From positions 1 through 43,157 of IMG/VR virus record IMGVR_UViG_3300027743_000016: a stretch of DNA of 43,157 nucleotides; one strand, 5' to 3'. Below, one piece after another: positions 1 to 43,157 of the stretch; position 1 is the stretch's first letter; the number at the start of each line of letters is the position of its first letter. The notes under the pieces were generated by a model. It searched no databases. It was not told the origin of the DNA and saw nothing but the letters and a program-made list of their open reading frames with translations. The position numbers and the translations under genes are program-made. The stretch comes from a virus.

Positions 1-127
1 ACGGGCCAGAGACGGCGGAACTGGCGGTCGAGCTGCGCGAGGGCATCTCGGCGCTGCTGTCCGAGATCGACGCGGGCTACCGGCCGCACATCGCGCGGGC
101 GCATGAGCTGCACAAGGGGCTGTGCGC
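1..127. repeat. Left copy of 127-bp terminal direct repeat
   Basis: Bases 1-127 are identical to 43031-43157, and both copies lie inside one continuous reading frame. The simplest reading is a circular or circularly permuted genome assembled as a linear contig with a 127-base overlap. The length matches a common assembler k-mer, so it need not be a physical terminal repeat. Confidence 0.95.
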
Positions 128-614
128 TGAGCTGCGTGAGCGCAGCGCCGCGCCGACCCAGGCGCTGCAGGTGGTGAACCACAAGCTGGCGACCTACGAG
201 CTGGCGCGACGCCAGGCCGAAGAGGCCGCACGCCGCGAGGCCGAGGCGCAGGCTGAGCGCGAGGCGCTGGCCAGGCGCGAGGCCGAGGCCCAGGCGGCCG
301 CGGTCTACGGCCCTGCGGCGGCTGAGAGCGTGCGGTCGCAGTCGCTGGACGACTACCGCGCGCCCGTGACGCGGCCGACCCTGGTGCCCGCCAAGACGCG
401 CGGCGTCGCGGTGACGGTGGCCTACGAGGCGCAGGTGACCGACCTGCGCGCGTTGGCCGAGTTTGCGGTGGGCCACGCGAACATGCTGGCGCTGCTGATC
501 GCGCCCAACCAGTCGGGGCTCGACGGGCTGGTCAAGCAGATGGGCGAGAGCTTCGACATCCCCGGCGTGGCGCGCGTGCCGAAGGCTCCGGTGGTGCGGG
601 GGACCAGGCGGTGA
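1..614 (+). CDS. Coiled-coil phage protein, 3' part of a gene crossing the contig junction
   Basis: The frame has no start at the left edge. Joined to 42931-43157 it gives one 237-residue protein, of which bases 1-127 are the repeated overlap. The centre is an Ala/Glu/Arg-rich heptad stretch (QAEEAARREAEAQ and onward), a long coiled coil. The C-terminus has a short folded segment containing the sequence FDIPGV. Its place is right after the ERF annealing protein and the PD-(D/E)XK nuclease. Proteins with a coiled coil followed by a small C-terminal domain are common beside phage recombination genes, so a recombination-associated role is inferred. No catalytic motif is visible. The stop overlaps the GTG of the next gene by 4 bases, so translation is probably coupled. 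Confidence 0.85.
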   Translation, partial: GPETAELAVELREGISALLSEIDAGYRPHIARAHELHKGLCAELRERSAAPTQALQVVNHKLATYELARRQAEEAARREAEAQAEREALARREAEAQAAAVYGPAAAESVRSQSLDDYRAPVTRPTLVPAKTRGVAVTVAYEAQVTDLRALAEFAVGHANMLALLIAPNQSGLDGLVKQMGESFDIPGVARVPKAPVVRGTRR

Positions 615-994
615 GCAGCACGCTGGACCAGCCCGGCGCGCTGCTGCTGGACACGCTGCTGGCCGCGCGGCCGGTGCCGAAGGGCTGGACGACGATGGGC
701 GGGTGCGTGAACACCTTCAAGCACATCCACCGCCGCCTGACGATGATCGTGACAGCGAAGACGGAAACCGACGGGCGGCTCTGGGTCCACCTGTCGGTGG
801 CGGGCCGCGACCGGCTGCCGACGTGGGACGAGCTGGTCGCGGTGCGCGACTGGATCCTGGGGCCCGAGGCGCTGGCGATTCAGCTGGTGCCGCCGGTCAC
901 CGAGCACGTCAACATTCACCCGTTCTGTTTGCACCTCTGGCACTGCGCCGACGGGTCGCCGCTGCCGGACTTCCGCGTCGAGGGCCAGGTATGA
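611..994 (+). CDS. DUF7694-like small phage protein
   Basis: GTG start in the GTGA overlap with the upstream stop; 127 residues. The first third is variable. The rest reads as a compact domain: R.LTMIVTAKTE, then LWVHLSVAGRDRLPTWDELVAVRDWILG, then QLVPPVTEHVNIHPFCLHLWHC, quoted here in pieces. That pattern (S..gR.R.P.W.EL...K; vn.h....HLW) is the one I associate with the uncharacterised phage family DUF7694. Its function is unknown. It sits between recombination genes and a DUF1376-like replication protein, so it belongs to the early DNA-metabolism operon. Confidence 0.7.
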   Translation: MSSTLDQPGALLLDTLLAARPVPKGWTTMGGCVNTFKHIHRRLTMIVTAKTETDGRLWVHLSVAGRDRLPTWDELVAVRDWILGPEALAIQLVPPVTEHVNIHPFCLHLWHCADGSPLPDFRVEGQV

Positions 995-1335
995 CGTTTG
1001 ACCCGCAGCCCATCGTGCCGGTGCATCCGCGCGCCTGGCTGACCGACGCCGCGGTGGCGCGGCTGACGCTGGGCGCGCAAGGGCTCTACTGGCGTCTGCT
1101 GTGTCACTGCTGGCTGCAGGGCGCGCGCACCTACGAGCGCCAGGCCAGCGATGGGTCGCTGCCATCAGACCCTAAGCATCTGGCGGTGCTGGCCGGGCTG
1201 CCGGTCGAGGCGTTTGCCAGCATCTGGCCGCAGGTCGAGCCGTTTTTCGAGTTGCGCTTCGGACGCTACGTACACCGCACCGAGCGTGAGCTGGTGCTGC
1301 GCGCGCCGCTGGACTTGCGTGTGTGGGGCGAGTAG
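991..1335 (+). CDS. DUF1376/YdaU-like putative replication protein
   Basis: The ATG at 991 overlaps the preceding TGA (ATGA); 114 residues. The sequence follows the DUF1376 plan: an N-terminal segment with LTLGAQGLYWRLLCHCW (YdaU-type: aromatic helix after a 'G.Y..LL' turn), then SLPSDPKHLAVLAGL, then a hydrophobic FFELRFGRYVHRTERELV strand. DUF1376 domains occur at the N-terminus of phage replication initiators and helicase-loader-like proteins. Here only that domain is present, 170 bp upstream of the primase-helicase, so a role in replication initiation or helicase recruitment is inferred. A longer upstream extension of this frame is a shadow of the 611 gene. Confidence 0.65.
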   Translation: MTFDPQPIVPVHPRAWLTDAAVARLTLGAQGLYWRLLCHCWLQGARTYERQASDGSLPSDPKHLAVLAGLPVEAFASIWPQVEPFFELRFGRYVHRTERELVLRAPLDLRVWGE

Positions 1336-1355
1336 CCCCTAGATGTTGTGGCTTG

Positions 1356-1414
1356 CCGCCGTGCGTGCGGCGGGTGGAGAATGACAGGTCGCCGGGCTGG
1401 GACTCCCGGCGACC
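1356..1414 (+). promoter_or_regulatory. Two strong hairpins in the leader of the primase-helicase gene
   Basis: Hairpin 1 is CCGCCG (1356-1361) with CGGCGG (1368-1373), 6-nt loop. Hairpin 2 is a perfect 10-bp stem, GGTCGCCGGG (1387-1396) with CCCGGCGACC (1405-1414), 8-nt loop. No uridine run follows, only CTGTT, so it is not a classical terminator. It could be an attenuator or an RNA processing/stability element between the recombination genes and the primase-helicase. The whole gap 1336-1451 contains no other convincing ORF. Confidence 0.6.
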
Positions 1415-1451
1415 CCTGTTACTGTCCGATGAACCTGAATAAGAGGCTCAC

Positions 1452-1505
1452 ATGACCCCATCAGTGTATCCGAAACCCAGCGCACGGCAAGAGGCTCCGC
1501 AGTGA
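1452..1505 (+). CDS. Putative 17-residue leader peptide coupled to the primase-helicase
   Basis: ATG at 1452 with Shine-Dalgarno AAGAGG at 1441-1446. It encodes MTPSVYPKPSARQEAPQ and stops at TGA 1503-1505, which overlaps the GTG (1502) of the primase-helicase. The nine-base AAGAGGCTC that precedes this start occurs again at 1489-1497, just before the primase GTG, so both starts have the same ribosome site. This arrangement would couple translation. The peptide itself is too short to assess further. Confidence 0.45.
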   Translation: MTPSVYPKPSARQEAPQ

Positions 1506-3661
1506 CCCTCGCCGAGGTCGCCCATCACTTCCCCGACGCCCGCCCGAACGGCAAAGGCTACAAGGCCCGGTGCCCGGTCCACGGCGACCACGACCCTTCC
1601 CTGAGCATCGACCCTGGCGACCAAGGTGTGGTGCTCAAATGCCGCTCGAAAGCGTGCCCCGTCGAGGACATCCTGGCGGCCGTCGGCCTGACCACGCGCG
1701 ACCTGTTCTACGTGCCGCGCGACGCCCCGGCCAAGCCCCAGGGCCGCGCGACCATCGTCGCGACCTACGCCTACACCGACGCCACCGGCACGGTGCTCTA
1801 CGAGGCCGTGCGCTTCGCCCCCAAGGACTTCCGGCAGCGGCAGCCAGACGGCAAGGGCGGCTGGACCTGGTCGATGCAGGGCGTGCGCCGCGTGCCCTAC
1901 GCGCTGGACCGGCTGCAGGGCGAGGAGCTGGTCTACGTGGTCGAGGGCGAGAAGGACGCCGAGGCGCTGTGGGGCCTGGGCATCCCGGCGACCACCAACA
2001 TCGGCGGCGCGGGCAAGTGGACGCCGGAGTGCTCCGCGGCGCTGGTCGAGGCCGGGTGCAAGTATGTGGCGGTGCTGCCCGACAACGACCCGCCAGGCCT
2101 GGCCAGCGGCCGCCAGGTCGCCGACGACTGCACCAAGGCGGGACTGGTGGTCAAGCTAGTGCCGCTGCCAGGGCTGCCGCCCAAGGGCGACGTCAGCGAC
2201 TACCTGGCCACGCACACCAAGGCCGAGCTGGTGGCGGTGGTCAAGGACGTGCCGCGCTACGACCCGCACCGCTCCGTCGCGGCCGACATCCCGCTGGCGC
2301 TGACCAGCCTGGCCGACCTGCTAGACAAGCCAGAGGTGGCCATCGACTACGTGGTGCAGGACCGCATCCCCGTGGCCAGCGTGTGCCTGTTCTGCGCGCC
2401 GCCCAAGACCGGCAAGAGCACGGCAGTGCGCGCGATGGCGCTGGCGGTCGCCCAGGGCGAGGACTGGTGCGGCTGGCGCACCGGCCAGGGCGCGGTGTGG
2501 GTGTTCGCGTTTGAGGACCAGGAGAGCGAGGTCGTCGCCCACTTCCGTCGGATGGGCGCGCAGCCGGACGACCCGGTGCAGTTTTTCTGTGCGTCGTCGC
2601 CGCCGGACCTGATCCCGCTGCTGACGGCACGCGCCATCGCGGAGCGGCCGCGCATGATCATCCTCGACCACCTGGGCCTGGTGCTGGGCATCAAGGACTT
2701 CAACGACTACGCGCAGACGACCACGGCGATGCAGCCGATGATCGCGCTAGCGCGCCAGTCGGGCGCGGCGGTGGTGCTGACCTACCACGCCAGCGCGCAC
2801 AGCCAGCGCGAGGGGCTCGACGCGGTGATGGGCTCGACCGGCATCACGGCGTCGGCCGACAACATCTTTGTGATGAAGCGCGACGGCGCGCAGCGGGTCA
2901 TCGCGTCGACCCAGCGTATCGGGCCCGCGCTGGAGCCGACCGTGTTCGACCTGGACCCGGCCACCGGCACCTACATCCGCCAGGGCACCAAGCACGACCT
3001 GAAGGACCGCGAGATCGGCGACGCCATCCTGGCGTCCCTGCGCGACGCCCCCGAGCCGCTCACCGAAACCGGGCTGCAGGCCGCGGTCACCGCGCGCCGC
3101 ACCGACGCGGTGCGCGTGCTGCGGAAGCTGGTGGGCATGGGCTGGGTCCAGCGCACCGGCCACGGCGGGCGGCACGACCCGTTCCGGTATGTAGTTCCCG
3201 ACACCTCCATCGGGGCACCAACGGGAACCAGTGGGAACAAGAGGGAACCTACTGGAACCTCCAATGGGAACCTCAGGGAACCTGTGGGAACCTTATGGGA
3301 ACCTGCAGGGAACCTGATGGCAGGGGGGACAAATCGGGAACCTGCTGGAAGTTCCAGTGGTACTAGTACAAGTACAAGTACTGTACTTGTACCAACCTCC
3401 CAAGATGGCGTCGAAGACGACGCCGCGCCGCCTGGCGGCGGCTTTACGACCCTGAGCAACGGGGCCACCGTGCCGGTGGACGCCGTGTTGTTCCTGGGCG
3501 ACCTCGATGAGCGCGGCATCACGTTGCGCGCGCCCGCCGAGCCTGGCGACGCCTGCACCTGCACCGACGTCCGACTCACAACCGAGGACCGCGCCAAGCT
3601 CTACCGGTGGCGTCGCCACCTGCCTGTTATCCTTGCGGTCGCGGAGGGCCGCGCCCAATGA
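1502..3661 (+). CDS. CHC2 zinc-finger / TOPRIM primase fused to RecA-like helicase
   Basis: 719 residues, GTG start. The N-terminal CHC2-type zinc site has C24-P-V-H27 and C47...C52. The TOPRIM domain has VEGEKD (about 147-152) and a DND acidic pair (about 194-196). The RepA/RecA-like ATPase has Walker A APPKTGKST (299-307) and Walker B MIILDH ending near 390. A winged-helix-like segment follows (about 520-565). Residues about 574-631 are low complexity (Gly/Thr/Pro/Glu) and encoded by DNA repeats, then a short C-terminal tail. This fusion makes primers and unwinds or loads at the fork, in phages or plasmids without their own polymerase. No DNA polymerase gene was found here, so host polymerase is probably used. 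The DNA encoding 574-631 looks like a replication origin (see repeats). Confidence 0.92.
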   Translation: MTLAEVAHHFPDARPNGKGYKARCPVHGDHDPSLSIDPGDQGVVLKCRSKACPVEDILAAVGLTTRDLFYVPRDAPAKPQGRATIVATYAYTDATGTVLYEAVRFAPKDFRQRQPDGKGGWTWSMQGVRRVPYALDRLQGEELVYVVEGEKDAEALWGLGIPATTNIGGAGKWTPECSAALVEAGCKYVAVLPDNDPPGLASGRQVADDCTKAGLVVKLVPLPGLPPKGDVSDYLATHTKAELVAVVKDVPRYDPHRSVAADIPLALTSLADLLDKPEVAIDYVVQDRIPVASVCLFCAPPKTGKSTAVRAMALAVAQGEDWCGWRTGQGAVWVFAFEDQESEVVAHFRRMGAQPDDPVQFFCASSPPDLIPLLTARAIAERPRMIILDHLGLVLGIKDFNDYAQTTTAMQPMIALARQSGAAVVLTYHASAHSQREGLDAVMGSTGITASADNIFVMKRDGAQRVIASTQRIGPALEPTVFDLDPATGTYIRQGTKHDLKDREIGDAILASLRDAPEPLTETGLQAAVTARRTDAVRVLRKLVGMGWVQRTGHGGRHDPFRYVVPDTSIGAPTGTSGNKREPTGTSNGNLREPVGTLWEPAGNLMAGGTNREPAGSSSGTSTSTSTVLVPTSQDGVEDDAAPPGGGFTTLSNGATVPVDAVLFLGDLDERGITLRAPAEPGDACTCTDVRLTTEDRAKLYRWRRHLPVILAVAEGRAQ
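3223..3341 (+). repeat. Helically spaced GGGAAC iterons inside the primase-helicase gene
   Basis: GGGAAC (one copy TGGAAC) begins at 3223, 3233, 3243, 3253, 3266, 3276, 3286, 3297, 3308 and 3336. Most are followed by CT. Spacings are 10, 10, 10, 13, 10, 10, 11, 11 and 28 bp, near one DNA turn. The spacings are not multiples of three, so the repeats fall in all reading frames and the encoded peptide is not regular. Selection therefore seems to act on DNA rather than protein. Iterons of this kind bind initiator proteins at plasmid and phage origins. Confidence 0.75.
3345..3394. repeat. Palindromes following the iterons; candidate origin
   Basis: CTGGAA-G-TTCCAG lies at 3345-3357. A perfect 21-bp palindrome with 10-bp arms GTACAAGTAC around a central T lies at 3372-3392. 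An outer TGGTAC (3358-3363) pairs with GTACCA (3389-3394), and GTACAA is tandemly repeated at 3366-3377. This stretch is locally A+T-richer than its surroundings. Together with the adjacent iterons it is a candidate replication origin (inference). Confidence 0.65.
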
Positions 3662-3981
3662 GCCACGACCCCACACCTGAGCAGGAAGCCGACATCCTCG
3701 CGATGTGCGCGACGACGCGCGACCCGGAGGCCGAGGCCCGGCTGTGCCGGGAGCGCGTGAAGTTCTGGAACAGCCACGGGGGCCTGCCCGCCGTGGCGCT
3801 GGGCAAGGTCCACACTGTCACGCTGTCGACCGGTGACCGCATCACCGTCCGCACCGACGGCACGACCGTCTGGCTGGGCGTCGGCGCGGAGCTGCGCCAG
3901 CTGGAGCCCAAAGACGTCACCCGGCTCATCGGCGCGCTGGCCCGCACGCCCGCGGCACGCGCCGGACGGAGGGGCGAATGA
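3658..3981 (+). CDS. Unknown small protein, 107 residues
   Basis: ATG at 3658 overlaps the primase-helicase TGA. The protein has an N-terminal acidic helix (PTPEQEADILAM), then a basic helix, then a beta-rich half (HTVTLSTGDRITVRTDGTTVWLG) resembling a small beta barrel, and a basic C-terminus. I do not recognise a family. Its 4-base overlaps on both sides place it firmly in the early operon. Confidence 0.75.
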   Translation: MSHDPTPEQEADILAMCATTRDPEAEARLCRERVKFWNSHGGLPAVALGKVHTVTLSTGDRITVRTDGTTVWLGVGAELRQLEPKDVTRLIGALARTPAARAGRRGE

Positions 3982-4274
3982 GCGAGCCACGCGAGACGGC
4001 ACGGCAGATCGCGGAGCAGACACTACGCGAGATGGTGTCGGCTGCGAAGTGCGACGGTGTCCCGTTCGACAATGAGCAGTTGGACTTCGTCGTGCAGGCG
4101 CTACAGGACGCGGCATCATGGAAGAACGAAGCCGTTATCAAGCTCACCGCCGATCTCGCGCAGGCCCAGCTTGGTGGAAGCCAGTTAGCGGCTGAACTGT
4201 TGGACATGAACCGCCGCAGAATCGCTGCCGAGCAGGCGCGAGACGAGGCACTGGCAGCAAAGGATCGGCCGTGA
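3978..4274 (+). CDS. Unknown helical protein, 98 residues
   Basis: ATG at 3978 in an ATGA overlap. The sequence is almost entirely helical with Ala/Glu/Gln-rich heptads in the last 50 residues (ADLAQAQLGGSQLAAELLDM), suggesting a coiled coil. No enzyme motif is visible. Codon third positions are slightly less GC-biased than in neighbours (for example GAAGCCGTTATC), so it may be a more recent acquisition. Function unknown. Confidence 0.75.
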   Translation: MSEPRETARQIAEQTLREMVSAAKCDGVPFDNEQLDFVVQALQDAASWKNEAVIKLTADLAQAQLGGSQLAAELLDMNRRRIAAEQARDEALAAKDRP

Positions 4275-4543
4275 GCGTGCGCGAACAGGTCGAGGCCTGG
4301 TGCGCCGAGACGGAGCAGGAGGTGCTGCTGGCCGACGGGTTTGAGGGCGCGCTGATTGGCCTAGCCCAGCAGTTCAACACCATCCTGGCCATCTACGACC
4401 GCGACGCCTGCCTGCGGATCCTGGTCGAGCGCGACGGCATGACCCCCGAAGAGGCCGAGGAGTTTTTCGCGTTCAACGTCCAGGGCAGCTCCGTCGGCGA
4501 GGGCACGCCCGCGGTGCTGGTGTGGCGACCGGTGCGCGCGTGA
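4271..4543 (+). CDS. Conserved phage hypothetical protein, 90 residues
   Basis: GTG at 4271 overlaps the upstream stop. The core reads YDRDACLRILVERDGMTPEE followed by AEEFFAFNVQGSSVGEGTP. The pattern 'D.a.c...L...dGM..EEA.E.feFN..GawvGe.TP' is one I know from many phage hypothetical proteins of unknown function. The strict 4-base overlaps on both sides indicate a coupled operon. Confidence 0.8.
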   Translation: MSVREQVEAWCAETEQEVLLADGFEGALIGLAQQFNTILAIYDRDACLRILVERDGMTPEEAEEFFAFNVQGSSVGEGTPAVLVWRPVRA

Positions 4544-5373
4544 CGACCCTGCCGCGCCTGGTGCAGGCAGTGCTCGACGCGGAGCGCCTGCCCAAGCCGA
4601 CCACGCCGCCCGGCCCGCGCCTGCGCTGGTTTTTCTGCGGCATCTGCGGGCTGTGGCAGGTGGTCGACTGGAAGCCAGGCCGCGTCGCCTGCAGCCGTGT
4701 CTGCCGCGACCGGCTCCTGCACCTGCGCGCCGCCGAGCGCCGGGGCCCGTGCGTGATGGCCACCTTGAGCGGCTGCCCAGGCTTCCGCCGCGCACGCTGG
4801 CCCAGCTGCAGCCGGACCTGCGCCCAGGCCTACACACGCTGGCGTCGCACGCAGCGCCGCGCCAGGCGCTGGTTGGAGCGCCCGTGCGTGGTCTGCAGCA
4901 CGCCCATCCGCCGCAGACGGTCCTACCCGAGTAAACTGCCGGTCGTCTGCAGCCCCGCCTGCCAGGGCGAGTGGCAACGCTGGTGCTGGCTGGAAGACGC
5001 CGCCGAGGACGTCAGGCGTAAGGTCGCCACCCTGACACCGATGGAGGCCTTCAAGTTCGGCTACGAGGTCGCTGGTGCCCGTGCCTACATCGTCCGCAAA
5101 CGTGTCTTTCGCCGTGAGCGGCAGCCCTATCGCACAAGGCTCGATGGTCCTGATGGGGGGCCGCGTCCACCACGCATCGTCTGGCAAGCTGAGCGCCTGG
5201 CGGAAGGCCGTGGGCTGGTCGGCACGGGCGGTGATGCGGACACAGCCCCTAGAAGGGCCCCTGCGGGTCACCCTGGCGTTTACGGTGACGACGTCGGCCA
5301 TCCGGCCCCCGGACCTGGACAAGCTCACCAGGGCCATCCTCGACGCCCTGACAGCCGTTGTGTGGCTCGATGA
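4540..5373 (+). CDS. Multi-zinc-knuckle basic protein; 3' end overlaps rusA-like gene
   Basis: GTG at 4540 overlaps the previous TGA. The first 180 residues carry paired cysteine clusters: CGIC with CSRVC; C...C with CSRTC; CVVC with CSPAC. Between them are Arg-rich helices, as in DNA- or RNA-binding zinc proteins. A helix TPMEAFKFGYEVAGARAY follows. The frame stays open to 5373, but beyond about 5120 it turns into Gly/Pro/Arg-rich sequence typical of a shadow of the overlapping resolvase gene. The true product may be about 190 residues plus a meaningless tail, or may end by frameshift. Function unknown; possible nuclease accessory or regulator. Confidence 0.6.
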   Translation: MTTLPRLVQAVLDAERLPKPTTPPGPRLRWFFCGICGLWQVVDWKPGRVACSRVCRDRLLHLRAAERRGPCVMATLSGCPGFRRARWPSCSRTCAQAYTRWRRTQRRARRWLERPCVVCSTPIRRRRSYPSKLPVVCSPACQGEWQRWCWLEDAAEDVRRKVATLTPMEAFKFGYEVAGARAYIVRKRVFRRERQPYRTRLDGPDGGPRPPRIVWQAERLAEGRGLVGTGGDADTAPRRAPAGHPGVYGDDVGHPAPGPGQAHQGHPRRPDSRCVAR

Positions 5374-5452
5374 CCGCCAGGTGGTCAGCTTGACCGCCAC
5401 TAAGACCCAGGGCCCACTGCCAGGCGTCGTGGTCACCGTCGAGGCGTGCTGA
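5075..5452 (+). CDS. rusA: RusA-like Holliday junction resolvase
   Basis: 125 residues from ATG 5075; a GTG at 5102 (VSFAVSGSP) is an alternative start closer to the family's usual N-terminus. RusA features are visible: SGSPIAQGS near the start, GKLSAWRKAV, a beta strand LRVTLAFTV, then RPPDLDKLTRAILDALTAVVWLDDRQVV with the paired acidic residues of the active site, and a final PGVVVTVEA strand. RusA dimers cut four-way junctions formed in recombination or replication, often before packaging. It overlaps the upstream zinc-protein frame by 300 bases and sits between replication and terminase genes. Confidence 0.85.
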   Translation: MPVPTSSANVSFAVSGSPIAQGSMVLMGGRVHHASSGKLSAWRKAVGWSARAVMRTQPLEGPLRVTLAFTVTTSAIRPPDLDKLTRAILDALTAVVWLDDRQVVSLTATKTQGPLPGVVVTVEAC

Positions 5453-5574
5453 TGCTGCCGACACAATGGCGCTGCCGGTTCTGCCAGACCTGGAACAAGT
5501 GGGCCCACCGCTACTGCAACCGGTGCCTGGCCCAGAAAAGCCACATGACCCTGACCGAGGACGACACCCGATGA
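5452..5574 (+). CDS. 40-residue zinc-ribbon peptide
   Basis: ATG at 5452 in a TGATG overlap with rusA; ends at TGA 5572-5574, which overlaps the next ATG. The sequence begins MLPTQWRCRFCQTWNKWAHR and contains CRFC and CNRC, a two-CxxC zinc ribbon 11 residues apart. It was missed by size cut-offs but is exactly fitted between two overlapping genes, which supports it. Function unknown. Confidence 0.7.
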   Translation: MLPTQWRCRFCQTWNKWAHRYCNRCLAQKSHMTLTEDDTR

Positions 5575-5801
5575 GCCGTCGCGTGCTGCTGTCGGTCCCG
5601 GCGTCGCTGCCGACACTGGGCAACGTCCTGACCACCTCATCCGAGGGCGAGGGCACCATCCGCATCGCCATCAGCCCAGGCGACGTCGCCGAGGTGGCCA
5701 CCGCCCTGGCCAGCCTGGGAGGACGCACGTTCTACCTGACCCTGGTCGCCCTGCCCGAGGTCAAGCGCCCGAGCGCGCTAGCCACAGAGGCCGCCCGGTG
5801 A
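5571..5801 (+). CDS. Unknown small protein, 76 residues
   Basis: ATG at 5571 overlaps the preceding TGA. The protein alternates hydrophobic strands (RVLLSVPASL, GTIRIAISPG, TFYLTLVALPE), suggesting a small beta fold. No family recognised. Part of the overlapping early operon. Confidence 0.7.
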   Translation: MSRRVLLSVPASLPTLGNVLTTSSEGEGTIRIAISPGDVAEVATALASLGGRTFYLTLVALPEVKRPSALATEAAR

Positions 5802-6046
5802 CCCAGCTGCGTGCCCTACGCCCCGAAGAGGTCCAACACCTCTACGAGACGCTGTGCATGGTCCTGACCGCCCTGCAGGACTGTGAGACGCTACTGCGCG
5901 AGTTGGACGCCGAGCCAGAGCTGGTCGCAGGCGTCGCCAAGGTCCAGGCCCTGGGCCGCCAAGCGGCCTGCGCTGTCGAGGTGTCACATGCCACTGAAAC
6001 CACGCCCGAAGCCACACGTCCAACGCCAGGCACGCCAGGTGCGTGA
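5798..6046 (+). CDS. Unknown helical protein, 82 residues
   Basis: GTG at 5798 in a GTGA overlap. The first 55 residues form a helix pair (EEVQHLYETLCMVLTALQDC), and the C-terminus is Thr/Pro-rich and disordered. The last 59 bases overlap the next gene in another frame, so the end is less certain than the start. No function assigned. Confidence 0.6.
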   Translation: MTQLRALRPEEVQHLYETLCMVLTALQDCETLLRELDAEPELVAGVAKVQALGRQAACAVEVSHATETTPEATRPTPGTPGA

Positions 6047-6425
6047 GGTCGATAGCAAAGACGTGATCGAGGGAGATCCGGCGCGTTTTGCGCTGGCCAC
6101 GCAGCGTGTCCCGGCTTCAATGCTTTCCGCGGTTGCGCCGACGCCGCAGAAGCTCGTCAGGGAGGTTGTCGACCGCTACACCGGACCCGGCGGTGAGCGC
6201 ATCGTGCAGGCCCTGGCGGTGATCGCGCTGGGCAACGCCGCGTCGCGCATGACGTTTTTCGGAGAGCCCGTGAAGGTGCAGGCCAAGGACCGCACGCAGG
6301 CGCTATCGGTGCTGGCCGACCGGCGCTGGGGTCGCGCGGTGCCGGAGGCCGACGAGGGCGAGGGCCACGGCCGGATGCCCGTGCAGATCATCAACGTGTT
6401 TGCGCCGCAGCCCGAGGACGAGTGA
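5988..6425 (+). CDS. Small terminase-like protein (tentative)
   Basis: ATG at 5988; 145 residues. The N-terminus is basic (MPLKPRPKPHVQRQARQVRE). The core has the pattern common to phage small terminase-like proteins: a helix ending in ALAVIALGNA, then KAKDRTQALSVLADRRWGRAVP-like sequence (here QAKDRTQALSVLADRRWG). The C-terminus QIINVFAP is short. It lies 0.8 kb upstream of the large terminase, the usual place for TerS, which recognises pac/cos DNA. No HTH is clearly visible, so the assignment is by position and pattern only. Confidence 0.5.
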   Translation: MPLKPRPKPHVQRQARQVREVDSKDVIEGDPARFALATQRVPASMLSAVAPTPQKLVREVVDRYTGPGGERIVQALAVIALGNAASRMTFFGEPVKVQAKDRTQALSVLADRRWGRAVPEADEGEGHGRMPVQIINVFAPQPEDE

Positions 6426-6712
6426 TGCACATCAAGTCAGTCACCGCCAAGGTGTCGCCCGAGGAGGCGGCCCGGCAGACGCGCGCCGCGCTGCTGGCGG
6501 CGTTTGCCGAGTGGGCCGACGGCTGCCCGGTGTGCTCCGAGGGCGCGCACAGCCAGAACGCCTACTTCTACGGCATCCAGGTCGCCATCATCGCCCTGGG
6601 CCAGACCGACCCCGACCGCCGCGCCGAGGCGGCCGCGATGCTCTACGACATCACCGAACGCTGGGCGGCCGAGCGCGAACTACTCAACCAAACCGACGGA
6701 CCCGTGGTCTAA
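6425..6712 (+). CDS. CPVCSE-family small protein, copy 1
   Basis: ATG at 6425 in TGATG; 95 residues. The core reads WADGCPVCSEGAHSQNAYFY. It is paralogous to the gene at 6899, whose core is YAKTCPVCSESRHSLNAFWY. The conserved Cys-x2-Cys plus His may bind zinc. The rest is helical and Ala-rich. I do not recognise the family. Two copies separated by a small zinc protein immediately before the terminase suggest tandem duplication. Confidence 0.75.
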   Translation: MHIKSVTAKVSPEEAARQTRAALLAAFAEWADGCPVCSEGAHSQNAYFYGIQVAIIALGQTDPDRRAEAAAMLYDITERWAAERELLNQTDGPVV

Positions 6713-6731
6713 TCCCGCACCGAGGACTGAC

Positions 6732-6902
6732 ATGCCCCACTGCATCAACTGCGGCAAGCCGCGCGACGAGCACACCATCGTGAAGGACGCGGCCGACGCC
6801 GCCGAGGTGCCGATCTGCCCGACCAGCGTCTACGTCGAGGCCGACGACCTGGTCGGCGACGCGCCGCAGGACGACCCGCGCGACGACGCGGCCGCGCTGT
6901 GA
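6732..6902 (+). CDS. 56-residue putative zinc-binding acidic protein
   Basis: ATG at 6732, 19 bp after the previous stop, with GAGG upstream at 6722-6725. The N-terminus MPHCINCGKPRDEH has CxxC plus His, with a further Cys at ICP. The C-terminus is strongly acidic (DDLVGDAPQDDPRDDAAAL). It resembles a half zinc ribbon. Its TGA overlaps the next GTG. Function unknown. Confidence 0.65.
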   Translation: MPHCINCGKPRDEHTIVKDAADAAEVPICPTSVYVEADDLVGDAPQDDPRDDAAAL

Positions 6903-7222
6903 CGCTGCGCCTCCCTCGCGACCCTGAGGCCCGCGCGCTGGTGACCGGCGAGGACCGGAGCCTGGACGCGGAGATCCGCGACGGGCTGGTCACGTTCTGG
7001 AGCGACTACGCGAAGACGTGCCCGGTGTGCAGCGAGAGCCGCCACAGCCTGAACGCCTTCTGGTATGGCGTGGCCACCGCGTTGGGCCTGGTCGCCGAGA
7101 TGACCAGCCCCAACCGCAACATGATGACCCAGGTCGCGCTGCGCGTGGCCGAGGAGCAGGTGTCGCAGCGCCCGACGGCGTCTGAGCTGGCGGCGGATGC
7201 CGACGGTGCGCGGGCGCACTGA
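6899..7222 (+). CDS. CPVCSE-family small protein, copy 2
   Basis: GTG at 6899; 107 residues. It has a longer N-terminal arm than copy 1 (6425), then the shared core CPVCSE..HS.NAF.YG...A, where dots are variable. The C-terminal helix differs. Its stop is 2 bp before the large terminase start, so it is transcribed and probably translated with packaging genes. Function unknown. Confidence 0.75.
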   Translation: MTLRLPRDPEARALVTGEDRSLDAEIRDGLVTFWSDYAKTCPVCSESRHSLNAFWYGVATALGLVAEMTSPNRNMMTQVALRVAEEQVSQRPTASELAADADGARAH

Positions 7223-7224
7223 CC

Positions 7225-8766
7225 ATGCCCAGCGCCATCGTCAACGGCGTGCGCCAGGTCAAGCACTACTGGAACCCAGTGCAGGGTCTGTTCCTGCAGC
7301 TGAGCGCCGAGGACGCCCCGTTCATCGACCTGGAGGGCGCGGTGCGCGCGGGCAAGACCACGCCGCTGGTGGCCAAGGTGCTGGGCTACTGCGTCGCCTA
7401 CCCTGGCATCCACTGCGCCCTGACGCGCTGGACCCAGGACGGGCTCGACGCCCAGCTCAAGCCGCGCTGGCGCGACTGGTGCCGCGAGAACGGCGTCACG
7501 CTCAAGTGGCACGCCGACGAGGAGTATGACGAGGTCATCACCGACAAGGGCAGCAGCCGCGTCTACCTGCGCGCGCTGAAGGCGTCGGAGCAGACCAGCC
7601 GGTTCGGCAAGCTGGCCGGGCTGACCCTGGCGGTGCTGGGCATCGACCAGGCCGAGGAGGTGCCCGAGGACGTCTATCGCGCCTTCGTGCCCGCGCGCCT
7701 GAGCCAGCCGGGCTACCCGCACCAGGTGCTGCTGACGCCCAACCCGCCCGGCGAGACGCACTGGATCGCCAAGGACTTCCCGGTCAGCAACGTGCAGGCC
7801 GGGCACCGCTACATCCGCACGTCGGTCTACGACAACCGGCACAACCTGGGCGACCTCTACATCCGGTCGCTGGAGCAGGCCTATCCGGCCGGGCACGCGC
7901 TGCGGCGTCGCTTCATCGAGGGCAAGCGCGGCCTGTCGGTGGTCGGCACGCCGGTCTACGCTTCGACGTTCCTGAGCAACCTGCACGTCGCGCGCACGCG
8001 CCTGAACCCGGAGGTGCCGCTGCTGGAGTCGTGGGACTTCGGGCACAAGCATCCGCACGTCACCTGGGGGCAGATCATGCCGTGGGGCCAGCTGGTGGTG
8101 CTGGGCGGCGTGATGGGGGTCGACCAGTTCATCGAGGACTTTGTGCCCGCGGTGCTGGGCATCCGCGCGCAGTGGTTCGGCGGCATCTTCAGCGCCGACG
8201 ACCTGGTCGGCTCCGAGTGGCCCTACGAGATCCAGAGCACGGGCGACCCGGCGGGCGACCAGCACAACAGCCAGGGCACCAGCGTCAGCGCCGCCGACGT
8301 GCTGCGTGAGCACGGCATCGCGCTGTGGACGCTGGCCGGGGCCAACCACCCGGACGCGCGCGACCGCGCCATTCAGCACATCGCGGGCTACCAGCGGCGG
8401 CTGACGAAGATGGGCCCGGCGTTTGTGGTCGACCCCGAGCGGTGGCTGCTGTTCCGCGACGACGGGCCGGTGGCCTCGACGCACTTTGTCGACGCGCTGG
8501 AGGCAGGCTACGTGTGGGACGAGCGCGCCTACACCACGACCACCTCGCCGAACACGCGGCGGCCGCGCAAGGACGGGTTCTACGACCACGGCATGAACAC
8601 GCTGGAGTATCTGGTGCTGGCCTACGGCCCGGCGCAGCCGTCGCGCGTCGACCACGCCAAGGCCGAGCGCCAGGCGGCGGCGCGCGCGCAGCGCGACCTG
8701 GACCCGATGGACCGCACGGTCACCAGCCGCTCACGCTGGGGCGGCAGCGCGCGGCCGCGGCGATGA
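7225..8766 (+). CDS. terL: Terminase large subunit
   Basis: 513 residues, ATG at 7225. ATPase: Walker A GAVRAGKTT with Lys44, Walker B LAVLGIDQAEEV (about 135-146, Asp141), then a coupling motif around LLTPNPPG (169-176). The nuclease domain begins near 268 with ESWDFGHKHP (Asp271), the first metal ligand of the RNase H-like fold. The C-terminus after about 490 is basic and flexible. The size and motifs match PBSX/T4-type large terminases, which cut and pump DNA into the prohead. The following gene starts within its stop codon. Confidence 0.93.
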   Translation: MPSAIVNGVRQVKHYWNPVQGLFLQLSAEDAPFIDLEGAVRAGKTTPLVAKVLGYCVAYPGIHCALTRWTQDGLDAQLKPRWRDWCRENGVTLKWHADEEYDEVITDKGSSRVYLRALKASEQTSRFGKLAGLTLAVLGIDQAEEVPEDVYRAFVPARLSQPGYPHQVLLTPNPPGETHWIAKDFPVSNVQAGHRYIRTSVYDNRHNLGDLYIRSLEQAYPAGHALRRRFIEGKRGLSVVGTPVYASTFLSNLHVARTRLNPEVPLLESWDFGHKHPHVTWGQIMPWGQLVVLGGVMGVDQFIEDFVPAVLGIRAQWFGGIFSADDLVGSEWPYEIQSTGDPAGDQHNSQGTSVSAADVLREHGIALWTLAGANHPDARDRAIQHIAGYQRRLTKMGPAFVVDPERWLLFRDDGPVASTHFVDALEAGYVWDERAYTTTTSPNTRRPRKDGFYDHGMNTLEYLVLAYGPAQPSRVDHAKAERQAAARAQRDLDPMDRTVTSRSRWGGSARPRR

Positions 8767-8858
8767 CCGGGTGCTGGTTGTTCCTGGGCGGCGCGATGGT
8801 CGGCCTGCTGCTGGTGGCGCTGCTGAACTGGCTGGTGGCGCGCTACCGTCCGACGTAG
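8763..8858 (+). CDS. 31-residue single-pass membrane peptide
   Basis: ATG at 8763 in an ATGA overlap with terL. It has one hydrophobic helix (LFLGGAMVGLLLVALLNWLV) and a basic tail ending RYRPT, so N-out/C-in topology is expected. Its position immediately after terL is unusual for lysis genes. It could be a small holin-like or pinholin-like peptide or a membrane-anchoring factor; no family assigned. Confidence 0.55.
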   Translation: MTGCWLFLGGAMVGLLLVALLNWLVARYRPT

Positions 8859-8861
8859 GTG

Positions 8862-8871
8862 TGCTACCCTG
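8862..8871 (+). promoter_or_regulatory. Candidate extended -10 promoter for the virion operon
   Basis: TGCTACCCT (TG-n-TAnnnT) lies 10 bp before the ATG at 8881. The surrounding 20 bp (8861-8880) matches 16678-16697 at 17 positions. No clear -35 is visible. It would start transcription of the structural genes. Confidence 0.4.
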
Positions 8872-8880
8872 CGTGCGTTT

Positions 8881-9108
8881 ATGCCGAGCCTCGCTGACAT
8901 CGTGACGACGCAGCAGACGGCGCTGGCCAACGAGCGCGACGCGATAGTGCTGGCGCACACGCAGCGCCTCGCCGAAGTGGACGCGGACCTGGCGCGGTGC
9001 AATGCGCTGCTGGCCGCACTGTCGACCCACCCGCAGATTGAAACGGCGGTCAAGGCCCTGGGCAAGGCCGAGCTGTTGCCCGTGGTCGCACGCGACCTCA
9101 CCCTCTGA
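8881..9108 (+). CDS. Small coiled-coil protein, 75 residues
   Basis: ATG at 8881, first gene after the terL block. The protein is a helical hairpin: LADIVTTQQTALANERDAIV, then RLAEVDADLARCNALLAAL, with heptad spacing. No Shine-Dalgarno is evident between the candidate -10 and the ATG, so a short or leaderless mRNA is possible. Unknown virion or assembly role; not a recognised family. Confidence 0.65.
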   Translation: MPSLADIVTTQQTALANERDAIVLAHTQRLAEVDADLARCNALLAALSTHPQIETAVKALGKAELLPVVARDLTL

Positions 9109-9112
9109 CACC

Positions 9113-9793
9113 ATGCAGACACGCGGCACCTTTCCCCAGCTCTACACCAATGACCCAAGGAGCACACCCGTGAACACGTCATCCACGATCAACACCGTCC
9201 ACCCGAGTGGCGCGTCGACCACGCGGCCGCCGGACGCAGCGCCGGACAACGAGACGCCCGAGCAGCTGGGCGCACGTCTCGGCCTGAAGGACCACGAAGG
9301 CAAGATCGACATCGAGGCCGCGCGCAAGACGCATCAGTCGCAGGCCGAGGCGAAGAAGGCCCGCGAGGCGTTCGACAAGCGCCAGGCAGAGCAGCCCAAC
9401 GCGAAGGACGGCCCGAAGGACAGCCGCGCCGTGCAGGGCGACGACGGCAACACCTCCGGCGAGAGCAACGAGAACCTGGTCGGGCCCGGCAGCCCGCACC
9501 CGGACGCCGAGACGCGCGAGGACATCGGCAGCGGCGGCAGCAGCCGCAGTGACCGCTACGACGGCGGCGCGCGCAGCGCGGTCGAGCCTAAGCGTGACGG
9601 GCCTGGCGACCGCGACACCGACCGCGACACACCGAAGCGTGACGGTCCTGGCGGCGACCGTGACACGCCGCGTCGTGACAGCCCAGACCGCAGCGGCCCC
9701 AGCCGCAACGACCCGGCCAAGCCCAGCGGTCAGCCCAGGCCCGGCAGCGGCGGCAGCCACAGCGGCTCCGGTCGGCCTGGCGGCGGGCGGTAG
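9113..9793 (+). CDS. Disordered charged protein with a capsid-like N-terminus
   Basis: ATG at 9113 gives 226 residues. A GTG at 9170 with a good AAGGAG site would give 207. The extra N-terminus MQTRGTFPQLYTND resembles the start of the major capsid protein (MQVRGTFAALYDN), which argues for the earlier start. After a helical segment (about 60-105) the rest is Arg/Asp/Gly/Pro-rich and disordered, with repeats such as RDGPG and DRDTP. It lies just before the portal gene. A scaffold, head-interior or assembly role is possible, but nothing enzymatic is visible. Confidence 0.65.
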   Translation: MQTRGTFPQLYTNDPRSTPVNTSSTINTVHPSGASTTRPPDAAPDNETPEQLGARLGLKDHEGKIDIEAARKTHQSQAEAKKAREAFDKRQAEQPNAKDGPKDSRAVQGDDGNTSGESNENLVGPGSPHPDAETREDIGSGGSSRSDRYDGGARSAVEPKRDGPGDRDTDRDTPKRDGPGGDRDTPRRDSPDRSGPSRNDPAKPSGQPRPGSGGSHSGSGRPGGGR

Positions 9794-9797
9794 GTAG

Positions 9798-11963
9798 GTG
9801 GACGCGCAGCGACGCAAGGCCTTCGACGTCTCGCTGTCGGAGGAAAAGACGAGTGACCTGGTGCATTTCCTGCACGACGAGATCACCCGTGCCGTCGCTG
9901 CGCGGTCCAGCATCATCGAGCAGGGCGGCGACCTCGACTACTGGCACTGGCTCTACGAGCAGGGCAAGCGCAACACCAAAGACCTCCCATTCCCCGGCGC
10001 GGCCGACCTGTCGACGTGGATCGTCACCGAGAAGGTCGACGCGATGCGCGGGCGCTTCGTCAAAACCATCTTTGTCGAGCCGGTGTGGACGGTCGAGGGC
10101 TGGGGCAAAGCCGCAGACCGCGCACCGATGGTCGAGGAGTTCCACCAGTGGAAGGTGGAAGACGAGCGCCTGCAGGCCTGGCTGCAGCGGGCCTTCGACC
10201 TGGCGCTGATTGAAGGCACGGGCGTGCTGGAGTGCTCTGAGAAAACCGACGTGCGGAAGCAGCGCGCCGTGCGTGCGCTGCAGCCCGACGTCGATGACGA
10301 AACCAACGCGCTCAAGCTCGACCCCGAGACGTTCGCACCGACGCCCGCGCTGGATCCGCGCGGCGCGTTTGTGCCCGCCGACGACCCTGACCGCGGCGCG
10401 ATGGAGGTGCTCACCGACGAGCTGGTGCCGGTGCGGCGCGGGCCCAACTACCGCGTGTGCAGCCTGCGCGACTTCCTCATCCTGCCCGGCCACGCGCAGG
10501 ACGACTCCGAGGTGTGGGGCTACGCCAAGCGGTTCTGGCGTCGGCTGACCGAGCTGCAGCAGCGCGCCAAGGAAGGCGTCTACGACGCCAAGGCGGTCGA
10601 GGCGCTGGCGGCGGTGAGCGACCGCGACAGCCAGGGCCTGCTGCCGTCGGTCGCGTCCACCGGCCAGCAGGTCGCGCCGCAGACCCACGACCGCACCATC
10701 GAGAAGGAGCTGTGGGAACTGCAGATGGTCGCCGACCTGGACGACGATGGCGTGGACGAGTGGTACATCGTCACCTTCAGCGCCATTCACCGGGTGATCC
10801 TGCGGATTCGGCACGACGACCTGGGGATGCCGCGCTACCACCTGCTGCGTCCCTACCCGAACCCGGTCAGCGTCTACGGCCGCAGCCACGTCGCCAAGCT
10901 GGCCAGCCTCGCCGAAGAGCACGCGGGCACGCGCAACGCCATTGCCGACCGCTCCAACCTGGTCAACAACGCGCCGCTGAAGGTGCTGACCTCCAGCGCC
11001 TGGGATCCTGACGAGGAGCCGTGGGGCCCGGGCCAGCGGATGACCGTCAACGACATGAACGACGTGCAGCCGATGGCGCTGCCCGACGTGCCCAACTCGA
11101 TGATGGGCCGCGAGGCCTCCGTCATCCAGGCCGCCGAGCGCATCAGCGGGCTCAACGACGTCAGCCTGGGGGCCACGCCCGACGCCAGCCGCACGCTGGG
11201 CGAAGTGCAGATGGTCACCGAGCAGAGCTTTGTGCGGATCGAAGAGTCGATCCGCAACATGCAAGAGACGCTGGAAGACCTGTTCAAGGTGCGCCACGAG
11301 CTGTGGCGTCGCGCCGCGATGGAAGCGCCGCTGGAGCCCAGCGCCAAGTTCATTGCCGAGCTGGGCGCGCGCGGCATCGACCTGCCCGAGGGCGGCATCA
11401 CGGCCGAGCTGCTGGCCGGAACGTTCCACGGGAAACCTCGCGGGTCCGTCGAGGGGGCCGACCGCAACCGGCAGCGCGCCAACTACAACGGCTTCATGGC
11501 GGTGGTCGGCGGGTTTGCGAAGATGAACCCGTCGCTGGGCCAGGTGCTGACCAGCCCCGACGTGCTGATGCCGCTGTTTGAGCAGGCGCTGCGCCTGTTC
11601 GACGTCCCGAACCGCGCGCAGTTCATGGGGGCGATGCGCCGCTGGCAGGTGCAGCAGACCCAACAGATGGCGATGGCCGCGCAGCAGCCGCAGCTGCCGC
11701 CCGGTGCGCCGCCACCGCCAGGCGGGCCCCAGCCAGGGCCGCCAGGGCCCGGTGGGCCACCGCCGCCCGACGCTGGGGCCAACGGCGGGCCGCCGCCTGG
11801 CGAGGCTCCAGGGCCGCCCCAGGGGCCGCCACCGCCAGGGCCGCCGCCAGGAGCCCCACCGCCCAGCATGGGCGCAGGGCCGCCGCCACCGCCGCCACCG
11901 CTGCCGCAGCCGCCAGGGCTGCCGCCGGAGCTGCTGAGCGCGATGGGTGGGCTGCCGATGTGA
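9798..11963 (+). CDS. Portal protein (P22-like, podovirus type)
   Basis: 721 residues, GTG at 9798. The order of motifs fits long portal proteins: LPFPGAADLSTWIVTEKVDAM near 60, FDLALIEGTG near 140, RDFLILPGHAQ near 230, HLLRPYPNPVSVYGRSHV near 355, then LNDVSLGATPDASRTLGEVQ and a long helix. The dodecameric portal is the DNA gateway and the docking site of terminase and adaptor. Unusually, the last 90 residues are almost only Pro, Gly and Ala (PPGAPPPPGGPQPGPPGPG and similar), a collagen-like or polyproline tail. In P22-type portals the C-terminal barrel lies inside the head, so this tail may project inward. Confidence 0.88.
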   Translation: MDAQRRKAFDVSLSEEKTSDLVHFLHDEITRAVAARSSIIEQGGDLDYWHWLYEQGKRNTKDLPFPGAADLSTWIVTEKVDAMRGRFVKTIFVEPVWTVEGWGKAADRAPMVEEFHQWKVEDERLQAWLQRAFDLALIEGTGVLECSEKTDVRKQRAVRALQPDVDDETNALKLDPETFAPTPALDPRGAFVPADDPDRGAMEVLTDELVPVRRGPNYRVCSLRDFLILPGHAQDDSEVWGYAKRFWRRLTELQQRAKEGVYDAKAVEALAAVSDRDSQGLLPSVASTGQQVAPQTHDRTIEKELWELQMVADLDDDGVDEWYIVTFSAIHRVILRIRHDDLGMPRYHLLRPYPNPVSVYGRSHVAKLASLAEEHAGTRNAIADRSNLVNNAPLKVLTSSAWDPDEEPWGPGQRMTVNDMNDVQPMALPDVPNSMMGREASVIQAAERISGLNDVSLGATPDASRTLGEVQMVTEQSFVRIEESIRNMQETLEDLFKVRHELWRRAAMEAPLEPSAKFIAELGARGIDLPEGGITAELLAGTFHGKPRGSVEGADRNRQRANYNGFMAVVGGFAKMNPSLGQVLTSPDVLMPLFEQALRLFDVPNRAQFMGAMRRWQVQQTQQMAMAAQQPQLPPGAPPPPGGPQPGPPGPGGPPPPDAGANGGPPPGEAPGPPQGPPPPGPPPGAPPPSMGAGPPPPPPPLPQPPGLPPELLSAMGGLPM

Positions 11964-11970
11964 GGACCGG

Positions 11971-12318
11971 ATGACGCTGACCATCGATGAGCTAGAAGAA
12001 CGCGCCGCGAGTTTTGACGACCTGGTGGCCCATCCGGCGTGGGTCTACTTCACCCATGAGGCCGAGCGCCACTTCGGCAACGCCGCCACCGTCGAGCGCC
12101 TGCGGGTCGCCACCGGCTCCGCGGCCACGCGCAGCGTCGAGAGCCTGGCGCTGGCCACCGCCGAACGCCTGGCCGAGCAGACGGCGGTGCGGCAGGTGCT
12201 GGCCATCCCGCAGCAACTGGCGACAGCTGCGCGCGCGGCGGCCAAGCGCGCCAGGGCCGAGGCCGACCCGCGACCCGCCCGCGGGCTGGGGCCCAACGTC
12301 GAACTGACACGCGGATGA
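11971..12318 (+). CDS. Unknown helical protein, 115 residues
   Basis: ATG at 11971, 7 bp after the portal stop, with GAGG at 11962-11965. The sequence MTLTIDELEERAASFDDLVA then AWVYFTHEAERHFGNAA is helical and charged. The C-terminal half is Ala/Arg-rich. Short helical genes in this position often act in head assembly, but no family is recognised. Its stop overlaps the co-chaperonin-like gene. Confidence 0.75.
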   Translation: MTLTIDELEERAASFDDLVAHPAWVYFTHEAERHFGNAATVERLRVATGSAATRSVESLALATAERLAEQTAVRQVLAIPQQLATAARAAAKRARAEADPRPARGLGPNVELTRG

Positions 12319-12581
12319 CGCTGCGCCCTGACCTGGTGCTGGTGGCGCTGCCACCGCGTGAGCGCGTGGAGCACAGCGGCGTGGTGGTGCTGCCCGCGCC
12401 CTCGATCATGGTGGACCGGCTGGGCCTGGTGCTGCAGGTCGGCCGCGGCGTGCGTGATGTGGAGCCCGGCGTCGCGGTGCTGTTTGGCGCAGACGTCGGC
12501 GAAGAAGTGACCCTGTTCAGTTGGCCGTGCCTGCTGCTGCGCGAACAAGACCTCGACGCGGTGCTGCTGCGGCTGGAGTAG
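12315..12581 (+). CDS. GroES/Cpn10-like co-chaperonin
   Basis: ATG at 12315 in ATGA; 88 residues, close to GroES (about 97). Matches to the Cpn10 plan in order: LRPDLVLVALPPRE at the N-terminus, the mobile-loop region EHSGVVVLPAPSIM (Gly then hydrophobics then LP), GLVLQVGRG, DVEPGVAVLFGADVGEEVTL (GD.V.f...g.e), and a final REQDLDAVLL strand. GroES caps the host GroEL; T4 gp31 is the known phage replacement and is needed to fold the capsid protein. Its place between portal and scaffold suggests a capsid-folding role. No GroEL partner is encoded. Confidence 0.8.
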   Translation: MTLRPDLVLVALPPRERVEHSGVVVLPAPSIMVDRLGLVLQVGRGVRDVEPGVAVLFGADVGEEVTLFSWPCLLLREQDLDAVLLRLE

Positions 12582-12585
12582 TCCC

Positions 12586-13491
12586 ATGCCAGATGACATC
12601 GTCCTAGAACCCCCAGGCGACGCAGCCCAGGGCGGGATGCCGACAGGCCCGCTGCCCGAGCCCGACGAGCCACAGCTGCCAGACGAGCCCGAGCCCGGCG
12701 ACGAGCCCGAACCCGGAGAGCCACCACCAGGACGCCGCACCATCGTCAACGACCTGGTCGAGGAGCGCGCCGCGCGACGCCTGGCCGAGCAGCAGGCCGC
12801 CAGCGCCCAGGATTTACTCAAGCAGGTGATGCAGTCGCCCGACGGCCTGGCGCTGCTGCAGCGCGTGGCGTCCGGCGAACAGCCCGCCGCCAACCAGGAG
12901 CAGGCCACGCAGGCCGCCTACGCGCAGGAGCTGGAGGCGACCGCCGTCGACCTGGGGCTCTACGACGACAAGGGGCAGCCCGACCTGCAGTCGGCGCACC
13001 GCATCATGCAGCGCGAGGAGCGCCGCGTGCAGGCGCAGGTGTCGCGTGCCGTCGAGCAGCTCAAGCAAACAGAGCTGGCCCCGCTCAAGCAGCAGCGCGT
13101 CGAGGCCACCATCCAGCACGTCAAAAACGTCGCGACCCACTACGGCATCGACCCCGAGATGGTCGAGCGCGGCCTGCGGACCATCCCGCCCGACCAGATC
13201 AGCAATCCCGAGGTGCAGCAAACCGTGCTGATGACCGCGCTGGGGCTGCAGACCTTCGGCGCAGGCGGGCAGCCGCCCCAGGCTCCGCGCCAGGGCAACG
13301 GGCAAGCGCCGCGGGCACGCGGGTCGCTGCGGCCGCCCATCTACCAGGAGGCCAGCGGCGGGCGTCCGCGGTCGGCCCCGCAGCTGGACGAGCCCTTCCG
13401 CGCGCGGCTGCGCGAGAGCGGGCTGAAGGACACCGAGATCAACTCGTCGCTCGACGCCTTCGTGCCTGGCGCGCCAAACCGTTTGGAATAA
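12586..13491 (+). CDS. Scaffolding protein
   Basis: 301 residues, ATG at 12586. The N-terminus is acidic and Pro-rich (EPDEPQLPDEPEPGDE), followed by long amphipathic helices (about 50-75 and 130-190) and a C-terminal helix-turn-helix with SGLKDTEINSSLDAFVPG. High Glu/Gln/Ala content, low aromatics and a location before the capsid gene match phage scaffolds, which direct prohead assembly and then leave. No protease domain is visible, so scaffold exit rather than cleavage is likely. Confidence 0.8.
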   Translation: MPDDIVLEPPGDAAQGGMPTGPLPEPDEPQLPDEPEPGDEPEPGEPPPGRRTIVNDLVEERAARRLAEQQAASAQDLLKQVMQSPDGLALLQRVASGEQPAANQEQATQAAYAQELEATAVDLGLYDDKGQPDLQSAHRIMQREERRVQAQVSRAVEQLKQTELAPLKQQRVEATIQHVKNVATHYGIDPEMVERGLRTIPPDQISNPEVQQTVLMTALGLQTFGAGGQPPQAPRQGNGQAPRARGSLRPPIYQEASGGRPRSAPQLDEPFRARLRESGLKDTEINSSLDAFVPGAPNRLE

Positions 13492-13500
13492 GCTAGTTAC

Positions 13501-13529
13501 GGGCGTCGCGGCTCGAGCCGCGCGCGCCC
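13501..13529 (+). promoter_or_regulatory. Hairpin directly upstream of the 13542 ribosome site
   Basis: CGCGGCTC (13507-13514) pairs with GAGCCGCG (13515-13522), and GGGCG with CGCCC extends it across a small internal loop. It ends one base before AGGAG at 13530. No T run follows. It may protect the mRNA or tune translation of the next gene. Confidence 0.5.
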
Positions 13530-13541
13530 AGGAGTGAGCCC

Positions 13542-14174
13542 GTGGCCAACAAGACTCCGCAGCAGATCGAGAGCGAACGGCTCAAGAAGAACGCCGACGA
13601 GCGTGCGCGCGCTGCGCGACGCCGCGCCAACCCGACGGCCAGCCCCGAGGCGATGCGCGAAGCGTTCAAAGACCTCGACAGCATCGACATCCTCGACCGG
13701 CGGCTGACCAACCCCGAGGCCGACCAGGTGCTGCCGATTCGGCTCAAGGACGAGCCCAGCCACGTCGCCGACCCTGACGGCCGCCAGCGCAAGTGGTATC
13801 TGCGCTGGTTCAACACGTCCATCCCGAACCGGTTCCACACCGCGAAGGCGACGCAGGGCTACACGGCGGTCCAGTGGGACGAGCTGCAGGACCGCGAGAT
13901 CGTCAGCAATGCGTTTGCGGGCAGCGACCAGGTGCGGCGCGGCGACCGCGGCGTCGAGGTGCTGTGCAAAATGCCGCTGGTCTACTACTACGCGATCAAG
14001 AAGAAGCAGCGCGAGAAGCGCGACCGCGCGATGACGCCCAAGGCGCTGCGCGAGGCGGTGACGCGCGAGGCGCTCAAGGCCGGGCTCGACCCGGACCAGC
14101 ACGACGACGTCGGCGGCATCGTCGGCGAGATCAAGCTGGGACGCGAGACGCTGGTCAGTTCGCTGGACGAGTAA
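13542..14174 (+). CDS. Virion-region protein, 210 residues
   Basis: GTG at 13542 with AGGAG 7 nt upstream. N-terminal basic helix (SERLKKNADERARAARRR), then a folded part with WYLRWFNTSIPNRFHTAKAT and GYTAVQWDEL, and a second charged helical region. Proteins with 'RW.N......r...A...GY..V' occur between scaffold and capsid in many podovirus-like genomes, without known function. A structural or assembly role is inferred from context. Confidence 0.7.
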   Translation: MANKTPQQIESERLKKNADERARAARRRANPTASPEAMREAFKDLDSIDILDRRLTNPEADQVLPIRLKDEPSHVADPDGRQRKWYLRWFNTSIPNRFHTAKATQGYTAVQWDELQDREIVSNAFAGSDQVRRGDRGVEVLCKMPLVYYYAIKKKQREKRDRAMTPKALREAVTREALKAGLDPDQHDDVGGIVGEIKLGRETLVSSLDE

Positions 14175-14436
14175 GCACGACCTGTGCGATAGTCTGTCGC
14201 CATGTGACTCCCTCAAGTCATTGCACCGCGCGCGGTCCAGGGTTCTGTCGTGCTGGCGGCCCTGGACCGTCAACGGTCGATGATGCGAAGCAGTAACACC
14301 GGACCCACCAGGACCGGACCCAAGTCTGGTGTGGCTTCAGCGGGCATTCTGTCGGCCGCCTGCTGATGCGCCGAGGCCGACGTCTCCAGTAACCCCACTG
14401 ACGCGGCGTGCCCTGCACGCAGCGGGAGGCGTGTCG
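14175..14436 (+). promoter_or_regulatory. Structured 262-bp leader before decoration and capsid genes
   Basis: No convincing ORF. A candidate -10 (TGCGATAGT, 14185-14193) starts it. A perfect 10-bp stem CGGTCCAGGG (14233-14242) with CCCTGGACCG (14260-14269) shares bases with an alternative hairpin ACCGT-CA-ACGGT (14266-14277), so the two exclude each other. ACCGGACCCA is directly repeated at 14298 and 14313. GTCGGCC (14351-14357) pairs with GGCCGAC (14375-14381). This looks like a regulatory RNA leader for the most abundant virion proteins. Confidence 0.5.
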
Positions 14437-14907
14437 ATGGCCACCATCGTCGTCAACAGCAAGAACATCATCCGCCCGCGTCGACTCGCGCGCACCATCG
14501 GGCACATCCCCGAGGGCGCGGGCCAGAGCTACAAGAACGGGCACGTCCTGGTCCTGAGCGGCGGCAAAGCCGTCAAGGGCGCAACGGACCCGGCCGCAGG
14601 CACCGTGATCGGCGTCGCGGCCGACGCGGCCACGGGCGTCACCGACTCCAAGGGCATCATCTACGCGGCCGACGAGACGGCCGAGTTCATTGGCCACGTC
14701 CAAGACACGGGCGTGCTGGCCCTGGCCAACGTCGGCCTGAGCTGCGGCCTGGTGCTCGACGCGACCAACGACATCCACCGTGTCGACCTGGGCGACACCA
14801 CCAACCTGCAGGTGAAGATCACCGAGCTGGTCGATGCCCCTGGCGACATCAACGGCCAGGTTGTGTTCAAGTTCCTGAACGCGGCGCGCACGCCGTTGGC
14901 CAGCTAA
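14437..14907 (+). CDS. Head decoration-like protein
   Basis: ATG at 14437 with GGGAGG upstream; 156 residues. A basic N-terminal arm (KNIIRPRRLARTIGH) is followed by repeated small beta units with many Gly and Ala: GHVLVLSGGKAVKGATDPAA, GTVIGVAADAATGV, TAEFIGHVQDTGVLALANVG. This matches capsid decoration or stabilisation proteins (lambda gpD-like or DUF2190-like beta barrels), which bind the expanded shell. It is directly before the capsid gene and behind a long structured leader. Family assignment is by fold pattern only. Confidence 0.6.
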   Translation: MATIVVNSKNIIRPRRLARTIGHIPEGAGQSYKNGHVLVLSGGKAVKGATDPAAGTVIGVAADAATGVTDSKGIIYAADETAEFIGHVQDTGVLALANVGLSCGLVLDATNDIHRVDLGDTTNLQVKITELVDAPGDINGQVVFKFLNAARTPLAS

Positions 14908-14932
14908 CCCGCGGACCTAAGGAGATACGACG

Positions 14933-15850
14933 ATGCAGGTACGCGGAACATTTGCTGCCCTCTACGACAACGTCGACAAGACCGTCTACGCGCTGCTGGG
15001 CAAGCAGCTCAAAGAACTGCCCGCCATCTGGACCGAGGTCTACTCGCGCAAGAGCAGCTCTCGCAAGTTTGAGCGGTTCCAGACCGTCACGCCGTTTGGG
15101 GACGTGCCGGAAAAGCCCGAGGGCACGGTCTACGCCTTCGACCTGATCCGCCCCGGCTATTCGAAGGACATCACGCCCGTCGAGTTCGGGCTGGGCTTTG
15201 AGGTGACCGAGACGGCGCTGGAAGACGACCAGTATGACGTGCTGCAACGGCAGGCCGCGTGGCTGGCCTTCAGCAGCCGCGTCGTGCAGGAGAAGTATGC
15301 GGCGCGGCCGTTCAACAACGGCTTCACCACGCAGACCACGCCCGACGGCGTGTCGCTGTTCAACACCGCGCACGTCCTGGCCGGTGGCGGCACCGCGCGC
15401 AACCGCCCGGCGACCGACGCCGACCTGAGCTACGACTCGCTGGCGCAGGCGATGGGCGACGTGCAGACGGACACGCGGCTGGAGTCGGGGCAGCTGGTCG
15501 CCCCGGTGACGTCGTGGATCCTCTACGTGCCGCCGCAGCTGGAGATGCTGGCCGAGCGCATCGTCAACAGCACGCAGCTGCCCGGCGGCGCGGACAACGA
15601 CCTGAACCCGATCAAGAAGCGGCGCAACATCCGCATCGTGGTCAACCCCTACCTGACCGACCCGGATGCGTGGTTCCTGATCGCCGCGTCGAAGGACACC
15701 ACCGGGCTGATCTGCGTCGACCGGTTGGGCATCACCGCCGCGCCCGCGATGCAAGACCCGCGCACCGGCAACCGCATCTACAAAGTGCGCTTCCGCCAGG
15801 CGTGGGATGCGTTCCTCTGGCAGAACACCTACGGGACAGCGGGCGCGTAG
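14933..15850 (+). CDS. Major capsid protein (HK97 fold)
   Basis: 305 residues, ATG at 14933 with AAGGAG 8 nt upstream. The protein starts MQVRGTFAALYDNVDKTVYA, has a long N-arm, then E-loop and spine features, ending in the P-domain region YVPPQLEMLAERIVNS and a final segment FLIAASKDTTGLICVDRLG. FNTAHVLAGGG near 140 is typical of Mu-F-like major head proteins. No N-terminal delta/protease domain is seen. A strong terminator follows 27 bp after the stop, as expected for the most highly expressed gene. Confidence 0.88.
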   Translation: MQVRGTFAALYDNVDKTVYALLGKQLKELPAIWTEVYSRKSSSRKFERFQTVTPFGDVPEKPEGTVYAFDLIRPGYSKDITPVEFGLGFEVTETALEDDQYDVLQRQAAWLAFSSRVVQEKYAARPFNNGFTTQTTPDGVSLFNTAHVLAGGGTARNRPATDADLSYDSLAQAMGDVQTDTRLESGQLVAPVTSWILYVPPQLEMLAERIVNSTQLPGGADNDLNPIKKRRNIRIVVNPYLTDPDAWFLIAASKDTTGLICVDRLGITAAPAMQDPRTGNRIYKVRFRQAWDAFLWQNTYGTAGA

Positions 15851-15876
15851 CGCCACGTTGCCGCGCGTGCGGCTCG

Positions 15877-15914
15877 ACGGCCTGCTGCGCCCCACACGCG
15901 GCAGGCCGTTTCTT
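15877..15914 (+). terminator. Rho-independent terminator after the capsid gene
   Basis: A 9-bp perfect stem ACGGCCTGC (15877-15885) with GCAGGCCGT (15901-15909), a 15-nt loop that can pair further (GCG/CGC), followed by TTTCTT. Partial termination here would raise capsid transcripts over downstream genes. Confidence 0.75.
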
Positions 15915-15940
15915 CATGTGGGGAGGCAGGGAGGGTTCGC

Positions 15941-16348
15941 GTGTCTCACTTCAACAACCTGGCCGTGATGGGCCGCAAGTTCGTGGAGTTCCTGGGCGTC
16001 ACGACGCTGGCCACGGCAGGCAACGTCGTGCTCAAGCCCGACCAGCTGCTGGGCGGCGTGCTGCTGCGCGACTGCGCCGGGGCCGCGCGCTCCGACCAGC
16101 TGCCGACCGCGCAGGCGATCATCGACTACTTGACCATCAGCGGACGGCAGCCGGTGGTCGGCAACGCGGCCGAGTTCTTCATTCGCAACACCAGCGGCGG
16201 CGCGTTCGCGGTGACGCTGACGACCAACACCGGCCTGCTGCTGGCGGGCACGATGGTCATCCCGCAGAGCCAGCAGGGGCGCTACTTCGCGGTGGTCGGT
16301 GGCAGCGGCGTGGTCACGATCATGTCGATGGGCGTCGCGGCGTTCTGA
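15941..16348 (+). CDS. Unknown virion-region protein, 135 residues
   Basis: GTG at 15941 preceded by GGGAGG (15929-15934). The sequence is beta-rich and Gly/Ala/Thr-rich in its second half (EFFIRNTSGGAFAVTLTTNTGL, read in pieces), like a small head-fibre or decoration protein. The N-terminus FNNLAVMGRKFVEF is helical. It is the first gene after the capsid terminator. No family recognised. Confidence 0.7.
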   Translation: MSHFNNLAVMGRKFVEFLGVTTLATAGNVVLKPDQLLGGVLLRDCAGAARSDQLPTAQAIIDYLTISGRQPVVGNAAEFFIRNTSGGAFAVTLTTNTGLLLAGTMVIPQSQQGRYFAVVGGSGVVTIMSMGVAAF

Positions 16349-16355
16349 GGTTGCA

Positions 16356-16673
16356 ATGCTGCCCAACATCATCGACCGCCAACTACTCAAGGACGCGACG
16401 ACCGGCGTCGGCGAGGCCGTCGAGCTGAACGGCGTGCGGACGTTCACCGCCTACATCGTCGGCAACGGCGCGGTCAGCGCAGGCGCGGTGCAGCTGGAGC
16501 AGGCGCACCGCAAAGACTTCACCGGGACGTGGGCCGCGCTGGGCGCGGTCACGACCGTCGTCGCCAACACCGTCGCGGCGATCAGCACGCCTGGCACCGC
16601 CAAGGCCGTGCGCGCGCGCGTCACGACACCGATTACCGGCGGCACGGTGACCGTGCTGCTGGTCGCCAACTAG
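16356..16673 (+). CDS. Unknown virion-region protein, 105 residues
   Basis: ATG at 16356, 7 bp after the previous stop. All-beta, Val/Thr/Ala-rich (VELNGVRTFTAYIVGNG, GTVTVLLVAN). The fold resembles small jelly-roll or Ig-like head proteins, and its composition is similar to the neighbour at 15941. Probably a minor head protein; function unknown. Confidence 0.7.
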   Translation: MLPNIIDRQLLKDATTGVGEAVELNGVRTFTAYIVGNGAVSAGAVQLEQAHRKDFTGTWAALGAVTTVVANTVAAISTPGTAKAVRARVTTPITGGTVTVLLVAN

Positions 16674-16678
16674 CCGCG

Positions 16679-16687
16679 TGCTACGCT
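16679..16687 (+). promoter_or_regulatory. Candidate extended -10 promoter
   Basis: TGCTACGCT matches TG-n-TAnnnT. The 20-bp block 16678-16697 matches 8861-8880 at 17 positions. The ATG at 16728 follows 40 bp later with its own GAGGAG site. No clear -35 box. Confidence 0.4.
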
Positions 16688-16727
16688 GCGCGCGTTGGTC
16701 ACCCATTTGCGCTTGAGGAGAACCCAG

Positions 16728-17267
16728 ATGAATGCACGTCTCGCGCTGATCACGTTCCTCGACGGCCCCGTCGACCCCGGCTTTGGCGGCGGCATCGGCG
16801 GGCCGCGCCCCGACCAGGGCCTGCCCGGCCAGCCGCCCTACCCATCGCAGGGCCCAGGCTTTCCGACGCACCCGATTGCGCCTGGCGGGCAGCCGCCCTA
16901 CCCGTCGCAGGGGCTGCCGCCGTTCCCGTCGCAGGGCTTGCCCGGCGGTGGCGGTGGTCGGCCGCCGCGTCCCGACCAGGGCCTGCCGCCGCAGCACGGG
17001 CGTCCTGACCAGGGACTGCCGGGCGAACAGCCGGGCATCGACAACGAGCTGCCGATTGCGCCGCCCACGGCGTCACTGCCCATCTACCTGCCCGAGCGGC
17101 CAGAGCGGGATCAGAAGTTTGAGCTGAAGTGGTCGCCGGTCTACGGCTGGGTGCTGGTGCCGGTGCAGGACGAGTATCCCGACCAGGGCCTGCCCGAGGG
17201 CGGTGGCGAGTATCCCGACAACAGCCTGCCCGACGACGGCAGCGGCGAAGCGCAGCCGAAGTACTAG
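16728..17267 (+). CDS. Proline-rich repeat protein (PDQGLP repeats)
   Basis: ATG at 16728 with GAGGAG; 179 residues. At least eight imperfect copies of P[DS][QN][GS]LP occur, six in the first 110 residues and two near the C-terminus, separated by Gly-rich spacers. A short folded segment in between contains KFELKWSPVYGWVLVPV. Similar 'PDQ/PDN-x-LP' proteins are known in phage structural regions with unknown function. Likely a flexible virion or assembly protein that offers repeated binding motifs. Confidence 0.75.
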   Translation: MNARLALITFLDGPVDPGFGGGIGGPRPDQGLPGQPPYPSQGPGFPTHPIAPGGQPPYPSQGLPPFPSQGLPGGGGGRPPRPDQGLPPQHGRPDQGLPGEQPGIDNELPIAPPTASLPIYLPERPERDQKFELKWSPVYGWVLVPVQDEYPDQGLPEGGGEYPDNSLPDDGSGEAQPKY

Positions 17268-17273
17268 GCCGCC

Positions 17274-18065
17274 GTGACGTTTGCCGAGCTGTATGGCGAG
17301 GCGCTGCACCATGAGCTGGGCAGCTCCGATGTGTCGGAGCTGTTCACCACGGCGCGGCGCAAGGTCGCGATCAACCGCGCGCAGCGGGAGTTCGCGCGCC
17401 TGACGCAGTGCTTCAGCGCCGACCTGGTGCAGCCGGTGACCGATGGCCTCGCGGTCTACGACCTCGACGTCCTGAGCAACAACCTGTTCGTCAACTTCAA
17501 GGCGCAGCCGGTGCGGCTGCGTCGCACGACCACGGCGAGTGGGGCGGTCAGCGAAGACCGTCTCACCCGTCACGACGAGCCCTGGCTCGACGCCCAGAAC
17601 ATCGGCTGGCGCAACAGTCCCCAGAGCGGCGTCGCCGACACCTACGCCTTCATTGTCGACGGCGGCACCAACCAGATCGCGCTGTCGCTGCGGCCGCAGG
17701 TGCCGACCACCGAGACGTGGGAGCTGGTGGTGCCGGTGGTGCTCAACCCGCCGGACATGGCCAACGACGGCGACGTGCCGTTCACCTGGCCATCGGGCAG
17801 CCCGCTGACGCCCAACCCGAACATGGCGCTGGAGCCCTACCACTGGGCCCTGGCGCATTTTGCCGCGTCGCAGCTGGAGCGCCTTCGCAAGGACACGCAG
17901 GCGGTCGAGGGGCAGCTGTCGATGTTCGGGGCCTACATTCAGGACTACAAGGCGACCAGGCGTCCGCGCGGCGGTGACGTGCGCGCGCGCCAGGCGCGGG
18001 ACTACTACCGCCGCACGCGCAACAGCGGCAGCGGGGCCATCGAACAAGGGGATCCGAGGGTGTGA
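17274..18065 (+). CDS. Head-tail adaptor (gp4-like)
   Basis: 263 residues, GTG at 17274. N-terminal helix with the adaptor-type pattern ARRKVAINRAQREFARLTQC, a beta middle (GLAVYDLDVL, LSLRPQVPTTETWELVV), and a C-terminal helix PYHWALAHFAASQLERLRKD. This arrangement matches phage adaptor proteins that form a ring under the portal in podoviruses such as P22 (gp4). The basic tail RARQARDYYRR is extra. Its presence together with the gp10-like protein at 20588 supports a short-tailed virion. Confidence 0.7.
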   Translation: MTFAELYGEALHHELGSSDVSELFTTARRKVAINRAQREFARLTQCFSADLVQPVTDGLAVYDLDVLSNNLFVNFKAQPVRLRRTTTASGAVSEDRLTRHDEPWLDAQNIGWRNSPQSGVADTYAFIVDGGTNQIALSLRPQVPTTETWELVVPVVLNPPDMANDGDVPFTWPSGSPLTPNPNMALEPYHWALAHFAASQLERLRKDTQAVEGQLSMFGAYIQDYKATRRPRGGDVRARQARDYYRRTRNSGSGAIEQGDPRV

Positions 18066-18553
18066 TGCCTGACCTGATGACGTTGCTCCAGTCGCTGGCG
18101 GGTTCGCAGGGTGACCCTGCCAGTGCCGTGCGCCCCGGCGAGGACAACTCGCCCGAGGCTATCGCCGAGCGCCGCAGGCGGATGCTGCAGCCGCGGCCGA
18201 CGATGGAGGGCGTGCTGGGGCCGCGCCGTGAGGCGATGCCCGACCTGCCGCAGCTGCCGCGGCCGGAGGTGGATGGGCCGCAGCTGCCGCGCACGATGAT
18301 GCCGGACCCGGCCAGCGCGGTGCGCCCAGGTGAGCTGGACGACGAGGACATGCCTGGCGGCCTCGACCCGGCCAGCGCCGTGCGGCCTGGTGAGCTGCCG
18401 CCGATGCGGCCGATGCCCAGCCACGACCCGTCCAGCGCCGTGCGGCCTGGTGAGCTGGGGCCGGGCCCTGGCGGCATGGACCCGAAGATGATGAGCCTGA
18501 TGACCATCATCAGCCAGCTGATGCAGCAGGCCCGCGGCGGGGGGATGCAGTAG
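18065..18553 (+). CDS. Disordered protein with four DPASAVRPGE repeats
   Basis: ATG at 18065 in TGATG overlap; 162 residues. Four near-identical copies of DP[AS]SAVRPGE occur, spaced 15-65 residues apart, between Pro/Arg-rich linkers. Short hydrophobic helices at both ends (LMTLLQSLAG; MMSLMTIISQLMQQ) could anchor it. Regular short linear motifs suggest repeated docking of one partner. No known family. It lies in the tail-assembly region. Confidence 0.75.
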   Translation: MPDLMTLLQSLAGSQGDPASAVRPGEDNSPEAIAERRRRMLQPRPTMEGVLGPRREAMPDLPQLPRPEVDGPQLPRTMMPDPASAVRPGELDDEDMPGGLDPASAVRPGELPPMRPMPSHDPSSAVRPGELGPGPGGMDPKMMSLMTIISQLMQQARGGGMQ

Positions 18554-18556
18554 GCC

Positions 18557-18745
18557 ATGTCGCGCATCCAGGTCACGCTGGCGTGCGGCTGCACGCTGCC
18601 CGTCAACGAGGCTGCGCCGCCCGAGGAGCGCAGCGACGCGCCGGTCTGCCCAACCCACGGCGACCAGCACGTTGTGCGCGTGAAGGCCCCTGCGCCGCGG
18701 TTTACGGGGGTGGCAGCGCGAGGCCCTCTCGCGGTGAAGGAGTAG
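18557..18745 (+). CDS. 62-residue zinc-knuckle protein
   Basis: ATG at 18557. Two metal-ligand pairs are visible, CGC near the start and CPTHGDQH in the middle, giving a Cys/Cys/Cys/His set typical of a small zinc ribbon. The C-terminus is unstructured. Function unknown; small zinc proteins of this kind are often seen between phage structural genes. Confidence 0.7.
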   Translation: MSRIQVTLACGCTLPVNEAAPPEERSDAPVCPTHGDQHVVRVKAPAPRFTGVAARGPLAVKE

Positions 18746-18748
18746 CGC

Positions 18749-19882
18749 ATGGCCGCCGAGCCCTACGACTGGCAGAAGCAGGCGCAGACGCCGACCAACC
18801 CGTTCCAGACGTCGGGGCAGCCGCAGGCGCAGACGACCGCGCAGCCCACCGGCCAGCCCGCGTTCGGCGCGACCGTCAACACCGGCCAGCCCACCGGCTC
18901 GACCTACAACAGCTACGCGCCGCAGACCGCGCAGCCCCAGGCGCAGGCCAACTGGTATCAGCAGCCGTCCGCGCCGCAGAACTGGAGCTACCCGCAAAGC
19001 GGCAACTACACCAACCCGAGCCAGCCCGCCTGGCAGGCCCCACAAGGCCCCCAGGGCTCCGCAGGCGGCGGCGCGGCGTCCGGCGTGCAGTCGGCCGCCC
19101 AGAGCATCGCGCAGGCCTACCAGCAGTATCTGGGGCGGTCAGCGAGTCAGCAGGAGATTCAGCAGCAGCTGGCGCAGCCCAACCTCCAGACGCAGCTGCG
19201 CTCGATTCAAACCTCGCCCGAGGCCCAGGCCTACCAGCAACGGCCGCAGCAGGGTGGGGGCGTCGTGCCGCCGGGCTACGGGGGGATGCCGCCGCAGCAG
19301 CAGGTCAACGCGCGCAACTGGAACACCGACGGCTACGCGCGGCCCGCCTACGTCGCGCCCAAGTATGCCGCGCACCCGATGCCGGGCTGGGACAGAGCGA
19401 AGTGGGCGGATCCGAACCACCAAACCCCCAAGTATGTGATCGGGCGGATCCTGTCGGGCTTCAAGCCGCGCACCGAGAACATGGACCGCGTGGTCGCCGA
19501 GATCGCGAAAGCCTACCCTGGCACCCGGCGCACCGGCTCCGGCGACATCACCATCCCCGGCATCGGCTCGACCGACATCCTGCAGGCGGCCGACGTCGGC
19601 GGCAAGGGCTGGCGCTTCGGCGGCACCAGCGGCGGGCAGCAGCAAGCACTCACGCCTGGCGCGCAGCAGGTGCAGAACACCGCGATGGACCCCTACACGC
19701 AGCTGCTGCAGTCGCTGATTCAGCCGCAGCAGGGGCAGCAGATGCCGCAGCAACCGGCGGCGGCCCAGGAGCCGTCGGCCGAGATGATGGCGATGCAGCA
19801 GCAAATGCAGTCGATGTGGCAGGAGCTGCAAGCCGCCAAGCAACAGCAGCAGCGCACGTCGCCACAGTTCAGCTACTTCTAG
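18749..19882 (+). CDS. Gln/Pro-rich virion protein with a short folded core, 377 residues
   Basis: ATG at 18749 with AAGGAG. The first 120 residues are Gln/Thr/Pro-rich and disordered. A helical unit (about 115-155: AQAYQQYLGRSASQQEIQQQ) resembles DUF4214-like helices. A second folded part at about 225-295 contains KYVIGRILSGFKPRTENMDR and GSGDITIPGIGSTDILQAAD. The end is again Gln-rich with a coiled coil. A two-island architecture with long linkers fits an internal or tail-tip protein. Function not known. Confidence 0.7.
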   Translation: MAAEPYDWQKQAQTPTNPFQTSGQPQAQTTAQPTGQPAFGATVNTGQPTGSTYNSYAPQTAQPQAQANWYQQPSAPQNWSYPQSGNYTNPSQPAWQAPQGPQGSAGGGAASGVQSAAQSIAQAYQQYLGRSASQQEIQQQLAQPNLQTQLRSIQTSPEAQAYQQRPQQGGGVVPPGYGGMPPQQQVNARNWNTDGYARPAYVAPKYAAHPMPGWDRAKWADPNHQTPKYVIGRILSGFKPRTENMDRVVAEIAKAYPGTRRTGSGDITIPGIGSTDILQAADVGGKGWRFGGTSGGQQQALTPGAQQVQNTAMDPYTQLLQSLIQPQQGQQMPQQPAAAQEPSAEMMAMQQQMQSMWQELQAAKQQQQRTSPQFSYF

Positions 19883-19891
19883 GAGACGGTC

Positions 19892-20578
19892 ATGGCCCTT
19901 GGTCAGAGTTTCGGTCGAACGCCCGCGGGCCTGGAAGAGCAGGCGCAGCAGGCCAAAAAGCGGGTGCCCACGCAGCAGGCGCTGCAGACCCTCTCGCTGC
20001 AGATGCCCAAGACGCTGGGCGGCGCGGAAGGCCTGGCCCCCAGCGGCAGCGTCACCGGAGCCTACAGCCCTGGCGGCAAGTTCAGCGGCGGCGTGCCCGA
20101 CAGCAGCGCCGCGCAGATGCAGCGCCTGGTGCGCGCGATGACCGGGTTCAAGCCCGGCGCGGCCAGGCCTGCGCCGCCGCGGTTCACACAGTCCGAGTCG
20201 GCGCGCACACCGCCCCCGCAGGCAGCCGCGGTGCCTCCGACCAGGGCGGCCGCGCCACCCGTGGTGGCCAAGCCGGTGGTGCCGACCGTCGTCAAGAAGC
20301 CGACCCGCGCACCAGGCAGCGGCGGCAGTCGCAGCAAGCCCACGGTGCCGGTCAATCCCAGCGTCGTGGGCGGCGGCCTGGTGGACCAGACCGTGTCGCC
20401 GCCGCCGACGCAGGCTCCCGCCAACGACTGGGCCAGCTCCGGGGCTGAATCCAACACCAGTCAGTCGGGCGTCTACGGGACCGGCGCGTCTGGCGGCTAC
20501 AACAGCAGCGGCCAAACCGGCTACTACGACGCAAACGGCACCTTCATCACCTCTGGCACGCGGCCCTACGGGCGCTAG
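19892..20578 (+). CDS. Disordered virion-region protein, 228 residues
   Basis: ATG at 19892 with AGGAG 10 nt upstream. A short N-terminal helical region (LEEQAQQAKKRVPTQQALQT) precedes an Ala/Pro/Ser-rich linker of about 110 residues. The end is rich in Gly, Tyr and Ser (GYNSSGQTGYYDANGTF). No motif of known function. It precedes the nozzle gene and may be an assembly or plug protein. Confidence 0.65.
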   Translation: MALGQSFGRTPAGLEEQAQQAKKRVPTQQALQTLSLQMPKTLGGAEGLAPSGSVTGAYSPGGKFSGGVPDSSAAQMQRLVRAMTGFKPGAARPAPPRFTQSESARTPPPQAAAVPPTRAAAPPVVAKPVVPTVVKKPTRAPGSGGSRSKPTVPVNPSVVGGGLVDQTVSPPPTQAPANDWASSGAESNTSQSGVYGTGASGGYNSSGQTGYYDANGTFITSGTRPYGR

Positions 20579-20587
20579 GCGTCGCGG

Positions 20588-22486
20588 ATGGCGAAGAAGG
20601 GGGGCGGCGCGCTTGGCAACAAGAACTACCAGCTGGTCACGGTCGATGACCTGACCGGCGGTGTCGACCTGCGCCGGTCGCCGTCGCTGCTGCAGACCAC
20701 GCGCGCCCGCGTGCTGCGGAACGTCTCGCTGCAGGAGCCCGGTGCGTGGCAGCCCTACCCTGGCTGGAAGACCTGGAGCACGACCAACCTGGGCGTCGAG
20801 ATCGTCGGCGGGCGTCGCATCTACTTGGCGGGCGCGACGTTCACGCTGGTGGGCACCGCCAACGGCTTTATCGTGAAGCCGACCGACGCGGGCGTGTGGG
20901 GCGGCGGGATGGTCGGCGGGCGCTCGACCATCAACCAGCACTACTTCGTCTACGACCGCAACCTGGTCGCGCTGTTTGACGGCCTCGCGCCGATGGTGAA
21001 GAGCACCGACGGCACGACCTGGACCGCGTTCGGCCTGACGCCGCACACATTCGGGCCAGGCTTGGTGGGCATCGCGGGCGGGACGCTGGTGGCCACCAAC
21101 GTCTACGAGGTCGCCTACACCTACAGCGACGACGCGCTGAGCGCCGAGAGCATCGGCAGCCCGACCTCGACCATCACGCTGGCCGCCGGGCAGGGGACCA
21201 TCCGCGTGACGATGGCGCGGTCGGCCGACCCGCAGGTCGACAAGCTCTACATCTACGCGCGCAACGTGACGGCGGGCGAGTCAGTGCTGCGCCGCGCGGG
21301 CAGCGTCGCCAACCCGGCGGGCGCGACGACGACCTTCGACATCACCGCGCCGACGATGTTTTTCCCCGACGGCCTGGAGATCCCGACGCGGCACGAACTG
21401 CCCAAGGCGATGAGCTACGGCGTCGTGTGGCGCAACCGCTGGTGGGGCCTGGACGCGACGGTCGGCAACCGGATCCGGTTCACCGAGGTGTTCCTGCCGC
21501 AGGCCTGGCCCGCGCTGTTCTACGTCGACATCCCGTTTGAGAAGGGCGACCGCATTACCGGGCTGGTGGCGCTGGGCGACACGTTGATCGTGTTAGGCAA
21601 CACCGGCATCTTCCTGATCATCGGGCAGACCTCGCTCGACTTTGAAGTGCGGCCGAGCGCGGGCGCGGTCGCAGGCTCCCTGGGGCTGCGCGCGGTGTGG
21701 GTGATCGAGCAAGGCGTCGTGCATTGTTCGGAGGGCGGCGTCTACATCTTCGACGGTGCGACCGACCGGCTGCTGTCCGACAGCATCGTCGCGGCCTGGC
21801 GCAACATGATGGAAACCTCGACGCCAGAGCGCCTCTCGAAAATCGCGGTCACCTACCATGAGCGGCGCAAAGAGGTGCGGATCAGCATCCCGCGCCTCTA
21901 CGAAACCGCAGGGCCCGGTGAGTGGATCCTCGACCTGTCGCGCACGCGCGCGCAGGAGGACGAGGCGTGGACCTCGACCGACCGCGCCATCGGCGGCTAC
22001 ATCCCGTGGGACGGCAAAGAGGCGGTCGCGGGCGACCAGGGCCGCCTGCTGTCGTGGAAGCTGCAGCAGGGGCAGCTGGCCGAGGAGGCGGTGGGCTCCA
22101 GCGCCGACGGCGCGGACATGGTCTGCATCTACGAGGGCCCGGCGCTGCTGGCCGCGCCGCGGCGGTGGACGCGCTACATTGACCTGTTCGGCGAGTTCGG
22201 CCCCGCGCCTGGCTCCTTCGGCGTCGAGGTGCGCGTGGACGATGCCCCGGTCACCAACCTGTCGTTTAATATCGGCGCGTCGGTGGGGCTCTATGGACCG
22301 ACGTCGCTCTACGGCACGGCCGTCTACGGCGGGCGGCAGCGGCGCAATTTCACCTCGATGCTGCCGGTGACCGCCGAGGGGCTGACGCTGACGCTGCGCG
22401 CGACCTACACCGGCCAGGCGCTGTTCCGGTGGTTCACCTACGCGGTCGGGCATCGGCCCGAGCCGCAGCTGCGAGGGTTCATGTAA
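20588..22486 (+). CDS. Tail nozzle / stabilisation-like protein (P22 gp10-like)
   Basis: 632 residues, ATG at 20588. Beta-rich throughout with features common to podovirus nozzle proteins: an early segment GGVDLRRSPSLLQTTRARVLRNVSLQ, repeated blades with W and YTYSDD, and VALGDTLIVLGNTGIFLI followed by GAVAGSLGLRAVWVIEQGVV. The last turns to GYIPWDGKEAVAGDQGRLLSW. P22 gp10 forms the hub below the adaptor and closes the channel. The order adaptor, nozzle, fibre is typical. Could also carry receptor-binding loops. Confidence 0.7.
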   Translation: MAKKGGGALGNKNYQLVTVDDLTGGVDLRRSPSLLQTTRARVLRNVSLQEPGAWQPYPGWKTWSTTNLGVEIVGGRRIYLAGATFTLVGTANGFIVKPTDAGVWGGGMVGGRSTINQHYFVYDRNLVALFDGLAPMVKSTDGTTWTAFGLTPHTFGPGLVGIAGGTLVATNVYEVAYTYSDDALSAESIGSPTSTITLAAGQGTIRVTMARSADPQVDKLYIYARNVTAGESVLRRAGSVANPAGATTTFDITAPTMFFPDGLEIPTRHELPKAMSYGVVWRNRWWGLDATVGNRIRFTEVFLPQAWPALFYVDIPFEKGDRITGLVALGDTLIVLGNTGIFLIIGQTSLDFEVRPSAGAVAGSLGLRAVWVIEQGVVHCSEGGVYIFDGATDRLLSDSIVAAWRNMMETSTPERLSKIAVTYHERRKEVRISIPRLYETAGPGEWILDLSRTRAQEDEAWTSTDRAIGGYIPWDGKEAVAGDQGRLLSWKLQQGQLAEEAVGSSADGADMVCIYEGPALLAAPRRWTRYIDLFGEFGPAPGSFGVEVRVDDAPVTNLSFNIGASVGLYGPTSLYGTAVYGGRQRRNFTSMLPVTAEGLTLTLRATYTGQALFRWFTYAVGHRPEPQLRGFM

Positions 22487-23313
22487 TGGCGAGTTTTCCG
22501 ACCGCCCCGGTCATCTTTCCCGCGCGCAGCGACGGCACGCCGATTTTCGCGCAGCACGTCAACGCGCTGCAGGACGAGGTGTCGGCTATCGAGGCCGCGC
22601 TGATCGGTGGCACGCTGCCCGCGCATAGCGTGACCACGCCGCTGAAGGTGGCCGGGCTGCGTCCGACGGTGCTGCTGGACTACACCGGGCAGCCAGTCAA
22701 GGGGCGGGCGATGGCCTTTTCCCCGCTGGGCAGCATCGCGCTGTTGGAAAACCTCGACTACGACGGCAGCAACTGGCTGCTGGATGACGTGGGCGTGCCT
22801 GGGATCGTGTTTGCAATGAACGCGGGCACCGCGAGTTGGTACGAAGCCCCGGCAGGGGCGAACCCGCGCCCGTTGTCGACGCTGTTTCAGATCCTCGCTG
22901 ACGGGGCGGTGCGAGAGCGCGGACGTGGCGTCTCGATGGGCGAGTGGACGACGCCCGCGTTCAACGCAGGTAACTTCGGCGGGTCGGGCGGGATGGTGTG
23001 GACGGTCGGGGCGGGCGGTGTCTCGACCTACAAATACTCGCAGGTCGGCAAGACCGTCATGATGTTGTTCGACGTGTCGGGCACCATCTCTGGGACCGTG
23101 GGCCCTCTGTGCAGCATTGCCCTGCCCGTCGGCACGTCGCTTGGGCAAGCGTCGGCGATAGGCTGGAACGCCAACACGACCAACACCACGTCGTTGGTCG
23201 CCGTCGCCAATGGGGCGACCTTCCTGTCGATCTACAAGGAGCCGACGCTGGCGGTGAATTACGCGCTGGGGTCGTGCCGTCTGGCGGGCACGTTCATCTA
23301 CCAGATCCCGTGA
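22486..23313 (+). CDS. Tail fibre or tailspike-like protein
   Basis: ATG at 22486 overlaps the previous TAA by one base; 275 residues. The N-terminal 60 residues, containing HVNALQDEVSAIEAALIG, look like a virion-binding helix-anchor module common in phage fibres. The rest is Gly/Ser/Thr-rich beta sequence (VSTYKYSQVGKTVMMLF) ending in a hydrophobic tip. No lyase or deacetylase motif is evident, so it would be a binding fibre rather than an enzymatic spike. Confidence 0.65.
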   Translation: MASFPTAPVIFPARSDGTPIFAQHVNALQDEVSAIEAALIGGTLPAHSVTTPLKVAGLRPTVLLDYTGQPVKGRAMAFSPLGSIALLENLDYDGSNWLLDDVGVPGIVFAMNAGTASWYEAPAGANPRPLSTLFQILADGAVRERGRGVSMGEWTTPAFNAGNFGGSGGMVWTVGAGGVSTYKYSQVGKTVMMLFDVSGTISGTVGPLCSIALPVGTSLGQASAIGWNANTTNTTSLVAVANGATFLSIYKEPTLAVNYALGSCRLAGTFIYQIP

Positions 23314-23316
23314 CCG

Positions 23317-23682
23317 ATGGCGCGCACCAGCTACATCACGGCGCTGCTGGCGGGAATGCCGACCGACCAGAAGAAGGCGCTGAAAGGCGCGTTCGACTAT
23401 GTGCTCGACAACCTGCGCTGGGGGCGGCCCGAGCACAAGCAGCGCAGCGAGAACGGGCAGCAGTATTACTACGAGGCGCTGACCGCGCCGGTCGCAGGTG
23501 TCGAGTTTTCCATCGAGCACGGCCTTGCCGCGCCGCCCTATTTGCTGGTGCCGATCCTCGCGCTCGACGTACCAGGGACCGAGTTTGTGCCGCTGATGGT
23601 GACGCGCGCGGCCGACGCTGAACGGATCTACTTGTCGTCGGCGGTGGCCAATGCAGTCATCCGCGTGATGGTGGAGGCGTAG
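23317..23682 (+). CDS. Fibre-associated protein, 121 residues
   Basis: ATG at 23317, 3 bp after the fibre stop. An N-terminal helix (TDQKKALKGAFDYVLDNL) is followed by beta strands with aromatic residues (VEFSIEHGLAAPPYLLVP). The pattern 'v...V.HgLg..P..v.vv' recalls small beta domains found in phage fibre or receptor-binding genes. Probably a fibre subunit or chaperone. Confidence 0.6.
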   Translation: MARTSYITALLAGMPTDQKKALKGAFDYVLDNLRWGRPEHKQRSENGQQYYYEALTAPVAGVEFSIEHGLAAPPYLLVPILALDVPGTEFVPLMVTRAADAERIYLSSAVANAVIRVMVEA

Positions 23683-23683
23683 A

Positions 23684-24229
23684 ATGACCCGCGTGTTGAA
23701 GCTGATCCTTGTCGTCGCGTTCCTGTTGCTCGACGTGTGCGTGGTGACGCCGTGGCTGTTGCCGCAGACGCCGGGCACCGACTGCGCGTTCTGGTCGCTG
23801 GCCATCCCGCTGATCACGTCGCTGATCGGCGCGGTCGCGGGCAAGAAGAAGGGCGCGCAGGACGCCAGCGCCGACATGGGCGGCGAGACAGACGGCGGCG
23901 GCTTCGACTGGGGCGCAGCCGCGCCCTACCTCGCAGGCGCGGGCGGGCTCGTCGGCGGGATGCTGCTGAACAAGAAGAAGACGGCGGCGGCCGGGTCCGG
24001 CGCGCTGGACGAGCTACTCAACTTTCAGAAGGCGCGCATGATGGCCGCCGAGCCGCTGAACCAGTCGGGCCTGGCGATGGCCAGCTCGATGATGCCCAGC
24101 TACATGAAGACCGCAGGCGGCGGCGTGGACCAGTGGATGAACACCTACAACGCGGCCCGACCGGGGCTGCCGCCGCGCACGCCGGTCCCTGGGAGCTACC
24201 AGCTGCCAGGCGCGCAGTGGGAGAACTGA
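23684..24229 (+). CDS. Membrane-active virion protein, 181 residues
   Basis: ATG at 23684. A strong N-terminal hydrophobic helix (VLKLILVVAFLLLDVCVV) acts as signal/anchor. Further apolar stretches lie near 40-52 (LAIPLITSLIGAVAG) and 78-95 (AAAPYLAGAGGLVGGMLL), each followed by a Lys cluster (KKK). This is the first of four genes that look like an ejection apparatus, so a membrane-pore or first-ejected protein is likely (compare T7 gp14). A lysis role is an alternative. Confidence 0.6.
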   Translation: MTRVLKLILVVAFLLLDVCVVTPWLLPQTPGTDCAFWSLAIPLITSLIGAVAGKKKGAQDASADMGGETDGGGFDWGAAAPYLAGAGGLVGGMLLNKKKTAAAGSGALDELLNFQKARMMAAEPLNQSGLAMASSMMPSYMKTAGGGVDQWMNTYNAARPGLPPRTPVPGSYQLPGAQWEN

Positions 24230-24236
24230 GGCCGCG

Positions 24237-25340
24237 ATGTCCGCGCAATACGACCCCTACAACCCCTACACCCAGGGCGGCGGCGGCGGGATGGTGCCGC
24301 AGCAGCAGCCCCCGTCGTGGTCGTTTGCCGCGCCCGCGCAAGGCGGCACCGGCCAGGCGCAGAGCCCCTACCCTGCGCCCGGCTTCACGCCGCAGGTGGG
24401 TCCGTCGCCCTACTTCGATGACCCGCTGACGCAGCCGATCATGTCCAGCTGGACGCAGCGCATGAGCCAGCTGTCGCAGCCGGGGCCGAACTACGGCGAG
24501 TCGATGAACGTGTATCGCAGCGCGCTGAAAGAAGACCCGCGCTACACCAACGCCATCAAGAGCCTGGGCGACTCGATCAAGCGCAAGGCTCCACCCAACG
24601 CCTACCTGGGGCAGTATGCCGCGTCGACCCAGGGGCGCATGAAGGAGCTGAACGCCGAGCCCTTCAGCGACTCTGACGAGGCCGCGCTGAAGGCCCGGTT
24701 CTTCGATGACCTGGCGCGCACGCGCGACGACCGCACACAGCAGCTGCGTGAGCGCCTGGCGTCGATGGGGATGGCTCCGACCTCCGGCACCGCGCAGGAA
24801 GCGGGCGCGCTACTGGAAGGCGAGTATGAGGGCGCGCGCGCGTCGCAGCAGCGCGACCTGTTGAAGTATGCGACCGACGAGCGCAACCGGCGTCGCGACC
24901 TCGCGGTGCAGCTGTCTGGCGGGCTGTCGCAGCAAGGCGGCGTCGAGGCCGCCAACCAGGCGCAGTGGGAAGGGCAGCGCGCCAACATCGCGCAGGCGCT
25001 GGCCGGGCTGCTGGGCAACCTGCAGGACCGCAAGCTGGGCGTCGCGCAGGGCCTGGCCGGGCTCCAGCGCCAGGGCTACATGGACGACATCGAGCGCGGC
25101 GGGATGCACCTGGAGACATCCGCGCTGCCCGCGGCCATCGGCCAGCAGCGTCTCGCGCAGCTGCAGCAGTGGCTGGGCCAGCAGGGCACGCCGCAGCAGC
25201 TCTACGAGCAGCAGCTGGCGCAGCAGCGCGCCGACGACGAGCGGAAGCGGTACGCCGACGCCAACAAGACCGCGTTCTGGGGCGGCTTGATCAACACCGC
25301 GGGCAACATCTACGCTGGCAGTCAGCGCGGAGGCGCGTAG
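24237..25340 (+). CDS. Internal virion (ejection) protein 1, 367 residues
   Basis: ATG at 24237. Disordered N-terminus (about 1-75, YDPYNPYTQGGG), then long amphipathic helices rich in Ala, Gln, Arg (about 120-340) and a short C-terminal GLINTAGNIYAG helix. Composition and position match inner-core proteins of podoviruses that form the trans-envelope channel after ejection. The 3-gene ladder of 367, 642 and 1906 residues parallels T7 gp14/15/16 in order and increasing size. Confidence 0.65.
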   Translation: MSAQYDPYNPYTQGGGGGMVPQQQPPSWSFAAPAQGGTGQAQSPYPAPGFTPQVGPSPYFDDPLTQPIMSSWTQRMSQLSQPGPNYGESMNVYRSALKEDPRYTNAIKSLGDSIKRKAPPNAYLGQYAASTQGRMKELNAEPFSDSDEAALKARFFDDLARTRDDRTQQLRERLASMGMAPTSGTAQEAGALLEGEYEGARASQQRDLLKYATDERNRRRDLAVQLSGGLSQQGGVEAANQAQWEGQRANIAQALAGLLGNLQDRKLGVAQGLAGLQRQGYMDDIERGGMHLETSALPAAIGQQRLAQLQQWLGQQGTPQQLYEQQLAQQRADDERKRYADANKTAFWGGLINTAGNIYAGSQRGGA

Positions 25341-25343
25341 GCA

Positions 25344-27272
25344 ATGGCCTACAACCCGCTCCAGGCGATGCTCAGCGGCGCGTTCAATCCCGAGGCCGGG
25401 CCGCTGCCGCAGGAGGCCGCGCCCGGTCTGTCGCCGATGGTCCCGGCGATGCTGGGCCGCGACGACGTGTTTGGCGTCTCGGCCGCGCAGCCAGACCCGT
25501 CGAGCTACCTGGGCGACGAGCCGTCGGACGACGACCCCTATGCGGCGCTCTACCAGCGGCACGGCGACCTGGAGCCGATCCGCAACGACCCCGACGTCAA
25601 ACACCGGCTGCTGCAGGTGGCGCTGCCGCTGATCGCGGCGGCCATCGCGGGCAAGAGCGGCGGCTACGGCGCGGCCGCCGGAGCCCTGGCCGGGTGGAAT
25701 AAAGCCACCACCGACAACCAGGCGCTCGACCTGGAGCGCAGCAAGCTCGACTCGCTCAAGCGCGACCGCGCGCTGCAGCGCGACCTCAAGCTGATGGACT
25801 CGCGCCGCGAACACCTGAAGGACAAGACCGCGGCGGTCGAGAAGTTGCTCGACACCGCGATGAAGATGAAGACCCCCGCGGTCGCGCGCGCCTACCTCGA
25901 CAGCGTCGCGCCGGAGTATGCCCACCTGGGCCTGGACACCAGGAAGCTGTGGACCACCGTCGAGCCGCAGCTGGTGCGCCAGGCGCAGGAGGACGCGGCC
26001 GAGGCCTTCCGTAAGGGCATCACGTCGCAGGCCGAGTTCGCGCGCGCCGCCGGGCGCGAGGTCGAGCCCGAGGAGCTGCTGTCGTCCACCGTCGACTACG
26101 ACGGCAAGAAGATGACCCTGCGGGAGCTGGGCCGCATGGGCGCGCAGCCGGTGACCGACAGCAGCGTGTTCACCAAGTCTGCCAAGGACGAGTTCAGTAT
26201 CGAGGAGGAGATCCGCACCGCCATCGAAGACCGCGAGAAGGTGACCGGCGAACCGCTGACCGGCGAGGACCGGCGCGAGATCGCGCTGCAGGTCCGCTCC
26301 GAGCGCGCCGACGCGGTGCGCGACCCGGTGCTGCATGAGCTGAACCTGGAGCGGCTCAAGGCGCTGCGGCGCAAGCGGCTCGACGCCGAGAGCGGCGGCG
26401 ACGCAGGAGCGGGCGTCAAGAAGACCGTCTATTCGACGCTGCAAGAGCGGCAGCGCGTGCAGCTGTATCGCGCCTACGCGGACCAGTCGAAGGACTTCGC
26501 GGGCCGCGCACGCGCGTGGGAAACGATCCGCAACGTGGCCGCGCGCGCGAAGGCAGGCAACAAGCAGAGCCAGCGCGCGCTCGTCTACAACATGTACAAA
26601 ATGTGGGATCCCAACTCCGCGGTGCTGCCCGGCGAGTATGCGTCGCTGCAGCAGTCGATGGACGTGCCCGACCGCTTCAAGAACTGGATCCCGGTGATGT
26701 TGGGCGAGATCACCCTGTCGCAAAAGCAGGTCGATGAAATGCTGGCCGAGGCCAAGGGCGCGTACGGCAACTACCGCGAGATGCACGACTCGGTCGCGAT
26801 GGACTACGCGCAAAACGCGAAGCGGTTCGGCATCGAGCCCTACGACGTGATCAAGGACTACAACGCGGCCGACCAGCCGATGAACCTCAAGGGGTTCCCG
26901 CGGCCGCGCGCCCTGGCCGTCGATGAGAGCGGTGAGACGGTCTACGCCGACGAGCTGGAGCCCGAGGCCCCACCGCCGCCCCCTGCGCGCGCGACGCCCA
27001 CCTTCACGATGCCGGGCACCGGCTTCCAGATGCCGGGCAGCCCCGCGGCGGTGCCGGGTGCTGCGCCCGCAGGCGTGCGTCCCACGGGCCGCGCGGCGCG
27101 CGTGCAGGCCTCTGCGCCACCCAGCAGCGGCGGCCGCCCGCCCGCCAAGGACATCCGCGTCGGCGCGCCCAAGGGCGGTGTGAGTGTGGGCGACCGCGTC
27201 TACGTCGGCGACCCGCCGTCGTGGAAGACCGTGACCGCGGTGCGCGGCCCCGACGACTTCGACGCCAAGTAG
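25344..27272 (+). CDS. Internal virion (ejection) protein 2, 642 residues
   Basis: ATG at 25344, 3 bp after the previous stop. Near residue 95 there is a hydrophobic helix (ALPLIAAAIAGKSGGYGAAA), then long charged helices to about 530 (EKLLDTAMKMKTPAVARAYL). The C-terminal 100 residues are Pro-rich and contain FTMPGTGFQMPG; a related FTMPGTG occurs near the start of the next protein (residues 24-30), so the two may share a docking motif. No enzymatic site seen. Confidence 0.65.
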   Translation: MAYNPLQAMLSGAFNPEAGPLPQEAAPGLSPMVPAMLGRDDVFGVSAAQPDPSSYLGDEPSDDDPYAALYQRHGDLEPIRNDPDVKHRLLQVALPLIAAAIAGKSGGYGAAAGALAGWNKATTDNQALDLERSKLDSLKRDRALQRDLKLMDSRREHLKDKTAAVEKLLDTAMKMKTPAVARAYLDSVAPEYAHLGLDTRKLWTTVEPQLVRQAQEDAAEAFRKGITSQAEFARAAGREVEPEELLSSTVDYDGKKMTLRELGRMGAQPVTDSSVFTKSAKDEFSIEEEIRTAIEDREKVTGEPLTGEDRREIALQVRSERADAVRDPVLHELNLERLKALRRKRLDAESGGDAGAGVKKTVYSTLQERQRVQLYRAYADQSKDFAGRARAWETIRNVAARAKAGNKQSQRALVYNMYKMWDPNSAVLPGEYASLQQSMDVPDRFKNWIPVMLGEITLSQKQVDEMLAEAKGAYGNYREMHDSVAMDYAQNAKRFGIEPYDVIKDYNAADQPMNLKGFPRPRALAVDESGETVYADELEPEAPPPPPARATPTFTMPGTGFQMPGSPAAVPGAAPAGVRPTGRAARVQASAPPSSGGRPPAKDIRVGAPKGGVSVGDRVYVGDPPSWKTVTAVRGPDDFDAK

Positions 27273-27278
27273 GGAGCG

Positions 27279-30200
27279 ATGGGCCAATACAGCCTGAAGG
27301 ACGTCAAAGCGTTCGCGCCCAGCGCACCGCCGCCGCCGGACCCCGGCTTCACGATGCCCGGCACCGGGCCGTCGCTGGGCACGGCGCTGCGCGACACGTC
27401 GCTGCTGGGCGGCGCGATGCAAGCGCCGTCGCTGGAGGACATCCTCGCCGAGTCAGGCAACCCGGTGCTGTCGCCCAAGGCGGTCGAGGCCGCGCGTCCC
27501 TACGAGGGCTACAAGCCCGCCGCGCCGCGCGGGCTGCTGCAGGAGGCCGAGGCCGAGACGGGGCAGTTGTCGCAGATGCGCCTGCCGCCCGAGATGCGGC
27601 TGCCGCCGCACGTCTGGGACCAGCTGTCGGACGAGCAGAAGCAGGCGCTGCTGGCCGACGTCGACAAGGAGTACGTCAACCCGGCCGAGGCCACCGCCAA
27701 GTGGGGCGGCCGCCAGGCGATGCGCCTGGGGCGCTTCGGGTTTGAGCACATCCCCGGCATGGAGTCGCTGGTCACCGCGATGACCGCGCCGACCGGACGC
27801 GACGTGCGTGCCGACCTGGGCCTGGCGCGCAAAGACCAGCAGCTCAGCGACCTCGTCACCGGCAGCACCTACGCCTCGCGCCAGGCCGAGATGCCGGAGT
27901 TCGGTGCGCTCGACGCCTACCTGCAGCCGCGCGGCGACCGTGAGCGGCTCCAGTCCGGCATCCTCGACACCGCGTCCATCCTGGCGCTGCCGTCGCGCGC
28001 GGCGACCACGGGCGCGCTGCGCCAGGTGCCGGGCGTGGGCCGGGTGATCGACGCAGCCTCTGCCGCGGTGCCACGTCTCGCCAACCGCGCGGGCGCGGCG
28101 CTGTTTGAGGGCGCGGTCGGCGCGGGCGTCGGCCTGGCGCAGCGCGACGACCCGGTCGGCGGCGCGGTGTTTGGCGCGCTGGGCGGCGCGGCGCTGCCGG
28201 GCACGACTGCGGGCTTTGAAGCGTCGCAGCTGGCGGCCGCCGAAAAGAACATCGGCCGCGTGCTGTCGCCGACCAGGGATCCGAACAAGCGGTGGGTGCA
28301 GCGCAACTGGCAAGAGTTTGCGCGCACGTCGCCGTGGTTCAGCGGCGTTCGCAACCTGGGCGAACGCGCCGAGGCGCTGGCTGACACCGCCGGGCGCGCC
28401 ATCGACCGGGTGCTGACGGGCGTGCGCCAGGGCAACGTGGGCACAGACCTGCGCCAAGCGCGGTCGTCGGTGCAGCGCGCGGCGAACCTGCTGCTGGCGC
28501 AAAGCGCGGACGTGGGCGTGGTACTCGCGCCGGAGGTCCGCTCCCGGCTGCAGACCGTTGCCAGCGCCCTGAATCGTCTCAACCCGGAGAGCACGTCGCT
28601 GGCGGTGGTCCAAGAGGCGCGGCAGACCGTGACCGACGCGATGAGGTCGCTCCGCACCGAGCTGGCCGACCGGGCGCAACAGCTGACCGGCATGGGCGAG
28701 GTCGAGGACGTCTTCCAGATGGCGATGGGTCAGATCCGCAACGTGCGCCGCGCAGGCGCGCGGGCGACCCGCACGCTGGACAGCGTCGGGCGTGCGCTGG
28801 AGCCGACGCGCATCAGGACCGCGCCGATCCTCGCGCGGCTGGACGCCTTCCGCCGGACGTTTGTGAAAGTCAGCGACGAGACGGGCGCGCCGATCATTCA
28901 CAACCAGGTGGCGGTCGACGCCATCGACGGCCTGCGCGACCAGATCACGCAGCACGGGCGCGATATGTCGGTCAACGACGTGCGCGACGTGCGACAGGTG
29001 TGGGACAAGATCGTGGCCGGGGCGCGCGGCAACGGCTGGCTGCGGGACATGGCGGAAGGGTCGCGCCAGGACGCGCAGCGCACGGCCGCCAACGCGCTGC
29101 GGGCCAACATCGCCGACAAGGTGCCGTCCATCGTCCGGCCCAACCGCGAGTTCAGCTACAACACCGGCCTGCAGGACGTCATCGAGGACACGCTGACCCG
29201 CAAGACCGGCCAGACGCACGGCCTGGTCGAGAGCCTGGTCGCCGGAGGCGGCGCGGTGTCGGCACTGGTGACCAGCGTCTTCAAGGGCGGTGCAGAGGGC
29301 CTGGCGACCGCCAGCGGCGCGGCGTTGCTCTACGGGGCCACGCGCCTGCTGAAGAGCCCCGAGTTCAACCTGGTGGCCGCCAAGACCCGCCTGGCGCTAC
29401 TGGACGCACTGCGCGGCCGCAACGTCGATGCCATCCGAGACATCCTGATGCGCGAGATGTCGCAGGAGTCGGCGAAGCTGTCGACCGGCTACAAGGCCCC
29501 CGCGCCGGGCACCGAGCTGGACGAGGACGAGGCCGCGGAGTTCAGTCGGCAGCTGCGCGAGGGCAAGACCCTGCCGCCAGGCCTGACCGACCCGGACGTC
29601 GCGCCCGAGGACGCCTTCGACGCCGAGGAGGGCCGCGCCCAAGACGCCAGCGACCCGGAGCAGGGACGCAGCGACGCCGAAGACGCAGCCGAGCTGCTGG
29701 GGTTGACCGGTGACGACCAGGGCGGCGGCGAGGAGGCAGGCAGCCCCGAGGCGCGCGCCGGGGGCCCGCCGGAGGTGCAGCAGGCGGGCGTGGGCGGCAC
29801 GGCGCAGTCGGTGCTCAACCTGCTGGAGCCGTTCACCAGGCCGCGCGTGAGCCTGCCGCGCTACGGCGACGAGCACCCGAACGTCAACCGGCTGATGGAG
29901 GCCATTGAGTACAACACGTCCATCTCAGACGCGCTGAACCTGGGCACCTCCATCGGACGGCCCCTGTCGCAGGGCACACGGCTCCTGGGGCCCATTACGA
30001 AGGCTGACCGGGCCCTTGGGGGTCTGCAGACCGCGCAGGGCCTGGCGAACGTCTCACAGGGTCTGGAGCGGGGCGACCCTGGCCAGGCGCTAGGCGGCGC
30101 GGTCGGCGCGACCTTCGGCGGGCTGTCGATGCGGCCGAACCGGGTCGGCGCGGGCGGCGAGGTCGAGGTGCCCGGCATGGGGCGACGCCTGCTGCAGGCG

Positions 30201-32999
30201 GGCGTGGCGGGCGGCGTGGCGGCGGCCGCGGGTCCGGCCACCATCCTGACCGCGCAGGCGCTGGCGTCCAACCCTGAGCTGATCAAGGCCATCCCCGACG
30301 AGAGCCTGCGGAACACCATCGCCCAGGGGCTCATCTCACTGGGCCTGGCCAAAGGCGGCGTGTCCATCGCGGCGCTGGCCTACCTGCACGCCAACCCGTC
30401 GCGCAAGGCGATCATCCACCTGGTCGGCGACCTGTCCGAGGGCCGGTCGGCCCCCATCGCCCGGCAGAAGCTGCTGCCGCTGATCGAGGCGGCGCTGAAG
30501 GCGAAAAACACCAAGGCGGTGCGGGAGATCCTGGCCACCAACGAGCCCGAGGCCGCGCGCCTGGCCATCCGCCAGCTGGCGCTCGATGCGCTCGACAAGC
30601 TGGAGGCGCAGGCCCGGCCGCTGGAGCAGAAGGTCGACGCCGACTCCGGCCGTCTGGCCAGCGACGTCGAGCGCGCCGAAGGGCCGATGCTGCGGGAGCA
30701 GGGCATCCACACGGGCTGGTATGAGAAGACCAAGGCGCTGGCCCAGGAGCAGGTGCCAGCCAAAAAGGGCGACCCGGTGGACCCCGACACCGGCCTGACC
30801 GCCGCGCAGCACTTCGCGCTGGAGGCGATGGGCGCGTTCGGGACCAACACGCCGCCGGTCGACAACTACAAGCTCTACAGCATCGTCGCCGACGCCGTGA
30901 AGCAGGCCCCCGCGGGGCTCGACCGCCCGCAGCTGCTGCAGTGGCTCAAGCGCCAGATCACCAGCGACACCGAGTGGCAAGAGGTCAAGGACAAGAAGGG
31001 CAACATCACGGGCCGGGAGCTGAAAGAGGTCGAGCGCGTGTTCGGGATGGACCCGAAGAAGCCGGGCATCCCGGCGCTGCGGGCGATCATCACCGGGAAG
31101 AAGCAGAGCCTGGGCGGCCGGAAGATCGAGAGCTATTTCCACAACCTGGGGCAGATCCAGCGCGAGAACCCCATCGGCACGAAGATCGACCCGGCGACGA
31201 TTGACCGCTGGATGTTCCGCTACTTCGGGCTGCCGACCGAAGAGGTGCTCAAGACCGGCGACCCCGTCTACGTGCGCGACAAAGGCCGCGGGCCGGTCGA
31301 GCTGCCCGAGGGCTACCGGCAGAACCAGGTGGACCAGGCGACCAAGGCCGTCGAGGGGCGGCAGGCGCAGCTGGCGCGGGCGCAAAACTTCCTGACGTCG
31401 GTGCGTGAGGCTGGAGCCAACCCCGACGCGGTGCGCCGCGCCCGCGTGAAGGTCGAGCAGCGCCAGAGCCAGCTGGTGGCCGCCAAGAGTGCATTGGAGC
31501 AGGCCCAGGCGCTGCTGACGCCCGAAGGCCGCGAGAGAGGCGCGGGCCCCTCGCCGCTGCTGCTGCGCGGAGAGCACGGCGGGTCGGTGCGCTACGAGCC
31601 CGAGATGGGCGTCGCGACGTCGGAGGCCGAGGTGGCGTCGGTGCGCGACAAGCTCGTCGCCAAGGCGCAAGAGCACGCCAAGGCGCGCCAGGCGCAGATG
31701 CAAGCCGCCGCCAACGCGGAGTCGAAGCGCACCGGGCGTCCGATTCCGGCCGAGCAGCAGCTGCGGATTTGGCGCGCCGGGGAAGTGACCGGCCGCCAAC
31801 TGCGCGCCGTCGAGCGCGACGCCCTGCACCAGGCGCAGTCGTTCGACCCGGCGACCAAGCAGCAGTCGGAGAACCGGAAGACCGCGGCGGGCAGCGAGTA
31901 TGTCAGCCAGAACCTGATCGCCGACGCGGGCTACGAGGTCACCGAGCGCACGGTCAGCGAGGTGGCCAAGCGCCACGGGCTCAAGCCGCAGGAAGTGCAG
32001 CCGGTGCTGTGGTTCGTGGAGAAGTTCGGCGCGGACCTGTTCGGCGGCGCACGGCCCACGCAGGGGCTGCCGCTGGACCAGCAGCGCACGCTGATCGGGT
32101 CGCAAGAGGCGCGGCTCGACCCCTACCTGAAGCAGGCCAGCACGACGCTGGGCAAGACCGACAAGCGCGGACGCCCGGTCAAGACGGACCAGCCGCTGCT
32201 GGGCCCGGTCACCGCCGAGCAGCACCGCGACCGCGCCGAGACGCTGCTGAACCGCCGACAGCTGGCGCTGGGCCATCGCATCCGCCGCAGCATCGAGCGC
32301 AACGGCGGCGCGACGTTCCCCGAGAGCACGCCCACCACGCCAGGGCGCAGCCGGTTCGGCAGCGACGTCACCGCGGTGTCCATCTTCCCGTCGCGCACCG
32401 AGATGATGCCGCCGTCGGTCGGACGCCGCGCCGGGAAGCTGGGGTTGGCTCCGGCCATCGTCGGCTACATGAACAACAACACCGACCTGCTGAAAGACCC
32501 CGACTACAGCATCGGCGGCTGGCGCTACAACGGGCGCACGGCCGAAGACCTGAAGAACGGACTGCTGCCGCTGAAGTTCGACGGCCGTGAGATCCCCGCG
32601 GGCACCGTCATCATGGACGTGGTGGCCACCGCGTCGCAGGACCACAACAACCTGATCGCCAAGAGCCTGGGGCTCGACTACCGGCAGTATTCGGTGTACG
32701 ACCTGCTGAAGGGCGAGGAGTACATGACCTACGGCCTGGAGACGGGCCAGGGCAGCCCGGCGTCGCGGAAGGCCCGCCAGGCGGCCACGCCGAGCCCCTA
32801 CGCGATGAAGGCCGAGCTGACCGTGCCCGCGTCCATCGCGCGCGTGCGTGCGCGCCTGGCCGACCCAGGGCTGACCGCCAACCAGCGGGTCGCGCTGCGG
32901 GAGTGGCTACTCGACGCCGAGGAGGCCGAGCGCGCCAGCCAGCCGCCGCCCGTGCTGCCGCAGGAGGTGGTCGGCGCGATGGCCCCGCCAGGGAGCTAG
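27279..32999 (+). CDS. Giant internal virion protein, 1906 residues
   Basis: ATG at 27279 with GGAG. A disordered N-terminus is followed by long helical regions, with hydrophobic segments near 280 and 990-1055 suitable for membrane insertion. An acidic Glu/Asp linker lies near 745-830. Near 1540-1600 a helical module contains SEYVSQNLIADAGYEV and QEVQPVLWFVEKFG, a pattern of DNA-binding polyvalent-type domains. The C-terminus (about 1690-1830) contains a module with 'IVGYMNNNTDLL...GGW.YNGRT', known from phage-borne polyvalent proteins of unknown function. No lysozyme motif was recognised, although virion lysozymes often lie in such proteins. Role: DNA ejection and possibly early host takeover. 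Confidence 0.7.
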   Translation: MGQYSLKDVKAFAPSAPPPPDPGFTMPGTGPSLGTALRDTSLLGGAMQAPSLEDILAESGNPVLSPKAVEAARPYEGYKPAAPRGLLQEAEAETGQLSQMRLPPEMRLPPHVWDQLSDEQKQALLADVDKEYVNPAEATAKWGGRQAMRLGRFGFEHIPGMESLVTAMTAPTGRDVRADLGLARKDQQLSDLVTGSTYASRQAEMPEFGALDAYLQPRGDRERLQSGILDTASILALPSRAATTGALRQVPGVGRVIDAASAAVPRLANRAGAALFEGAVGAGVGLAQRDDPVGGAVFGALGGAALPGTTAGFEASQLAAAEKNIGRVLSPTRDPNKRWVQRNWQEFARTSPWFSGVRNLGERAEALADTAGRAIDRVLTGVRQGNVGTDLRQARSSVQRAANLLLAQSADVGVVLAPEVRSRLQTVASALNRLNPESTSLAVVQEARQTVTDAMRSLRTELADRAQQLTGMGEVEDVFQMAMGQIRNVRRAGARATRTLDSVGRALEPTRIRTAPILARLDAFRRTFVKVSDETGAPIIHNQVAVDAIDGLRDQITQHGRDMSVNDVRDVRQVWDKIVAGARGNGWLRDMAEGSRQDAQRTAANALRANIADKVPSIVRPNREFSYNTGLQDVIEDTLTRKTGQTHGLVESLVAGGGAVSALVTSVFKGGAEGLATASGAALLYGATRLLKSPEFNLVAAKTRLALLDALRGRNVDAIRDILMREMSQESAKLSTGYKAPAPGTELDEDEAAEFSRQLREGKTLPPGLTDPDVAPEDAFDAEEGRAQDASDPEQGRSDAEDAAELLGLTGDDQGGGEEAGSPEARAGGPPEVQQAGVGGTAQSVLNLLEPFTRPRVSLPRYGDEHPNVNRLMEAIEYNTSISDALNLGTSIGRPLSQGTRLLGPITKADRALGGLQTAQGLANVSQGLERGDPGQALGGAVGATFGGLSMRPNRVGAGGEVEVPGMGRRLLQAGVAGGVAAAAGPATILTAQALASNPELIKAIPDESLRNTIAQGLISLGLAKGGVSIAALAYLHANPSRKAIIHLVGDLSEGRSAPIARQKLLPLIEAALKAKNTKAVREILATNEPEAARLAIRQLALDALDKLEAQARPLEQKVDADSGRLASDVERAEGPMLREQGIHTGWYEKTKALAQEQVPAKKGDPVDPDTGLTAAQHFALEAMGAFGTNTPPVDNYKLYSIVADAVKQAPAGLDRPQLLQWLKRQITSDTEWQEVKDKKGNITGRELKEVERVFGMDPKKPGIPALRAIITGKKQSLGGRKIESYFHNLGQIQRENPIGTKIDPATIDRWMFRYFGLPTEEVLKTGDPVYVRDKGRGPVELPEGYRQNQVDQATKAVEGRQAQLARAQNFLTSVREAGANPDAVRRARVKVEQRQSQLVAAKSALEQAQALLTPEGRERGAGPSPLLLRGEHGGSVRYEPEMGVATSEAEVASVRDKLVAKAQEHAKARQAQMQAAANAESKRTGRPIPAEQQLRIWRAGEVTGRQLRAVERDALHQAQSFDPATKQQSENRKTAAGSEYVSQNLIADAGYEVTERTVSEVAKRHGLKPQEVQPVLWFVEKFGADLFGGARPTQGLPLDQQRTLIGSQEARLDPYLKQASTTLGKTDKRGRPVKTDQPLLGPVTAEQHRDRAETLLNRRQLALGHRIRRSIERNGGATFPESTPTTPGRSRFGSDVTAVSIFPSRTEMMPPSVGRRAGKLGLAPAIVGYMNNNTDLLKDPDYSIGGWRYNGRTAEDLKNGLLPLKFDGREIPAGTVIMDVVATASQDHNNLIAKSLGLDYRQYSVYDLLKGEEYMTYGLETGQGSPASRKARQAATPSPYAMKAELTVPASIARVRARLADPGLTANQRVALREWLLDAEEAERASQPPPVLPQEVVGAMAPPGS

Positions 33000-33253
33000 C
33001 CGGTGAAGGGCAGCACCTTCGGCGGCAGCTGCCAGTAGGCCGGGCAGGCCGTCTGCATGACGATCTGCCAGCAGTCGTAGTGCCAGTAGAGGTGGCGGTC
33101 GTCCAGGTAGAGTGTGTCGATGTAGCGGTGCCGCGGAGCCGCGCAGCCCCGGCAGCCACCCATCGCGTGGTGGCGCAGGTGTATCGTGCGCGGGTCCGGC
33201 GCGGGTCGCTCAGGGCGCGGCCTGGACTTCGGCGTGTGCTGGTAGATCGTCAT
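32996..33253 (-). CDS. Cys/His-rich unknown protein, 85 residues, leftward
   Basis: ATG at 33253 with GAGGGGG 5 nt upstream. The N-terminal 20 residues are basic; the middle has HLRHHAMGGCRGCAAPRHR, a possible metal site, then an aromatic strand RYIDTLYLDDRHLYWHYDCW. It ends 4 bases inside the 1906-residue gene's stop, convergent to it. No family recognised. It stands apart from the main leftward cluster and has no copy of the repeated promoter. Confidence 0.55.
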   Translation of the reverse strand: MTIYQHTPKSRPRPERPAPDPRTIHLRHHAMGGCRGCAAPRHRYIDTLYLDDRHLYWHYDCWQIVMQTACPAYWQLPPKVLPFTG

Positions 33254-33302
33254 GCGTCCCCCTCGCTCTGTCGTTCGGTCACCCGCGTCTAGGAGGTTCC
33301 CT

Positions 33303-33440
33303 GTGTTGACCATCACGCTGATCTTGCTGGTTGCCGCGCTGCTGATCACCATCGCCAGTTCCCTGGGGAAGGCCCCGCTGTGGGTGGGCGTCATCCTGGC
33401 GATCATCGCGCAGCTGCTGGCCGTGCTGCCCGTCAAATAA
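33303..33440 (+). CDS. Two-helix membrane protein, holin candidate
   Basis: GTG at 33303 with GGAGG 6-7 nt upstream; 45 residues. Two hydrophobic helices (LTITLILLVAALLITIA and LWVGVILAIIAQLLAVL) are joined by a short SSLGKAP turn. This matches small class II-like holins, which permeabilise the membrane at lysis. It follows the virion genes. No neighbouring endolysin was recognised, so the call rests on topology and position. Confidence 0.55.
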   Translation: MLTITLILLVAALLITIASSLGKAPLWVGVILAIIAQLLAVLPVK

Positions 33441-33460
33441 CCCAGCGGTCGTGGTAGGCT
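33438..33460 (+). promoter_or_regulatory. Promoter with operator half-site for the lipoprotein gene
   Basis: TAACCCAGCGGTCG (33438-33451) repeats exactly at 34581-34594 and holds the CCCAGCGG half of the leftward operator core. TGGTAGGCT (33452-33460) is an extended -10; the ATG at 33468 follows 7 nt later, so the mRNA is probably leaderless. Confidence 0.5.
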
Positions 33461-33467
33461 TCCGCCC

Positions 33468-33923
33468 ATGCTGAACCGCCGCCGCTTTCTCGCTGCCGTC
33501 CTGCCGGTCCTGGCCGCCGCCTGCGCCTGCGACGACGACGAGGACGACTGCGACCAGGTCCACGACGCCGAGGCCCGCGAAGCGTGCAAGGCGGCACGCA
33601 ACCCAGGCCCTGCGCCGACGCCCATCCCCGAGCCCGCCAAGGTCCACGACTTTGAGTTCCGGGTGACGGGCACCGTGCGCCGGGTCGACATCAGCCACAG
33701 CTCGACCACCGAGGGCACGACGCTGCTGACCACCGACCTGCCCTGGTTTGCGACCATCCGGTCGACCCGCACGCTGATGTTCATGGCGCTGACGGTGTCG
33801 GCCGGGGAGTTTGAGCAGGGGTCGCTGACCGCCCAGCTGTTTGTGGACGGCCAGCTGTTCCGCGAGGCGCACGCCACCGGCTTTGCGCCCCAGGTGTCGA
33901 TCAGCGGGCAGTGGTCTGGGTAG
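33468..33923 (+). CDS. Tat-type lipoprotein with MmpS-like domain
   Basis: ATG at 33468; 151 residues. The N-terminus has a twin-arginine motif (NRRRFLA), a short apolar stretch and Cys at LAAAC (Cys19), with another Cys at 21, indicating a lipobox. After an acidic linker, residues 60-150 follow the MmpS plan: FRVTGTVRRVDISHSS, TTDLPWFATI, a strand pair, and LTAQLFVDGQL. MmpS proteins are accessory to MmpL transporters in mycobacteria; here no transporter is present. A phage cell-surface lipoprotein suggests superinfection exclusion or lysogenic conversion. Its own promoter separates it from virion genes. Conserved Cys pair of MmpS is absent. Confidence 0.6.
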   Translation: MLNRRRFLAAVLPVLAAACACDDDEDDCDQVHDAEAREACKAARNPGPAPTPIPEPAKVHDFEFRVTGTVRRVDISHSSTTEGTTLLTTDLPWFATIRSTRTLMFMALTVSAGEFEQGSLTAQLFVDGQLFREAHATGFAPQVSISGQWSG

Positions 33924-34221
33924 CCTTGGCGGCCTTGCGCTTGGTGCCCTTGTGCATGGCTCCATTGCGCCGCGCCGCCGCGGCCTTTTTGTCGCTGGTC
34001 ATAGCGCCCAGGACCACCGCCGGGTTGTCGTCCAGCCAGATCACCTCGTAGCCCGCGCCGCGCAGGGCGCTGGCGATTTTGTCGCGGCCGCCGCGCACTA
34101 CCTCGATGCCGCCCTTACGGGCGTTGTAGCGCACCTCCACGACTTCGGGCAGGAGACGCACGCGCGTCCCCCGCTCCCGAATGTCGTAGCCGTTCTGCTG
34201 CACTGTCAGGTCCATCGTCAT
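33901..34221 (-). CDS. Unknown basic protein, 106 residues, last gene of the leftward cluster
   Basis: ATG at 34221 preceded by GAGGA 8 nt upstream (a second ATG at 34215 is possible). Beta-rich first half (RVRLLPEVVEVRYNARKGGIEV), then a helix-strand GAGYEVIWLD, and a Lys/Arg-rich tail (DKKAAAARRNGAMHKGTKRK) typical of nucleic-acid binding. It overlaps the convergent lipoprotein gene by 23 bp. No family recognised. Confidence 0.65.
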   Translation of the reverse strand: MTMDLTVQQNGYDIRERGTRVRLLPEVVEVRYNARKGGIEVVRGGRDKIASALRGAGYEVIWLDDNPAVVLGAMTSDKKAAAARRNGAMHKGTKRKAAKATQTTAR

Positions 34222-34226
34222 CGTCG

Positions 34227-34565
34227 TTATCCTCGCGCCGGGCTGAACCGGCTCCCTGGTGCTGCCCCGAAGCCGGGCAGGCACGTCCCCATCATCTTTC
34301 CGTGGCTCTGGCGCTGCCGCTGGCAGTGCCTGCACGGCGTCTCGTCGGTCACCTCGACGTCGGGCTCCGGCTCCGGCCGGGGGTCCGGCGTGGGCGCGGC
34401 CACCCGGCGGCGCTTGGGCTCCGGCGCGGCCCGCAGGCCGCCTTGCACCAGGCGGTCGACCCACACGCGCACCTCGCTGCGGGTCGCCGTCCCCCCGCGG
34501 CCGAGGGCGGCGCGGATCCGCCGCAGCCGCTCGTCGTCCAGCTCCAGACTGATATTCACCTTCAT
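34227..34565 (-). CDS. Ribbon-helix-helix-like protein with C-terminal Cys pair
   Basis: ATG at 34565 with GGGGGA 7 nt upstream; a TTG at 34577 in frame is less likely. The N-terminus MKVNISLELDDERLRRIRAA then TATRSEVRVWVDRLVQGGL fits an RHH/Arc-type DNA-binding fold: one strand, two helices. After a Pro-rich linker it ends with CRHCQRQRQSHGKMMGTC, a zinc-knuckle. Candidate transcription regulator of the leftward cluster or of host genes. Confidence 0.6.
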   Translation of the reverse strand: MKVNISLELDDERLRRIRAALGRGGTATRSEVRVWVDRLVQGGLRAAPEPKRRRVAAPTPDPRPEPEPDVEVTDETPCRHCQRQRQSHGKMMGTCLPGFGAAPGSRFSPARG

Positions 34566-34580
34566 GTCATCCCCCAAGTC

Positions 34581-34594
34581 TAACCCAGCGGTCG
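34581..34594 (-). promoter_or_regulatory. Degenerate promoter/operator copy
   Basis: On the leftward strand this reads CGACCGCTGGGTTA, followed by GACTTGGGGGATGACATG. It keeps the CCGCTGGGT half of the core and creates a -10-like TAGACT, but lacks the GGAAC box. It is identical over 14 bp to 33438-33451. Confidence 0.45.
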
Positions 34595-34598
34595 GCTA

Positions 34599-35099
34599 CT
34601 ACGCCACCGGCTCCGGCTTTTCCGCCACCGTGACGCCGCGCTTGATGGTGCGCGCGAAGGCCACAACCTCGTCCCAGGCCGCGCCCGTGACGCCCCGCAC
34701 GATGCGGGAACCCACCGACGTGTAGTAGCCGTTTTCCGGCCCGAACATCCCCGGCAGCGGCCGGTCGAAGGTGATGTGGACGCCGTCGCGCTTGACCGTC
34801 ACGCCGTCGACCACGGTGCCGAACTGTTCCGGCACGATCTCGACGGCCGCGACCTTGCGCGCGAAGTTGTCGCGCTTGATCAGGTCGCCGACCTTCAGGT
34901 CTTCGACGTTGACCGTGTGCCGTTCGGCGATGAAGGCCTGGACCGCCGCGCGCGCCTTCGCGCCCGCCTTGGTCAGCTGGGTCTTATTGCCATTGCAGCC
35001 GTAGCACCGCGTGCCGTGGATGCTGTTGTAGCTGTAGTGCCCCGAACCGAGGCACCGGCTGCAGGTCTGCTTGTCGTAGTTGATGATGTAGCTGGCCAT
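34599..35099 (-). CDS. DnaJ-type zinc-motif protein, 166 residues
   Basis: ATG at 35099 with leader GGGAGACAGACACATG. Residues 12-40 hold CSRCLGSGHY and CYGCNGNK, one DnaJ-like zinc unit (CxxCxGxG then CxxCxG). A beta-rich domain follows with DLKVGDLIKRDNFARKVAAV and a final helix AWDEVVAFARTIKRG. No J domain. Could bind a host chaperone client or nucleic acid. Transcribed from element 35121-35149. Confidence 0.7.
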   Translation of the reverse strand: MASYIINYDKQTCSRCLGSGHYSYNSIHGTRCYGCNGNKTQLTKAGAKARAAVQAFIAERHTVNVEDLKVGDLIKRDNFARKVAAVEIVPEQFGTVVDGVTVKRDGVHITFDRPLPGMFGPENGYYTSVGSRIVRGVTGAAWDEVVAFARTIKRGVTVAEKPEPVA

Positions 35100-35120
35100 G
35101 TGTCTGTCTCCCTCTCTCAG

Positions 35121-35149
35121 TTAGACGGACCTACCGCTGGGTATGTTCC
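35121..35149 (-). promoter_or_regulatory. Repeated promoter/operator element B
   Basis: Leftward: GGAAC, 17 bp, CGTCTAA. The core is inverted relative to most copies: CCCAGCGGTAGG on the transcribed polarity. Leader to the ATG at 35099 carries GAGGGAGACAGACAC. The stop codon of the upstream gene (35131) lies inside the core. Confidence 0.75.
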
Positions 35150-35406
35150 CGCAGCCAGGCGTTCAGCTCGTCTTCGGTCGGCCCGGCGCAGTGGTTGCAC
35201 TGGACGTGGTAGAGCCAGTCGTCCGTCTGGGGCGCGCGGCTGACCTGCACCGACCAGCGTGACCGCCCCGAGCCCTTGCGCGTCTCGGCGGCGGCTTCAT
35301 GCGCCAGGGGCAGCCGGAGGCCCTGGTGGGCCGCCTGGCGACGCCCGCAGGCATCGCACAGGTGGAAGGCGACGCCGTCGTGGTATCTGAAGACCCAGCT
35401 GACCAT
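35131..35406 (-). CDS. Zinc-ribbon protein, 91 residues
   Basis: ATG at 35406, 2 nt after the previous stop. It has CDACGRRQ near residue 17 and CNHC near 73, a split CxxC...CxxC zinc site. The middle is basic (AAAETRKGSGRSRW). The C-terminus DELNAWLREHTQR ends within element B, the last codons being formed by the element's inverted core. No family recognised. Confidence 0.65.
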   Translation of the reverse strand: MVSWVFRYHDGVAFHLCDACGRRQAAHQGLRLPLAHEAAAETRKGSGRSRWSVQVSRAPQTDDWLYHVQCNHCAGPTEDELNAWLREHTQR

Positions 35407-35408
35407 TA

Positions 35409-35954
35409 CTAAAGCACCCGCACGCGCAGCCCGTCGGCTGCCGCGCCCTCGATGATGGCCCCGGCGAACCGGTGCTCGACCGCGCGGCTGGAGCCCAGGC
35501 GCGGCCCGCTCTGCAGGTGGGCGTCGAGCCAGTCGAGCCCTTCGGCCGTCTGGCCGGAGAACAGCAGCACGCTGTCGCCGACGCCGGTCACCTCGATGTC
35601 GTGCGCCGCGGCCTTCACCGTGATGCGGATCCAGGCCTGGCGCTTGGCGCGGCCCTTTTCGACCGGCACCGCCAGCACCGGCAGCTGCTTTTCTTCGGCG
35701 ACCTGCACCAGGGCCGCGGCGAGGCCGACGTCCTGGGTGTCGACCGACAGCGCCGTGCGGTTGTGGCCGAACTGCAGCTGCGCCAGGCGCGCCCCCCAGC
35801 GGGCCTCGACCTCTGCGCGGTTCTGCTGCAGCAGCCAGGCCTGCGCCTGCGCCTCCTGGTTGTCGCCGAAGAACTGCCGCGCCGAGCGGCCGCTGACGTA
35901 ACCCTTCCAAAGCCCTCCGAACACCTGAACGACGCCGATGCTGTATTTGGCCAT
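35409..35954 (-). CDS. Unknown protein, 181 residues
   Basis: ATG at 35954 with leader GAGGGAGACAGACAC. N-terminal segment YSIGVVQVFGGLWKGYVSGR, helical centre QAQAWLLQQNRAEVEARWGA, then alternating strands (RQAWIRITVKAAAHDIEVTG). Mixed alpha/beta, no catalytic motif noticed. Driven by element 35976-36004. Function unknown. Confidence 0.7.
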   Translation of the reverse strand: MAKYSIGVVQVFGGLWKGYVSGRSARQFFGDNQEAQAQAWLLQQNRAEVEARWGARLAQLQFGHNRTALSVDTQDVGLAAALVQVAEEKQLPVLAVPVEKGRAKRQAWIRITVKAAAHDIEVTGVGDSVLLFSGQTAEGLDWLDAHLQSGPRLGSSRAVEHRFAGAIIEGAAADGLRVRVL

Positions 35955-35975
35955 GTGTCTGTCTCCCTCGTATCC

Positions 35976-36004
35976 TTAGACGACCCAGCGGTGGGTTTGG
36001 TTCC
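35976..36004 (-). promoter_or_regulatory. Repeated promoter/operator element C
   Basis: Leftward: GGAAC, 17 bp, CGTCTAA. Relative to the consensus one base is inserted after GGAAC and one is lost before CGTCTAA, so the spacing stays 17. This compensated change suggests the spacing is under selection. Confidence 0.8.
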
Positions 36005-36205
36005 CTAGAGCGACTCGTATTCGGCCTTGCGGCTGAGCGGGCCAGGGTCGTGCGTCTCGTTGTAGCGCCGCGCCAGGGCGTGCGCTTCGGCTTCCGTCTC
36101 GACCCTGGCGCGGATGACGTGCCGCGGGCCCGCCCCCGGCTCCCGGCCGTTGGGCCAGGCCGGGTTGGGCTTCCACCAGTCGCGGACGAACACCCGGAAC
36201 GCCAT
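36005..36205 (-). CDS. Small protein, 66 residues
   Basis: ATG at 36205 in a TGATG overlap with the upstream gene. Sequence starts MAFRVFVRDWWKPNPAWPNG and contains RARVETEAEAHALARRYNET, a strand-helix unit resembling short DUF-type phage proteins with an 'E.EA...A...N' helix. Stops right before element C. Function unknown. Confidence 0.7.
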   Translation of the reverse strand: MAFRVFVRDWWKPNPAWPNGREPGAGPRHVIRARVETEAEAHALARRYNETHDPGPLSRKAEYESL

Positions 36206-36588
36206 CACCGACCCTCCGTCGGTGACAGCGGCGAGTAGCTGCTGGACAGCTTCAGGTCGCGCTGCAGCTCGTTGAAGAGCGCCTCGTTGCAGCTTTCCGC
36301 CGCGCGGACGCCCGTCGGGGACGTCTCGTCGCGGTGGTAGATGGTGATGAACCAGTAGCTGCCCCAGCGCCGCGCGCGGGTGTGTGAGAGCTTCGGGCTG
36401 GCCAGCGCCTCGCGGACCTTCGCCGGGTGCTCCGCGTGCTGCTGCGCCTCGACGCACAGCCTGCAGGGCTTGTCGGTCGGGCCCTGGTTGACCAGGTCGC
36501 CGAAGAAGTTCTGGCGGTAGGCGTCGAAGTGGGCCGCGCAGGTGACGAGCTGGGCATTGAAGCGGTTGGTGTAGAGCGTGTTGTTCAT
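36205..36588 (-). CDS. Cys-rich unknown protein, 127 residues
   Basis: ATG at 36588 with leader GAGGGAGACAGACAC. CAAH near 17 and CRLC near 43 could form one zinc site; an aromatic strand RRWGSYWFITIYHRDE follows. C-terminal helix NEALFNELQRDLKL. Driven by element 36609-36638. No family recognised. Confidence 0.7.
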   Translation of the reverse strand: MNNTLYTNRFNAQLVTCAAHFDAYRQNFFGDLVNQGPTDKPCRLCVEAQQHAEHPAKVREALASPKLSHTRARRWGSYWFITIYHRDETSPTGVRAAESCNEALFNELQRDLKLSSSYSPLSPTEGR

Positions 36589-36608
36589 GTGTCTGTCTCC
36601 CTCTCCCT

Positions 36609-36638
36609 AGTATACGACACCCAGCGGTGGGATGTTCC
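36609..36638 (-). promoter_or_regulatory. Repeated promoter/operator element D (TATACT type)
   Basis: Leftward: GGAAC, 17 bp with core CCCACCGCTGGG, then CGTATACT. TATACT replaces the TCTAA box, giving a sigma70-like -10. A leader with GAGGGAGACAGACAC leads to the ATG at 36588. Confidence 0.8.
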
Positions 36639-36657
36639 CCACCGCCGGGCCTGTCGT

Positions 36658-37116
36658 CTACCGGACCTGCGTGCCGTCGACCGCGTAGATGCGGACGTGG
36701 CGGTAGTTGAGGGCCTGTTCGGTGCCCGCCAGCTTGAGCGCCAGGTCGAGGCGGCCAGTCCAGCCCAGGACGCCAGCCGGGGCGCTGTCGTCGGCGGTGA
36801 TGGGGCCCGCGGCGTCCAGGGCGTCGGCGCGGTCGCGCGCTTCCTGCGCCCACTTCACCAGGCTGCCGTCGGCGATCATGCGCGCGGTGCTGGCGACGTG
36901 TGACGGGTGGCGGTCGGTCGGGTCGAAGCCTTCGGCGGCGATGCGGTCGTAGCGCGCGGCGTTCTTGCGGTCGGTCGCGATGTCCGCGAGGCGGCGGCGC
37001 TCCAGCACTTCCTTGCGTTCGCCCTGGACGACGACGATGTGCGAGTAGGTGCGGACGGTCTTGCGGGTGAAGGTGCCGACGTCGGTCTTAACGGTGAGCT
37101 GTGTAGTCTTGGCCAT
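36658..37116 (-). CDS. Unknown protein, 152 residues
   Basis: ATG at 37116 with leader GAGGGAGACAGAAC. Starts with strands (TQLTVKTDVGTFTRKTVRTY), then a helical middle (RRRLADIATDRKNAARYDRI), ending LNYRHVRIYAVDGTQVR. It may pair with host factors; no motif recognised. Driven by element 37138-37166. Confidence 0.7.
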   Translation of the reverse strand: MAKTTQLTVKTDVGTFTRKTVRTYSHIVVVQGERKEVLERRRLADIATDRKNAARYDRIAAEGFDPTDRHPSHVASTARMIADGSLVKWAQEARDRADALDAAGPITADDSAPAGVLGWTGRLDLALKLAGTEQALNYRHVRIYAVDGTQVR

Positions 37117-37137
37117 GTTCTGTCTCCCTCTGTATGC

Positions 37138-37166
37138 TTAGACGGACCCAGCGGTGGGTTTGTTCC
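37138..37166 (-). promoter_or_regulatory. Repeated promoter/operator element E (consensus copy)
   Basis: Leftward: GGAAC, 17 bp containing CCCACCGCTGGG, CGTCTAA. The same bases, read in frame by the upstream gene, encode NKPTAGSV and stop at TAA. A 21-nt leader with GAGGGAGACAGAAC leads to the ATG at 37116. Confidence 0.85.
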
Positions 37167-37308
37167 ATTCGGCCAGGCGCTGCTTCCATGCGTTGGTGCG
37201 CTTGCACGCCTTGCAGGTCACGCGCGCCGGGTCGCCTTCGCGCAGGGCGAAGCGCGGGTCATACCCGCACGCGACAAGCCCGCCCTTGACGACGAGATGT
37301 GCCTTCAT
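37138..37308 (-). CDS. 56-residue zinc-knuckle protein with NKPTAGSV tail
   Basis: ATG at 37308 directly follows the TAG of the 37309 gene, with GGAGGG inside that gene's end. It has C at 14 and CKAC near 33-36, a small metal site. It ends EWNKPTAGSV, the last eight residues being encoded by element E. Below usual ORF length limits, but the start spacing and the shared tail support it. Confidence 0.65.
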   Translation of the reverse strand: MKAHLVVKGGLVACGYDPRFALREGDPARVTCKACKRTNAWKQRLAEWNKPTAGSV

Positions 37309-37572
37309 CTACTTACCCTCCAGTTCGTCGCGGCCGAGCAGGTCGAGCGCCTGGGACCAGGCCCCGCGGGCGACCCACACCAGGTGTTCGGCCCGTTCGC
37401 CGACGACCCAGGGGGCCACCTTCGCCGAGTGGTTACGGCGCTTGGTCACCAGGCCCTTGAAGCTCGATGCGGCCTTCTGCACCTCGACCACCTGGGTGGC
37501 CAGCTTCACCGTCAGCCGGACGTAGCGTTGCGCCTTGGGCAGCTTCACGTTGAGTGCGTATGCGTTGGTCAT
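37309..37572 (-). CDS. RYV-family protein, copy 2, leaderless candidate
   Basis: ATG at 37572 exactly 6 nt after the CGTCTAA of element F; no Shine-Dalgarno. 87 residues. Paralogous to 39336-39587: shared pattern KL....RYV....L......VQ.AA...K.L.TKR, then W.V...... LV..AR.A...ALD.LGRD. The fold is probably mixed helix and strand. Function unknown. Both paralogs follow leaderless elements. Confidence 0.75.
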   Translation of the reverse strand: MTNAYALNVKLPKAQRYVRLTVKLATQVVEVQKAASSFKGLVTKRRNHSAKVAPWVVGERAEHLVWVARGAWSQALDLLGRDELEGK

Positions 37573-37578
37573 GTTCAG

Positions 37579-37607
37579 TTAGACGGACCCAGCGATGGGT
37601 TAGTTCC
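37579..37607 (-). promoter_or_regulatory. Repeated promoter/operator element F (leaderless type)
   Basis: Leftward: GGAAC, 17 bp with core CCCATCGCTGGG, CGTCTAA, then CTGAAC and ATG. The core on the opposite strand is exactly CCCAGCGATGGG, the form also seen in element K. Confidence 0.8.
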
Positions 37608-37627
37608 ATCGCCAGGTCTAGGCCGGT

Positions 37628-37921
37628 CTAGGCCGCGGCGGGCGGCGGCACCACCACCCGGCGGGCGGTCAGCATCCGCACCAGGTCTTCGATGGACAGC
37701 TGGCGCTTGATCCGCTCGACCTGGGCGTTGCTGGCGCGGCCGCTGCGGCTGTTGTAGGCGGCCCACAGCGTCGCCAGGTGGTCGTGGTAGGCGTCGGCCC
37801 GCTCACCCGTGAGCGAGGTCGCGGTCAGGCCGCTGTCGGTGACGGTGACGGACACCGCGCCGGTTGCGAGGGCCAGGGCGTTGGCGAAGGCTTGCAGGTC
37901 GTTGGCGTTCACGTTGCTCAT
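37628..37921 (-). CDS. Unknown helical protein, 97 residues
   Basis: ATG at 37921 with AGGAG (TCTAGGAGATACGAACATG). N-terminal helix DLQAFANALALATGA, a strand VSVTVTDSGLTATSL, then a long helix (AYHDHLATLWAAYNSRSGRA) and a C-terminal Pro/Ala tail. No motif recognised. Driven by element 37941-37969. Confidence 0.7.
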   Translation of the reverse strand: MSNVNANDLQAFANALALATGAVSVTVTDSGLTATSLTGERADAYHDHLATLWAAYNSRSGRASNAQVERIKRQLSIEDLVRMLTARRVVVPPPAAA

Positions 37922-37940
37922 GTTCGTATCTCCTAGAACC

Positions 37941-37969
37941 TTAGACGGACCCAGCGGTAGGTTAGTTTC
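37941..37969 (-). promoter_or_regulatory. Repeated promoter/operator element G
   Basis: Leftward: GAAAC (one change from GGAAC), 17 bp with CCTACCGCTGGG, CGTCTAA. The AAACCC of the consensus is TAACCT here, so the upstream gene stops early (…ATRN) instead of reading through to the tail. Confidence 0.7.
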
Positions 37970-38237
37970 GGGTCGCCCAGGCAGCGATGTCGGCCTGGGT
38001 CGCGGCCTGTTTCCGCTCCCAGAAGGCGCGGATGCCGCTGGCGACGTTGACGTGGTGGTCGAGGTCGAGCAGGGCTTCGCGCTTACTGCGCCGCCACTCG
38101 CCTCCGACCGATGGGGCCTGGCCGTCGTGCCAGCGCCAGCCGTCGGCCGTCTGTGTGACCCAGTAGCGGTCGTTCACGATGTACTCGCCAGAGTTCACCC
38201 GGCGACTCGTCAGCTTCAGCCCTAGTAGCTTGGTCAT
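37962..38237 (-). CDS. GWRW-family protein, copy 2, leaderless candidate
   Basis: ATG at 38237 lies 6 nt after the CGTCTAA of element H, without a Shine-Dalgarno. 91 residues. Contains GWRW, then SVGGEWRRSKREALLDLDHH. The gene at 39126 has GWRW, then SVGGEWRSTRREAVLDLEAY. Beta then helix; likely a small binding domain. This copy has an extra C-terminal helix. Function unknown. Confidence 0.75.
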   Translation of the reverse strand: MTKLLGLKLTSRRVNSGEYIVNDRYWVTQTADGWRWHDGQAPSVGGEWRRSKREALLDLDHHVNVASGIRAFWERKQAATQADIAAWATRN

Positions 38238-38243
38238 ATCAGG

Positions 38244-38272
38244 TTAGACGGACCCAGCGGTGGGTTTGTTCC
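38244..38272 (-). promoter_or_regulatory. Repeated promoter/operator element H (leaderless type)
   Basis: Leftward: GGAAC, 17 bp with CCCACCGCTGGG, CGTCTAA, then CCTGAT and ATG (38237). The element also encodes the NKPTAGSV tail of the upstream peptidase-like protein. Confidence 0.85.
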
Positions 38273-38687
38273 CGACCACCCAGGCGCGCTTGACGCGCTG
38301 CCCGGCGCGCTTGAACCGGGCCAGGGGCAGCGGGTAGACCGACTGGTTGTCGGCGACCTCGACCTCGCGCAGGAGGTTGACCCGGACGACCACGTAGTGG
38401 CCGGTGACGTTGACCAGGTAGCGGCCGGGCTCCTGGCGGGCGGCCCAGGCCCGCAGCGTGCCCGTCGAGTCGTACATGTGCTGGCGGGCCAGGTGCAGGC
38501 CCAGGGCTATGCCCGCGGTCACCAGGTCCATGTGGTGGACCGCGCGCACGGCGGGCTTGCCCGAGGCCTTGCGGATGGCCGCGGCCGTCGCCTGGGTGTC
38601 CAGGCCGGTCAGGATGGCCAGCGCGCCGGGGCCGCAGTAGCGGTTGCCGCGGCTGCCGCCGATGGCCGGGTGCAGGTCGGGGATCAC
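38244..38687 (-). CDS. C39/papain-like cysteine peptidase fold, NKPTAGSV tail
   Basis: GTG at 38687 overlaps the upstream TGA; 147 residues. Active-site candidates in papain/C39 order: Cys18 in NRYCGPGALAILTG, His97 in VTGHYVVV, Asp113 in VADNQ. Gln/Asn before the Cys is not evident, but Asn15 is close. Phage members of this clan may be proteases, deamidases or amidases. It could act on host proteins or counter a defence; not assigned. Its C-terminus GNKPTAGSV comes from element H. Confidence 0.65.
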   Translation of the reverse strand: MIPDLHPAIGGSRGNRYCGPGALAILTGLDTQATAAAIRKASGKPAVRAVHHMDLVTAGIALGLHLARQHMYDSTGTLRAWAARQEPGRYLVNVTGHYVVVRVNLLREVEVADNQSVYPLPLARFKRAGQRVKRAWVVGNKPTAGSV

Positions 38688-38959
38688 AGCGCACCGCCCT
38701 TGTAGACGCCCTGGAGCTGGTAGCGCCAGTTGATGACGTTGCCGATGTCCGGCAGGGTCTGTGGCGGCACGTCCACCTCCAGCTGCGCGGCGGGTGAGCC
38801 GTAGCTGACAAACTTGGTGTCGCCAAACTCCGACGACCCGAAGTCGACGTTGCGGTAGACGGCGATGCCGTCGCCGCGCGCCAGCCACCGGTTGACGATG
38901 ACGGTGGCCCCCACCGGGTCAATCAGGGCGCGGATCTCATCGAGTGTGTAGTGGTTCAT
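38684..38959 (-). CDS. Unknown protein, 91 residues
   Basis: ATG at 38959 with GAGGAAGG about 8 nt upstream; a TTG at 38977 is a weaker start. The ribosome site is in the loop and stem of a small hairpin (AGCCTT-GAGG-AAGGCT), which may tune translation. Sequence: helix YTLDEIRALIDPVGATVIVN, then strands. GTGA overlap with the peptidase-like gene. Function unknown. Confidence 0.7.
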   Translation of the reverse strand: MNHYTLDEIRALIDPVGATVIVNRWLARGDGIAVYRNVDFGSSEFGDTKFVSYGSPAAQLEVDVPPQTLPDIGNVINWRYQLQGVYKGGAL

Positions 38960-38984
38960 GGTCGTAGCCTTCCTCAAGGCTGGG

Positions 38985-39104
38985 TTACAGGCTCTGCAGC
39001 CACGCGATGAGCGCAGCGGCGTGCGGGCGGGCCTTCGCGGGCTGGCCGACGGCGAGAAACGCGAAGACCTTGGCGATGTGCGTCGAAGCTGTCTGTCTGT
39101 CCAT
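38985..39104 (-). CDS. 39-residue helical peptide
   Basis: ATG at 39104 with leader GAGGGAGACAGAACA. Sequence starts MDRQTASTHIAKVFAFLAVG and ends AALIAWLQSL; two amphipathic helices around GQPAKARPH. Below common size cut-offs, but the promoter element I and its standard leader point directly at this start. Confidence 0.7.
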   Translation of the reverse strand: MDRQTASTHIAKVFAFLAVGQPAKARPHAAALIAWLQSL

Positions 39105-39125
39105 TGTTCTGTCTCCCTCGATTAC

Positions 39126-39154
39126 TTAGACGGACCCAGCGGTGGGTTTGTTCC
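39126..39154 (-). promoter_or_regulatory. Repeated promoter/operator element I
   Basis: Leftward: GGAAC, 17 bp with CCCACCGCTGGG, CGTCTAA, then a leader with GAGGGAGACAGAACA. Also encodes the NKPTAGSV tail of the upstream GWRW-family protein. Confidence 0.85.
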
Positions 39155-39326
39155 GGGTCGCCAGGTAGGCCTCCAGGTCGAGGACCGCCTCGCGCCGGGT
39201 GCTGCGCCATTCCCCTCCGACCGAGGCGTCCCCGTAGAGGGACCAGCGCCAGCCGGACGTGTGGCGCTCCACTAGGCAGCCGTCGGCGTGATAGGTGCCT
39301 GCGGAGAGCTTGTGCAATGTGATCAT
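39126..39326 (-). CDS. GWRW-family protein, copy 1, NKPTAGSV tail
   Basis: ATG at 39326 with AGGAG 6 nt upstream; an ATG at 39332 is too close to the ribosome site. 66 residues. Shares GWRW..., SVGGEWR and REA[VL]LDL with 37962-38237. Ends RNKPTAGSV inside element I. The parallel end ...ATRN* of the other paralog, truncated by element G, indicates that gene and element were duplicated together. Confidence 0.75.
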   Translation of the reverse strand: MITLHKLSAGTYHADGCLVERHTSGWRWSLYGDASVGGEWRSTRREAVLDLEAYLATRNKPTAGSV

Positions 39327-39335
39327 GGTCATCTC

Positions 39336-43157: not shown

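Follow-up and report, generated by a model that had tools for sequence, protein, structure and literature searches.

Genome and replication region

The window, that is, the whole stretch of DNA analysed, comprises 43 157 nucleotides. Because an exact direct repeat of 127 bp occupies its two ends (1–127 and 43031–43157) and the relatives L001 and L002 span the terminal-repeat junction, the record is apparently a whole genome, closed as a circle of approximately 43 030 bp. The primase-helicase gene runs from 1502 to 3661 on the plus strand and, with a GTG start assumed, encodes a protein of 719 residues comprising a Toprim-like primase region, a RepA-like AAA_25 helicase and a winged helix. Next to it is a DUF1376-like gene (994–1335). 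Genes for an ERF single-strand annealing protein (41145–42113) and a RusA resolvase (5075–5452) frame the replication region, as expected of a recombination-assisted phage.

An intergenic element, GGAACAAACCCACCGCTGGGTCCGTCTAA, was observed at least nine times on the minus strand of the minus-strand small-gene block (35082–35150, 35937–36005, 36571–36639, 37124–37166, 37565–37607, 37927–37969, 38230–38272, 39087–39155 and 39580–39622), several of them followed by GGGAGACAGACACATGG. A small hairpin is present in the GGAACAAACCCACCGCTGGGTCCGTCTAA element, which may serve as a repeated promoter or as a 5′ leader.

Domain structure of the primase-helicase

The protein belongs to PHROG 239 (DNA primase/helicase). 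The Pfam AAA_25 family was matched over its cut-off at residues 269–431 (E value 6.9e-23). Weaker matches were obtained to a Zn ribbon (residues 14–39) and to Toprim (residues 145–238), with the Toprim_2 and Toprim_3 scores falling under their curated cut-offs. When the protein model was searched with Foldseek, the top match was T7 gp4, over approximately 485 alignment columns. Superposition of the model on RSF1010 RepA (PDB entry 1g8y) gave a Z-score of 23.5 and an r.m.s.d. of 3.0 for 207 aligned residues. A helicase domain of the AAA_25/RSF1010 RepA fold is thus present by both Pfam and structural match.

The helicase also has a C-terminal DNA-binding domain, in the form of a winged helix predicted in the AF2 model at residues 497–567 (nucleotides 2990–3202, plus strand), which is the proposed iteron-binding domain. 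It comprises helices at 497–515, 522–528 and 533–546 and strands at 549–551 and 561–563, with pLDDT values mostly of about 80–93; weak helix–turn–helix matches (MarR, IclR and HVO_A0261_N) cover residues 508–554. The model obtained by folding the winged helix in isolation, with no alignment as input, was of poor quality and was set aside. Codons 568–646 (3203–3439, plus strand) follow and encode a tail that is predicted to be disordered (AF2 pLDDT below 50). The repeat array described below lies over this tail, directly C-terminal to the winged helix in terms of the encoded protein. The array is able to overlap the gene because this stretch encodes only a predicted disordered tail behind the DNA-binding domain.

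Repeat array and palindromes

The first-pass annotation had reported ten GGGAAC-type repeats, mostly 10–11 bp apart and out of codon phase, and had concluded that they are selected at the DNA level. The repeats were confirmed at 3223–3348 as nine copies of GGGAAC and one of TGGAAC. Their GGAAC cores start at 3224, 3234, 3244, 3254, 3267, 3277, 3287, 3298, 3309 and 3337, and a degenerate core, GGAAG, follows at 3347. With the degenerate core included, the core-to-core spacings are 10, 10, 10, 13, 10, 10, 11, 11, 28 and 10 bp, eight of the ten being 10–11 bp. The array is thereby divided into three plus-strand blocks: 3223–3259 (cores 3224–3254, 10 bp spacing), 3266–3314 (cores 3267–3309, 10–11 bp spacing) and 3336–3357 (core 3337 and the degenerate core). 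The helical phasing proposed in the annotation holds inside the blocks (3224–3254, 3267–3309 and 3337–3347) but not from block to block, as the intervening gaps of 13 and 28 bp are not whole turns.

Elsewhere in the 43 kb, GGGAAC occurs on the same strand only two further times. As a control, 300 first-order Markov genomes were generated, in which the maximum was three GGGAAC per 172 bp. When synonymous codons were permuted across the gene so that the protein stayed unchanged, no more than five copies of GGGAAC were obtained in 5000 trials, compared with the nine observed. The GGAAC cores are spread over all three codon phases of the gene, and the codons used in the array are rare in the rest of it: Gly is encoded by GGA or GGG at 8/8 positions in the array versus 10/60 elsewhere in the gene, Glu by GAA at 4/4 versus 2/27 and Pro by CCT at 4/4 versus 5/50. 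By these three measures, the repeats are under DNA-level selection.

Two palindromes in a locally A+T-richer stretch, also noted previously, were both found after the repeats. The one at 3345–3357, CTGGAA-g-TTCCAG (CTGGAAGTTCCAG), is symmetrical at 12 of 13 positions, includes the degenerate core and consists of two iterons face to face. The other, at 3358–3394, is a GTAC-rich inverted repeat with six GTAC and exact 11-nucleotide arms (3366–3376 and 3382–3392), proposed here as an opening or hairpin element. It lies inside a dip in G+C content to 42% at 3350–3399, compared with about 70% in the flanks.

Close relatives

Loss of the repeats from relatives that keep the protein was named in the first-pass annotation as an outcome that would count against it. 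Viral relatives with a 51–59% identical protein were found to retain both the short phased repeats and the GTAC array, at the same location. The repeats are of the GGGAACGAG type in L003, L004, L005 and L007; in L006 and L008 they are GGTTCC at 10 bp spacing, i.e. mostly in reverse orientation, together with GGGAACC. The GTAC array (GTACGTACGTAC) is likewise kept with its local G+C dip, which was checked in L003, L006 and L008. The peptide encoded over the array varies among these relatives, whereas the DNA words do not. Retention of the repeats while the encoded peptide changes, including their reversal in L006 and L008, argues that selection acts on the DNA. The window and the near-identical L001 and L002 show no differences past approximately position 1860, so that this comparison is uninformative about local conservation, and a narrower alignment-based scan for relatives gave no usable additions.

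Arrays at AAA_25 helicase 3′ ends

Viral contigs were scanned, without regard to genes, for three GGTTCC at 10 bp spacing. Pattern-scan counts here and below are of matches listed, include near-duplicates and describe the sample only. Among the viral matches listed, many divergent loci have a dense GGTTCC array no more than about 150 bp away from an AAA_25 helicase 3′ end, whereas sparse GGTTCC triples are almost never found near such an end. Beyond the close family, the helicases found in this way share 14–22% identity with the window protein and carry different primase modules; the AAA_25 match was present in all 21 that were aligned. The usual layout consists of the codons of the C-terminal domain, the stop codon, three GGTTCC one turn apart and then inverted copies, often accompanied by a hairpin such as GGTTCC-CCCCCTTTAGGGG-GGAACC. 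In most relatives the array is just beyond the stop codon, outside the coding region and in both orientations. Among the matches listed in bacterial genomes, a helicase 3′ end was near 5/28 dense arrays versus 0/92 sparse ones (Fisher p = 5e-4).

In a homology-first analysis, helicases were gathered by profile from approximately 1000 bacterial genomes. A strict array was defined as any 6-mer present in at least five copies, in both orientations and with at least two spacings of 9–11 bp. With profile seeds that were mostly motif-selected themselves, strict arrays were found at 24/59 AAA_25 helicase 3′ ends, compared with 5/662 3′ ends of other genes and 1/440 windows from the same loci, an enrichment at helicase 3′ ends with a Fisher p of about 5e-24. 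Around 60% of the homology-found, more distant AAA_25 helicases had no array passing the strict test. An array behind AAA_25 helicases is thus common, not universal. The length of the C-terminal extension did not differ between array-positive and array-negative helicases.

The iteron word is specific to the gene; GGGACA, GCGACA, GGTGGA, TGGGAA, CCGGCA, GCGTGACA and GCGGAAGTA were among those found. Some helicase genes contain their array and the repeats dictate odd peptides, such as HPSHPSHPS in L318 and SHVSHVSHM in L312. Tails of this kind, which also include STPSTPSTP, SVTGVTSVTNVT and NGANGAINANTANGANG, were observed at the helicase 3′ ends of L318, L312, L307, L328 and L333. These low-complexity tails come from DNA iterons and are not protein features.

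GenBank phages with an array include EBPR siphovirus 5, Rhizobium phages RHph_Y3_1 and RHph_X2_25, Streptococcus Javan273, Microbacterium Namago and a fecal contig, and AAA_25 was verified in five of the array-positive GenBank phages. In RHph_Y3_1, a cultured temperate phage, 13 TGGGAA sites follow the helicase gene after a gap of about 306 bp. The array was weak in SilentRX and was not found in Mae-JY30, phi673, Ent2, Schimmels22 or MW202444. On the complete plasmid pRS11DPr4, an AACCTC array lies behind an AAA_25 and Toprim gene, and no other Rep is annotated in the gene table used, which is incomplete. Behind the AAA ATPase genes of three further plasmids, only weak repeats were seen in L339 and no array was seen in Streptomyces L340 or pATHE01 (L341).

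Two other groups of phage contigs carry the word in a different setting. In L013, L014, L018, L024, L030, L031, L039, L058, L063, L064, L083, L087, L114 and L120, about ten GGTTCC/GGAACC sites are arranged in a conserved intergenic layout; judged by eye, these contigs carry a terminase gene, and L018 and L120 also have MoxR-like and metallopeptidase-like genes. In the records searched for this group no AAA_25 over the cut-off and no DnaB_C were found, with one sub-threshold AAA_25 in G009. The presence of dense GGTTCC arrays where neither family was found indicates that the word is usable by something else. In L026, L038, L073, L077, L079, L090, L091, L093 and others, a triple GGTTCC at 10 bp spacing lies inside a conserved gene, where it encodes QKEPLGTSGN, and no larger array is present. 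Either chance combined with common descent or an unrelated site would account for this triple.

Assignment of the array

We consider it likely that the array supplies the iterons of a phage replication origin that lies inside the 3′ end of the gene for its own initiator and is bound by the winged helix of the helicase. The first-pass annotation had likewise read the locus as a candidate origin, a reading that is supported by the retention in close relatives of the repeats and the GTAC element over a differing peptide; origin activity and helicase binding at the array are inferred. The GC-skew check that it had proposed was uninformative, with no clean switch at the array, a cumulative minimum at approximately 20.6 kb and the maximum at the end of the record.

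A linker of low complexity that grew by slippage, with the repeats arising at the protein or mutational level, would account for a short tandem unit and for the predicted disorder of the encoded tail. It is at odds with a 10–11 bp period that is out of codon phase, with the rare codons and the same-protein shuffles, with relatives that retain the DNA word with other peptides and in reversed orientation, and with the placement of the array outside the coding region and in both orientations in most relatives. This explanation is already largely refuted and we regard it as highly improbable. An equally slight probability is given to a partition, packaging or recombination site that is no origin. 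Repeat arrays elsewhere do act as centromere-like or terminase sites, but the present arrays, whether in phages or on plasmids, recur beside the AAA_25 replicative helicase, and the terminase gene of the window (7225–8766) is 3.5 kb away.

Two further explanations are unlikely rather than negligible. In one, the array is regulatory, an operator for example, and through it the winged helix or a phage regulator controls transcription of the replication operon and not initiation. Winged helices are commonly transcription regulators, initiators often autoregulate, and the domain does have its weak MarR/IclR-like matches; however, the array is at the 3′ end of a gene and not at a promoter, the next ORF (3607–3981, same strand) overlaps the end of the gene, and the 3′-end placement is repeated in many operon contexts and on a plasmid. 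In the other, the array is an origin but is initiated by a different protein, for which the candidates are the DUF1376 protein next door and a host factor, the helicase being no more than recruited. The adjacent DUF1376-like gene and the GGTTCC arrays of phages in which no AAA_25 gene was found are in keeping with this. Against it, a similar DUF1376 protein was found only in the window, L001, L002 and duplicates, and the iteron word varies with the helicase while the array remains fixed at that gene's 3′ end, as would be expected of a private binder linked to the array rather than of a host factor common to all. Of the two initiators suggested in the first-pass annotation, the winged-helix part of the primase-helicase is thus favoured by arrays at AAA_25 3′ ends in many unrelated replicons, whereas the DUF1376-like neighbour is disfavoured, since no DUF1376 match was obtained in the scanned upstream ORFs beside the arrays of L003, L006 and L008.

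Comparison with known replication systems

The origin of phage lambda, with four 18 bp iterons and an A+T-rich stretch, is inside the gene for the initiator O, which is neither a helicase nor a primase. The window array resembles it in position, lying inside the helicase gene, with the helicase as the putative initiator; it differs in having about ten words of 6–7 bp with a 10–11 bp period and in being associated with a primase-helicase. Phage P4 alpha unites primase, helicase and origin-binding functions in one protein and acts at short iterons in ori and crr. The candidate in the window would share this one-protein design, whereas P4 alpha has a helicase of another family and another iteron and origin layout. 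The overall architecture, a Toprim-like region with a RecA-fold helicase, resembles that of T7 gp4, which differs from the window protein in that it is not known to carry a C-terminal winged helix or to use an iteron origin.

The C-terminal dsDNA-binding domains of the initiator helicases SaPI Rep and SCCmec Cch2 recognize short iterons directly downstream of their own genes, the Cch2 origin being putative (PMC7581432). As in these systems, multiple short iterons are found at or after the 3′ end of a helicase gene. SaPI Rep and Cch2 belong to the DUF927 or D5/Primase_Cterm families, however, whereas the window helicase is a RecA-fold ring of the RepA type (AAA_25), and their iterons are downstream of the gene whereas those of the window are inside it. 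By analogy, the window array would work like the SaPI Rep/Cch2 origin without being a member of that group. The rep operon of pRN1 likewise requires sequence located downstream (PMC4234260). In RSF1010, a separate RepC melts oriV for the loading of RepA, the best-studied relative (PMC8965321). The window protein has a helicase domain of the RepA fold, and the functions concerned, helicase, primase and iteron recognition, are those of RSF1010 RepA, RepB′ and RepC; unlike RSF1010, where RepC is separate, it has the putative primase, the helicase and the DNA-binding domain in one polypeptide and seems to combine the RSF1010 roles in one. AAA_25 proteins were stated to lack any described function in a study of another such phage helicase, published in 2022 (PMC8965321). 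No prior description of an iteron layout for AAA_25 or RepA-like helicases was found in the open-access literature, although one may exist elsewhere.

Proposed mechanism and implications

In the mechanism that we propose, the winged helix (residues 497–567) would bind the GGGAACC repeats, one per helical turn, and several primase-helicase subunits would thereby be aligned along one face of the DNA. The neighbouring A+T-richer GTAC inverted repeat may then open or form a hairpin. The domain content and the analogy with SaPI Rep and Cch2 suggest that the ring helicase (RepA type) in this polypeptide could load there with no separate loader and that the N-terminal Toprim domain could prime.

With somewhat less assurance than for the window itself, we favour the wider proposal that, in phages, prophages and plasmids, many primase-helicases of the AAA_25 family act as initiators that bind the origin and load themselves. 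Each would have a private word of 6–8 bp, repeated once per helical turn at its own gene's 3′ end and often inside the gene. If this is true, these loci would constitute a family of mobile-element origins across several bacterial phyla, and repetitive tails such as HPSHPSHPS would be explained as the shadow of DNA sites. The same loci would also provide many naturally occurring pairs of a winged helix and a candidate DNA word, which could be used for learning recognition rules, and a shortlist of plasmid and phage origins for vectors. If the helicase itself binds the iterons, these proteins would be one-piece initiators with the roles of primase, ring helicase and origin binder united, and for many phages, prophages and plasmids the origin could be located directly from sequence.
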